DNA of 64,000 nt from Bryum argenteum. Its lineage: Eukaryota > Streptophyta > Bryopsida > Bryales > Bryaceae. The DNA is taken from the NCBI GenBank assembly GCA_037043015.1, contig CM073324.1, positions 10,065,013 through 10,129,012 of the forward strand, read 5' to 3'. The position numbers and the translations under genes are program-made. Positions 1 through 64,000 of the stretch are shown in pieces (the first letter of the stretch is position 1; each line of letters starts with the position of its first letter). Below the pieces are notes generated by a model that ran no database searches, was not told the origin of the DNA, and saw only the letters and a list, made by a program, of their open reading frames with translations.

Positions 1-404
1 TGGTCAATATTAATATAGTCTAACATAGTAATTTTTACTTGTTCAATTTTTAAAATATCCTCATGTGAAAGATGTTCAATAGTTGAAGAATCTCGAATCC
101 AATGGTCTATGTCTAGGTAAATTCTATTACTTATGTTGTATGTTCAAATTTTATTTAAACTTTCTAAAATGACTTCATGTGAATCATGTTAATTGCAAAA
201 TCTCTAAACTAATATATCTATTATATCTTGCTAAATTCTAGAATAATTTTTCATTTTAAGTTATTTAAAAAAATAACAATATTAGTTGCACAATCTTAAA
301 ACTGAATTTATACTTATTATGTCTCGCAAAATAATAGATTTTTTAAAATTTTAAAATTTTTTACTTTTTTAATTTATTGATTGTTTAATTTTTTAAGTTA
401 GGGG
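1..404. other. AT-rich intergenic DNA, nothing recognised
   Basis: The stretch is strongly AT-rich with short T and A runs and stops in all frames. I see no gene, repeat boundary or RNA gene in it. Confidence 0.6.
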
Positions 405-411
405 TAAGGTA

Positions 412-616
412 GTTGATTTCCTTCAAGGGGTGTGCGTGCACACATTCCTTGTGGAGAAGGAGGAAAAAATTAAAAATTAAAAATTTGCAATTTGCAATTT
501 TTAAAAAAATTAAAAAATTAAAAGATTAAAGATTAAAAAAAAAAATTAAAAAGGATGGCTGATATCCTCCAAGGAGTGTGCATACGCACACACCTTGAGC
601 ATTCCCAAGAAAAAAG

Positions 617-671
<55 letters not shown>

Positions 672-740
672 GAAAGAGAGAGAGAGGAGGATGGCTGATT
701 TCCTCCAAGGGGGGGTGCGTACGCACACCCCTGGAGCTGA
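412..740 (+). repeat. Left array of three palindromic element ends
   Basis: Three end units lie near 412-462, 555-605 and 690-735. Each contains the self-complementary core GTGCGTACGCAC or a one- to two-base variant. They are spaced by A-rich tracts, including an almost pure A run at about 611-658. They are inverted copies of the right array at 2085-2477. Confidence 0.65.
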
Positions 741-781
741 AAGACCCTTTTCGGGTTAAGTGAAAAATTGTATACATACAT

Positions 782-955
782 AGCCCAGCAATAATGCCAG
801 GTAAGGCCTGGGACTAACCCTGCCAGATTCAAAGAATCTAAAAAATTGCCCCTACATCGTGACTCAAGCCCAGCAAGAATGCCAGACAAGCCTGGTTTAA
901 ACCCTGCCTACTCCAAAGAAACTGGAATTGCCACTATACTGTGACATGACTCAAG
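782..955 (+). repeat. Two-copy tandem repeat of about 87 bp
   Basis: The segment beginning AGCCCAGCAATAATGCCAG is repeated from about 868 as GCCCAGCAAGAATGCCAG. Both copies go on with AACCCTGCC, CAAAGAA, AATTGCC and a GTGAC/CTCAA end. The copies are diverged. No coding meaning is seen. Confidence 0.6.
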
Positions 956-1170
956 ATGTATAAAACCAGAATCACTATGATTGAGGTCTAATCTCAGAAA
1001 CACTCCCAAAAATGAGAAAGAGACTACAAATCTCCCAGCGAAAATAAACTAATGGCAAGGGCACTGCCAGTAGATTATAACTAGGAAGAAACTACTCTCT
1101 ATCATACTAGATACGACATCAAGCCGAAAGAGAGGAGATCCTGATCTCCGTCTGGTTATTCAGTTCACCC

Positions 1171-1530
1171 TTAAATATCATGAAGATCCACCGGAAGAGA
1201 AGTACTGTCGCTGCCGTCAGTGTCGTCATCTATAGCCTCAGCCTGCATGTTTGCTATGATCCTCCCAATAATCTCATTTGCTAACTTCTCCGCATCCGCC
1301 TGAGCCAACCCAGACACGTTATCTGATTGGGGTACCTGCACAATCAAGTTACCTGTTCCACGCTGATCACCCATGCTCGAACCTGATCCTGATGATGAAG
1401 GTTGACCACTCCCCACCAAAGTCGAGTCTTGACTGCAAACAATCCTTGTGGACGCATAGCGATCCGCAAGTTCTCTGGACAGAAACTGAGGATGAGGCGT
1501 CGGGTTTCCACCTTGGCCGCCCCGAAACAT
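1171..1530 (-). CDS. Hypothetical 119-residue ORF in the compound element
   Basis: The frame is open for 119 codons from an ATG and has balanced composition: a Ser/Gly-rich first half, then an acidic C-terminus. I do not recognise a named domain. Near the C-terminus it has a VQVP motif followed about 30 residues later by MQAEAIDDD. The large transposon's minus-strand gene ends in a similar VVQVP ... MQTQAIDDD pattern (17,560-17,720), so this may be a distant relative of that C-terminal region. It lies in the same frame as the EXORDIUM-like fragment upstream (1564-2028), separated by one stop. The two could belong to one transcript. A real but possibly decayed transposon-borne ORF is the best reading. 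Confidence 0.35.
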   Translation of the reverse strand: MFRGGQGGNPTPHPQFLSRELADRYASTRIVCSQDSTLVGSGQPSSSGSGSSMGDQRGTGNLIVQVPQSDNVSGLAQADAEKLANEIIGRIIANMQAEAIDDDTDGSDSTSLPVDLHDI

Positions 1531-1563
1531 TGCATGAAAAGAGATTTCCTTGAGACCATATGT

Positions 1564-2028
1564 TCAGGAACACACGCTCCACCCTGGAGCATTCCCTGGA
1601 GGCATTCTTAGGGTTTGTGGCGGCGGTGGCGGCGATGCACAGGTGCTCATGCGATGCAGAACCCTTCTTCGTTTATGAGAGAGTGGAGTGATGAACGAGT
1701 GCGATGCACAGGTGCTCATGCAGAACCCGTCAACAAGAACATCCTCGGATGTCAACACAAGATAGATCGCTTTCGAGTTTGCAGGGATGGAATTCACCGA
1801 CTTCAACACCAGCACTTCAATCTCCTGCCGCGACAACTTCATACCGAGCGGGTACAACTTCATACCGAGCCGGCAGCGATGCACATTGAGATTCTCAGAG
1901 CCGGTAAGCATCGGACCGCTGTGATAATGCAAGTCGAAAGTAGCGCGCACAGGCACCGGCTCTGCACTCTCATCGCCAAGCATAGACAACAACGGGTGAT
2001 CAACATCACCACCTCCATTCCCAACCAC
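1564..2028 (-). pseudogene. Captured EXORDIUM/PHI-1-like gene fragment
   Basis: The 154-residue frame contains two stretches typical of plant EXORDIUM (PHI-1) proteins, which are secreted cell-wall proteins linked to brassinosteroid and carbon-starvation growth responses. Residues ~33-48 read HYHSGPMLTG then NLNVH, like the conserved N-terminal YHxGPxLxG block. Residues ~84-111 read SKAIYLVLTSEDVLVDGFCM then STCASH, like the family's VLTxxDVxVxGFCMxxCxxH block. The large central part expected between them is missing and the C-terminal third is absent. Two short direct duplications occur (GATGCACAGGTGCTCATGC at about 1634 and 1702; CTTCATACCGAGC at about 1847 and 1860). It sits inside the inverted-repeat element, so I infer capture and rearrangement by the transposon rather than a native gene. 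Confidence 0.55.
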
Positions 2029-2084
2029 CGCTTTCCCCGAGTTGAGAATCGAGAACAGAGGATTGCTTCGTGCCGTTTTTTTCT

Positions 2085-2374
2085 GTGCGGCCTCCAGGGA
2101 ATGCTCTAGGGGTGTGCGTACGCACCCCCCGGGGGGAAATCAGCCACTTATTTATTTTTATTTTATTATATTATTTTTTTTGTGCCTCCAGGAAATGCTC
2201 TAGGGGTGTGCGTATGCACCCCCCTTGGAAGAAATCAGCCATTTTTATTCTTTCTTTTATTTTTTATTTAAAAAATAAAATAAAATTGTTTTTCCTTTTC
2301 TTTCTTGCGCCTCCAGGGAATGCTTGTGTGTATGCACGCCCCTTGGAGGAAATCAGCCATCTTCTTCTTCTTCT

Positions 2375-2407
<33 letters not shown>

Positions 2408-2477
2408 CCTTTCTTTCTGCCTCCCAGGAATATTCCAGGGGTGTACGTATGCGCACCCCTTGAGGGAAATCAACCAA
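2085..2477 (-). repeat. Right array of four palindromic element ends
   Basis: Four units begin GCCTCCAGGGAATGCTC or close variants, near 2089, 2187, 2309 and 2419. Each continues into GGTGTGCGTACGCACC or a variant and then GGAAATCAGCCA or GGAAATCAACC. They mirror the left array in reverse complement. T-rich spacers separate them, including a T run at about 2378-2407. Confidence 0.65.
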
Positions 2478-2513
2478 CCTTGTGTTTAAAATTTAAAATA
2501 TTTTTTAAAATAA

Positions 2514-2516
<3 letters not shown>

Positions 2517-2567
<51 letters not shown>
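2517..2567. repeat. (TA)n microsatellite
   Basis: An uninterrupted TA dinucleotide run of about 50 bases lies directly outside the right end array. Confidence 0.9.
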
Positions 2568-2572
<5 letters not shown>

Positions 2573-2802
2573 TACCTCAAGGAATCCTCCAAATGTAATA
2601 AAAAAATGAATTCAAAATAAAGTTGTTACTTGAGGAATGTCTAATCAAAGGTGTCTGTATTGCTGCACGGAAACAATTTTGTTGTATCTTAAGTTTTTTT
2701 TTGAAAATTTCTAATATGAAAACATTTGAATGATTTTAATAGAAGACTTTTTAATCTAGGGGTAACTGTTTCACTAATTCTTGATTTTTTGTTGTATGTT
2801 GT

Positions 2803-3501
2803 GAATCAGAAAGAGTCATGACAAGCCCTAGTCAGAGGAGAAATCACTTTGTATTAGGAATACAGGTTCCAAGCAACATTTGCATTATCCAATTTGCGAA
2901 GGCTCACATATTAGAGTATACTGTAATGCAAATCGAAGCTATCGACGATGACCGGTTGTAAGCAGCAATAAATACTAGTATGTAATCCGAGTATTTAGTG
3001 TATGCTAGGTGTTTTTAGGTGTATATATGTACTAGCTAGTACAAGACCGCAAAGATGATTTGTAGATAAGTTGTTGCGATGGACATATGGATTGAATTTC
3101 ATTGTATGATCAGATTTTACGATATGGAATATATTTTTATCAAATGTCCGTTGATGCCTAGTTTTGTAAACAATTTGGTACTTACATCATTCTGCTCACC
3201 AGAAATATACTAACTACAATCTACAGAAAACTTTTGCAGCATATAATATACATTTCAAATATCCTAGGTCAAAGATAATTATATTATTTTTAGGAACTTA
3301 TACCAAAAATAGGTTGGCAATGCCATTAAAAGACTTCTTATATTACCACTTTTGACAATACGCAATATTCTTACATAACAACTTTTTTATAAAAAATATT
3401 AAGTTGAAAAATAATATAAATCATTTTTGCACACAATGACCGTCGTAGTACCTCAAGTGCACTTTTGAATGGCCAAGTGCATAATTGCTTAATTGTGTGT
3501 T
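2803..3501. mobile_element. Truncated end of the 11.8-kb transposon family
   Basis: Read forward, this segment matches the reverse complement of about 16,971-17,735, the left end of the large transposon. It includes the last codons of the transposase-like gene: IQVPSNICIIQ and then EAIDDDRL at about 2865-2960, followed by a stop. It ends with a copy of the terminal repeat, GTGCATAATTGCTTAATTG, at 3477-3495, running on to 3501. Similarity stops abruptly near 2803, so only the 3' end of the gene and the terminal region remain. The sequences differ at many positions, which points to an old copy. The opposite terminal repeat was not found nearby. Confidence 0.75.
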
Positions 3502-6044
3502 TTGAGTATACAACCCGCCACCTTTGGCGACATGTAAGAGAGACGCTCAAGACCTAGAAGTAGCGGCCCGCCATAACTCTTGCTACCCATCCAACTCCCA
3601 CTCGAACGCTTTGTTTACTTCAAGTTAACCCCACTTTCGGGAGGTTTCATGCTGAAATCCCAAAACTTTTGACTTTGGAGTTCAAGTACTTTGACTTTTT
3701 GTCATGGTGTGGTAAAACGACTAGGAATGTCATTTAGCATGTTCGTTGGAAAAAGGTGTGAATTCAAAGGGTTCCTATATTTTGCGGTCCCTCCTTCCGA
3801 ACTACATCTAGCCACATTTTTAGCGAGTCCGTTGGGAATGCCCTAAACGATCATAGCCACCAATCGGGCTCTTTTGTTATTTTGGTAGCCTAGATTAAGG
3901 TGTTAGAATAGAAATTTTTTTCTTAGATATTTATTGAATGATCCCTATACTACAAGGTGTATGCGGATAAAATTGCAAAGTAAAACTCCACCTTTTTTTT
4001 TTTTTTTTTTTTGACTCAAATTTAAGTTCTTAGACCTTAGGTCTGTAGAAAGAAACTTTTTATTATAGAATTCTTTTTTATATTATTCTTATTTTTTTAA
4101 TATATTTTCTTACTTCATTTTGTACTCAAATTCCCAAATGACCCAAATTGAAACTATCACCAATTCTACAAGGTCAACCTTCAAAAATTACAAGTGCTAG
4201 ATTCAAGATTTTCCTTAATAATCCATTTTTTTTCTGTCAAATTAGTTAGAATTAGAGCTATAGGAATTCTTGATTTTATTTTTATTTTTATTTTTTGGTT
4301 TCTTTATTTTTTTTCTTAAAATTGACAAACTCATGAAGATAGCTACTCACCGTTCACTTGTTCTCCAAACTAAATAAAACTAATCTATTGTACGTTTTAC
4401 CAAATCCTTGTTTTGACCTTCATCTAGAAAATAAGTAGCATGAAGGTTTACAAAACCCAATTGAGTGTCTAAAATTTTACATAAGCATGCTCATCTTGGT
4501 TATCTACATAGATAAGAATTTGAGCAAGATATTTGAGGTACTAATCATCAAGATTTCTTTTGCACAAATTGGACTATGTTTGCTAAATGTTTGTATCAAC
4601 TTTGAATGTTACAATCTTACAAATGTCAAAGACTCAGCCTTTGAAATATGAAACACTACCTCCGATGGTAATCTTCTTCAAGATCTTACGATTAAAGGTT
4701 TCAAAAAAATGTAAAAGAGTTTCTCATATCCCAAAGTTTACAAGGTGATATAGAATCGCAGTTTTGAAGTTTGGAGCTTCCAAAACACCATGGTCGACCA
4801 CTACCACTAATTTGGAGCTTCAACAATTCACCTTTATGGAGATAATATATATTATAAATCATTCAATGATATGAGTGTAGGTTTTAGTAAAAATTAGGAG
4901 AATTGATTATAAGCATAGTAATTACCTAGTGATTATTGCAAGTCAAATGTGATGAAGTGGAAAAATTCTAGAAGGGGCAGTAAAAGTAGCCATCTGAAGC
5001 CTTAAAACTAATGCGATAGGGTGATGGTCTGGTTGGGGTACCCAAAAAGGTTGTCCCATGAACAATTGCACTCTATGCTGGTGTGACAAACATATCCATT
5101 TTTAAACTGTAATACAATAAGACTTCATTAGATGTGGTTTTAGTTGTCTATACTTATAATGTATCAAGAAAAAAAATTAGAAATTAAAAAAAATATTTTG
5201 AAGTAATTTTATTTGATTTTTTAGTTGAAAAAGTAAGTCATGTCCCAATAACCTAAAATCCATAGAATCAAGCAAATGGAATATCAACCATTTTTATTTT
5301 AATATGATTTTTGAATATGACCTACATCTTCTTGTATAGAATACAAAATAATTTATTTAATAATAAAAAAATTAATTCATTGTGCACTATAATGCCTGCA
5401 AATCCCCAAATTCAACACTTTTTCCCTCATCTATGAATGGATCCAAAAAAAATAAAAAATCTAAAAGAAAATCTATAGGCATACATACTTTGATTTCAGT
5501 GAGGTGCATGATATTTTATTTTCTATTCTAGGGTCTTTTTACTTGATTAAAATGACTAAATTAGACAAACTTTGGAGGCTTTCAATAAAAATAACCTAAT
5601 TAGTGTGTCCAAAAAGTGATACCCCAAGCTTACCATTGCCCGATAAATATAGAGATAAATGGCAACCTTTGTGCTCTTATCCATATCAATCACATACATG
5701 GTAGGTGGCCCAAAATCCACTCGGTACCACAAGCAGCTCACTAGACCTATTCAAGCAAGAGGTTCATTCTAGTTTTCAACTTCAAATTTTAATATAATCA
5801 TGGTGTACATTTTAGGTTAATTGGTTTGGGTACACCTATGGGTTCGACTTCTGAAATTCATACCTATTTCAATTTCAATCAAAATTAATGATTCCAATTG
5901 GACCAATCTCCTATAAACTTTGTGAACCTATCAAAATTCATACACTTTGCCACTTTTCATTCGACTAGCCAAACTGAAATTTGAGCGGTCTCTGAGCCAC
6001 TTGCTCAGTTTTTATAACTTGCATACGAAGGTCAAAAGACTAGG
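3502..6044. other. Gene-free repeat-rich DNA
   Basis: Apart from the family A copy at 3780-4850, I find no gene. The reading frames are short and do not resemble known proteins. The region is AT-rich with T runs, for example at about 3991-4010. Confidence 0.5.
3780..4850 (+). repeat. Dispersed repeat family A, copy 1
   Basis: The landmarks GTCCGTTGGGAATGCC, TACTACAAGGTGTATGCGG, AGCATGAAGGT, TTTGCACAAA and CAAGATCTTACGATTAAAGG occur in this order. They recur in the same order at 14,690-15,600 and 15,840-16,580. No ORF is conserved between the copies, so this looks like a non-coding transposable element family. Confidence 0.5.
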
Positions 6045-6123
6045 CCATTGGGATATTAGCATTACGAACGGACACTTCATTCACGCCAACCCCTTAGAAA
6101 GGGACCAAAGTCTCTATCTATCT
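6045..6123 (+). repeat. 80-bp conserved segment, copy 1
   Basis: This segment (GGGATATTAGCATTACGAAC, then ACTTCATTCACGCC and CCCCTTAGAAAGGGA) recurs at 14,042-14,121 with only a few substitutions. In both copies a frame stays open and reads DISITN, HFIHA, PLERD and YLS in order. The flanks are not similar, so only this core is shared. Confidence 0.6.
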
Positions 6124-6993
6124 CAAAAGACTAGGATCTCACACTATTGTAATTCTCAAAATACAAAAGAAAGCAATAAACATGATTACTTCAAATATAT
6201 ACAAGATTAAAGGTAGTAAAGTATAGAACTTCGAATGCCAAATAGACAAAACCTCTACAAACATTGTTCAATCTATGCAACCACCTATAAATGGCAAAAA
6301 AGATAGATAATTAGTCACAAATATTTATACAACAACCAGATTTTAAATCAAACACAATCTAGTTGGACTTCAACCAGATTTTGAATCAAATATAATCTAG
6401 TTGGACTCCAAAAGTGGGCTTTCATGTCACCTTTTTTTTTCAATATTGAGAGTATTTATTCCACCTAATTTCATAAAATTCATAATTCTAGAATTAGAAA
6501 GAGACAAACACTATCATTATTGTTTGAATCAATCTTTTGAATAATAAATAAGAAAAAAATCCATCTTGAACCATCTTCCAAACTTAAGCATCGCGATGAG
6601 ATAATTGGATCAACTGAAATAAACATCCTTTTTGCATACAAAATTGTTGTTACAATATATTACCAATACGTCCCTGTAGCATTGCCACACTCATACAAAT
6701 AATTCCAGTATTTTGGGGTCACAATTATTTCAAAATCCAATATCTCAAGATTCTACCCGTTTCATGATCCAATTGATTTTCACAACTCTACAAAAAAACA
6801 AAAACCCTTCCAATGACACCTCATGCGCCCAAATCCGATCAGTTGTGCCCAAGATCATAATGTCACGACAACAACAAAACAACTACCTACCTTAGATAAT
6901 ATATGATGATGAAGGAAACAATAAAAGTATGTTTCAACCCATCTACTATGAAGAAATCAATGATTTCTTAAAAACCACAAACTAATGCCACAT

Positions 6994-7971
6994 TTAACCC
7001 CTAAACGTCCTTGGGGTATTTTTAGCCAAAAACTTATTTTCAAAAAAAGTGATATAGATGAAAATAAAGATAAGCTATTTAGATCTCAACCATACAAACT
7101 TGTAATAGACTTGTACTAGATCATGTGGACCATAACTTGACTCATGGGACCTCATAGATTGCGAGATCATAACATATTAGTGCGCAAAACAGACTACAAA
7201 ATACCATCATTTCCACTTTGAAGTGAAAGTACTACCAACATGAAATTTGCAATCAAAAAATCAGCAACTAGAAAGTTGTTCATCTTCATCTCAAAGACAC
7301 TCTTGTACCAAAAAAATTCATCAAAAAAAAAATCTTGGCTCAAATAGTAGCTTCGTAGTCATGAAAACTGCCAAAAATTTTACAAAGGAAAAATAGTCCT
7401 AAACTAGACCCCTCGCACTCAAATGCATGCCTTTTCTTCAATATATCCTCGATTGAGTCAAGGTTTCTACCACTAAAAATAGACTATAATTGGAATCCAT
7501 CCCAAAACATAAAGTCAAAATCTAACGGTGGATGAAGGAGATCTAGCTCTTAAAAAATCATCCATTTTTTCACTTTTTTCATCGTAGAAACATCATTGCA
7601 AAGCCAATACCAAAGTTATCTAGATCAAAAAACTTCCAACTACAAAGTTGTTGGGATGCATCTAAATATCAAACCTATGAAAAAAAATTCATGAAAAACT
7701 ATTTTAGATTTCACATAATTGGCTTGCAATGGTTAAACATGCCAAATGTTTGAAAACCCAAAAACAAAAGCTGCCTTCACTAAAATCCATGCCCTTTCAT
7801 ATTTTATTTGATGAGTCTGCAATTTTTACCACATAAACTAGACTTGATTTGTAACCTAACCTAAGTGATGTCGTCAAAAATGGAGTTTGGATGAAGAAGT
7901 TATAGCTCTTCAAAGTTTCTGCCCTTCATCCAAAATGTCGTTTTGCGACACTAGGGACGTGTAGGGGTTAA
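6994..7971. mobile_element. Non-coding element (family B) with inverted ends
   Basis: The left end TTAACCCCTAAACGTCC faces the right end GGACGTGTAGGGGTTAA, giving 16 of 17 matches as inverted repeats. The interior has no long ORF. Diverged interior copies occur in inverse orientation at 11,132-11,754 and in the same orientation at about 35,010-35,480. The conserved phrases include TTTACAAAGGAAAAA and the segment around AAGGTTTCTAC. I read it as a roughly 1-kb non-autonomous DNA transposon. Confidence 0.6.
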
Positions 7972-8348
7972 CTAAATCACCACATTCGGACTAAAAAAGA
8001 CTTTGGATTTTTATTTTGTAAAATCATAACTATGCTACTTCAAAATCAAATTCAAGGAATTTGAGTACCTTCTTATTTTTGTGGAATCTCCCAAATTTAG
8101 TATGTATGAGGTTTTTTTTTGTGTTCACAAAGCCACGGGAGGAGCCCAAATGTGTTACTTTTGGACTCCTTACAGTCCAAAGTAGTTACATGTGGCATAC
8201 TACTGTGAATAGGCACATTATCTAAAATATATATCTATTTATAGGTATATTTAATCAATAGCACCCAAGCATATCCACCTACAATTAACAACAAGTGAGA
8301 AAATTCTCCTTACATGGTGTGATGCAAACTTATACAAGAATAAAAACA

Positions 8349-8690
8349 ATTAACCCCTACAAGACCAAGCGTGTTTTTGAGCCTTCAAAGCTAAAACCTG
8401 CAAATTTTTGACCACTTTGTCCAAGTTGAGGTATGATTCAATACTTTTTACTTTTCTTGGTATTTCCGTATTCCAACCAAAAGATCTTCACAATAACTAC
8501 TTGTATCATCGCCCTGTCAAATTTCAACGGTTGGATCCTTACCATTTTGTGAGATTATAACGTCAAAAGTTGATGCAAAGGTTTTTTTGCAACATTTTGA
8601 AACGTGTTATTGTAAATTTTGAAGGCTACCTTTGTAAAATTGGTAAATATTTTGACTTTGAGAACTTTGGAACTAAAGTAGTGATCTAAC
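8349..8690 (+). repeat. Fragment with a TTAACCCCTA-type end
   Basis: It begins TTAACCCCTACAAGACC and contains TCAACGGTTGGATCC and GAGATTATAACGTCAAA, phrases shared with the elements at 13,602-13,872 and 53,236-53,603. The right end is not clear. The following AT-rich DNA to about 10,660 shows no gene. Confidence 0.4.
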
Positions 8691-10665
8691 TATAAACCTT
8701 AATTAATAAATAAAATAATAAAACAATAAAAATAATAATAGAAAACAAAACAAAGCAAAACAAAACAAAACAAACAAACATCCTAAATTCAAACCTGCCC
8801 AAACCCTTCGGGCTTGAAACTAAAACTTACATAAAAAAATGCTTAATTTGGAGTTTGACATCGCAAATATCACACACACACACCTCGTAATATAGGCAAC
8901 ACCTAATAAAAATCTTAAGAAAAAAAATCACTTTTAATCCCTTAATCTAAGTTGCTTTAAATCACTTTAAATTTAAGATTCATAAAACAAGCACAACAAA
9001 AATTACCTTAATTTGAGCTATATAGACCTTAATAGAAAGCATAAGTGAGTGATAGTATTCTTACATGATATTAGAGCAAGTCATGAATTTGTAACAATAT
9101 TCTAGAATTTAAGCTCTTTAAGTGATAAAAGAGGTGTAAGAGCGTGTAAGCGCTCTCTTGTCTTGTTATTGTTTATTTGTTATTTTTATGAATGTAATGT
9201 TAACAAGCAATGCCGTTATGAGATAATTTGATGAAATTTAAATTAACTAAGTTGTGAATAGAATATGCATGTTAAAAGATGGTTGTTACAAGGCCTTGGA
9301 TAGGACGATTGATACTAATTTAAGCTTTAGGTTAGATTTAGTGTGGAAAGACTAGAGAATGGAAGATCCCCTTAGTAGATCCAATTGATGAGAGAAAAGG
9401 AGTACAGGAGGGAAAATCTCCCCTAGTTAATCGTAAAATGAAGAATATGGTTAGTTGCTTAATTTAGAGTTGAGTGGTTTACCATGTGCCTTGCACAATC
9501 AACTTTTAATGTTCATGTTTGTGCTTATGACTTGATCCTCTTGGTTTAGTTCATTTAACTTCGTAGTCGCAGTTGTGAGTTATATTCATTCATGAAGTTT
9601 CTTCAAGATGGATACCGTAGAGGAGCACCATTCATCCATGGAGGGCTTAGATTAGGGCCATTCAGACTTAGATTTAGGGTTAGCCGCCTCTTTGGCCGCT
9701 TCATTATTTGTACTTAATAGCTTGTTTTCAAGCCCTACTGAATTAATCCCTCCTCTTGTTTGTATTTAGATTCATCTTGTTTGTCTACCTGTTCTTCTTT
9801 GTATTGCTTCGTTGATATGAGAAGAAAGGCTGTAAGCCTCCTTCTCTCTAGTATCAATCTCCCCTTCCATAGTAGTAGTGATTGCTTTGAATATGTGGTG
9901 TGTTCTCTTGTACCTCTAAGCTTTCCTCCATCAGTCCCTCGATTTTTGTCCAAAGAAATTGAGATTTGGGGTGATGGTAGATCTCTTCAGTAGCTTTATA
10001 TTGGTATATGGCTTGTCTAATTTCAAGTTGTAGAGAGCGAGAAATGACCTCCCAAAGTTAGGGGTTTTGAAAGAGTTTTCTATTGCCGACTAAGAAAAAG
10101 GGTTCTAGTCTTTTAGCAATCAGTCCTACAATTCTTATCCTATGAATTTAAGATTTTACAGGTGAATAGACAATCAGCTTAGTTTTCCAAAAAGCTAAGG
10201 CACGATTTGAATTATGATGTAGAAATGACAAGCCAAAAGCTAGAGGGCCCTCTAAAAGCATCCCGCTGGGAGAATTCTCCACATTCTCATTCCTTCTCCT
10301 TATCTCTTCTTGTCTCCTTTTCTTCTTCCTTCTTCTCTTCATGTAATCTTATCTTGTTACTCCCCTTGTGACCAAAGGCCACCTTCATGGTGGATTTGGT
10401 TCACAAGAGGTGAAGTCAATCTTCAGGATGTGTTGTTCTTATAATTATTCAAAAGAGACCTTAAGAAATTGGTGCACTTTAATTAGACAATGAGGATGCA
10501 AACACTAGAGAAAAAACATCAAAAAATAATAATATGAAACGACTTGTCCGTTTGTTCCCAATGACACAAGGGAGCTCATTTAAATTTTAATTTTAATGAT
10601 ATGAAAATAAATTATGAGATATGTTACTTTTCTACTAAATAAGTACGCTTTAGCTTAGCTTACTA
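8691..10665. other. Gene-free intergenic DNA
   Basis: Only short open frames occur. The stretch near 9,600-10,000 is less AT-rich and could be a solo LTR or other repeat, but no terminal TG...CA pair or target duplication was found. No gene is supported. Confidence 0.4.
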
Positions 10666-10672
10666 CACTTAA

Positions 10673-11089
10673 CCTCAATTCCGTTAAAATGGCACTATTC
10701 CATGTGCCATTTTAACGGAGTTACAGTGCCATATTGTGCAAACATATCATTTTACAAGCATATTTTTGAAGTGAAGTTCAAAAGTATTTATGCCTACAAA
10801 ATGGCATGGTTATTAATATCACACATGTACTCCGTAATATCAAATGATTTCTGTAATATCACCAAAATTTCCATAATATCACACATTTTTATGGTTTTGA
10901 CCTTTGGACACAATAAAAGGGCAAAATTTTGAACGGCCGTTCAGAAACATTGTTGTTTTTGAACGGCCGCTAAGAAATATCTACCTTATCATGTCAAAAC
11001 TCGACAAAAACCAACATCATTTTTTTCATTCTAACCACCCCAAAAAGTGCCATTTTACCGGGATATTGCCATTTTAAGGGAATTGAGTT
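10673..11089. mobile_element. MITE of about 417 bp with inverted ends
   Basis: The left end CCTCAATTCCGTTAAAATGG pairs with the right end CCATTTTAAGGGAATTGAG. The sequence CACTTAA flanks both sides (10,666-10,672 and 11,090-11,096), a likely 7-bp target duplication. A second, internal hairpin CCGTTAAAATGGCAC / GTGCCATTTTAACGG lies at about 10,681-10,718. There is no coding content. Confidence 0.6.
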
Positions 11090-11131
11090 CACTTAAAGAT
11101 TTCTAAGAAAAATGATAGATATAATAATCTA

Positions 11132-11754
11132 TTTTAACCCTCAAACGTTGTAGTGTCGAAAAACGACGTTTTGAATGAAGAGTGGAACTTTGAAGAGCCA
11201 TAACTTCTTCATTTGTACTTTGTTGGACGTAATCACTTGTGTTGGGTCCCAAATCAAGTCTAGTTTGTGTGGTAAAATATAGAACCATATAGTAAAGTAT
11301 GAATAAATGACATGCAATGTAGTGAAGGCATCTTCTGTTTTTGAGTTTTCAAATATTTAACATGCTTTACCATTGCAAACCAATTATGTGGGATCAAATA
11401 AAGTTTTTCATGAATTTTTTTACATAATTGTGATCTTTAGATGCATTCTAACAACTTTGTAATTGGAAGTTTTCTGATCCAATAACTTCACTATTGGATT
11501 TGCAATGATGTTTCTACGATGAAAAAAGTGAAAAGATGGATGATTTATGAAGAGCTATATCTCCTAATAGCCTAACTCCACCATCAGATTTTGACTTTAT
11601 TTTTTGAGATGGATTCCAATCATGGTCTAGTTTAATCAGTAGAAACCTTAACCTAATCGAAGATCTACTGAAGATAGGGCATGGATTTGAGTCTAAAGGG
11701 TGTAGTTTCGGACAATTTTCCCTTTGTAAATTCTTGAACCTTGAGGGGTTAAAT
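11132..11754. mobile_element. Family B element, inverse copy
   Basis: This copy has ends TTTTAACCCTCAAACG and TTGAGGGGTTAAATA. Its interior matches the reverse complement of the 6994-7971 element, for example GTGTCGAAAAACGACGTTTT against the segment near 7,930. It is shorter by internal deletion. No ORF. Confidence 0.55.
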
Positions 11755-13200
11755 AAGCAAACTTGCAGACTAATTACAAGTCATTCCGGGCTATTTTTTT
11801 AATGCTACTTCTATAAGTTAAATACTCAAGTTGAGATTCAATTTCATAATACATTTTGTTCTGATGTGGTAGTGACTTTAGAACTTTTAAAAGTTGCAAA
11901 AATTTCAATTTATTTCTTGTAAACACTAACATCGAATCATGTTACGGAAAATCTAACGTTAGTTGTATTCCACAATTTGGTGAAACATATTATAACATAT
12001 AAAAACATTGTATGAAGTTAATTTTTAAAACTTAAACATTATGCTCATCAATGAATGGGTTTGAAGACAAGAGCAAAAAGAAGTACAACATAAGGAAGAT
12101 GAAGTAGCAATATATAATAAAGGAGTTGGCAAGTGAGACAACTTTCAAGAACCTCACAAGAGTTCAAGGTAAAAAACAATGCCATGTATGCTACTCCATG
12201 AACAAAGATGCGTAAGCAATTCCACCTATTGATAAATGATTCATTAATAAATGCAACAAGAATTTTTGCAACATATTGTAGAATCATTGTACCTTGAGGC
12301 AAGAATTAACCATATGAGATTTTGTTTTGAAATATTCTTAATTGTCGTACACATTGGGTTCAATTTGAGATATACCCGTTTGTAAGCAATATAATAATCA
12401 CATTGTCATTGCTGGAAAGCATGAAGAAATTAAGGAAGAAATCTAGACGCATTTCATCAAACTGAGCACTTAGATACGCTTTTCATGGGGAGTCAAGGCT
12501 GAGCCAATTCACTCACAGTTTGAGCCCAACTGGCTCCATAGGCCACTTGGAGAACACATTAAACAATTAATAAAGTGTGGGCCAATTCCTCCATGTATAA
12601 AGCCCTTGGGGCTGATTTTTAGAGGGCAAAACAAGGCCATGGGGCCAATTTGTTAGTTTAACTGCTATCAAAGTGGCGTATACCATTGTATCTATTGAAT
12701 ACAAATGAAATTAATATTACTAGTGCTCTAAGTGTCATAGGCACAAGAAGTATAGCCCATTCAAATGAGAGAGATAAATTATCTCTCACAATCATTACCA
12801 ATTGTGATGACAATAACGTTGTTTCTTATATAGAAGCATGTAAGATAATTATCCAACAAAGCATATTTGAGTTAATTCAAATCTTTAAATTACATGACGT
12901 GATTGAATTACAATTTTTTTTGTTTAAGGATAGATTGCATATTTTAAAGTTAAGAAATTTGACAATGTTGTGAAATATATTCACTTATTTAGAGTGCATG
13001 TGAAGCAATTCGCGGCCACAAGGCGTTCCGTTCTAGACAATGAAGCAATCTTATCACGCTTTCTCCCTACTTATTGAACCTTAATCAATTTTTTATGAGA
13101 CTTTCATTGTGTTGCTTACAATTGAAAATGCCATATAAGAAAGGATATATAATATAAATGCCTAAGATGCAACTAGACTTGAAGCCTAGTGTTTTTTTTC
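11755..13200. other. Gene-free AT-rich DNA
   Basis: Short frames only, up to 95 codons, with AT-biased composition and no recognisable motif. No gene is supported. Confidence 0.4.
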
Positions 13201-13215
13201 ATAATTGAATGCTAG

Positions 13216-13557
13216 TCAAGGCTTGCTGCAATATTGAGGCAATATATACCAAATTTGATTCATAAATATTGTATTTATCAACTGGGCACCACAAACCTTG
13301 ACTTGGTGGATAGGGCTCATGGTTCTCAATGAGGAGGTCGTGGATTTTGCTCTCCATGTTGGTGTAGTGCTCACCACCATAGTCCACTCAACAGTGGTGG
13401 GGGGTTCATGGACCTTGTTGTTTAGGTACCTTAGAGTCCTTTGGGGGGATATCATGTCAATTATCTCCAAGGCACTAGTCGCTTGGTAGGAACTAGCATA
13501 TAGTTCACCCCAAGATGGGTTAGTAGTCCCGCCATTGGTATGATGAACTCCAGGCAT
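13216..13557 (-). CDS. Unknown 113-residue ORF, probably a TE or gene remnant
   Basis: The frame is open from an ATG and has more balanced composition than its AT-rich surroundings, which hints at former coding DNA. I recognise no domain. An overlapping frame (13,199-13,387) also gives a protein-like string, so a frameshift in a decayed gene is possible. It lies between repeat copies, and a transposon fragment is the likeliest origin. Confidence 0.2.
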   Translation of the reverse strand: MPGVHHTNGGTTNPSWGELYASSYQATSALEIIDMISPQRTLRYLNNKVHEPPTTVEWTMVVSTTPTWRAKSTTSSLRTMSPIHQVKVCGAQLINTIFMNQIWYILPQYCSKP

Positions 13558-13601
13558 ATATCCGAGAATAGGTCAAACGAACACTCTATCCACGCCAGCC
13601 T

Positions 13602-13872
13602 TTAACCCCTAAATCTCCTTGTTGCAAAACGGTCTAAGTCACATAAATTTGACCTTTGTTTAGATTAAGCTCAAAAAATCTCAATCTAAGCATTATCTTA
13701 AAGACTCAACTATAAGATCTAAAATTTCACTTGACATTCTTCTCACATACCAAATTTAAACCGTTCATTCTTCCTCATTTGAGAGATTATAATGGTCAAA
13801 GTTCGCTAATTTTCTCTTCTGCGGGAACCTCTCAAACCCGTTTCGGGTTTTAAGGAGAGTTACGGGTTAAAA
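13602..13872. mobile_element. MITE of about 270 bp with TTTAACCCCTAAA-type ends
   Basis: The left end TTTAACCCCTAAATCTCC is mirrored by the right end GGAGAGTTACGGGTTAAA. The interior carries phrases seen in the 53,236-53,603 element (AAACCGTTCATTCTTCC, then GAGATTATAATGGTCAAAGTT). It is non-coding. Confidence 0.55.
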
Positions 13873-14041
13873 TAGGTTGGAGTTTCTCTTCTTCTATTGT
13901 CAGTTGTAAAGCTCTAGTAATCGGTGTTGCAACTTCAATATTACTTAATTTTTTTGGATGGATCAACTTCCTAATGAAAGTGTATGAGTCGGTGGAACTA
14001 TCATGTAATGAGTTCAAATCCAATTTCCCCTTGTCTGGTGG

Positions 14042-14121
14042 CCATCGGGATATTAGCATTACGAACGAACACTTCATTCACGCCGGCCCCTTAGAAAGGG
14101 ATCGGAGTTTCTATCTATCTA
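14042..14121 (+). repeat. 80-bp conserved segment, copy 2
   Basis: Second copy of the 6045-6123 segment. The shared frame reads DISITN, HFIHA, PLERD and YLS. Substitutions between copies include changes that keep the frame open. Confidence 0.6.
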
Positions 14122-14689
14122 ATGAGTTCAGAGAAACCAAAAACTTAATGGACCAAGGCATTTAAAGGGGAGCCCTTGATAGTTATGTGCAAACATGCTA
14201 TACGTCGGGTAAGCGTTTGTAGCAGCTACCAAGGATGGAGGAGGGGTAATGAGCCCGTTAATTTTTTGATATGTAGACATTAAATGCCAAGGAATAGGCT
14301 TCCGTGGGTGACTTGGGGTCGTAGACCTCAAATTTGAATTCAAAATTATCAAAAACGGCCTTGGGTGGTCCCCACGGATTCTAGGGTGCCTCCTTGGTAG
14401 CTACCACGAACCATTGCCCCTATGTCGGCTTTTAAGAAAGAAAAGTGTCCCACACCATGTTGGCTCACTTTCTTGATACTATGGCATGCTCCAGCTTTTC
14501 ACATTTTTTATTATTCAGCTTTTCTTCAAAAAAAATGCTACATATTAAAAGTGGCTTTATTGACACAATTAAATAAAACCAGTATTTTTTCTAGTGGCAA
14601 AATCCAGTAAACTAAGCGAATTTTAAAATTAGGAACAAGAGAGAAACTGCAGACACAACTTCACCCTTAAGTATCCTTAAAATCTAGAA

Positions 14690-15600
14690 TTGGTTCTTGC
14701 AATTTTGGGCAGCCCATTTAAAGGGGTTAAAATTGATGTTTCTGCCTAAGTATTTACAAGGTGCTCTTTATATTCCAAAGTGTATGCGGAAAATTGTTTA
14801 CAATGCCAAATTCCAAATTCAAAACCTTCATCTAGAAATTTTAGGTTTCAAGTCCAAAACGAGCACTTTTAATTTAAACTTTTCTATTATTTCTTTTTAA
14901 CTCATAATCAAAAAATAAATTCATAACCAAATCGTTATCCAAGTTCTAAAGTGGCTTACGTCAAAAAAATTGTCAATTTCACAAGGGCAGCCTCCAAAAA
15001 TTACAAAAACAATATTCACAATTTCTAATAATTTCCGATTTATTTCTTACAAAAATTTTCACATTCAAGATTTTGGAATTTTCCAAGATTGTTTTTCTCA
15101 AATTCATAAAGGCACCTATTTGCTATTCAATTTTCCCTTATACCTAAATATATCTAAGGAAATGCATATATTACTATTTCGCTATTTTTTTAACCTTTTC
15201 TAGAAGATAATGTGCATGAAGGTCGAAAAATCAGAATGAGTCTCTAAAATGTGCAGGAGCGTACCCAAATTGATTACCTACATGGAAAAAAATATGCCCA
15301 AAATGTTTGGGGTAACAAGCTTCAAATTGCCCTTAGCACCATTTACACTATGTGTCCTGGACAACGGCTAAAAAAAACTTTTGCATCAACTTTGAACATT
15401 ATGAGCTCACAATTGGAAAAGATCCAAAGGTTGAAAGTTTTAACAATACCTCAAAAACAAGTAAGATACAAGATCGTGCTGCAGAAAGTCTAAAATAGAG
15501 AAAAAAATTATACACATGGCAGGGAGTGCACGGGATTCGAAAAAGGCAATTTCGAGAAATCTTGCTTCCAAAACAACAAGGAAGTTTTGCGGTCAACCCC
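14690..15600 (+). repeat. Dispersed repeat family A, copy 2
   Basis: It shares ordered landmarks with 3780-4850: AAGTGTATGCGGAAAATTG, GTGCATGAAGGTC, AACTTTTGCATCAACTTTGAA and GATACAAGATCGTG. It ends near GTCAACCCCTAAATGTC, the same kind of terminus as the family B elements. It has no conserved ORF. Confidence 0.5.
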
Positions 15601-15839
15601 TAAATGTCTTAATCCATCAAGATCACATTATCTCAATAAATCAATTATTTTAGAAAAAATAGCACAATTTTGATAAACCACTCATAAATTAGCTTACTAA
15701 TTAATTTCACAATACGTTCTGGTTTTAATGTTGGTTGTTCCCTTTGAGATAACATTTGAAGATCTTTCTCTAATAAATCTTGGTGCACAAATAGAGGTAC
15801 AAGACACCTCTAAATTCATATCCTTCGTCCTCCTTTGCT

Positions 15840-16580
15840 AGGTTTAGTCAATCTGTTGGGAATGCCTTAATTTTCAATTTGGGCAACCTAGATGAAGTGG
15901 TTAATTTTCTTAGAATAATTTTATAAGGTGTGCCCTGTACTACAAGGTATATGTGGTAAGACTTACAAAGCCAAATTTCAATTTTTGAACCTTATGATTG
16001 ATGGTTTGATTTTGAAGTTTTTAAAAGAAAAAAGGTTGTTTAGATTTTGTTTTCTTGCGGTTTATTTATTTTAATAACATAATTATAACCAAATCACTAA
16101 TCAAATTCCAATATAATCCATTTGGATTTCATTCTTATAAATATTTTTTAAAATTACAAATATATAAAGGTATTTACTCGCCCTCCACTTTTTTTGACAA
16201 CTCAAACACATTCATCTTTTTACTATAATGTCATTTTCATACCTTCTTTTAGAAGACAATCTACTTAAAGGTCCATAAAGCGTAATGAGTTTCTAATTTT
16301 TGGCATAACGATCTTGAAGTCCTTTTCACCAAGGAGTCAATGCCTCCCGAGTAATGCCCAAAAAAACTTTTGCACAAACTTCGAATGTTACGATCTTGCA
16401 AATGATAATCATTCAACGGTCAAATTTTAGTATAGTGACCATAATTAGACTTAGTTACAAGATCTTATGGTTGAAAGTCCAAAAAAGATTTGGAGTACAC
16501 CCTTGGGAGTCGGTAGGGGTAGAACATTGCAATTTTTGGATTTCAAGCTTCCAAAATTGTAAGGACATTTAGCTTTTAAC
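15840..16580 (+). repeat. Dispersed repeat family A, copy 3
   Basis: Landmarks CTGTTGGGAATGCC, TACTACAAGGTATATG, TTTTGCACAAACTTCGAATG and CAAGATCTTATGGTTGAAAG occur in family order. This copy is shorter than copies 1 and 2 through internal deletions. Confidence 0.5.
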
Positions 16581-16595
16581 TATCCACTAAGAATG

Positions 16596-16830
16596 GTCTC
16601 CAGAGGCATTAATTAATTAATGAGGTGAGGGGGTCAAGGGGTCAGGGGCATGGTGATGGTATGGTGATGGCATGGTGATGGTATGAAGTTGGGGATTTAT
16701 CCCATAACGTTTGCATCTCCTCACCTCCCCTAAAAATTACAAAAGGGGAGCAGGGGGTAAGAAAAAAGTTCTCACTTAAATTTTTCACCCTTCATGGGCC
16801 GGAGGTCATTAATTCATTAATGGTATATCG
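16596..16830 (+). repeat. Short region with an ATGGTGATGGT minisatellite
   Basis: A short tandem of GGTATGGTGATGGCATGGTG units lies at about 16,648-16,690. It is flanked by near-palindromic CATTAATTAATTAATG and TCATTAATTCATTAATG tracts. It may be a small MITE. No gene. Confidence 0.4.
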
Positions 16831-16970
16831 CGTTTTATAACTATACACCTTAAGTGCCTATCGCATACTCACAATACGCTTTTTGTCTTCCCTAACACAC
16901 TTAGCTAGTCTCATTTCAGGTCTTTTGGAGGTGCTACGAGGTAATTGGAAATTGTCTTAACAACATATAG

Positions 16971-16995
16971 AACGCGCAATTAAGCAATTATGCAC
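16971..16995 (+). repeat. Left terminal inverted repeat of the large transposon
   Basis: Twenty-five bases, starting AACGCGCAATTAAGC and ending ATTATGCAC, are preceded by ATAG. They differ from the reverse complement of the right end at one position (G versus A at base 4). Confidence 0.85.
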
Positions 16996-17559
16996 CCGGC
17001 TATTTAAAAGTGCACTTGGGTACTACGATGGCCATTTCTTGCAAAAATGGAATTTTTTATTTTTAAACTTGATTTTTTCTGGAAAAAAAGGTGTTTTGCA
17101 AAGAATGTTGCGTATTGTCAGAAGTGGTAATATAAAAAGACTTCTAATGGCATTGTGAACATATTTTTGGTATAAATCCATGTGAATAATACAAATATTT
17201 TTGTCCAAGGATATTTGAAATGCTTAGTATATGCTACAAATTGTGTAGATTATAGTTAATATATTTTTGGTGAGCAAAATGACGCGAGCACCAAACTGTT
17301 AATAAAAGTAGGCACCAAATTGTTCCAATGGACATTTAATAAAAATATACTTCATATTGTACTTTGTATATATGTGGTAGAAAAGTATCTAAATACACAG
17401 ATTCTAAATGTATACCAAGTTATGTATATAACTGATAATACAACTAAATTCAACCCATATGTTCATCGCAACAACACGTCTGAAAATAATCCTTGCGATC
17501 TTGTACTATCTAGTACGTATATACACTTAGAAACACCATGTGTACACAAAACACATGGA

Positions 17560-20500
17560 CTACATACTAATATCTAATGCGGCTTGCAAGCGGTCATCGT
17601 CGATAGCTTGGGTTTGCATTGCGATATACTCTAATATGTGGGCCTTCGCAGATTGGATAATGCAAATGTTGCTTGGAACCTGCACTACAAAGACATTGCG
17701 GTTTCTCCCCCGACTATGACCAGACATGATTCTTTCTGGTTCGTCCGCCCATGAAAAAATACATGCCTCTTTCTCTATCCAATCATGATTCTCCCCAGAT
17801 GGCTCCCACAATGAATCCAAACAGTTTGCATACCGTTGTAAAGAGGAACTCGGTCCGTCACCAACTCCCCCTCGAATGATTGGCCAATACCAACAAACTT
17901 TCATCTTGATTTTATTCCGGCCTTTTCCGTCTTCAATCACCTTCCCTAAATAAAATGGAACACCCTCGTGTACTTCTGCACAATCAACACTGAGGGCTAC
18001 AAATTGTCCAGAACGGATATCGGATCAAATTGGGGGAAAGGATCGTCAGTACCTTCTGATACCGCTCTTTCTTCGGTTCCATCAAAGATGTGACTGCGAG
18101 CCGTTCTTTGTGCCCTACGCACTGCTTGGTTAGGTGGCCTCTCTCTTCGATGACCAAAGTATCCTCTAGCCTCAGAATTTGGAAGCATCGCCACTATTTG
18201 GTCCACAATAGTAATCTCGTGGTTTGATTCATTTCGATCGTCAATAACATCTATTGATGCATCTACAATAGGTGATGTCTCTAATACCTCTGAAGGCCAA
18301 AGCTGTGAAGAACTATGCTCGTTGCTACGATCTTTGCTTGGGAATTCGGCTAGGTATAGTTTCAAATGTTCTGCCTCTCTTTTAGCAATAACCAATTTTT
18401 TTCCGGATGTTGGAATCTTTGAATGCACCTTTCTTTGTATGCAATAAAGTCATCCATTGCCTTCAACTCCCTTTCATCAGCTGCAAACACCTTTGCAAAC
18501 GATGGTCGTTCTTCTTTATTTGGTAGCGATTGCAACGTCTTTGTCCCTGACTCAGGTCCCCATTTATCCTTGCTATAATGTTTGTGTTGTACTCGAACCT
18601 TACCGACCCCCTCGATTGTCCATATAGAATCGCATGTGCGGCGGAAAGGTTATGCCAACCAAAGAGTCCCCCACCCGTCGATAAGTGAGGGGTTATGAAG
18701 GACTTCCAGTCCCCACACATTTCTAAGAGTCCTGCGCTAACAAACGCCTCTGTTATGGATGTACCTTGTTCTATTAGACTAAGCATTTCCTTCAATGAGT
18801 CGATGTCCGACCTCTTCAACACATTAGATATACAACTAAAGCGTTGGTCGATATCTTCGTGTGTATGGCCCACTATAAGGAAAGAGAGCTCCACCTCTTG
18901 AAAAAAAAACCCAATCCCACCAATGAAACACATAGAGCAAACATGTAAATGTTTTTATTCTCTCGTGTGCGATTATCCGCTTGAATACGTAATGTTGGAG
19001 GCAAAAGCGTTTTCTCCTCTTCACATCTCCTATCACTTGCAACAATGTCTTCACCACCTGGCTATATCATGTTTGTGGTGCGCGCCGAACCACACATCGC
19101 AAATATAAACCAATCCCATGTGCGAGGCTCCACACAAATGGGTCTTTCACAAACCGATACTCGATGTTCTTCACGGTTTGACGATTCCGGTACCATGGTA
19201 GTGTTTTGATCCATGCCATCAACAATGATGCACATGTACAACTCTGGGCTGATATAGCACGACCTCTTAAATATCCAATAATCTCTCCGTTCCTCCATCT
19301 GAATACGCAGATGCATTATAAACAACTCTTTTATTTTGATCCGAGCATCTGCATTCGTGGTTCCCTCCATGGCACATTTATATTCCCAGGAGTGATAACA
19401 CTTTGAAAACCTCGAGAATGGAGGTACCTGGACATGAGGATACCTGATGCGCCACATCCTCCGGAACGAGCTAATTAAAATGGTTTCTCCGTTACAAACT
19501 CTCTTCACCTCCTCGTTCACGTAATTGAATATATCAGACTTCTGAGTATTCATGGGCAGGAGAATAAGAGGCACCACTTCATTGTCATCCTTACGAAGAA
19601 TTGAACGATGAGGTTCGGGACAACCACTTTCGTCCACAAAATGATTTAAATGAGGCCTCTGCCACCGACATTCTAGTCTTCTCCCGGCGGGTTTGAAAGG
19701 TCATTCTGCGAATCGCCGCCACTCTTCCATATATTAAACACTCCTTCTTCATTGTTTAAACCGTCTTTGTGAATATCCAATGCCCGAGAAAGATAACAAG
19801 CATTACAAACTTGTTTGCCATCTAACTTTGTGACAAATTTATCTCGTTCCGTCCGTGTATAAAAAGAAAGCGGATTTGTCTCATCCAAGATTGAATTGCA
19901 TAAGTAGAAGCCCACGCATTATAATGCATGTCCAATAGATACCGTTTCACGAATGTCTCTCAAACAATTTTGTTTGCATCCTCCTCGCCCTATTGCCCTT
20001 TGACGCTTAGAAGAGATACCTTCGTAGATATACCTTCTCTAGAAGATGTCTCCCTGGAATCTCTCGCTTCTTCTATTTTGCATAGAATATGGACGTCGGG
20101 CCGCTCGACATTTGAATAAGCCCATCTACATGGGGCAAATCTCGGATGTTGGAAAGAGTACTTTGAGAAAATGGAGGGTTCTCATCTACGGGGTTTGAAG
20201 CTATACTATCGCGCCGAGACCTATCGGTGGATCCAGGTGTGTTGAAGTTGTCATGGAAATCAAATTCTTGTGTCAACCTCCGTGCATGTGGCGTTTGAGA
20301 CCCATTCAATACGTCCTCGCCATTTTGAATGGTGGGTTCCATGGCTATCGCACGTAGATAAGACTTGTGCCAACGGATGATCAATCCAACACACATTCCA
20401 AGACGTTCTCCCACAATCTCTCCAGTCCAATGCAATGCATCGTCTACCCTAGTGATGCGTACTGCCACCTCGGACGGGAATAACTTCGATCCATGCAATT

Positions 20501-20741
20501 GCGCGCCAGTTTCAAATGTATACTCCCTAGTTGCCAAGCCGACAACTTCTCTTCTTTCTGATAACAATTCAAATGTCCTTTCCAATTGAGATGAAATGAC
20601 CTGAGTAATACCATCTCCAGTCCGCCTTGCACGAGCTGCTCGTATTAATCGCGCTCCCACTGAACCGTTCGGATCAATGACATCGCTTTTGTATTGGGTG
20701 TTTTGATGTACTAAAGGGATTTGGAAATTGGAGCTGTCCAT
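17560..20741 (-). pseudogene. DUF7869-like transposase candidate, frameshifted
   Basis: Reading leftward from the ATG at 20,741 (MDSSNFQIPL) there are protein-like frames at 20,741-20,073, 19,915-19,673, 19,637-18,9xx, 18,933-18,463, 18,428-17,997 and 17,940-17,560. The last ends in QTQAIDDDRL and a stop. The centre holds three motifs that I associate from memory with DUF7869-type proteins: IIVDGMDQ (~19,203-19,226), QADNRTRENKN (~18,953-18,985) and FLIVGHTHEDIDQRF (~18,842-18,886). Their acidic residues could form a D-D-(E/D) RNase-H-like site; this is inference. The piece at 19,915-19,673 has a paired CNACYLS segment, perhaps a zinc-binding part. Damage seen: an in-frame TAG at 19,062, a frame change at a run of nine T (18,901-18,909), and others near 18,490. 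Introns could explain some breaks, but splice sites were not evident. Confidence 0.6.
18842..19226 (-). other. Putative D-D-(E/D) catalytic core of the transposase candidate
   Basis: The first acidic motif is DGMDQ. After about 80 codons comes QADN followed by RENKN, and about 40 codons later GHTHEDID. Between the second and third motif lies a hydrophobic strand-like stretch, YMFALCVSLVGLGFFF, then QEVELSFLIV. The order and spacing resemble the D...D...E/D layout of RNase-H-fold transposases. The frame is continuous from the first to the second motif apart from one TAG, and the nine-T run separates the second from the third. Confidence 0.5.
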
Positions 20742-22117
20742 TGTCGTTGTTGAACTAATAGGAACCTATACATTGCAAACATGTGAAAATATGTGTGTAA
20801 GCAATAGAAAATATCATTCATTCAAACGAACATATGTTCAAGGACATAAATTTTTGCTTCCAAACATGATTGTTAATGTTGGTTACTAAGTTCGTAATGA
20901 TATTATATATAATTGTTAAGATTGTTTAAAGTTGTTAAATTACTTAGGATTATCTTGTGTACTTTATTTATATATAAATTAACGGTTTATCTACCTCTAC
21001 AGACATGTGTTGGATAAAATAATACGATGCTAAGTTTTGATTACATGGAAATAACAATAATCATGTTTGATACCTTGTCCAAGACTATGTTACACCTTAG
21101 GAATTGGATTGTTTGCGTTTCATAATACATTGCTAAAAATCGTTGATTGAAATAAAAAAAGACAATGACAACATGAAATGGCGTCAAATTACTTTGTACC
21201 TATGGCAATTTCCATTATAAATCCTACATCATGCTTTGAGCGTGCATAAAATCACAAAGATGGTGGTATTGTTTAGGATAAAGGAATAATTATTGCAATG
21301 ACAATGATTATAGAAAGTTACAACTTACTTAGTTACTTATAGGTTCAATTAAATTTGCAAGAAAAAATAATATTTGCAATATTCATTGTATGATCTATTT
21401 TCATAGCGATGGATAGAATTATCATGTGTTCTTGTATGAATGCAATATATTATTGTTTGGAAAATATGGTAATTTTAAACTTTAACTTTAACTTCTACTA
21501 CATTATAAAAATGAAAGTTGAATAAAACTTGCAACCAATGATTCAATTGCACTCAAGTAGGAACAAAGTTTTATAGAAGAACAAAAAATATTAAATCAAA
21601 TTGTAACTAAATTATTCCCACCTCAATGAGTTAGCTTTATAGGGCTTAGAACCAAGTGGTGTTCACACCACATGTCCATTCTTAGACATGCTCTTCAATA
21701 GATGTAAAATATATAGACATGGAAACATACAACAAATAAACGGGAATTTAGCAATGCAAACACTCGTGCGTTAGAGATTATTCAACTAGTAACTTACATT
21801 TTGAGTCATCTTGGAATTTGAAAGAAAAAATAAATAAATAAATTTCATTTTCAGTGAATTTTAAGAATTAAAAAAATGATTCACAACACACAACAAAATT
21901 TCAAGAATTTAGTGAAACAATAACTTGTAGATTACATTAGCCTTCTACTAAAATCATTCAATTGTTTTCATAATTATAGAAAGTTTTTTAAAAAACTTAA
22001 CATACAACAAATTGCTATAATACAGCAATAAAAATACCTTCGATTAGACATCCATCAACTAAAAAATGACATAATTTTTTATTTTTTTTTAAAAAATAAA
22101 AATAAAAAATAACAAAA
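20742..22117. promoter_or_regulatory. Divergent intergenic region of the large transposon, left part
   Basis: This AT-rich DNA lies upstream of the minus-strand gene and should contain its promoter. I cannot point to a specific TATA box or operator among the many AT tracts. No ORF of note. Confidence 0.3.
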
Positions 22118-22318
22118 GAGGAGGTGGTAGAGGTGTTCGCCCGCACACCCCCTGGCCCCTGCCTTGTCCGACGCGGCATCGGCACGACACACGCGTCTGT
22201 CACAGAAACGCTGCCCCGCCTTGGCCCGCGCGCCGCACCTCGGCCGCAGGTCGGCCGCCCGCAAGGCGCGGGGCGCGGGGGTGTGCGGGCGAACACCTCT
22301 ACCACCTCCTCTTTTGAT
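22118..22318. mobile_element. GC-rich foldback insertion
   Basis: GGTGGTAGAGGTGTTCGCCC at about 22,122 is mirrored by GGGCGAACACCTCTACCACC at about 22,284, an inverted repeat of at least 32 bp including CACACCCC/GGGGTGTG. The roughly 110-bp interior is very GC-rich in contrast to its surroundings. Because of the symmetry both strands encode a protein beginning MVEVFARTPP and reaching GVRANTSTTSSF. I treat these as artefacts of the inverted repeat. Confidence 0.65.
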
Positions 22319-22361
22319 TTTCATCTGACCTCCCCGCTTCTGATCTTCTGGCACACTTGCC

Positions 22362-22555
22362 GTTTCTTCCTCCTCCGCTCTTGCTCGTGTTTTTGAAGGT
22401 CGTTGTTGCCGTTTCTTCCTCCTCCGCTCTTGCTCGTGTTTTCGAAGGTCTTTGTTGCCGTTTCTTCCTCCTCCGCTCTTGCTCGTGTTTCTGCAGGTTG
22501 CTATTGCCTTTTCTTCCTCCTCCGCTCTTGCTCGTGTTTCTCAAGAACGCTGCTA
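22362..22555 (+). repeat. Four-copy tandem repeat, about 48 bp
   Basis: Units beginning CGTTTCTTCCTCCTCCGCTC and continuing TTGCTCGTGTTT start near 22,362, 22,410, 22,458 and 22,508. The repeat keeps frames open on both strands, giving Leu/Val-rich and Arg/Glu-rich strings with no domain. Confidence 0.8.
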
Positions 22556-22634
22556 GGACGATCTGTAGAGCACTAGGACAGTTTCGTGACTTGTTGCAAC
22601 CAAAAATCTTTTTGCCGATTCTCCTTATCGCTTG

Positions 22635-22760
22635 CTGCTGCTGTACCGAATCGCTGCTTGCTCTAGTACCGAATCGATGCTTGCTCTAGTACCGAATCGC
22701 TGCTTGCTCTAGTACCGAATCGCTGCTTGCTCTAGTACCAAATCGCTGCTGCTATTGTAC
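22635..22760 (+). repeat. Tandem repeat of about 22-23 bp
   Basis: The unit GAATCGCTGCTTGCTCTAGT is repeated four to five times with one or two substitutions, for example ATCGATGC. The sequence just after (22,760-23,035) is a degenerate extension with CTGCTGTTG phrases. Confidence 0.8.
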
Positions 22761-23094
22761 CAGATCGCCGCCTGCTGTTGCTATCGAATCGATGCTTGCT
22801 ACTTGCTGATCTTGTTGCTATTCCTCATTGCTATCACCGGTTGTTGTTGCTCTTTTGCGGCGCGGCGTGCATTTTGGGTTCTTGTTCGCTCTTGTACAGA
22901 TACGCTACTATTCAAGCTGTCCACTTTGTACTCGATATGTTAAAATCTTCGTCTTCCTCCCTTCATCCTCTTTGTGGTCTTTGTTGCAGCCATGCAGCCG
23001 CCACCAAAGCCACCAAAATCCTAATCTTAAAACCTTAAACCCTACAAAAATTTAAGAATCTTTAAAAAATAGAAATAATAAAAAAATTATGAGA

Positions 23095-23160
23095 GATTGC
23101 AAGGGGTGTGCGCGCGCACACTCCTTGAAACAATCAACCAAGTGAAACAATCAACCAAGT
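23095..23160 (+). repeat. Palindromic element end of the 0.4-2.5 kb type
   Basis: CAAGGGGTGTGCGCGCGCAC followed by ACTCCTTG is a variant of the palindromic ends at 412-740 and 2085-2477. It is followed by a doubled GAAACAATCAACCAAGT. With the foldback at 22,118 it probably brackets a roughly 1-kb insertion nested in the large transposon. Confidence 0.5.
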
Positions 23161-24258
23161 GAACTCCAATAAACATCCCATTTACTATATTAAAGCCATT
23201 TCAAACGTCTGATACCCGCCCATGAGGGATACCCGCCCATATTGATACCCGTCATACATTATAATTACTTGCTTAAGAACAAGAAAAATGAAAACATTTA
23301 GCAACACATGATAGTAAAAATGTTAATGTAGATATTGTAGAACTAACATCTTTCACATACAGTCGTTTGAGACTAAAGAATATTACCTTCTTTTACGATT
23401 CCAAATTTCTAAAATTGTCTTCACTGTAAAAAGAGCATTTAACCCCAGTCAAACATGTTCGCACATTTTGGTCAAGGGAGAGAAAAAAAACACTATTTCC
23501 TACATAAAACCTATAGATCTTCATTTTAATTTTTTTTTTTTTTTCTAGCGAAAAATTTATGTGATAAATAAATTCTTATCAATCATTTTGGATTTTTATT
23601 CTAAAGCATGTTGAGTTCACAAAAGAATAAAATGTGGCATAAAAGTTTGTCAAATAATTTCAATCTCGATCCTTTGCATATTTGTTTTGAATATGCTACA
23701 CACCTTTTCCATGTCTAGAAATTGGTTTTAAGGTAACCAACATGATCATGCCAATCATGATTTTAAAGAAGTTAGACCTTGTATAGTGAATTTTTTTTAA
23801 GCCAAGTGAAATTAAAGTGTGCTAGACCACTCAATACAATTAAGCAAATGAATTATTCTTATGATTTCAAATGCTATAATATTTTAATCCTTCCGATGCA
23901 TAGTAGCCTAAAAAATTTGGTGGCTTTATATCAATGTTTATTTTAAGATTCTAGGATTAGAAGTCTTAAATTTCACTCTAAAACTAGATTTTAAAGCCAC
24001 TTTTTGATAGTGACAAATTTGAAGTGTTTCTTGAAGAATAATGGCCTAGGCTTTTCGGGGCTAAAGAGTCGTCAACCATAAAACATCTTCCACATGAAGT
24101 CATATTAGAATCAAAACAAACAAAATGGCCTATGTTAGTCTATATTCACATGAACCATGTGGTCGGATGGTGAATTTTGGTATAAGTTATCAATATTTTA
24201 TTGAATAGAAATCAAAACAATTGTCAAATAGACTCTAAATTACACCATATTAACCATT
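23161..24258. promoter_or_regulatory. Divergent intergenic region of the large transposon, right part
   Basis: AT-rich non-coding DNA upstream of the plus-strand gene, the expected site of its promoter. A short GATACCCGCCCATA repeat lies at 23,213-23,262. I see no gene and no specific regulatory site. Confidence 0.3.
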
Positions 24259-26741
24259 ATGATATTGTGTTCCAATGATGATCAGGTTGCCATGCCTCGC
24301 AACGTCGGAACCAACTGCAAAATCGACAAGACATGGGAGAAGCACGGATGGTGGATTGTAGAAGAGGACCCCTCAAAGCCTTATTTGTGGATGACGCACC
24401 AACCTTTTAAAATAAGGGACCGTACGTCAGCGTTAGGCAAAGCGTTTTGGCGAGATTCAAGCAATTACTACCCGCCCATCGTCCGACATGATATATGTGA
24501 TGTGTCCCCCGATGTCTTGATGAAGCAATGCGTAAGACTTCTCTGTCGAGACGACTCTTTCTTGCATCCATTCCGAATCCTTGCTTGCAAGTTAAGGTCC
24601 GTGAAATTTTCTCAATACCTTGCAGAAATTTTGGTGAATATCGCTCCTGCAGATGCGTGACAAATGGCGGGAGAGCATATGTCACATTGTCTAGGGTTAT
24701 CACAGGAGGATGTGGCACGAGCAATGGTTCTTATGGATGCCCATATTAAGTCTGAAGCATTACTAGAGGCGGATCCAACACATGCAACATCACAAGGTCC
24801 ACCACCAACCAGGAAGAGACGGATCCAATTCATCGTAGTTATGTTATTGGAGGTGAGTTGGATTACCAAGCACTTCAAAGATTGCACAATCATGTGCCCG
24901 TCCAGCGATCATGACCGACTCGAGCCGCTTTGTATGAAGTGTTCCTCTATCCGGAAGAGGACGTCCTTCAAAGCGCCACGACGTGAGAGAGAGCGACATA
25001 GCATCCCGGTTCGGGTGGACAATCGTCGAATGTGGCTCAAGTGGTGCGAGGTCACCGGACGAGGATCGAGGGCACGTGGTAGGGGTAGTGGGTCTACAAC
25101 CATGAGGTTTCCAACAAAGCGGGAGCATCTCTTATGATTCGAGTTCTTGGCTGAATGTATCGGCGGTGGAGGACGAGTTTCGAAAATATCGGACCAGGGG
25201 ACGAAGAGGATTGAGTCGGAACCGAGGATGGCGTTGGAGGCCTCAACGTCAAGTAAGTTCCTAGCACCGATACCTACTGAAGCAGAAATCGCGAAAGGAT
25301 CACTATGGGGGGACATTGTATTCGAGGTGAAGATCGACAAGATTATCCAAGTGGAGAGTCCTTTGACAAACCATCGGGTACTCTCTGCAAAGAGAGTTAG
25401 AGAGGTTTATGACTTTATGAGACATCCAGAGAACAAGACTTGTGTGAGCAAGTTGGTTCTTCGTCCGATCAAGTACATTGTGGATGTCACTCTTGACGAT
25501 GGTGTGGTTCGGCAAGAAGAGGTGGCATTCCCCCTCGAAAGAGCTCAACGAGAGTTCCAACGCATATTTGATACACACGGATTAGCGTCTATTCACGGTA
25601 CAACACATTCTCAGTTGTGTTGGCTTCAGGAGAGGATCATTTGGGAGCTAGTGGATGGACAACACATTGTTGCAGCCTGCAATTTTGCGAAGGAAGAGGT
25701 TGCCCAACACAAACTCTCACATGCTGAGTTTATTAACATCTTTGAAATGCGGGAGGCAACATTTGTCGTATACGATGATCCTGCATTGTACCTAGCGAAG
25801 TCCGCGCGGGTCAACAAGAAGGAATGGAATAGGACAAAATATTCCACCATGGATGAGGACTTGAGAAAGCTACGCGAGATTTGGGAGTTGTATGGGAAGC
25901 CTGATAGCTTGGTTCGTGCAGACGATGAACGCAGGGCTAAAGCTCTGGTGTGTGCGGCTAATGCAGTGCAGAAGAACCTTGTTGAGGGCAACAAAGGTAT
26001 AACAATCAAGAGGTTGGCAAAGCAGATGCATGACTTGACCATTCATGCGTGGAATCGTCGGCGCGAGTGTTACGAAGCTATCCTTCAAGTGTGCAAGGAC
26101 TACGAAGATGGCCATCTCTTTTATAGCAAGGAAGAGGAGAAGAAGTGGAAGGCGTTTGCGGACAAAGAACAACCTAGATCCTCTCTTGTGGATGTACGGG
26201 AGCATCGGAAGCGAATGACCATGCATTGGTTGAGGCCAAAATGTGGTTCCACAACCGCTTATCTACGGCTAGTCAAGTCTTGTGCGGCTAAGCCGATGGG
26301 GGTGACGACCTTGGACCTCGACAATCATATTACTTTCACGCCATCAAGGATGCGTCTAGGGATACCCGTACTATTGCAGGTGCAGTTGACCGGATCATGA
26401 GACAAGAAGCGGTCGCTAATATCACTCGTTGGTTAATGGTGTCCAACAAAGAGTGCTCACCTAATTCCATGGAAGAGTTCTTCCACATATCTGTACGGAA
26501 GTATTTTCCCGGGAGCAAGGAGCAAATTGATGCATTTGGCAAGGACTTGGCCAAAGACACAAAAGCCGCATGGGCTAAACCTACACGAGAGAAGGTGCCC
26601 AAGTTGGCAGACATAAGTGAACTTATTCCCACCTCCATCAAGGTTCACTATCAGGACATTGCAACAAGAACACATGGACAAGTGGAAGCATCGGCAGATG
26701 AGGTGGTGCCACTCACCGTCACATGGAAGTGGGTGTTCTGA
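24259..26741 (+). pseudogene. ParB/DGQHR-domain protein of the transposon
   Basis: One frame runs from 24,259 to 26,400 with only two in-frame TGA codons (24,658 and 25,135). A one-base shift near 26,230 leads to the frame continuing to 26,741. The centre of the product (about 25,310-25,680) reads like a ParB/sulfiredoxin-type fold: VKIDKIIQVESPLTNHR, then KRVREVYDFM, then LVLRPI, then WELVDGQHIVAACNFA. The last resembles the DGQHR/DGxHR signature of ParB-like and DndB-like proteins. A long helical, charged region follows (25,740-26,230), including KEWNRTKYSTMDEDLRKLRE. The extreme N-terminus (24,292-24,600), with KTWEKHGWWIVEEDPSKPYL, is not recognised. In bacteria and phages such domains bind DNA or nucleotides and are often fused to methyltransferases, and the downstream coding sequence fits that (see 26,857-28,081). 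The true start could be the ATG at 24,292. Confidence 0.55.
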
Positions 26742-26856
26742 GTTCGAAGGCCAACTCGCACCAAAGACACCGATCATCTTATGGTTCGAGCTTGGGAAGG
26801 ATTATTTCATCCTGGTGTCCGTGATTGACACAATCATACTTATGGGTTGTTGATTG

Positions 26857-28081
26857 TCGGCGTGGTGGGGGAAAAGCGTGGAGACGGTCCTTAGGAAGAA
26901 GAAGCGATTCACCAAAGTTATTGCACAATTGTCGGCGTGGATGACGGGCGTTGAACGATGGAACAAGATTCTCTTTGTTACCACCAAACGTGTTTGCTAA
27001 TGCCGAGTTGTTCGCGAAGCTCAAACTTCCCGGGTGGCACTCAACGACATGGATGTTGGGCATTTGGCGCAAACTCGGTTGATCGAGATGCCCTCAACTT
27101 TCACAGGGGTGGTCGATTCTGAAGCGGTGGAACCATTTGGAGGTGTTGTTGTTTATATGCAACACCCTGTTGATACTTCCCCCAACCAGAATTATGTTTC
27201 TGGAGATCGTCCACTACCACTTGTATTTCACGATCAATGGAGTGAGACACATCAACCGTCGGAGGGTGATAGACTCGAGCGATCGCCATCCGAGCTCTCT
27301 AGACTGGTCGATGCGTATTTGCCAATTGGTTGGGGTTTGGCTGCGTATAACATTACAACGGCCATTCCGACAATCTTTCATGGAGGTTTCCATGGATCGG
27401 AGATCATTGTCATTGATGATAGCCTAGAAAGGCTAAACTTCTTGTATACAAAGTTGTTTGTCAACTTCCAAGGACAATTTCAGATCCCTGAGATGACGGG
27501 TGCAACAAGGAGCACTAGCGTTGGCATTTCCGAGGGCGAAGATCCGATGAACATAGGTTCAGAGGAAGGCGGTAGTGACGAGGACGAGCTTGGAGATGAA
27601 GCGGATACTTCTATTCCAGCACCATACACATTGGCAAATGTACGACAGCCGCGTGAGTATAGATGCATGATGTACCTCGCCGATCATAACTCATGTGACG
27701 ACGGACTTCATTCGTCTGTGGAACCTAATGGCTTTGAGGAAGGATCAGAGATACCGGAGGTGGTTCTAGATACTCCAATTCAAACGAGACCAATGGTGCC
27801 ATCCATTCCACAATCTACAGAATCAGCGGAGACCATAGCTTTCAATGAGGCCTTCGCACCAATGATGACATTTAGAGACGGCTTCTACTATAACACGATG
27901 GCATAAAATACACTCGCCACGGTGAGCCGGCGATTCTTACACGCATTTGTGAGTCTGCGTCCATCGGTCTTCAAGATTCTATTGATCCCCAGTGTCGGCG
28001 GGCGCAATGGGATCGTATGGTACATGAGGCCTATGAAGCGCGTGCAGTAGGACAATGGAGGAGGATGATTAGAGCATCGTG
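26857..28081 (+). pseudogene. Methyltransferase-like C-terminal part of the ParB-like gene
   Basis: Protein-like sequence continues in shifting frames: 26,857-26,999 (KKRFTKVIAQLSAWMTGVER, then NKILFVTTKRV), 26,994-27,083 (FANAELFAKLKLPGWHSTTW, then MLGIWRKLG), 27,034-27,906, and 27,905-28,081, ending WRRMIRAS and a stop. A strand 'KILFVTT', an 'AELFAKL' helix and a closing 'W.RKLG' resemble the segment after the catalytic motif of amino-methyltransferases. Later SELSRLVDAYLPIGWGLAAY and then GSEIIVIDDSLERLNFLYTK resemble the 'xxLI..yt..G..V.D.f.G.G' and 'GR..I.ID.d.e' SAM-binding motifs placed after it, as in the beta-class permuted order. The glycine-rich motif and a DPPY-type motif are not visible, so it may be catalytically dead or too decayed. 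An acidic tail (about 27,530-27,620) follows. The assignment is inference. Confidence 0.4.
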
Positions 28082-28785
28082 AGATTTATAAGTAGCAAGT
28101 CAATATGATGTTTAGGTGACATGTTAGGTTTGATTGATATGTTTGAGTAAAGTATGAGATGTTTGGTTATAGTATTATGCATGTTATATTATAGTATTTA
28201 CTATCAGTTTCTAAAGTACGTTTATGAATTTTATGTATGGATTTTCATATAATATAGAGCGAGATGCTACATATTTTCTCGTTGAATAGCACATGTTGGC
28301 CTTTTATCTCTTATAAAGTATGTTTGTTGTATAAATGCCAAAAATAGTATATAAATGTCATATAGCAATGTACAACGTAGAAGTTCGTAATCAAAATTGT
28401 ATTGAATCTAAAAAGAAAGACTATAGGAAGTTCAAGGACAAAATTGAATCTTTGAAATTCTTTAAATTTCAATTTTTGCACTCCAAGACGTGACGTTGTC
28501 CTTCATATTGATCCATTGGGATTTGTATTCCAAAAAATTATATGGTACACAAAATAATAAAATAGATGTTGGCAATATTTGAATATAATAATTTGGTAGT
28601 ATTTACAAAGCAATAAAACATGATTTAGCAACAAATTTGTTAATTAAAAAAATACTATTTCTCATTAGTTTAAGTTTGGTGCCTCCACATTTAAATTTTT
28701 TTTTTTGTGTGGAATTTTTGTTGTTTTTTTTCATTTTGGAGGAAAATGTTGTTGTTTTGACATGCCATTGAGTGCACTTGGCAAA
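28082..28785. other. Right subterminal non-coding region of the transposon
   Basis: AT-rich DNA between the stop at 28,081 and the right terminal repeat. No ORF or repeat is supported. It shares only the terminal repeat with the left end. Confidence 0.5.
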
Positions 28786-28810
28786 GTGCATAATTGCTTA
28801 ATTGCGTGTT
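28786..28810 (-). repeat. Right terminal inverted repeat of the large transposon
   Basis: Twenty-five bases, starting GTGCATAATTGC and ending GCGTGTT, are followed by ATAG. A third copy of this terminus lies at 3477-3501. Confidence 0.85.
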
Positions 28811-28865
28811 ATAGAACTATCTCTTGTGCTACCTGGCAAATGAACCTTCTAACGGCTGATGGAGT

Positions 28866-29045
28866 AGCCCTTCCTATGTCCTTTGAGTTGAAGGGACTAA
28901 CACATGGAGAATTGCATCAACTTGTAGCCCTTCCTATGTACTTTGAGTTGATGGGACTAACACGTGGAAAATTGCATCAAGTCGTAGCCCTTCCTATGTC
29001 CTTTGAGTTGAAGGGACTAACACATGGAAAATTGCATCAACTCTA
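28866..29045 (+). repeat. Three tandem 60-bp units
   Basis: The unit GTAGCCCTTCCTATGTCCTT, continuing TGAGTTGAAGGGACTAACAC, occurs three times at exactly 60-bp spacing (28,866, 28,926 and 28,986). Because 60 is a multiple of three, one frame is open through all units and encodes a 20-residue repeat (VALPMSFELKGLTHGELHQL). The array starts 56 bp outside the transposon's right end. Confidence 0.85.
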
Positions 29046-29399
29046 GTATTCGATCGTTCTCCAACTAAAACCCTAATATTAGCCCTCAAGAGTAAAGTTC
29101 CTCCGCATAAACTTTTGTACATCTAATTTAACCATGTTCATCATTTTGGACTTTTCACTTTGTTGATAGGGGGAGAACTTTTGCTTCCCTCTTCCCTCTT
29201 GACAAAAAATTGGGATAGCATCGGATGAAGCCCCACCCCTACTCGGATCTTGGCCCCTCGCAATAAAGCTCCATTTCCCGACGACCACCTACTACCATGG
29301 GGATGGATGGTGTTGCCAGAGGAATTTTTGGATCACTGTAAATCATTGCTACAAGCGTTTCTCGGGGGCAAGGGAAGGGAGGGATAAAGAGCCCCCTAA

Positions 29400-29640
29400 A
29401 GTTTCAATGTGTAGGTTTAAATTGCCAAGGAGTAGGCCTACCAAGGTAATTGGTGGTCGCAGGCCCTATTTTTTTCATTCAAACTTATCAAAAAGTGTAG
29501 TAGGGGTCTGAATAAAAAATTCCAGGGATTCTGAAGAAAAAATGTCATTGGCTGATAGGAGCTCCAAAGAACGCTGGTAGCACTCTTTTACAGGGGCCCG
29601 GAGTTGCTCTACTAAACTTTCACATACATTGAGCTAAAAT
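29400..29640 (+). pseudogene. Remnant of a LINE endonuclease start
   Basis: The frame at about 29,403 reads FQCVGLNCQGVGLPR, which resembles the start of L1-type endonuclease domains (xxLNCQGLGxP). Stops and low similarity follow. A later KKKCHWLIGAPKNAGS string stays in a similar frame. It differs from the LINE that begins at about 29,821, so it would be a separate older fragment. Confidence 0.3.
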
Positions 29641-29820
29641 GACAAACTAAAGAAGTTAGGACACAGATTCATTGAACGTTCGATAATAGTAAACACACAC
29701 TCTACAGCAAAAAAGTCATCGTAGAACAAAACTTCCTAGATAATTGGGTAACTAGAAAATGCAAGCGGTAGTGCAGGAGTGTCACCATCCTTAATTATTA
29801 ACACGTTGTAGCGCTGCCAA

Positions 29821-30174
29821 ATGGACGAGGGAGAGCCGGACTCGGGAGGTTCCACCCCACGCACTCCTTACGAATTTTCTGCCAGAGACGAAGCAGGTCA
29901 ACAACGTGAGGTACCGGAGTATCTCCAGCCATTGTTCTATGAATGGTTACAGGAGCGCCAGCTGATACAGCCGGCCAATGAGCAGCTAACGCCCAACCGC
30001 TCTCACGTCAACAACAAATCTCATGCTTGTCGTCATGCAGCCAACGAAGCTGGAGTGCAACGGCGCTTCAACAACATCCAAAGAGTCAGAACTAGTCAGT
30101 CACCACGGCGCTTAGCCTCGGCTGGACCCGCGACCCGAACACTTGAGCACCCTTCCCCAATCAAGGAGAAATAA
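29821..30174 (+). CDS. LINE ORF1 remnant
   Basis: An open frame of 117 codons starts at an ATG. The sequence is polar, with Glu/Gln-rich and Arg-rich parts (EYLQPLFYEWLQERQLIQ near the middle) and no recognised domain. It ends right where the ORF2 endonuclease homology begins, which supports an ORF1/ORF2 arrangement. It lacks a zinc knuckle or an RNA-recognition motif that I can see, so it may be truncated. Confidence 0.4.
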   Translation: MDEGEPDSGGSTPRTPYEFSARDEAGQQREVPEYLQPLFYEWLQERQLIQPANEQLTPNRSHVNNKSHACRHAANEAGVQRRFNNIQRVRTSQSPRRLASAGPATRTLEHPSPIKEK

Positions 30175-33100
30175 AGCTCTCAATTTTGACCCAAAACGTG
30201 CAGGGCCTGAACAACCCTGACAGGATGAATCGCGTTCGTGGATATTTTCTTCCCTTACTTTCGCAGGTAGACGTTCTCATGCTATAGGAGCACAAACTTT
30301 GTGGTAACAAGGCGAGCGATCTCGACAAGGCCGTATGGCCCCTGGCCACCTTCTTCTCCATAGATACATTGCCGGCATATGGTCATGATGAAGATGAACC
30401 GGGCGCGGACAGCGGCGGTATTTGCATATGGATATCTCCATTCATCAAGCATATGGTGGTCTCCAATGGCCAAGACAGATCCGGACGTACCTTATGGGTT
30501 TGGCTCTCCGGTCTCCCTGGTAGCGATATCGCCATCTTGAACATCTATGCTCCCAATTCCTCGAGAGAAAGGAGAGTGCTGTGGGATCAGGTGGCGGCAA
30601 CTCTCCCGCACAATTGCCGATGGGTACTAGGCGGCGACTGGAACGTCGTTGAGTCGCGTGAAGACAAGTCGAGCGTAGATGGTAACATCCTGGCAGGGGC
30701 CGAGTGGGTGAGTTTCCATCAGCTGATCGTTGGACTGGAGGTCGCTGATCCTTTTTATAGAACCAGGGCTATCAAGTACACGTGGGACAACCGAATGAAG
30801 GATTCCAAGCGCGTCCTAGCGCGCCTTGATAGAATCTTCTCCTTCGTCAACCCTTCTGGAAGCCCCAGTCAAGTTGAATATCACATAAGGGGTGATTGTG
30901 GTCATTCTGACCATTTGCCCGTATGGCGCTCCCTGGAGCTCAAGAGGCCAATTGAACGGCCTTCAATGTGGAAGATGAACTGTCGGTATCTTGACGACGA
31001 GAAGGTCAAAGCTACCTTCGCCACCATCTGGTCCTCCCATCCTACCTTAGGCTTTTTCGAAAAGACGCTCCGGTGCGTTTGCTTTTTCAAAGGCTACTGT
31101 AAGCAACAAGCAAAAGCCAACAGAGAACAGGAAGTACGACTCCGGACTGATCTTGCCTATGCCATGGAGCTGCTGCAGGTTGATCCAAGCAGCCCACACA
31201 ATGAGCAGCGTCTTAGTAGTTGCGCGGACGACCTGGAAAAACTGGAGCTCATCAAACTCCGTGGGCAACAGGTGAGAAATTGCATCAAGTGGATGCAGGT
31301 CGAAGACTCAGGCTCGAAAGAATTTTATCGTGCGACCAAAAAGCACTCCGGGGCTTTGCACATTACGGAACTTGTGGACCGATTAGGCGTCCCTCGGCAT
31401 GACCGCTCCGAACTTGAAGAAATATGCATCCAATACTACCAATCCTTGTACCAACCGGGTCCTCGCACAAAAGCTGTTATGGCAGCTCGTGCCGAGGTTC
31501 TCGAGTGTTTGGAGGACAAGCTCTCTCCAAAAGCTCAAAGGCAGCTAGACGCTCCCATTTCGGTAGGAGAGCTCACCACCGCTCTCCGAGCCATGGCTGC
31601 CCACAAGGCGCGTGGCAAGGACGGGCTGACAACAAAATTCTATCAAAAATTCTGGCCGCTAATGATGGATGACTATATGAAGATGATCAACGAGTCGCTG
31701 GCTGCTGAGCGGTTTCCAAGTAGTGTCACATGCGGGGTCTTGATGTTGTTGCACAAACTTGGCCCTCATAGCAACCTTTCGAACTGGAGGTTGATTGCGC
31801 TTCTCGACGTGGCGTGTAAAATATACGCTAAAGCCTTGCAGCTGCGCCTTCAACCCATTCTTGGCGAGATCATCTGTGACGACCAGTCACCTTTTCTTCC
31901 AGGAAGATTTATACTAGATAACATCATGCTCAAGCATGAAACTTTAGATTGGGCTCGCCATTCCTGACAGGATCTCATCTTTCTGAAACTTGACTTCAGT
32001 AAGGCCTACGATCGGGTTGACTGGGACTTTCTGTTGGCGGCCTTGACGAAACTTGGCTTCCCGCCAGGTTTTATTAAAATGATCCAGCTTATGTTTAGCG
32101 ACGCATCCAATCATGTGAATGTCAACGGCAAGCTTCCCCCCCCCCCTTCCCATCAAACGGGGCGTTTGGCAGGGTTGTCCGGTTGTCCCGTACCTGTTTC
32201 TCATAGTTTCAGAAGTGCTCAATGCGCTCGTGAAAAAACAGGTGGACCTAGGCCTCGTTAAAGGAATTGAGCCCCCCTTCGGCCGGTAGCAAGTGCTTCT
32301 TCAATACGTCGATGACACGAGTTTTACACTTAGAGGTGGCCGAGCCTCTATGGAACATCTGGTAGCCAAACTTCAGACTTTCTGCCTGGCGTCTAGCTTG
32401 GACCTCAACTGGGCCAAGTCGAGAGCCTACTGGGCACGCCACAATCGCAAACGGGACAGACCGAACTGGTGCGACCAGTTGCCACTCGCCTGGGCAGACG
32501 ACGGGGAGCTTACAAAGCTGCTACGCGTGTTATTCGGGATGGGCCCCTCCACCTCGGACGCAAACGCGTTCCTCAAGGCTCGCATCGATCAGACCCTCAC
32601 CAAATGAGGCAGGGCCAGGATGAACGCTTACGGGCGAGCGGTAAAAGTGAATGGCATCCTCTTGTCACGGCTCTGGTATTTTTTTGTCCATTAGGGTGGG
32701 ACTAGTGCTAGTGTATCTAAAATAAGAGGCCAACAGTTTGCATTCCTATGGTCAAGCGAAAATAGAAGGAGCCGTAACAAGGTGAATTGGATTACATGCT
32801 GCCAGCCGACAGCGCAGGGCGGACTTAATTTAATCAACCCCGAAGATGCGGTCTCCGCGCTCATGGTGAAATGGGTCATCAAGGCCACCGAACCCCTCAC
32901 TTCAAATCTCCACCTTATGCTTCGGTATAGGCTCACTCACTATCAGCCATTCCAACAAGAGAGGTGGACACCGAGCATGGAGTACTTTACGAGATCGAAT
33001 GCCCAAACGCATAGGGGGTCTAAAGTTTGGAATTGGGTCGCAGCTGCGTGAAGCAAGATGATCTCGAAGGTATCGTTTGTCGAACCGCAATGTTTTGAAT

Positions 33101-34474
33101 CTTTCCTCAATCTGAGTCTGTGGTGGAACGAGTACGTCCCGGTCATAGGTGCGGGATTCTCCAGAGAGAGGGTAGGCGAGCTACACTCCCGAGGCCTCTG
33201 TAAAATTCGGGACGCTTGGAACCACAGACAAGTTTGATTCTAGAACAATGAAGAAGCCTTCGACTACTTCGAAGTCCTCTCCGAAGAAGCTGAAGCCTGG
33301 GACGCGATGGTTGCAGCGTTCAGAGCGTATTCGGGTGGTTGGCTGCAGGGCTACGCTGAACTCTTGATAGATCACGAATATGTTGGTATATTCGCGATCT
33401 AAGACGCGAACAATGACAACACGTTATTAGTCGTGGTCAAATTCCAACCGGGGCTGCGCATCCCCCTACGCAATCAGGGTGTCGTTAGCACCGATATCCC
33501 CCTCACTTGCCTTGTCTACATAGTCACGCAGCGCACGCGGTGTTTGGCCCTTATAGACCCTGATGTAAGAGAGCACTCGAATACTATAGCCGCACAGGAA
33601 GGCGGACTCACCACCCGCTTCAGAGGCCACATTCGCAAAGTCAGGGTTTATTCCGTTGAGAGAGGTCAGCACAAGTACAAAGACCTGCTCTACTACGGAC
33701 GTATCGACATGTTGGAATTTGATCCGGGCCACGTTAACTTTCATGACGAGCTCTGCTTCTTGTCCTACACAATGAAGGCCGGCCGAGACTTACTGCGGGG
33801 ACATCACATTGTCCCGGATCTTCATCAAAAATAGGTGGGTACGCTACCGGATACCCACTAATTCCAATAGACTACAGTTTGGATGAAAGGCCGCACCATC
33901 AAAGAGGCAGGCCTTTTTTGGAGTGCATGGAACAAAGGTCTCGCCACGAATGAATGGCGTGGGCAGTTCAACTTAACAGTTGATCGAAACTGTCTGGTGT
34001 GTTCCACCGAAGCGTGTGAAACGGTTATGCACCGATTTTGGGAGTGTACTGTCGCACAGCAGGGTTGGCACTGGGCCTCACACATTTTCAATCTCCTAGT
34101 TGCCCCGCCAATCGCTCCTCCCGTACTTCGTTGGCGCCAGTTTAACTGGAAACAGACCATATTCAGCACCCGATTACCTCGTAGATATCGGAGCTTGGGA
34201 AGACAAGATATATCAGAAGATTTGGTTGGGGCTTGTGGATTATGGCTCAATTGTGTGGCAGAAGACCCTGGAGCGCTCCAAGAAGCATCCAGCAGCAGCT
34301 GCCCAACTCCGCGACACATTCTCTAAGCAATGGTGTAGGAACAGCATTTTAGCCACTCTCACGCTTTTAGAGGACAAGGTCCAATGGGTACTCGCAGGAC
34401 CCCTTGGCTCTTATCGTCCTCTCTTCCCGGCCCTTTACCAAAATGACCACATTTACGATTTAGATTCCTAGGCC
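30175..34474 (+). pseudogene. LINE ORF2: APE endonuclease, reverse transcriptase, zf-RVT
   Basis: Domains in order: APE-type endonuclease (30,180-30,930; start ILTQNVQGLNN, catalytic-region motifs GGDWNVV and GHSDHLPVW); reverse transcriptase (about 31,560-32,560; KARGKDGL, LDFSKAYDRVDWDF, QYVDDTSF as the active-site YxDD box); connection region; and a C-terminal zf-RVT segment (33,883-34,165; CLVCSTEACETVMHRFWEC). A further C-terminal part is in another frame (IWLGLVDYGSIVWQKTLERS). Breaks: in-frame stops at about 30,285, 31,965, 32,287, 32,605, 32,692, 33,049, 33,235, 33,241, 33,400, 33,832, 33,871 and 33,880; one frameshift at the poly-C run near 32,137-32,149; and one near 34,170-34,200. 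Everything between 32,150 and about 34,165 otherwise stays in one frame. It cannot make a full protein. Confidence 0.8.
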
Positions 34475-34494
34475 AAAGTCTGTAAAGTCTTTGT

Positions 34495-36150
34495 CTTAGG
34501 GCCGGTTTACACTACGGTGGAGAAGGCCTCCGGTCGGTCAAGAATGCTTGGCCAAGACATGGTTATATAAAGCAAGTGGTGAATGTGCCGGAGAAGAATT
34601 AAAGGCAATAAAATATTTTTTAAGGAGTCTTAACCGGTTGTAGTCTAAACACCTAAAGGAGAAGTTTCACCGGAGAAGTCCACCGGTGAAGAGAAGTTTA
34701 CCAAATGGTGAAAGTTAGCTATGATAAGAAAAACTACATGTACATTGTTTAAAAAAATTGATCAAGAATTGTGTTCATGAAAAATTGAAAAAAATAAATA
34801 AATAATAAAAAAATAAATAATATATATATATGTATGTATGTATGGCAATTTGATTCAACTTTTTTTCAATCGTGCCGTAAATAACAAGTTTTTGATACAT
34901 CATTACTTTCAAATACTAAGATGACATCACATGGTAATATTGTGTTCAAGTTTATACAATTTTTAAAAAAAAGTTTACCAAAAAAATTGTCAATTTTAAA
35001 CTTGTGTAGGAAACAAATGTTTTTTGGGATGTTAACTGTTAAATGGTTTGACTCATTTGTAGCAAAAAGAACACATTCTCAAAAAAAGCGTCCTAAATGA
35101 GAAAAGAATTTAAGTTTCTCAAATATCAACCGTACAATTTTGTAGTAGAAATATTGTACATCATGTAAGTAAGTTTTTTAGTCATGAGGCCTCATATATT
35201 GAAAGCTCATAATGTATTAAAAAGAATCCATGAGAAAATTTTGTTTGCGGAAATGAATTGACAATGGTGAAAATTGCTCTAAAAATTTACAAAGGAAAAA
35301 ATGTTCACAAATAGGCCCCTTGCACAAAAATGAATGTTGTAACTTCCTTACATCTTGGATATTATTAAGGTTTCTATTATTTAAAATAGATCGAAATTGG
35401 TCTCAACAAAAACATTAGAATCCAAGAGTGGACTAGATAAAAACTTTGCCTCAAAAACCATAAAACTATTATGAACGAAACAGAATCCTATCAATTAGAA
35501 ATTCAACTGCATATTGGTAATTTATTATAAACTTTCAATTATCCATTACAAAACCATAAGGTGAAGTGAACTTTACATTTTAAATGAAACTCATTCTTTC
35601 TACAAACAAGAACATACATTCAATTAGGAATGTATGAAGAATTTTTAAAAATAATTTACTAATTTCACTTATATTTTAAATAAATAAAATTCACAAAGAT
35701 AGAGATGAAAAAAAATGATCATGTACTCATTAAATGATTCAACATTATCTGTACAACAAAGTACAAGTTCAACAGTAAAACGATTTTTTTGCTGCAGTAT
35801 CAAAGCTATTATTTAACATGAAACAACAGTAGTTTAGAAACTTTTGCACTGTTTACCCCGGCCCTTTATTGTTCTCGAACATTCCAAAAGCAACGAATTG
35901 CAGATCTAGCAACACCACTCCAAAAATAAGAAGGAGAGGAAGAATCAAATAAGCACCTCCAATTAGTTGTTGACTTCCCTGTAAAATTCCCTTTTTCCGG
36001 GATAGAAAGTTAAAGTAACAGCAGGGGGGGGGGAGAATGTCATCATAATATCAAAGTTTCTAGAACAATATATTTTCCATGTGCACCCTGCCCAAGGACA
36101 ACATTCTAAAAACGAAACACGTTCAACCTGGTCATTAATGAAAGAACGCT
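34495..36150. other. Intergenic DNA with a family B fragment
   Basis: It begins with GGGCCGGTTTACACTACGG, a MITE-like start whose partner end I did not find. From 35,010 to about 35,480 it matches family B (6994-7971) in the same orientation. The rest is AT-rich with no gene. A CAG-type triplet run lies just beyond, at about 36,218-36,241. Confidence 0.45.
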
Positions 36151-36904
36151 CGAGCTATACAATTAAAGAATGTGGCTACCACCTAACTCTCATCATGACG
36201 TCCACAAGTAGGCCTGCAGCAGCAGTAGCAGCAGCAGCAGCGGAAGAATTGAAATTGCAGAAGAATCATGATGATTTTGCTTGCACTGTTCACATGGGAA
36301 GCGGACAAATTCCCTTCCTGGTAAATCCCTTCCTCGCAAGCGGACAAATTGTTCGGGAGATTCGAGAGAGGCTTCCCCACTAAGCTTAGAAAAAGTGAGT
36401 TTGTTTATTCACCTCCCCAGATTTATATGGTACTGCAATGGTCACCTGCCATTATTCTGTTGTTGTACAAGCCAATTCCTTACAATGAGTGGGTGGGTGT
36501 GGTCTAAATTGGAGCAGGTCCCATTAGTAATCTGAGAGTACAGTGCCATGTACTCTCGTCGAACATTACAGGGTGTCATCATTTTAGAAAATTCGAAAGT
36601 GCACTATTGTAGTAACATTCCTGCTGAAAACTGAGCCAATACTGAGCACCTTACTTTACTATATATAAACTCGCCTAATAAACACTTGATGTCAGTGGTC
36701 CTATTTATGGAGGTAAAAAGGCTGCGGGAAGAGTACAAGATTATCTCCTTAAAAAGATCAAGCAGCATCATCATCCAAAGTGATAGTAAGATGAAAAACG
36801 ATATCGAGCCTCCACAGAAAGGACCCAGTATTTCTCTGACCTTAACTACTTGCGTAATTAGAAGTAGTGTTGGGCACTTAACTCCTACACTAAAAATTAT
36901 AGGC

Positions 36905-37430
36905 TACATTAAAAATTATATTCAGTGTAAAACTGGTGAGCACAATTAGTAGATTCTTTGATCAAAAGTAAAAAGTTAAAGCGGTTATGTCAGTTATGGT
37001 AAGGTGTCCTATAATGGCGCAATTTTCAGCACAGAAAATCTAGAGGAATGTTGCCAGTGCAAGCAATTTTTGTGCATGTGGAAAATTAGTAGAAAACTAG
37101 AGCAAGTGGAATCATCATTTTTCGACTCTTCTACAGTAAGTAATGAATTTCTAAAGATGGAAATATAGGTGTTCCTAAAATGGTGCCCTAAAGTGACGCC
37201 CTATAATCTTTGCAGTGTGTACATGGTACTGTTGTATGGAGAAGCTATTATGTACGTGACAGTGAAGATTACTAGGGCTCCATTTTCGGCACTGCGCCAT
37301 TTTGGGCTGCTCAACCATAGTGCAAAGATGGAACAAACTTGTGAGCACAATGAGTAACTTAATGAGTAAATTCTTTGACCGAAAGTAAAAAGTTATAGCG
37401 GTTATGTCAGATAGTGCAAACAACTCTGAA
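36905..37430 (+). repeat. Diverged direct duplication downstream of the ARF gene
   Basis: TGAGCACAATTAGTAGATTC with AAAGTTAAAGCGGTTATGTC (about 36,938-36,990) recurs as TGAGCACAATGAGTAA with AAAGTTATAGCGGTTATGTC (about 37,342-37,408). The preceding TAAAATGG/TATAATGG phrases are also shared. Non-coding. Confidence 0.5.
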
Positions 37431-37500
37431 CATAATGAGTTAGTGCAAACAACTCTGAACATAATGAGTTAGTGCAAACAACTCTAAACATAATGTATTT
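37415..37500 (+). repeat. 29-bp tandem repeat, three copies
   Basis: AGTGCAAACAACTCTGAACA followed by TAATGAGTT is repeated three times, the last with small changes. Confidence 0.85.
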
Positions 37501-37905
37501 TAAGCAGGTTCATGATGTATTTTTCAATACCTAAAACAGGGAAAAAACAAAAAACAAAAAAAACACGATATCATTCCTGAAAGAAAACGGAGTCACAAAA
37601 GCACCAAGCACTAAAGGATGCACATGAGTTACGTGTTTTCATCTCTCGTACAGGCTCTAAATAAGTCTGTTTCCTGCCGCTGTATACAATCCTATGTATG
37701 TAATGTAAGTAAGATATTATCATTGTTTGCCTGTACAAGAGGCTGTCCAAAATTTCTCCCTAATGACGAGGAGACGCGCCTCTGTCCTTTGCCACCACCA
37801 CCACCACTTGTCCAACTGTCAGGGGCTGCGATCAAAATCTCAATAAAAAAAAAAGGGAGAAAAAGACAGTATGCACACTTGAGAACCATCTGCCTTTTTC
37901 GTTGA

Positions 37906-40900
37906 TCAGCCACTTAGAATTCCTGAAGAGTGCCATTCATCCTCGTCTTCACTGCTGCTTGTGGGGAGTTTTCCTGATACGTTTGCAGCATCCTGTGGGG
38001 ACAGGATCTGCAGACTTCGAACGCAACTGCAAAACTCCCTGACAGACGATAGCAACGGTTAGAGGCACGATCGTGAGACTGCGACCAACGTCATGGCTAG
38101 AAAAGTCATAATCGTGTTGAAAAGATATTCACAAGAAAGCTAATCTAGTAAAGATACTTACTCCCAAGGATCGTCTCCTACGAGTAGGACGTCATTCTCA
38201 TGGTCAGTGTAGACCAGCTGCCAACCCTTGGTGGTATCATCCAGTAAACCTTCGAGGTTGAAGAGAGACGCTAGCGTGCGACGTAGACCATGGTAGCTTT
38301 CACACTTTTTAAGATCAATCGTACGCCCGAATTTTCCCTTTTGACATACCTGCATGTTATCGTATCATGCATCAGAGAATGATGACTGGTTTGTTTCGTG
38401 GTGGATGACTGGAAAGTAGTATAGTTGGACAAGATTAGATTGTTTATCTCACCTTCGTGCCGCTACGCACAGGGGCAGGAGGCATCGAGTAAGTTCCAGT
38501 TGCAACCTTGCTCACTTGTTGATCGACAGAAAGAGGAGAAGAGAGATCAGTAGCTGGCCAAGGGCCTGACTCTTCTGAGTCATCACAATGAGAAGGCGCT
38601 GATGAAACTGGGAGAGAGACCGCCTTGTCAGCCAGATTGAAGCCAAAAAGCTTGCAAGGATGGTCCACTGGCGGAGGAGTAACCTTGTCCTGCTCAGAAT
38701 TCTTCCACAAGGTCCGTGGCTGAGCAGGTGGCTCATTGTTAAGCGAGGTGGTAGGCAAGATGATTTTCCCGGATCCTGGTGCGGAAGTTACAACATCTCC
38801 CAATTTGGAACTGGTGAGCCAACTCGGGAGTGTCTTCGAACAACGCTCAGGCTCACGGACAGGAAAAGAAGGAGCAGCAGGAATCTGAAGGTTGGGCGAG
38901 CTTCCGAACGCTGCTGCTGCCCAAGTCACATTCGACACAGCACTATTGCTGTTGTTGGAAGCTTGCTCTAAGTTAACAGGTTTGACGGAAAGCTGGAGCT
39001 CCGTCGTATCGGCTGGCAGAGAAGCTGCTGCTGCTGCTGCAAATGGGGGCGCAGACAACATCTGATACGAAGCAGCAGCAGCTGGCATGACGTACGACGA
39101 GACGTCTGCAAGAGGGTACCAGCTCTGCGGTCCCGTCCTAGGCGGCGGCTCCTGCTTCACGGCCCATGAGGATGTCCGGGACGATTGAGTGTCGCCGTCG
39201 TCGTCGTCTCCCATGCATGCCTCATTCCGAGGGTCATGACCATGGAGAAACCTCGCCAGTTTGTTCGACTGGAAAGGGTCTAGAACACTTTGACTGGTTC
39301 CTGCACATCCACAGAGGCACCAATTTCAGCACCAATTGCTCGTAAACGCAAGAGCAGGTACGTAAAATAATTGAGAATAGTAGAGTGGAGAGGAGTAAGT
39401 ACCCATGGGATACAAGTCTGTCACAGGGGTAGGTGGTCGGCGTTTTTGCCTCGGTCCCACAGAGGGTGCGGGCAAGGTGGTGATCGGCACAAAGGGCTCG
39501 ATCTCCCACGGTGATACCCTTTCGTGCCTTTCACTAGCTACAGATTCGTCCCATTCCACTTTCATGGACCTCCACGATGAGTTCGGCCATTTCAGTGGGT
39601 CAGCATCTCCAATCTCTACAATAGTCCCTGAAAACCTGAACAAATCCACAACACACCAGTCAATTCCCAATCCCACAGGTGGAGAATTGAACACACAAAC
39701 ATTCATTGGTAGGACAGTCATACCTCCGCTCTGTAGACTCATCCGATTCGAACTTCATTTTGAATCGAGAACCAACTGTGAGGTTGTTATCCTCCGTCTT
39801 CAAATACTTGTGATACGGGATCACAAACTCGGATGGACTCGTCCTGCACGCAGTTCCACAATGCGAGTTGGCGAAAAGCGAGATGATGCTAAGGGTAAAA
39901 GTTATGACCCGTTACTTTGCATGATGAATATGAACATGTGAAAACCAACCTGGGATTGTATATGACACTGAATCGTAACATTTCCTTGGCGGCATGCGAT
40001 GCTGCCGCCAAGACACCAAGATGCAGGTTTACACACGAGAAGTAAGTCGAACGTGCTAGTGGCTGTTGTTTGCATGCTCTCCTTACTCCGACTCTGAGTT
40101 GGCCATTTTCTCCGCTGAATTACAGAATACCTCAGTGAGAACCAATTGTCACCATAAATCATCGTCTGTGAGCGACCTAAAAGAAGTGAATTCCAACCTA
40201 TTCCGACCACAGTTCTACATGTGCGAAGACTTCAATGGCATCAATGTAGGAATGAAGTTCGAGCTCTCACCGGAGGAATATTACTGTGTCCCCCGCAACG
40301 AGCCTCTTCTGACTGACAAAAACACTCCAACCTGTTGTCAGAAGGTGCCTGCGTGGATGACCTGTACAGGCCAAAACCAGACAAATAAATACAATTGCTG
40401 CAGAATCCTCTCACAACACTGGAGTACTAGCAAATTTAATACTCCAGAATATCAAATGGATGACACGAAATCAAGGCAGACAGTAATGGTCTCATACCTC
40501 GATAAATATGCCGGAAGTTCCACTCTTTCCCATGAAGATCCTTCGCCACGAGCTCTTGACATGGAGGATTCATGTTGTGGTCCTAAATCAGAAGCAAATC
40601 GACGTACTTGTCAGAATGCGCATCCAAAATCGAATAAAATCAAAGAATTTTATTACACTCCAGGTAGCCTTACACAACACGAGTCTAGCTTACTAGCGTC
40701 AATACGTCATCGAGAATTGGCCACTCACAAGTAGAGGCAGACAATCTTCAGCAGCTCGTCGGGGAACTGAGAAACCTCCATGAGTGCTCGTGTCACTCGC
40801 TGTCAACGTTTTACAGAAGCTCCGGACGTTGGTCTGCTTCGTCGGCGGTGGAGCTTCTCTCATCTCTTTTGTAACTTGACCCTGCTATGCGATTGCACGA

Positions 40901-41553
40901 AACCCATTCAAGAAGCTGTCCTAGAGATTCATTTGCGTATCACACATTCACAGGGCCAACGGCGAAATAGGCATGAGTCTGTACAAACCTCTAATTGCGG
41001 GGTGAGATCCATCTGTGCGAAGACCTCATCCGTTTGAGCATCTGCCTGCACAATCACAAGGCATGAAGAATCAGTATCTCGTAGTAGCCCTTCCGTTCTA
41101 ACAGAAGCGCATGTATACCAGCCAGTGCAGACAATGGCATCCAAGTGAAGAAGACATGTACTTACTTGCAGCTCAATTCGGTTTATCGTGCAAAGCAAGT
41201 GAGAGGGTAACGTAAACTCTTTGGATGCTTGAAATACATCATGTGCTCCTGCGGAATCTGGTGTACATGCAACTACCTGTCGAAGACAGACAGATTCCAG
41301 TTCGTCAGTACTCGGATGCGGTAATTGAAAAAACGAAGATTAGAAGCAAAAAAATGAATGAACACGATAAGCGAGAACCAAGACACATGCATACCTGTTC
41401 GATGTGTCCTTGTGGCCAGTACATCACAAGGCTGTCTACAGGCGGAAGAGACGTCAGAGGTCCCGCACATGCATGCCATAGCTCGTAGTCTAGCTCATCC
41501 ATTTTCGAAAGCCCTCCATCTGAGTCTCCCATACCACCCGGGCCGTAGTACAT
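37906..41553 (-). CDS. ARF: Auxin response factor (ARF), 12 exons, probably class B
   Basis: ARFs are nuclear factors that bind TGTC-type auxin response elements and repress or activate auxin genes. Exons placed by hand, all GT-AG: 41553-41395, 41276-41166, 41045-40989, 40881-40729, 40582-40498, 40361-40271, 40114-39950, 39843-39724, 39635-39403, 39300-38453, 38349-38162, 38038-37906; total 2343 nt, 780 residues, stop TGA. N-terminus [10 protein letters not shown] and [10 protein letters not shown]3 domain ~129-231 ([39 protein letters not shown]); ARF domain ~245-362 ([33 protein letters not shown]); Ser/Pro/Ala-rich middle with poly-Ala runs; KLFGF at ~608-612, like the R/KLFGV repression motif; PB1 ~675-745 with basic GRTIDL and acidic [19 protein letters not shown]. 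The start is the first ATG after an in-frame TAA. No Q-rich middle, so a class-B repressor is more likely than class A. I saw no miR160 or tasiARF site by eye. Confidence 0.92.
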
Positions 41554-43260
41554 CTTGGCGTGCCGTACTAATCCTTTCAAAAAGCCTGGTCTACAACGCG
41601 CTTATTGCCAAACGCACATCCCTCGACTAAGTCCAACAGATCATCGTTCCTTCTAACCGCTGGCTGCTCTGCGAGCTTCTTTCGTTCCCTTCCCTGCAAT
41701 CAACAACACACCACCACACGCTCTCAATACCCTCACATTGCACCGCACCCCCGTTGACGGCGCTAATTCGGTCACGCGTCAAAGACTCGCTGATCGCAAC
41801 GGTACGCGTGATCTAGTTGGAAACTCCGCAACCACACTACACGATACCCGAGATTCATAAACGAAGAGAGCTCAACACACTTCCAAGATGACCCACTACA
41901 ATGTAGCCCAACGACTCGAAAATTGAGCCCCCCCCGCGTACGAGCAAGGTGGCTCATCTGTCTTCCGAAGCTAGCGAAGAAGCACGCTAGCTAATTCCTC
42001 CTGCCCTAAGAACCTGATGCCGTCAAAACGAACTAGCTCGTCCAAGAAAAGGAAATCGTAGGACTGGCGTGACAGACGCTTGCATGCAGGCGGCTCCGAG
42101 ATCAAGAAGAAGCTGAACCGTGACGGTACCTTGTCGATCACGGGAAGCAAACTAAACACGAGAGCGAGCAGGTGGGCTAGCTACTGAACATACAGTTCTC
42201 GTTGACGCGAACACATTGGCTGGCTGCAAGCAACTCTCGAGGAACGAGCTCAAGAAAACTGCAGAGCTCGAACTGGTGATGAAGACAGACCCACAGACAA
42301 ACAAACAACGTCGTGCGTAGAGGTAAGAGCTACAAAACGACGACAACGAAGAAGGCGAGTGTGGGCGCGCACTCACTCACTCGTCACGCAACGCGTGCAG
42401 TGGGCAAAGCAAAGCTAAGCTGGGGTGGGGGTGGTGTCCTAAAGGAGCTTCTGACGAAAGGGGAAGGGGAGCTGTAATCAACACCCACCTGATTGCGGAC
42501 GGAGGAGGATTGGGGTGTGCTCACAACTGTGCTTCCTCTATCCCAACAACGTTGTCAACAATCAATCGATCAACGCAGGACGAAAGGCGCGGTTTCTGTC
42601 GCTCGCTTGCCTTCATGCCCTGTGCCTCAGGCAGGGGCAAGGAAGAAGCTGCCGTCTGCTCGTAGATCGCGGGCCGGGGTGGGGTGGGGACCCGGGGCGG
42701 ACCCGGACCCGGAGCGGGCAGGGGCGGGGCGAACATTCGATGCCTGCCCAGGGCGGACAGGGGGAATTCCCACCTTTTTACTTTTTCACCACCGCCAGAG
42801 GGCATTAGATGCTGTGGCGAGGCTCGGAGGCAGGCCCGGGCATGCAGGGGGGGCAGGATCGGCAGGATCGGGGGGTGGCAGGGAAATATTATTTGCTGGT
42901 GGATCTGGGGGGAGATAGAGTAGAGCCGAAATGCGCAGGATTGGGGCCTGGTGGGGGGGGGGTCTTGGAAAGTGCAGCGGCGGACATGTATGTTTGTCCT
43001 GCCTGTGGAGGGGTTTGATCCTCCATTATAATTCCCACTAATAAGTGAGCGCCACCGCTGGGACAGGTGGGACTGCCCTGGGGGACAATTCTCCTTCCGG
43101 TACTGGCCACCCCCCCGGGAGCCATTTATAACCTGGATTTTATTTGTTTCCCCAACCCTAATCGATGGCTTTCCGTTCCCTTCCTCATCATGACCACCTC
43201 CCACCCAGCCCCCCTTTTTTTTTTCTTTTTTCTTTACCCAATCCATGTGATACAATCATG
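41554..43260 (-). promoter_or_regulatory. ARF 5' leader and promoter region
   Basis: The 1.7 kb upstream of the ARF start is much less AT-rich than the rest of the window, as expected for a plant ARF leader and promoter. The first 900 bases contain several short upstream ORFs on the sense strand, for example one of 74 codons at 42,376-42,152. Between about 42,660 and 42,970 the plus strand has many G runs (GGGCCGGGGTGGGGTGGGG; TGGTGGGGGGGGGTC), which could form quadruplexes. The 244-codon frame at 43,255-42,521 is Pro-rich low-complexity sequence and I do not call it a gene. The transcription start is not determinable here. Confidence 0.5.
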
Positions 43261-44340
43261 AATTAACTTAAAGTAGCATAGCTATTTGGCTAGGGAGTTT
43301 CTTGTGTGTTTTTTTTTTTTTTTTACTTTTACTACGCTTTCTCGTGCAACTTAGCTAAATGTCATACCAACACTTCCTATAGTGGCAATCCATTGTACAA
43401 TTATCCTAAAAAGTACCGGTAAGGTAAGCGTGTCAGTCCATAGTCTTCCTATATCCCCAACCATGGAGGCCCCGTCATGGCTATGACTCTCAGCCTCCGG
43501 CCCAACCTCCAAAGTCTCAATGCACCTAAGGCAGCTAGTCCACCTGCTCCACGCTGCCTCCGCCCTACACAACAACTCTATGTTGCAACCTCCAATCGCT
43601 AGACTCGCTCCACGGCTACTACGGTAGCCATTTCTGAGCCTCCTACCTCTCCAAGCCTCCCTACCGGCGCGCTCCCATTGATCTTGCATTTTGGGGACTT
43701 CCGTGAGAGTATAAACAATAGTATGGGCAAAATACCAAGCTAACTTGGCTTTGAGAGAATCTAAAATCTATGCTTAATGATATCTCGTTTACCACAAGCA
43801 TAACATGTGCAATTTTAATCACTTCGAGGGAACATTTAGTTCCTCCAAGAAAATTGACAGCTATCCAAAAATTGACAGCTACGGCTTTGTGGTAAACACA
43901 CGACATAAAGGTTTTGCGGTAAATAGATGGCATGAAACCAGCCTCTTTATGTACTTTAGATTTTTCCCACGCCTCCTTCCACTTGGACTTGAAGGTGGGT
44001 GACAAAAAATTCACTCAACTTAACCACAATAAACCTCTTAAGTTTGTCTCAAGGGTTCCTTAGAAATCTTCCTTTCTTAGCTTTATAATCAAAGAAAATA
44101 CAATAGTTGTCCTAAATCCACTTCTCATGGTCAAACCGCAAAATCTCCGAGATCCCCGCATACCAACGCCGCGTAAGCTCATTCTTGACTTTGTTGGTCG
44201 ATAGTTTCAATCACCTCAACTCTTCTAAGCCTACCATAGATAGTAGTCTCCCCGTCCAACGTTTGGAGCAAACCCCTACTACCAACCATAAATCTAGAGA
44301 ACTTGTTAAGAAACTCAATACCGTAGGCCTCCGAGATGGT
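43261..44340. other. Intergenic DNA, no gene recognised
   Basis: It contains T runs and a stretch (43,400-44,000) with protein-like frames on the minus strand, perhaps from a decayed element. None has a recognisable motif. Confidence 0.4.
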
Positions 44341-44374
44341 TAACCCCCCTCCCTTTCAATTCCCCACTCTTGCC

Positions 44375-44640
44375 CTTTGCCCACCCTTGAACGCTTCTCT
44401 TTTCTCCATGGTTGGAATTTCCTATTCCTTTTCCCTATGGTTGGCTTTCCTTCTCTATTTCTTTTTCTTATTATTCTTTTTCTATTCCCTATGATTGGGT
44501 GTTTCTTTTCTCTTCCCAGGGGTGGGTTGTCTTTCTTTTTCTTTTTCCCATGGATGGGTTGCCTTTCTTTTTCTTTTTCTTTTTCTTTGTCCTATGGTTG
44601 GGTTTTTTTCTTTCCATTGTGGTTGGGGTTGGACAGGAGA
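44375..44640 (+). repeat. Pyrimidine-rich minisatellite
   Basis: Irregular repeats of TTTCTTTTCCCTATGGTTGG, with GATGGGTTGCC variants, run for about 260 bases. All frames remain open because of composition, giving Phe-rich strings that I reject as proteins. Confidence 0.65.
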
Positions 44641-44902
44641 ATTTGCTGGTGCTGGTCCTGCCTGTTGCCATGGGCAGGGCAGGCAGACAGACAGACTAGT
44701 AAGGTACTACTGTACCCTTCTCTCTAACTTCACTTGACCCTATGTAATGTGGTTTTTTTTGCTTCTTTCGGTTTTTTGTGTCCTTTGACCCGAGTCCTCT
44801 TTTGAGAGGTATACAAGTAAGTTAACTGGGCCGTTTGCATTGCGGAGGAAGATAGTGTGACAATTCGGCTCTCATGCAACATCATCTTCTGGGTTAACCC
44901 TT

Positions 44903-45131
44903 AACCCTTAAAGGTCCCTTGGGGATAGTATGTACGGTGGCGTATAATTGAGATTTGCTACCAACAAGAAACTCTATACTGTGATCTTAAAAGCTTAGTA
45001 GAACCGCATGGATTTATATGTCAACTTGTTCTTTGAACTCAAATCTATTGAAGGTGTGCACTCATTCCAATACAAACAAAATACGCTGTATTCTAGCAAC
45101 CAAAATATGGTTGTTCAGACCTTTAAGGGTT
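44903..45131. mobile_element. MITE, AACCCTTAAAGGTC ends, copy 1
   Basis: The inverted ends are AACCCTTAAAGGTC and GACCTTTAAGGGTT, about 229 bp apart, with TTAA at both edges. The interior is non-coding (GTATGTACGGTGGCGTATAA ... AAAGGTGTGCACTCATTCC). A directly adjacent copy follows. Confidence 0.75.
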
Positions 45132-45353
45132 AAAGGTCCCTTGGAGATAGTATGTACGGTGGCGTATAATTGAGATTTGCTACCAACAAGAAACTCTATA
45201 TTGTGATCTTAAAAGCTTAGTAGAACCGCATGGATTTATATGTCAACTTGTTCTTTGAACTCAAATCTATTAAAGGTGTGCACTCATTCCAATACAACCA
45301 AAATACACTGTATTCTAGCAACCAAAATATGGTTGTTCAGACCTTTAAGGGTT
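45132..45353. mobile_element. MITE, AACCCTTAAAGGTC ends, copy 2
   Basis: Nearly identical to the copy at 44,903-45,131 and joined head-to-tail to it, sharing a partly deleted boundary end (GGTTAAAGGTCCC). It keeps the right end GACCTTTAAGGGTT at 45,340-45,353. This looks like a local tandem duplication rather than two insertions. Confidence 0.75.
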
Positions 45354-46900
45354 AAAGCATGTCATGCATTTGCCATGTGTGCCAAAGCTCTAGAGAGCAT
45401 GGAAGGTGCCAGATGGTTCACCATTCCCTTTGTCTCCATCTACCCTGTCATCCCATTTGCATGATCCATTATACCCATCCCGACCCAAGAATGGAACCCT
45501 CTTACTACACTGTTCTCATTCTTCCTCCCTACAGTTTACCCACTGCTCATAACTCTTTTTTTATATTGGAAAAACGTTCTAAAGATGACTTGTCTAAATA
45601 CGTACTTGAGAAAAAGTGCTTGAAAACAAGAATATAGCCAAGGGACGTTGAAAGACAGAACGCGGAGATTTGGGACATATATCAACATATTGTTGGTCAG
45701 ATTCACATAAAACTCATTCTTTACACTATATACTATTTTATACTATGAAAGTTGAATTGTAGGCTTTCCTCATATGTTTCCTACAATACCATTCATGCTT
45801 CACATCCTCTTCTACGTTAGGAATTTTGCAGTAAAGGCAAGCATGAATTCGCCCAAATTTGTAGTATATCCGCATGTGTTCTCAAATTTGCCCCAAGTAC
45901 AATTAGATAGAAGAAGCTTTCAAAAATCACCGAAGCTTGGGTTACCTAGGGATGCATTTATTTGTTGTTAATTTTTTCCTAAACAATGTCTTTCACATGC
46001 CTTTCTTATTGACAAAAATGGCCTTTGACTTTAGGTTTCGACATACCCCCATGTGGAAACTCAAACTTTTATCTATGTGTGTCAATCATATGAGGATAAC
46101 ATGTACCCAACTTGCCTAGGAACAAGAGAACAATAGTTTGAAGACCCCCATGTCATGTCTACTTCAAAGATGGTTTTTTAGATACAAGAAATGCACCCAA
46201 CTTCAGAACCATGTGCAATATGTATTTTGAGCATGTTGTCTTGATAAGAATACATGCTTTAGAAGCAAAGCCTTTTCTTTTGTTACACATATGTTAAGAT
46301 GTAATAATTACAATTCGTTGGTATCATATACACTAGTACTATAAAAAATATAAAAACAATAGTACTTAAATGATAGTTGTCACAATAATGTGAATGAGTT
46401 GTCACACACTGTACAAATTGCAATGCCAAAACTTGCTAGCTACATCAGTTTTCATTTGTATGAGTTGTCTTTTAGGCCAAGTCACCATCTTCACCATGTT
46501 GCATGTGTGTTTTGTTGCTATCTTGGTACAGAGTTAGAAAATGATCCGCAAATTTCATAAACAATTGTCCATCATTCCGATTTCATTATATATAAGGAGG
46601 TGTCCTGCCGAGTAGCGTCAAAAATGGCATTTAGGAACCAAACTTGTGGTAGCCGTCCTCACAGGACATGGCCGGCTCTGTCAACTTGCGGTGCGGGTGT
46701 TACCCGCCCATATTGAGGTAGATTGTGGTGAATCGAACCAAGGTCACCTTGAAGATACATTGAATTTGAATATGGTTTCGCATGTGCAATATGTATTCAA
46801 ATTCCATACCAATTGCTATACAATGCAATGGTTTTGCTTGTGTCATGAAAGAAAGAGAAAAAGGAAATGACGTGCTTTTTAATCGCTTGAATGTCAAGAG
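45354..46900. other. Intergenic DNA, no gene recognised
   Basis: Short frames only. A tRNA B-box-like GGTTCGATTCA lies on the minus strand at about 46,727-46,737, but no matching A box or cloverleaf was found. Confidence 0.4.
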
Positions 46901-46904
46901 TAGT

Positions 46905-47480
46905 ATTAACGCTTAACCGTCTTGTGTGTTTTTGGGAGCATAAAATCTCAAAACTAGGGCATGCTTCGTGCCCCTAGAAATTCTTGTTTGTAGGTGATTA
47001 AGGAACATAATCGTGCAATTTTTACCCTCATACAACTTGAAAATCCTTGATTTTTCACATGGAGGTATACTGAAATTCAAATACAAAGACCGGTCTTCGA
47101 CAATGAAAATGACATGTGAAAAATAATTAAACTGAAAAGCTGAATGGTGAGATCATGCATTTGAACCTTATTTACATGTACCAAGAATAAAACTTCAAAG
47201 AAAGTAGAATCTCAATTATTAGTGAATTTTTGGCAAGAATAAATGGGTATATATCGCATTTTTGGGCAGATTTTAACATGCCCTCCTAGTGTATTCAAAC
47301 CTTTGAGAGTGAATATCTCCTAAAGTACATGGAATTCTGAAGCAAAAACAATCTTCCCGAAGACATAGAAGAAAACTCTACATCCCTCACAAAGTTCCAA
47401 CTTCATACAATCTATATCTAGTAAATAAGAGGCTAGCCAAAGTCAAAATTTCCCCTGACGAATTCCGTCTCCTTTAGAAG
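46905..47480 (+). repeat. Dispersed repeat family C, copy 1
   Basis: Ordered landmarks (CATGGAGGTATACTGAAATT; GAATATCTCCTAAAGTA; AAAATCTATATCTAGTAA-type phrases; CCAAAGTCAAA) recur at 57,390-57,905 in the same orientation. Non-coding. Confidence 0.55.
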
Positions 47481-49140
47481 TTAATGTGAACAAAAATCTT
47501 AACACACACTAGAAGCATTAAAGAAAATCCAATCAAAATTCCGAGATCTTTTTCAGCAAGAGGAGCCTCTTATTCTCAAAACAAAATAAAATCATTTGAG
47601 CCAGCCATTTTTCCTTCTCCATAATATCTGCTGCCCCTGTGGCCCCAGCTACTTTAGAGGCTGACATTCACTCCATCCATACTGTAGACACTGCATAATA
47701 TTTCATTTATAAACTCCATTCCTTCCTCATAATAGAATCACACGTCTATAGAATTTGGCAAAAGCTCCAGATATATAAACATATTTTTTTGCGTTTTTTT
47801 TTTTTTTTTGGATGTTTTTTCCAGCTTCTACTGCTCGTCACCATGATCTGCGTTCCGAGGTTGGATACCACCCATGGCATCTCGAATAGTAGCGAGAGAA
47901 AATATCATAGGAAAAAAACGAGGACATTATTAGTGATGCAGGGCCATCATTTAAGGGTCACGCTTCTGTACACAATATAAAACGTACTGCCTGGAACGCG
48001 ACTGGGATATGGTCTGCTTGACGAATCCAGATGTCGGGTGACCGCAAAACAAGGAAGAATGACATGTAGGGGGGAGGTGGTCCCGGGGGACGGATAACCC
48101 CCCTTAGGGTGTGGGGGTGTACGCACCGGGTCTCGCATACAGTAGCATGCCTGCTTGCTGTGTCATGTACACGATTTTGTCGCGCTTTAGGGGAAGTCAC
48201 AACGTGGAAAAGCGGCCATTTTCTTCACCCCCAAGGACACCACATGCCATAGCCCGGACGGACGTATTCTCGGATTGCATCTTCCTCATACTTTCTTCAT
48301 TAAAATGATGTCTTTTGTAAAGTGCCTCCAACAAAAAACATTCTTCCATTCGATCATTCTTCTTCTGTATGATGCTTTCGGGCAATATTAGGGTTCTTGG
48401 TCTGTTCCCCATCAGTGTTACAGTATGTATTATTATCAAATAGATGTAGTCTATCCTCCTGGTGGTGCTACTTTTTCCTTTTGGATTCTCCTCAATGGGG
48501 AGCTACTAAGGGCCGGTTCCCACTATGTCGCCCAAGTCGAGAGGTCGTCGTCCAAATTTCTCTCATTCTTGGGTGAGGTGGCGAGAGAAGTTTATTAGAG
48601 GGAAATATACAATGTGTTTATTAATTGAGGAATCAATACAACATGAACCGGAGCGAGTAGCCCTGCAATGAAAAACAATGCCCCAAATATGACAAAGCAT
48701 AAAATTTGCACTAATATGTATGCCGGAACTTTCTTACATTTTGGATTGAGCAAAGATTCTTCCTACGAGATGAGAAACTATAATACAACCCACCATTGAA
48801 TTTTATTAGTTTACAAAACAAATCAAACTTCTTAATAAGTATGTATCTTATAAAAAAAAAGAAAAAAGAAAAAAGAAAAAGTATGAAATTGATATTACAA
48901 ATCTAAGATTGATATTAGTTGGATAAGAAATCGTCTATGATCAACATGAGTTTTTGCATGTCTTAGAGTAGACCTCGAACATATATTGTTTTTCTTGGAT
49001 ACGTGTCACAAGTTTTGATCTAAAAATTACGACTTTGGTGTGACACAACACAAACACTTTTTTTTGCTTAAAGATAAAACGCCCCTCCCTATTTCCAATT
49101 TGAGAATCTTGTCATTGTCTATTCTTTTGTTTCCATTATC
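47481..49140. other. Intergenic DNA with one palindromic-end motif
   Basis: A GGGGGTGTACGCACCGGG motif at about 48,113-48,130 resembles the palindromic ends at 0.4-2.5 kb. A sequence starting GGGCCGGTTCCCACTATG (48,511) resembles the one at 34,500 and may be a MITE end. No gene is supported except the weak ORF at 48,197-48,439. Confidence 0.35.
48197..48439 (-). CDS. Hypothetical 80-residue ORF
   Basis: The frame reads like ordinary protein (ECFLLEALYKRHHFNEESMR, then KMQSENTSVRAMACGVLGGE) and is less AT-biased than the flanks. I recognise no domain. It lies about 70 bp from the palindromic-end-like motif at 48,113, so it may be a gene piece carried by the same kind of element. Confidence 0.2.
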   Translation of the reverse strand: MIIIHTVTLMGNRPRTLILPESIIQKKNDRMEECFLLEALYKRHHFNEESMRKMQSENTSVRAMACGVLGGEENGRFSTL

Positions 49141-49149
49141 CAAATTTTA

Positions 49150-50600
49150 AAAGTCTTTGCATAGTTTAAATATAGAAATTATCCTTGTTGTCCAAAATCA
49201 AGAAGTATTGTTATTATCTAGATTGAAAAAGTGTTGTCATCGTCTAAATCTAAGAAACATTCTTGTCTCAATATTAAACCTGAGAAGTTATGTCGTAGTC
49301 TGAAATTCCGAATCTTGTTGTTGTCGACATCTGTGAACTATTCATGATATTTGCATCAATATATTTCTATTATTATTATTTTCTAAATCCCTCAAAGTCT
49401 TATCATTATTGAATTTAAAATTTATGATGTCATCCTAAACTTGGACAGTCATCTCATTGTCCAAATCTCCTAATTTTAGAAAGATCGTCATTGCATGAAT
49501 CTAAACTCTCATCCTCGCAAGAAGGTCTTGCCATTGTTCGATCCTTGAACTCTTCTCATCGTCGCCAAAAAGTCTTGCCATCTTCCATATCCTTAAAACG
49601 TTGTCTTCATCTTCGCCAAGAAGTCTTGTCACTGTGCGGAACCGTTGTCCTCATCGTCGCCACAAATTCTTGTCATTGTTTGGATCCTTGAACCGTTGAC
49701 CTCATCCTCACCAAAAGTCTTATCATTGTTCGGATCCTTGAATTGTAGTCCTGGCCGTTGCCATAAAGTCTTGTCATTGTCTCAACCCTTGAACCGTTGT
49801 TCTCCATGTTGCCACAAAATCTTGTCATGATCCTTGAGTTGTTATTCTCACCGTCACTAAAAAGTCTTGTGACGGATCCTTGAACTCTTCGCATCAAGAA
49901 CTCTTCTGAGAGAGTGTCTTCTCATTGTCCAGATACTTGAAGTCTTCTCATGGTCGCCAGAAGGTCGTGTCATTGTCCAGTTCCTTAAACACTTCCCATC
50001 CTTGTCAGATTATTGCCTTATCATTGTCAAAATGCGAAATCCTTTATTAGTGTCCGAATCCATAATGTCTCTATACTATCCTAATTCCAAAAGTCTTGTC
50101 ATTGTCCAGATCCATACAATCTTCACAGCGTCGCTAGGAAGTCTTGTGATTGTGAGGATACTTAAACTCTTCTCATTATTGCTAGAAATTATTGTTATTG
50201 TCTGGATCCTCAAATTCTTTGTGTTGTTGCGAGAATCCCTTAATTTGTATTTCTATTGTCCAAATCCACAATCCTTTGTTACTATTGAAATCCGGAATTT
50301 CTCTTTACCGTCCAAATTCCAAAAGTCTTGTCATTGTGAAGAACATTGAGTCTATTTTTTATTCACACGTATTATGATTAATTGCATTTGAGCGTCTTTT
50401 TATTGTTCCAAAGTTGGAAAGTCTTTTCATTGCTACAATCTAGTCTCATTGATGTCCTAATGCAAAACGACTTGTTGTTATCCTTGTGTGAAAGGTTTAT
50501 ATGCTTGTCCAAAATTAGAAAGCCTTAACATAGTCCTAATTTGGAAAATTTAATTTACTGTCCAAGGTTACAAAGTCTTATCATATTCACAACTAATTAT
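49150..50600 (+). repeat. Degenerate minisatellite, AAGTCTTGTCATTGTC type
   Basis: Imperfect units of about 45-60 bases with the consensus AGTCTTGTCATTGT, CGGATCCTTGAA, (C/T)TGTTCTCATCGTCGCCA recur over some 1.4 kb and are best preserved at 49,490-50,000. The reverse-complement type occurs at 62,490-63,440. Confidence 0.7.
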
Positions 50601-50608
50601 TGTTTTAC

Positions 50609-50846
50609 AAGTCCTAACCCGTGTCCTCCGGAGGACACGGACATCAAAAAGGTAAGATCGAAATTTATAAAAACATGTAAAAAATTCAGACCTAGGTATA
50701 AAAAATAATTATACCCTATTGAGAATCCTCCAACTACGTATTTCTTTTTATACCTCAGTTTAAATTTGTAGTTTTTTAAGTGTTTTAAAAAAAAATTTGA
50801 TCGGCCCTTTTTGATGTCCTAGTCTGAAGGATATAGGTTAGGACTT
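50609..50846. mobile_element. MITE with AAGTCCTAACC ends
   Basis: The left end AAGTCCTAACCCGTGTCCTC is mirrored by the right end ending AGGTTAGGACTT. The inverted repeat extends inward through GACATCAAAAAGG / CCTTTTTGATGTC, about 45 bp in total. The left arm contains the perfect palindrome GTGTCCTCCGGAGGACAC. Non-coding. Confidence 0.75.
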
Positions 50847-50917
50847 CTATATACCGATGTCCTTTGGACAAAAAATAAAAATAAATAAAATAGTATTCAA
50901 TTAATTAGTGAGTAAGT

Positions 50918-52058
50918 TCCCCTCGTCCCATGGGTAAGCACTTTATTTGGTGCTCTTCAAAAACTACACCCTATCCTCGGTTCCCTCGTAAATGGTCTTC
51001 AGTCTTACTTTTTAAGATTTATAGCATGTCCTACGTTCCCTTTTTCTCGGTTACCCATGCTTTGGCCCGTTCCCCGTTCTCATCATTTCTTTTGTGTTTC
51101 AACAACTTTCCTTTTTGGTTTCCGTCATTTGTTCCTAGTTTCCATCATTTGTATGTAGTTCCCATCATTCGTTCTTGGTTCTCATTATTTGTTAGTAGTT
51201 CTCATCCTCCTTTCGTAATTCTTATCCTTTAATCTCGATTCCTGGTTCCCCTCCGATGTTCCCTTGATCTCCCCTCAAGTGACTCTTTCTTTGCTCCCAT
51301 TTTTATGTTCCATATTCCTTGTCTCTTTGACTCCTTGTATTTTTATTATTGCGATCTAATAAACTCTTAATAACAACCACATACCATTGAGAACTCTTCA
51401 AAATCTTTAGAACAATTACTCTTTATGTCGTGTATACATGACCAACTGATAATGGCCATGACCATGCATATCTTTGATTAATTTCTCCCCTCATCCTGAT
51501 GGATGAGCTTTTTATTTGGTGCTCCTCAAGAACTGACCCCTATCCTTGATTCTCTCGTTGATTGTATCTCCTTGCTTTATAAGAATTTTAGGATATCCTT
51601 CATTCCATGGATCCCTACTTCCCAGCTGTCTTCTGTTCTATTTTGGTTCCCCATTCTCTTTTTCTTTACTAATCACTTCCAACCTCTAATTTCCCATTCG
51701 TGGTTTCCATCCTTTGTTCCCGATTCCGGCTCCCCCATCCGGCCATTCCCCAATTTCCCTTCTTGGTTTCATCATTTGTTCCCGATTTCCATACTTTGTT
51801 CCCAGTTCCTATCATACATTGACATGTGGTTCTCAATATTTGTTTTTGTTCCCATTCTCGGTGCCCAATTCCTAGTTCTTGTTCCATGTTCCGTTGATCT
51901 CCTCTTTACTCCTTACTCTGCTCCATTTTACATGTTCCACATTCCTTGTCCCTTCGACTCTTGTTATGTTGAAGAGATTTAATAAATTCTTAATAACAAT
52001 CAAGTACCACCTACGGAAATCCTTCAAAATCTTTAAAACTCTTCATACCGTGTATACT
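50918..52058 (+). repeat. Direct block duplication with TTCCC-type minisatellites
   Basis: A block starting CCCCTCGTCCCATGG with TTTATTTGGTGCTC (50,918-51,436) is repeated from about 51,486 (CCCCTCATCCTGATGG with TTTATTTGGTGCTC) to about 52,058. Both blocks contain short TTCCCATCATTTGTTCC-like tandem units and end in AATAA(A/T)(C/T)TCTTAATAACAA. All frames are open because of composition. No gene. Confidence 0.65.
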
Positions 52059-53235
52059 CTCATGGGCAAACCACCCTACTACCGGGAAGGATCACCAAGG
52101 GCAAATAGAGAAAACCGGCTGCATCAGGTCGGGCAACCTGCAAAGGATCGCTAGCAGGTAATCGTGTTCTTTTATATATATATAGATAATAATCTCGACA
52201 CAATAAAATTTTACTTTTTGTTCCATCACTAAGGCATGTACTAATTTCATTGTTTGACAAAATCATTGAAAAGAAATAAACCATCTTATATTTGTTCGCA
52301 TATAGTTTTAAGTATAGATGTATTGATGTCCCAAGGTTTGTGGCACGAAATTAAATAGTATATTCTCAGAGTTACATGAGAAATGAAATTCATGTCATTC
52401 TTGTTCCAACTATTATTTTGTTGTTTTCAACTCATTATGAACTCATTATTTCAAGAACCCACTTTTTTTATCTCATTATTTCAAGAACCCATTTTTTAGT
52501 TTTACCTCATTATTTAAGATTCACACATTCTTTGGTGCATTAAAATCCTCTTGAACTTACCAAACAACAACATCTAAAAAAGTTTAAGCATAAAAGGAAA
52601 ATCACAATTTAGGTGTCTCCGGCATATCAATGACCTACATCAAAGATCTCTTGCTTTTTCCACCGAGTACTTGATAATTACTAAGATATTTTTCCCTCTT
52701 TTTTGAAAATAGATGTGAAGGAGAGTAAGTCCCCTTCCCGCGGGCAGCATGAGATAAAGGGACCAAAAAATGAGAAAAAGGAGTTCCTGGATAAAAGGGG
52801 ACATGGAAAGGGAGGGTGTAGATCCGTGCCCGGAAAAATTAGAAGGGAGTGAGAGGTCAACAAGGGCCAGGGGTGCGGCAGGATTTGGGGGCAGGTGAGG
52901 AAAATACTGAAAAGGTGCACAGGAAACAGGGGGATTACATGATAACGCCACTCCCGCATGTACGCAGGGGGGACATCTGGGGGGAAAAGGGCTCCCTGGT
53001 TTGCTAGAGACGGAACATGGCCTTTTGGCGGATGGGGAATTTATTAATAGAACATTGGAAAATCATCTTTTGGCCCTGTGATTCAGGACCATGCCTGGTC
53101 GGTACCACACTTGCAATTTGTTGCCCCATGTGGCTTTGGCAGGGCAGCACACTGGGTCCCCCTCCCGGAAACGGATGAATGAAATCCCTTCTGTCCATCC
53201 ATTTCGCCCCCCTCCCCTTTCAAATTGAAACAGAA
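52059..53235. other. Intergenic DNA, GC-richer after 52,700
   Basis: From about 52,730 to 53,210 the sequence is GC-rich with purine runs (GGGGGACATCTGGGGGG). The open frames are Pro-rich low complexity with no motif. No gene is supported. Confidence 0.4.
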
Positions 53236-53603
53236 TTAACCCCTAAAGATTCAAGAAAGTTGAAATGGCTTTTTGGGATTCAGCCATCTTTGACCATTAT
53301 AATCTCAAAATTGGAGAAAAATCAACTGTTCAAATTTGACGTATGGGTAAAGGGTCAAGTTAATTTCAAGATCCTACGGTTGGATCTTTCAATTTAGGCT
53401 TAGATTGAGTTTTTTGGGGCTTGAAGTTGAAGTGGGTCCTTTGTGATGATTAAAACAATTTTGCATCAAGGATCTTTAGGGATCTTTATTATCAACTCAA
53501 TTTCTTGCTTACCGTACAAACCTAAACCGTTGATTCTCCTTCAATACTGAGATTATAATGGTCAAAGTTTGGATAAACTGTTTCAACAATCTGTAGGGAT
53601 TAA
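53236..53603. mobile_element. MITE of about 370 bp, TTAACCCCTAAAGATT ends
   Basis: The left end TTAACCCCTAAAGATT and the right end AATCTGTAGGGATTAA match at 13 of 16 positions as inverted repeats. The interior phrases (CAACTGTTCAAATTTGAC; CCGTTGATTCTCCTTCAAT; GAGATTATAATGGTCAAAGTT) link it to 13,602-13,872 and 8,349-8,690. Confidence 0.6.
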
Positions 53604-53633
53604 ATGACCAACTGTTGAGAGAAAAATATGCTA

Positions 53634-53735
53634 CTCCCTCTGTCCCATTATGATTTTCCGGTAGGTTCTCTCAAATCTACCTCCAAAGGTAGATTTGAGA
53701 GAACCTACCAGAAAATCATAATGGGACAGAGGGAG
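53634..53735. mobile_element. Stowaway-type MITE, near-perfect hairpin
   Basis: CTCCCTCTGTCCCATTATGA begins the left arm, and its mirror ends the right arm (TCATAATGGGACAGAGGGAG). TA flanks both sides. CTCCCTCxGTCCCA is the classic start of plant Stowaway (Tc1/mariner) MITEs. The arms of about 48 bp differ at a single position, leaving a short loop, so the transcript would fold into a long hairpin. Confidence 0.88.
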
Positions 53736-53849
53736 TATTACGAATGTTTTAACTTGAAAACATAGTTGGTAGACGAGCTATATAAAATAAATAAATAAAG
53801 GTGCACATTAAAACATTCATTCACTTTTCACAAATTGTCAAAGATAACT

Positions 53850-54110
53850 TCATGGTTCAACGAATTTAACCGATTGGTTCAGTGATAAGCATCTCCCTGG
53901 TACCAGGACCCCGACGCGCGCAGATCTGACTGAAAGCATGAGCGTGATGAGCTCCCCTACCGTCTGCTACTACGCACAAAATTCTACAGAAAATCTTTTG
54001 CTCCAGTAGAATCTACAGACCAACCGCAAACAAAAACAAAAAAACAAACAATCAAAAAAAACAAACAAGGTCCCCGGCTCTAGGCATGCGGGCAGTTATA
54101 TATAAAAAAA
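53850..54110 (+). mobile_element. Possible tRNA-derived SINE
   Basis: CCGATTGGTTCAGTGATAAG resembles a tRNA A-box region. It is followed by a roughly 150-bp body and then an A-rich CAAACAAAAACAAAAAAACA tail. No clear B box is visible and no target duplication was found, so this is tentative. Confidence 0.25.
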
Positions 54111-54291
54111 AAACAAACCCATGCACATTCTCTCCCCTGTAACTATATCTTTTCGGGTCGGGCGATTTCGCGATCCTGCATGCCCTTGAAAATAACCGCA
54201 TGAGAGAAAAAAATCGCATGGCTGGTGGAAAATATTCAATCTGGGGATGCATGCTGCATGGATGGTGTATGTATAATTAAGTTAGGGGCGG

Positions 54292-54650
54292 GCTGGGGGA
54301 TGGCAATGTATGTGGGGGTATGTGAGGGAGGGAGCTTTTTCCCCGTCGGGCACCCTCAGGAGCCCTCAGCGGGGCGGGGCGGGGGATAGCAATCAGCATG
54401 AATGTATGTGGGGGTATGTGAGGAGGGAGCTTTTTCCCCGTCGGGGCACCCTCAGGAGCCCTCAGCGGGCGGGGTGGGCCGGGGGATGGCAATGTATGTG
54501 GGGGTATGTGAGGGAGGGAGCTTTTTCCCCGTCGGGCACCCTCAGGAGCCCTCAGCGGGCAGGGTGGGGGATGGCATGGAAGTATGTGGGGGTATGAGGT
54601 TTTCACCGTCGGGCACCCTCAGGAGGAGGACCCCTCAGCGGGGGCTCTGC
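54292..54650 (+). repeat. Four-copy GC-rich tandem repeat of about 90 bp
   Basis: The unit contains ATGTATGTGGGGGTATGTGA, GGGAGCTTTTTCCCCGTCGG and GCACCCTCAGGAGCCCTCAG. Copies begin near 54,304, 54,398, 54,491 and 54,578; the last is shortened. Both strands stay open in places through the repeat. No protein is inferred. Confidence 0.88.
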
Positions 54651-55167
54651 CACCACCATGAGGAGGACAAAGAGGAGTAATGGCATTCAGACAATGGGGA
54701 GTTTAAAATAGGCATTGAGAAGGTAGAGTAAGACAAGCCGAAGCTCACAAAGGACAAAGGAGGGAGTGTTTCACGACAATGGAGGTGTTATATAAGACAA
54801 AGGCAGCGCTCTGCCATGTGAGACACTTGACGCAACAAAAAGCTGACTCAAATGTTGGAAGGAAGCTCTAACTTAGAAAATTCAAAGGAATAGGTCACCC
54901 GGGCCCCTGCATTTAGATGTGCCTCCTCACTGCAACCAGATTTTGGGCTTTTAATGAGTTTTGTTGGTCGAAAAATAAATAAGAATTAACAATTAGAAGG
55001 AAGAAGATTTTGGGCTTTTGCCTTTTTGTCATTCTCGGAATACCACTGAGCTGTGGATGTTTTTGCAACTGAGATGCTGAAGATAAAAGAGGGCTTTTTT
55101 ATATTTTCCAACTGGTGCGAACGAATTAAAAATCAATATTAACGCTGGCGTAATCCAGCTATCGATG
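54651..55167. other. Intergenic DNA, nothing recognised
   Basis: Mixed-composition non-coding DNA between two repeat blocks. It holds only short frames. Confidence 0.5.
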
Positions 55168-55291
55168 AAAATAACTTAGTGTTCAAGTTTTGCACCAATC
55201 ACCACACTAATTAAGTAGATTAGTGGTAAATCACCATCAAATATGAAATTGTTTTTTTCCTCTTGGTAGAAAATTATAATGAGCGTAATAT

Positions 55292-56090
55292 TGACCAATA
55301 CGGAGGGTAAAAGTATTGGTCAAAAGTAATATAATTTGTTCATGTAATATAAGTCATTATAACAATATCCTACCTATTTAGTGTAGTCAGAACGTGATAT
55401 TTCATATTTCCACTGCGCTTCCCACGAGTGTTTTTACCAAGAGTGTCATAATCTACCATGCTTAATGGAATGTTTGGTGGAGATCAATTTCCATCGTGAC
55501 CAATACAGAGGGTAAAAGTATTGGTCAAAAGTAATATAATTTGTTCATATAATATAGTCATTATGAAAATATCCTACCTATTGAGTGCAGTTAGAACGTG
55601 TTATTTCCACTACGCTTCCCACGAGTGTTTCTACCTAGAGTGTCATAATCTACCAAGCTTGATGGAACGTCTAGTGGAGAATAATTTTCATCTTGACCAA
55701 TACCCAGGGTAAAAGTATTGGTCAAAAGTAATATAATATGACATGTAATATGGTCATTATAACAATATTGTACCTATTTAGTGCAGTCAGAACGTGATGT
55801 TTCCACTACGCTTTGCACAAGTGTTTCTACCAAGAGTGTCATTATCTACCATGCTTGATGGAATGTCTGGTGGAGATCAATTTCCATCTTGACCAATACA
55901 GAGGGTAAAAGTATTGGTCAAAAGTAATATAATTTGTTCATGTAATAGTCATGATGACAATATCGTACCTATTTAGTGTAGTCAGAACGTGATGTTTCCA
56001 CTATGCTTCCGACGAGTGTTTGTACCAAGAGTGTCATAATCTATCAGGCTGGATAGAACGTGGGGTGGAGATCGTGGTGGAAATAGTGTA
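55292..56090 (+). repeat. Four tandem units of about 200 bp
   Basis: Units start with GACCAATACNGAGGGTAAAA then GTATTGGTCAAAAGTAATAT, near 55,292, 55,498, 55,695 and 55,893. Each runs through CAGAACGTGAT, TTTCCACTACGCTT and AGAGTGTCAT. A more diverged unit is present in block D copy 2 (58,200-58,400). Confidence 0.85.
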
Positions 56091-56559
56091 CTTTTGTAGA
56101 GAAAGTTGATGGTTGTTCATTATTACTAATTGATGGTGTTTCGGTGGAGATCTTGGTGGATACACTACACTTATTTACTTACTATAGTAAAATTTGATGG
56201 TTTTCAGCAACAGCGATTGATATTGTTTTTGTGGGGATTGTGGTGGAAACAATGCATTTGTGTAGTGAAAGCGGATGGTTATTCACTATTAGTGATTGAT
56301 ATTGTTTTGGTGGAGATTCTATTGGAAATAAGGCACCTCTGTAGTAAAATTTGATGGTTGTTAATTGCTACTCATTGATGTTGTTTTGGTGGAAATTGTA
56401 GAGGATATACTACACTTCCTTACTTGATGTAGTGAAAGATAATAGTTGTTCATTGTTACTTATTGAAGTTGTTTTGGTGAAGATCGTTGTGGATATACTA
56501 CACTTTTCCATCTTTGTTGTGACCATGGACTTGCCCACCTTTGTAGTGACAATTGCTCT

Positions 56560-56930
56560 TACTTAGAGCATTCCCACCCATCGCAAACTGAACTGAATAT
56601 TGGATGTATAGTAGTTCAGTTCAGGGCGAAAATGCCCCACCAATCGGCAAAACCCTTGCAGTGAATTACTATTCATCCATTTTAATCAGTTTGACTTGCA
56701 AAACCAAGCCCTTTTGCGGGGAAGTGCATTGACCTGAACTCACAATAAGACAAGGCTAATCTATTTGAGGAGGAAAGTGCGGGGCTTTGTCACCGAGTAG
56801 ACATTACTCACAAAAACTCAATCACGAATTCACGGGTGGGGCTGCAATTGCAAAGTGACTATTCAGGTTGATGACATTCAAGTTTGCAGGTTGCAGGTTT
56901 CCAGTTCCGGGCGCCTATGGGTGGTTATTG
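56560..56930. other. Unique insert inside block D copy 1
   Basis: Between GACAATTGCTCTTACTTAG and GGTGGTTATTGTCATTG lies about 370 bp unlike the surrounding GTGGAGAT units (for example GAGCATTCCCACCCATCGC, and GGGCGCCTATGGGTGG at its end). It is probably a small element insertion. The ends GAGCATTCCCACCCAT and CGCCTATGGGTGG contain the partial inverted match ACCCAT / ATGGGT. Confidence 0.35.
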
Positions 56931-57389
56931 TCATTGATTGGTTTTGTTCTAGTGGGGGTCATGGTCGACATATTACACTTCTCCGTCACTCTAGTGACAA
57001 TTGATGTTGTTCATTGTGATTTATTGGTTTTCTTCTAGTGGAGATTATGGTGGATATACCAAACTTCTCCACCTATGTAGTGAGAGTTGACATTTCCACC
57101 TTTGTAGAGTCACTATTGATGTTTTTCACTGTCATTATTTGATTTTTTTTTGTTGTAGATTGTAGTGAAAAAAACTACATATGTGTGCTAGAAGTGACAA
57201 TTGGTGTTGTTGATTGTCAATAATTATGTTCTTCTCACACATAATACAACTATTCATCTCTTACCCAATGGGAATGTGAGTTACCGAGACACAATTAGTT
57301 TTAACTAAGTAATTATAATTATCTTATGATATTCACGGCAAGTTAAATAACTACTGACTATGCATTGATAGTAATTTAGGAATATGTCT

Positions 57390-57905
57390 ATATAATTAAA
57401 ACCCTTGTAGGATCTATGAAACCTATGAAAATGCTTGACTTTCCATATGGAGGTATGCCGAAATGTGAATACAAGGCTAAACTTTAATGATAAAAATGGA
57501 ATGTGAAGAACTGTCGGATTGAAAATCTGATTGGTAACATCATGCCTTAGAACCTACTTTATAAGCACAAATTACAAAAAAAAAAGAAAAAGAAGTAAAG
57601 TTTCAAATATTTATGAATTTATTAGTTATTGCAATTTATTTGATTTTGGGCAAGTTTTGAGAATAAAGAGCATACTCAGCAGTTAGGCAATTATGGGTAT
57701 ATTTCAAATAGTGTTTTCAAACTTTGAATGTGAATATATCCTAAAGTAAGAAGAAAATTGAAGCATGAGATGACTTTTCGGAAAGGTATGTGAAAATCCT
57801 AGAACTTGGAAAAGCTTCAACTCTATAAAATCTATATTTAGTAACTAAGAGCTTGACCAAAGTCAAATCGGCCACAATATGGCTCTTTAGAGCATTAGGG
57901 GTTAA
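57390..57905 (+). repeat. Dispersed repeat family C, copy 2
   Basis: It matches 46,905-47,480 in order and orientation (CCATATGGAGGTATGCCGAA; GTGAATATATCCTAAAGTA; CCAAAGTCAAA). It ends with GCATTAGGGGTTAAAC, a TTAACCCC-type terminus. It separates the two block D copies. Confidence 0.55.
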
Positions 57906-58065
57906 ACTTTAGAAGTATTCACTCTTGAAGTTTGTTAGTGCTATTAGTGTAGCCTCAAATCTTTTCAACGGCTCAACCATAGTATATCCTCCTACATCCT
58001 CAAAATCTGCCCAAAAACAAATTAAGAGAATTGCCCTAGCCTAATTCCACTCATTGATGAATAAC

Positions 58066-59615
58066 TAGGTGTTGGAGTTTACACCAAGCACCACGCTAAT
58101 TAGATAGATTTGCGGTAAATTGCCATCAAACATGAAATTGATTTTAGGCTTAATAGAAAATCTACTGAGAAATTTGAATTCCATTACTACTGATGAATGT
58201 CCATCTTGATTAATATATATAGAAGGTGAAAGTATTGGTTAAAAGCAATATATAATTTGTTAAGGTAAAATAGTTTGTAAAACAAAATTCTACATGTTTA
58301 GTGTAGTGGGAAAGTGTAATAATTGCTCTAGGCGTTCTAACGGTATAATTATATACTGAGAGTGTCTTATTCCACCAGTGTTAATAAGTGAATCTTCTAG
58401 TGGAGATTGTGGTGAAAACATTTCACTTCTATAGGAAAGTTGATGGTTGTTTGCTGCTACTAATTGATGTTTTTTTGGTGGAGATTGATTGATGTTGTTT
58501 TGGTAGAAATCCTGGTTGATATTGTTTTGATAGAGATCGTGGTTGATTGCCTTACTCCTACCAATTGTTGTTATCTTGGTGGAGATTCAATGATAACATA
58601 TTGGTGGAGAGTGATGTTGTTTTGGAAGATATCATAGTGGATATACCTCACTGCTACTGACTGATATTGTTTGGTGGAGACTGGTTGATTTCGGTATGGT
58701 GGAGATCGTGGTGTATATATCTCAATGCTATTGATTGATCTTATTTCGGTGAAGACTGGTTGATGATGTTTTAGAAAAGATCGTGGTCTATATACCTTCC
58801 TGCTATTGATTGATTTTCTTTTGGTGAAAATTATGGTGGAAACTTCTCTACTTGTTATAGTGAAAGTTGATGGTTGTTCAGTGTTATTGATTGATGTACA
58901 TTTGGTGGAAATTTCACGTGCTGCAGTGAAAGTTGATGGTTCTTTATTGCTACTGATTGGTATTGTTTTGGTGGAGATTGTTGTGGATGTACTACACTTA
59001 TTCGCTTGTTCAAGAAAAACTTGACGTTGTTCACTATCATTGATTATTTATTTTATGGTTGAGATTGTGGTAGATATACAATACTTTTCCACCTATGAGT
59101 GACTATATATGTTATTTCTTGTCATTCATTGGTTTTTATCAAAAAGAGATCGGGGTGCATATGTAACACTTCTCCACTTTTTGTAATGACAACTTACTTC
59201 TCTACCATTATAGTGACAATTGATATTGTTTAATGTGATTCATTCATTTTCTTCTTGTAGAGATTGTGGTGGATATACCACACTTCTCCACCTTTGCTGT
59301 AACAATTGACTTCTTTGCCTTTATAGTGACTATAGATGTTTTTCATTGTCAATTATTATTATTTTATTATTATTTTCCCCCCTTCTAGTAGAGATAGAGA
59401 TCATGGTGAATGTAGCACAAATTTTCAATTTTGAAGCAACAATTTATGTTTTTTATTGTCACTCATTATGTTCTTCTAAAACACTACCCAATTATTATTT
59501 TTATATGTGATGAGAGTGTGAGAGTCACAGAGACATAATTGGTTTTAGCTAAGTAGTTATAATTATCTTGTGTTACCTAGGGTAAGTAAAATAACTAATG
59601 ACTACATATTTATAT
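58066..59615 (+). repeat. Block D, copy 2
   Basis: It shares start (CACCACGCTAATTAGATAGA), internal GGTGGAGATTGTGGTGGATA units and end (TTTTAGCTAAGTAGTTATAA) with 55,168-57,380. It is shorter, mainly through fewer tandem units. No gene. Confidence 0.65.
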
Positions 59616-60340
59616 GCTATTAAGTTCTATTGACAAATGATGTATTTGCTTTTTACCTAATATATCTCGTGAATTCATAATAGTGTGGTTTATGGTTTCA
59701 ACCCCCTAAAGTGGCATGGAGTTATAATTTGGTGTTTAAACTTCAAATGTGCTCATATTGACTATTTTTTCACCATGAAGTTCAAACATATAGATAATTG
59801 TAAAATTTTCCATACATTTCCACCTAGTCTTAGAATGTACATCCTAGAGAGATTCCACTAGTAGAAAATAGTGTCTAGAATTTGTATGGAATTGAATTAC
59901 ATAGAATACCATTTTATTTTCTATAACTACTATGTCTCTAAATCAATTATTAAACCCATCTATCGGTCTTCATTAGCATAATAACCCATTCTATTGACCT
60001 TCTAAAACTCTCTCCCTAATGTCCATGATAACAAAAATACTTTTTGGATCACTTACCATATAAAATGTGTCCTTACTTTTACTGCTACATCTGCTACAAA
60101 TGTTCACAAATGACCATCAACTAAAACCATTTACCAACCATCATTGGTTGAATTTTGGTTGAAAAATACTTTCATAAGATAAGCGGCTTAGTCAAATTAC
60201 TAATCAAGTGATGGCTTTGTTAAGAAAACCTTCTGTTGTGAACAAGTCTTAGTTAGTGTACATCCTTTCATCTATTCGTTTTTACTACTCTCTTTCTTCC
60301 AAAATCACTATGCCCTTTTTCACTTTGTTCCAAAATATGT
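59616..60340. other. Intergenic DNA, nothing recognised
   Basis: AT-rich non-coding DNA with short frames only. Confidence 0.5.
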
Positions 60341-60344
60341 GGCC

Positions 60345-60960
60345 AGTTTCAAACAAGTACAAATTTGAGAACTTTTGACACCAAATTATAATGTATTGAG
60401 TCCTGGATCACCTCATGGTACTACTTCACTCATCAACTTACAATTGGAAAAAACAAAATTGAACTCTCAATACCAAACGGTAACATACATTATAACATGA
60501 ACATGCTTGAATGAGTTTTGCCCAACCTTTGGCAAGCCAAATCTTTATAACTTATAAAACAAATGATATCAAATTATATATTCTTATAAAGTAAGAACTA
60601 TCCAGTGACTGTCATTGGACCTCTCATTATCATCACTTGAGGTCAAGGTGTGTGATTCTTGGTAAGCTAAGTTTTGCACTTTGGCATGCCAAAACTAAAA
60701 GCAAATGCTATGAAATCATATATCACTATTAAGCTATTTGAATACTGTCCACTCACTATCATTGCACCTTACATTATCATCAATTGTTTCAGAGCGGGTG
60801 ATTCTTGATCCGTCAAACTTTACCTAACCTTTTGCGCGAGAAAACTTTAGATCACCGGAGTTAATGCTATCAAATTATACATCACTTTAAAGCTCTTGGA
60901 GAGATGACCTTAATCTGAAAAGGTTTGCAATATATGATTTGAATTGTAAAATTTCACTTT
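60345..60960 (+). repeat. Diverged tandem repeat of about 165 bp
   Basis: The phrases ATCAAATTATATA / ATCATATATCACT / ATCAAATTATACATCACT, followed by a CACT(A/G)TCATTG(C/G)ACCT segment and then CATTATCATCA(C/A)TTG, recur at about 60,570-60,640, 60,710-60,780 and 60,868-60,900. An earlier partial unit is near 60,385. Non-coding. Confidence 0.55.
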
Positions 60961-61071
60961 TCGAATACATCACAAGAAGGTAACTATTTTGACATCAAAA
61001 TATAAGTGAAAAGTTCAGTACAATGAGAGCTACATAGGAGATTCTCTTGAAAACAAACCCCTCGACCACGT

Positions 61072-61304
61072 TCAACCCTTAAAAGACCCTTGGGGATAAT
61101 ATGTACGCTGTCGTATAATTAGGATTTGCTACCAACAAGAAACTCTAAACTAGAATCGTAATAGCTCACTAGAATCGCATTAATTCAAATGTCAACTTCT
61201 TCTTTGTACTCAAACCCATTAAAGGTGTGCATTCACTCCAAATACAACCAAAATACACCGTATTCTATTGGTCGCCACGGCACGCTCAGACCTTTAAGGG
61301 TTGA
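61072..61304. mobile_element. MITE, AACCCTTAAAGGTC family, copy 3
   Basis: The ends are TCAACCCTTAAAAGAC and GACCTTTAAGGGTTGA. The interior matches the pair at 44,903-45,353 with more divergence (ATATGTACGCTGTCGTATAA; AAAGGTGTGCATTCACTCC). Confidence 0.75.
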
Positions 61305-62480
61305 GGGTCAATGACAAAATATGATCTACAAACTCATTGAATGGAATGGAGAGGCCGTTCTATTGAAAAGATGCATTTTAAAAAAAAGCAAAGTTGAGTT
61401 GCTCAATACATTATTTCATACTCATTGCTCCATTACAGTAGTATCATACCCTACAACAACTTGGAGCATTAAATTCAACTGTCATAATATATACAAAATT
61501 CTCTCATTTTCTGTAGACTTTTTAACACGGTGTCGACAATGTACATTCTTTGAATAATACTATCTGAAAAGTTACACCAATTCAACGAAGAAAGCCAATC
61601 ATTACCACATGACAAACCACTCAATTCGGTGAGTAGTTTCGGAAAGTTTTGGATAAGAAATCATCACCCAAAAGTTTCTAGTGTAGCTCATAACACCTTC
61701 CATTTGATTCCCTAAAAAGTTGGACCAAGAATGAGGTGTATTTTTTATTTTTTTAATTTTTTAATTTATTTTTTTCTTTTTAGATTGGCTTTTGTTTGAG
61801 TAAGAAAACCAAAGATTTTGGGCCTATCTTGAGGTTGGTTGAGATAGAGTGTTTGTTTCATCAACCCTTGCACGTGTATGTTTGGAAGTTATAACAAGAA
61901 GAAGAAGAAAAACATCAGACCCTATGGGTTGGCGAGAATATAGTGTCCGTTCAACCTACCCTTGGTGATATGCCCACAGGACATACCAACAGTGGTGAAG
62001 TTATAACACCAATGATAAGAGTACTAACCCGCTTGAAGTAATCACTATATTCAGTCTTATCTAGCCACTAGTGTTTAACAAATATACCTAAATGTTCTTA
62101 TATGTGTAGACACACTTTTATTGTTTGGTAATTATTTGATTATGTTACGACCATGTGCGTGCCTTGTAGACTTTTATCAATGAACTCCAAGGTGATATTA
62201 ATCTTATACTTATTTGAGGACATTGTAGTATATAAAGTTGGATATAAATCGGTTTGATAAAAGTAAAAATGAGTGGTCATGAAATTAAATACAACTCTTT
62301 TATTTTGGTACATATTCTGTATGCTATGCCTTCATATGGAAAATCATAGCGTTAATAGGGTACAAAGATCATATCAAATTTGAACACAATCATGGTCGTA
62401 GACTCATAGGTCTTAAATTTGCACATGCACAAACTTAAAATAGTTCTTTTCCAATCAAAAATCCTATCCTTTATCTTGAA
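61305..62480. other. Intergenic DNA, nothing recognised
   Basis: AT-rich non-coding DNA. No motif or repeat is supported. Confidence 0.5.
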
Positions 62481-62489
62481 GTCCACATA

Positions 62490-63440
62490 TAATTATTTGA
62501 GCTTGGCGGTGTCCTAGATTGAAATATCAAAGAGATAAAGAGAAGACTTTCCATATTTGAACAAAAAGAGCAAGAGACTCCACATATTAAGACATTGACA
62601 AGACTTCCGAAAACTGAACATTGGGTAGCCTTTCTAATTATAACAAGTGAATGGACGTTACATATCAGAACAACAAGAAGGCTCTCTAAATTTTGACAGT
62701 GGAAGGACATCCAAATTAGGATAATAAGAGATTTCTCATATTAAAACAATAACAAGACTTTCCAAATACTACTCCTTTTGCAATAAAGATTGCTTTCATG
62801 AACACTGAAAAGATTTCTTTTATGAAAAAAAAAGAAGAAAAAATGAAGAGAATAACAAGACTTTCCCTATTAGAACAACAAAGAGAGTGATAATAATGAC
62901 ACATTCTAGAATGATAACAAAAAGACACCCTAAATTGGAACAACAAAAAGACACTCCACATTCGGTCAACAAAAGATACTCCAAGTATGAGGAACTAAGA
63001 GACTTTAGATTTGGGCAACAAAAAGACTTCTCGGATCTAGAGACAACAAGACTTCCAAGATTGAAGCAATGAAAAGACTTCTCAAATTCAAACAACAATA
63101 AGATTTTTGAGGGTGACAAGACTTCTCGGACTGGACAACGATAACAATTCCTTGAATTGAACAATGATAAGTGTTCCTTAAATTTCACACATAGAAGTTT
63201 TTTGGAATTGGAGAACAACGACAGTTTCTTGGATCAGACAACAACGACCGTTTCTTGGATCAGACAACAACGACGGTTTCTCGGATCAGACAACAATGAC
63301 ATTTTCTTGAATTAGACAACGAGAGGTTAGTAATGGCAGTTCCTAGATTCGACAACAACAACTTCTTCCATTGGACAACACAACAGTTTCTTGATTAGGA
63401 CAATAACACTACATCCTATTTTCAAATAACAACAATTTCT
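62490..63440 (-). repeat. Degenerate minisatellite, inverse of the 49-50.6 kb type
   Basis: Units such as GACAACAAGACTTCCAAGAT and GGATCAGACAACAACGAC recur about every 28-56 bases. Their reverse complement resembles the GTCTTGTCATTGTC...GGATCC units at 49,150-50,600. It is best preserved at 63,090-63,310. Open frames here are compositional. Confidence 0.6.
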
Positions 63441-64000
63441 TGATGTTAACATCAAGAAGATTGTAGAGTTGAACTAGGACAAAACTTCATAAATTTAGAT
63501 GAAACTTCATGAGAGACAATGAGAAATTTGTAGTACAATAACCCCATCAGGTACAATGTAGAGTGTGCAGCCTCAAGAACACTTACCAATCTCACTTCCA
63601 AAATCCATAAATTCCAACATGGTTCCAAGTGATACAACCTTCTATATACTTTGCAAATTTCTGCATCTTACAAATGCTTTGCAAATTGATTCTCTTGGCC
63701 ACCCATCAACAAGTTTACCAATTTGAGATTGTGAGACTTTTAGAGCATGTTACATCAAAGAACCATTGTGCCAATAATATTCTTCTTGAATTTGAAGTAC
63801 TAATGCAATTGGAGGCAAAGTTCCTTGATGTACTACTTTAAGAGAGTGTTAGAATTTGAACACTTGCTGTTTGCATACCTCATCATACACTTCCCCAAAA
63901 TGAAGGATGCACAATTCATTTCATACCATGGACAGCTCATTTCTAACAGATGAGAATGCACAACCTTTGTGCTACAAATATGCATATGGGTGAATACTGC
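63441..64000. other. Intergenic DNA at the window edge
   Basis: No gene or repeat is recognised up to the window end. Frames are short. Confidence 0.4.

Follow-up and report, generated by a model that had tools for sequence, protein, structure and literature searches.

A decayed mobile element of the moss Bryum argenteum with a probable DUF7869 transposase gene and a divergent, conserved partner gene

The 64,000-nucleotide stretch of the Bryum argenteum genome analysed here (contig CM073324.1, hereafter the window) contains a decayed copy of a mobile element, which is present in many copies in the host genome. The element is mobile as a unit, including deleted forms that moved, and its two divergent genes form a conserved two-gene unit, kept across families. 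It is likely to be a two-protein DNA transposon that moves by cut-and-paste and probably belongs to the Sola1 group, the product of gene 1 being the probable transposase and that of gene 2 a putative helper. This reading is based on the 4-bp target-site duplications, the empty sites, the short forms, the divergent orientation of all 17 gene pairs and the presence of gene 2 in distant families, as well as on the dN/dS and dS values, the conserved aspartate motifs, the homologous ends of related families, and the published features of Sola elements together with the gene pairing reported in Ectocarpus.

Structure of the window copy

The element is 11.8 kb long (11.84 kb). An earlier note, made from the sequence of the window alone, had described it as a complete transposon with 25-bp inverted ends, an ATAG duplication at both edges and two divergent decayed genes, and all of these features were confirmed. 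The terminal repeats are identical at 24 of 25 positions. In a tblastn comparison with an uninterrupted relative, gene 1 is split over three frames and has several stops; gene 2, for which the query was the 1402-aa protein, is likewise broken by stops and frame changes. The features are as follows (positions in the window, strand, description):

16967–16970, no strand, left target-site duplication ATAG (sequence reading)
16971–16995, plus, left terminal inverted repeat of 25 bp at the gene-1 end (sequence comparison)
17010–17017, plus, subterminal GTGCACTT box, a candidate protein-binding site (retained in the gene-1 ends of 7 elements)
17560–20741, minus, decayed gene 1, DUF7869 protein and probable transposase (tblastn with a relative of 1125 aa; outer limits approximate)
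18676–18906, minus, portion of the PF25273 (DUF7869) core that includes GHTHEDIDQ (E 1.1e-18)
20742–24246, no strand, spacer between the divergent genes (tandem arrays and an inverted repeat, given below)
24247–28082, plus, decayed gene 2, partner protein (3’ end approximate, set by eye; the tblastn match ends at 27660)
25225–25923, plus, ParB/DGQHR-like segment of gene 2 with DGQH (alignment row; motif only)
28772–28779, minus, subterminal AAGTGCAC box at the gene-2 end (6 other gene-2 ends have similar boxes, which are partly diverged)
28786–28810, minus, right terminal inverted repeat of 25 bp at the gene-2 end (sequence comparison)
28811–28814, no strand, right target-site duplication ATAG (sequence reading)

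The PF25273 match corresponds to residues 17–93 of the open reading frame at 18463–18954. The spacer contains two tandem arrays, one of 49 bp repeated 3.7 times at 22357–22539 and another of 23 bp repeated 7.6 times at 22627–22800, and an inverted repeat with arms at 22108–22159 and 22270–22321. Nine long copies of the same family share 91.9–95.6% identity with the window copy, and the copy on C5, which is described below, shares 69% with it over the alignable 3.7 kb.

Copies and mobility in the host genome

A 21-mer core of the ends has 159 exact matches in the host genome (258.8 Mb in 25 contigs), 78 forward and 81 reverse, and its reversed control has none. Among 100 listed places, 39 end pairs were read by eye, 31 of which were examined; the 31 comprise a first set of 10 long copies and the window copy and a second set of 20 further pairs. 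A perfect 4-bp duplication flanks 28 of the 31 pairs (9 of 11 and 19 of 20 in the two sets), and the remaining three match at 3 of 4 positions. The 4 bp beyond the duplication never match at more than two positions in the 20 copies of the second set, and of 930 comparisons of a left with a right 4-mer from different copies, made across all 31, 13 show agreement. The duplicated target sites are A/T-rich and their sequence varies among copies.

The copy at C1:12.17 Mb sits inside a high-copy repeat, other copies of which are uninterrupted at the site. Its joined flanks match all 40 scored paralogues across the junction with 90–92% identity (279 initial candidates), and two of these paralogues, when aligned, have a single site and no element. 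A second copy has spanning paralogues in 37 of 41 rows, its own two flanks excluded, at lower identity. For two of the four copies searched, including the window copy, no paralogous empty site was found, which counts against the preferred reading.

Short forms of about 4.5 kb, recognized by the spacing of their ends, make up 6 of the 20 pairs of the second set, and each has a perfect duplication. The one that was sequenced is 4511 bp long, is flanked by AATA on both sides and keeps both ends. Because the DUF7869 core of gene 1 is missing from it, as is almost the whole of gene 2, the short forms presumably moved in trans.

Gene 1 and the DUF7869 family

Intact reading frames of both genes were recovered in the copy at C5:21.3 Mb, in which gene 1 is uninterrupted over 1125 codons and gene 2 encodes 1402 aa. 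This gene 1 matches PF25273 with an E value of 1.8e-50 and 171.7 bits, and the piece in the window reaches 68 bits, both above the curated cut-off of 26. It is the minus-strand gene that has the DUF7869-like motifs pointed out in the earlier note. At least 151 PF25273 matches, belonging to several families, are present in the host genome (150 of 1812 candidates scored), and none was found in 14 control genomes.

Three aspartate motifs, DGMDQ, QADNC and HEDIDQ, are conserved in gene 1, except that the first stretch is absent from L016 and L018 and that L015 has YNC. These motifs may represent the DDD triad of a transposase, and gene 1 is a probable transposase. Gene 1 is a clear member of DUF7869, a family which itself has no stated function, and the present data link this domain to a probable DDD transposase for which the ends, the target-site duplication and empty sites are defined. 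No relatives of gene 1 were confirmed by pattern-based scans of limited reach in viral contigs and prokaryote genomes, and its profile gave only chance-level matches with PDB sequences. DUF7869 is named in no paper of the open-licence literature searched.

Pairing and selection of the two genes

Gene 2 was found at 30 loci, obtained by merging 52 match rows, with 33 of 641 candidates scored. A listed PF25273 place lies within 30 kb of 17 of these loci, and the two genes are divergent in all 17, while loci placed at random on these contigs give a mean of 0.98 and a maximum of 4 pairs (the sizes of three contigs are approximate). For the other 13 loci no DUF7869 place is listed within 30 kb, which counts against the preferred reading but may reflect the scoring of only 150 of the 1812 PF25273 candidates. 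Gene 2 is also found in two of three distant families, which were picked for their long gene-1 frames, at identities of 24% and 30% along its main stretch. In the third of these DUF7869 families, gene 2 was not found within the 4.5 kb of sequence retrieved, and this is likewise counted against the reading.

Gene 1 has dN/dS values of 0.142, 0.155 and 0.190 in the family group, and a near-identical pair from a different family gives 0.287; the values of gene 2 are 0.261, 0.268 and 0.295. Both genes are under purifying selection. In the one pair of elements that allowed a comparison of both genes, dS is 0.535 in gene 1 and 0.546 in gene 2, and these near-equal values indicate that the two genes travelled together. 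The copies of the ends, the duplications and the divergent pairing bear out the earlier description of a complete transposon with two divergent, decayed genes, and these genes form a conserved unit.

Role of gene 2 in the element

According to the reading as a two-protein transposon, the gene-1 protein would cut at the 25-bp ends and join them to A/T-rich sites with a 4-bp stagger, the duplication and the empty site of such insertions being observed. The gene-2 protein would bind DNA through a putative ParB-like domain, perhaps within the spacer or at the subterminal boxes, and could help to assemble the transposition complex or guard the element against silencing. We lean slightly towards gene 2 as a part of the machinery rather than an anti-silencing accessory, given its retention in families that have diverged.

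Gene 2 could instead act outside the transposition machinery, as an accessory that alters the chromatin or methylation of the element for anti-silencing or self-marking, an explanation to which we give somewhat less than an even chance. The same role is proposed for similar algal ParB-methyltransferase proteins in PMC12477816. C-to-T changes, counted in ten copies over the half that holds gene 1, amount to 0.030 per CG site and 0.031 per CHG site against 0.018 per CHH site, and this excess fits a methylated element; it fits methylation by the host and is no proof of it. Selection keeps gene 2 with gene 1 across diverged families, which argues against an accessory, but an anti-silencing factor might equally be retained. 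The ParB-like partner, regarded as “accessory” in algae, is in this genome conserved and under selection within the unit, and the uninterrupted copies make its necessity for transposition directly testable.

Relation to Sola elements

PMC10741241 characterizes Sola elements by a DDD transposase and duplications of 4 bp, names Physcomitrella in connection with them and reports terminal inverted repeats of 11–1124 bp, a range that includes the 25 bp of the window element. The 4-bp duplication is equally a feature of the host copies. Sola1 of Physcomitrella is also listed in a table of PMC9033089, and the part of PMC12477816 that deals with Ectocarpus describes the element Sola1-1_Ec32, in which a ParB-methyltransferase gene lies on the strand opposite the transposase. 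A second gene on the opposite strand is present in the window copy, in the C5 copy and in the 17 pairs.

Sola1-1_Ec32 resembles the Bryum element, by description only, as a large Sola-1 element with an opposite-strand ParB-like gene, and the best reading is that gene 2 corresponds to its ParB-methyltransferase gene. The two differ in size, Sola1-1_Ec32 having 21.5 kb and a second protein of 1104 aa and the Bryum element 11.8 kb and a second protein of about 1400 aa, in the methyltransferase domain, which is predicted in the former and not supported in gene 2, and in the host lineage, that of Sola1-1_Ec32 being a brown alga. Physcomitrella Sola1 is alike as a Sola element in a moss, also by description only, and the excerpted descriptions of it do not mention a second gene. 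Because a ParB-methyltransferase gene lies opposite the transposase in Ectocarpus Sola1, the divergent pair is not unprecedented, and since Sola in Physcomitrella has been reported too, this kind of element is already known. The earlier proposal of an undescribed pair is doubtful; such a pair in a land plant, the distinct partner and its conservation across families were not found in print in the open-licence literature.

It seems unlikely that the element is a superfamily of its own, outside Sola. The link to Sola1 is made through features of the element, and 4-bp duplications are known from other transposon superfamilies too, as are D-rich triads. Against a separate superfamily stand the 4-bp duplication, the conserved aspartate motifs, the occurrence of Sola1 in a moss and, most strongly, the same unusual type of opposite-strand partner described for Ectocarpus Sola1. 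The Bryum element thus probably belongs to Sola1.

Sequence of gene 2

Gene 2 is uninterrupted in three elements, with 1402, 1405 and 1411 codons. It has no match in the profile library other than chance-level ones, which counts against the preferred reading, and its profile matches PDB sequences only at chance level. The DGQH motif is invariant in 7 aligned gene-2 rows, while the decayed copy L043 has NGQH, and the surroundings of the motif resemble ParB/DGQHR proteins by eye. The ParB/DGQHR-like domain seen in the earlier note therefore holds as a motif resemblance and is without support from the profile library. The order of the gene-2 blocks is, by eye, like that of a beta-class methyltransferase. 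It is also similar by eye to that of prokaryotic ParB-methyltransferase fusions; gene 2 has no tblastn match in phages and no confirmed relative in viral contigs, in pattern-based scans of limited reach.

The methyltransferase candidacy of gene 2 is not supported at the level of sequence, and this too is counted against the preferred reading. When gene 2 was compared with five methyltransferases, four from phages and YhdJ from E. coli, a set with no ParB fusion, the hhalign probability was 0.16 (E 0.37), and ten column-shuffled controls gave 0.05–0.42; the best alignment does land on the expected methyltransferase block, and the two may still be related in fold. As this comparison is null, ParB homology of gene 2 is a lead and a history of methyltransferase loss a guess. 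It appears very improbable that gene 2 is an active DNA methyltransferase by which the element is marked. PMC12477816 predicts such an enzyme for the Ectocarpus counterpart, and a lone chance-level match with an rRNA adenine dimethyltransferase model (E 0.074) occurs in one of 15 gene-2 members; a noteworthy profile match is absent, and the downstream site has DCR in all 7 rows covering it, instead of the DPP of methyltransferases expected there. An accidental assembly of two genes and repeat ends is contradicted by the 159 end cores, the 28 perfect duplications among 31 pairs, the empty sites and the conserved pairing, and can be set aside.

A further, doubtful scenario is that of a land-plant two-protein transposon whose ParB-like protein, once fused to a DNA methyltransferase, would have shed the enzyme part and turned into a permanent second component of the transposition machinery. 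This protein, conserved across diverged families, might load on the repeats of the element and hold its ends together or shield it from silencing.

Ends of related families and candidate binding sites

Homologous ends are present in three of the four other families fetched. Two of these three have a perfect duplication (TAAT and ATGA) and the other has no matching duplication, which is counted against the preferred reading; no end of the fourth family was found within the 1.7-kb stretches fetched. In the family of the window copy, the gene-1 end has one GTGCACTT internal to the 25-bp repeat, and other families have a second box at this end, which is sometimes diverged. A single AAGTGCACT-like box is present at each of the seven gene-2 ends and has diverged in two of them. 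These subterminal boxes are candidate protein-binding sites. Tandem arrays occur in the spacer in both families examined, and because their sequences are unrelated, the arrays as binding sites of the gene-2 protein are only a guess.

Contig C1 of the host genome

C1, a contig of 44.1 Mb, carries 36 of the 40 copies listed for a repeat that one insertion of the element landed in and that by eye we take to be hAT transposase-like. Among the matches listed for the host genome, many of the shorter PF25273 matches (profile positions 53-192) are on C1 too. This contig may be a repeat-rich or a sex chromosome.

Tandem repeats, and an ORF near another DUF7869 gene

The spacer between the divergent genes 1 and 2 holds tandem arrays in both families examined, the window family and the related C5 copy, which has both genes uninterrupted, and the array units of the two are unrelated in sequence.

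Spacer arrays
20742-24246, window family, units of 49 and 23 bp
C5 copy (L037/L038), 28-bp unit x 7.2

Other tandem repeats of the window
28864-29043, 60-bp unit x 3, the first unit beginning 50 bp beyond the element's right end
44908-45357, two copies of a 222-bp unit
55291-58828, 196-bp unit x 3.9, then several further arrays

The copies of the 222-bp unit show 97% matches, which suggests a recent duplication. TTGATGTTGTTTTGG-like units are common to the several arrays that follow the 196-bp one. Upstream of another DUF7869 gene there is an ORF, which by eye is Tc1/mariner transposase-like:

L108 (the sequence that contains this ORF), 2148-2882, minus strand
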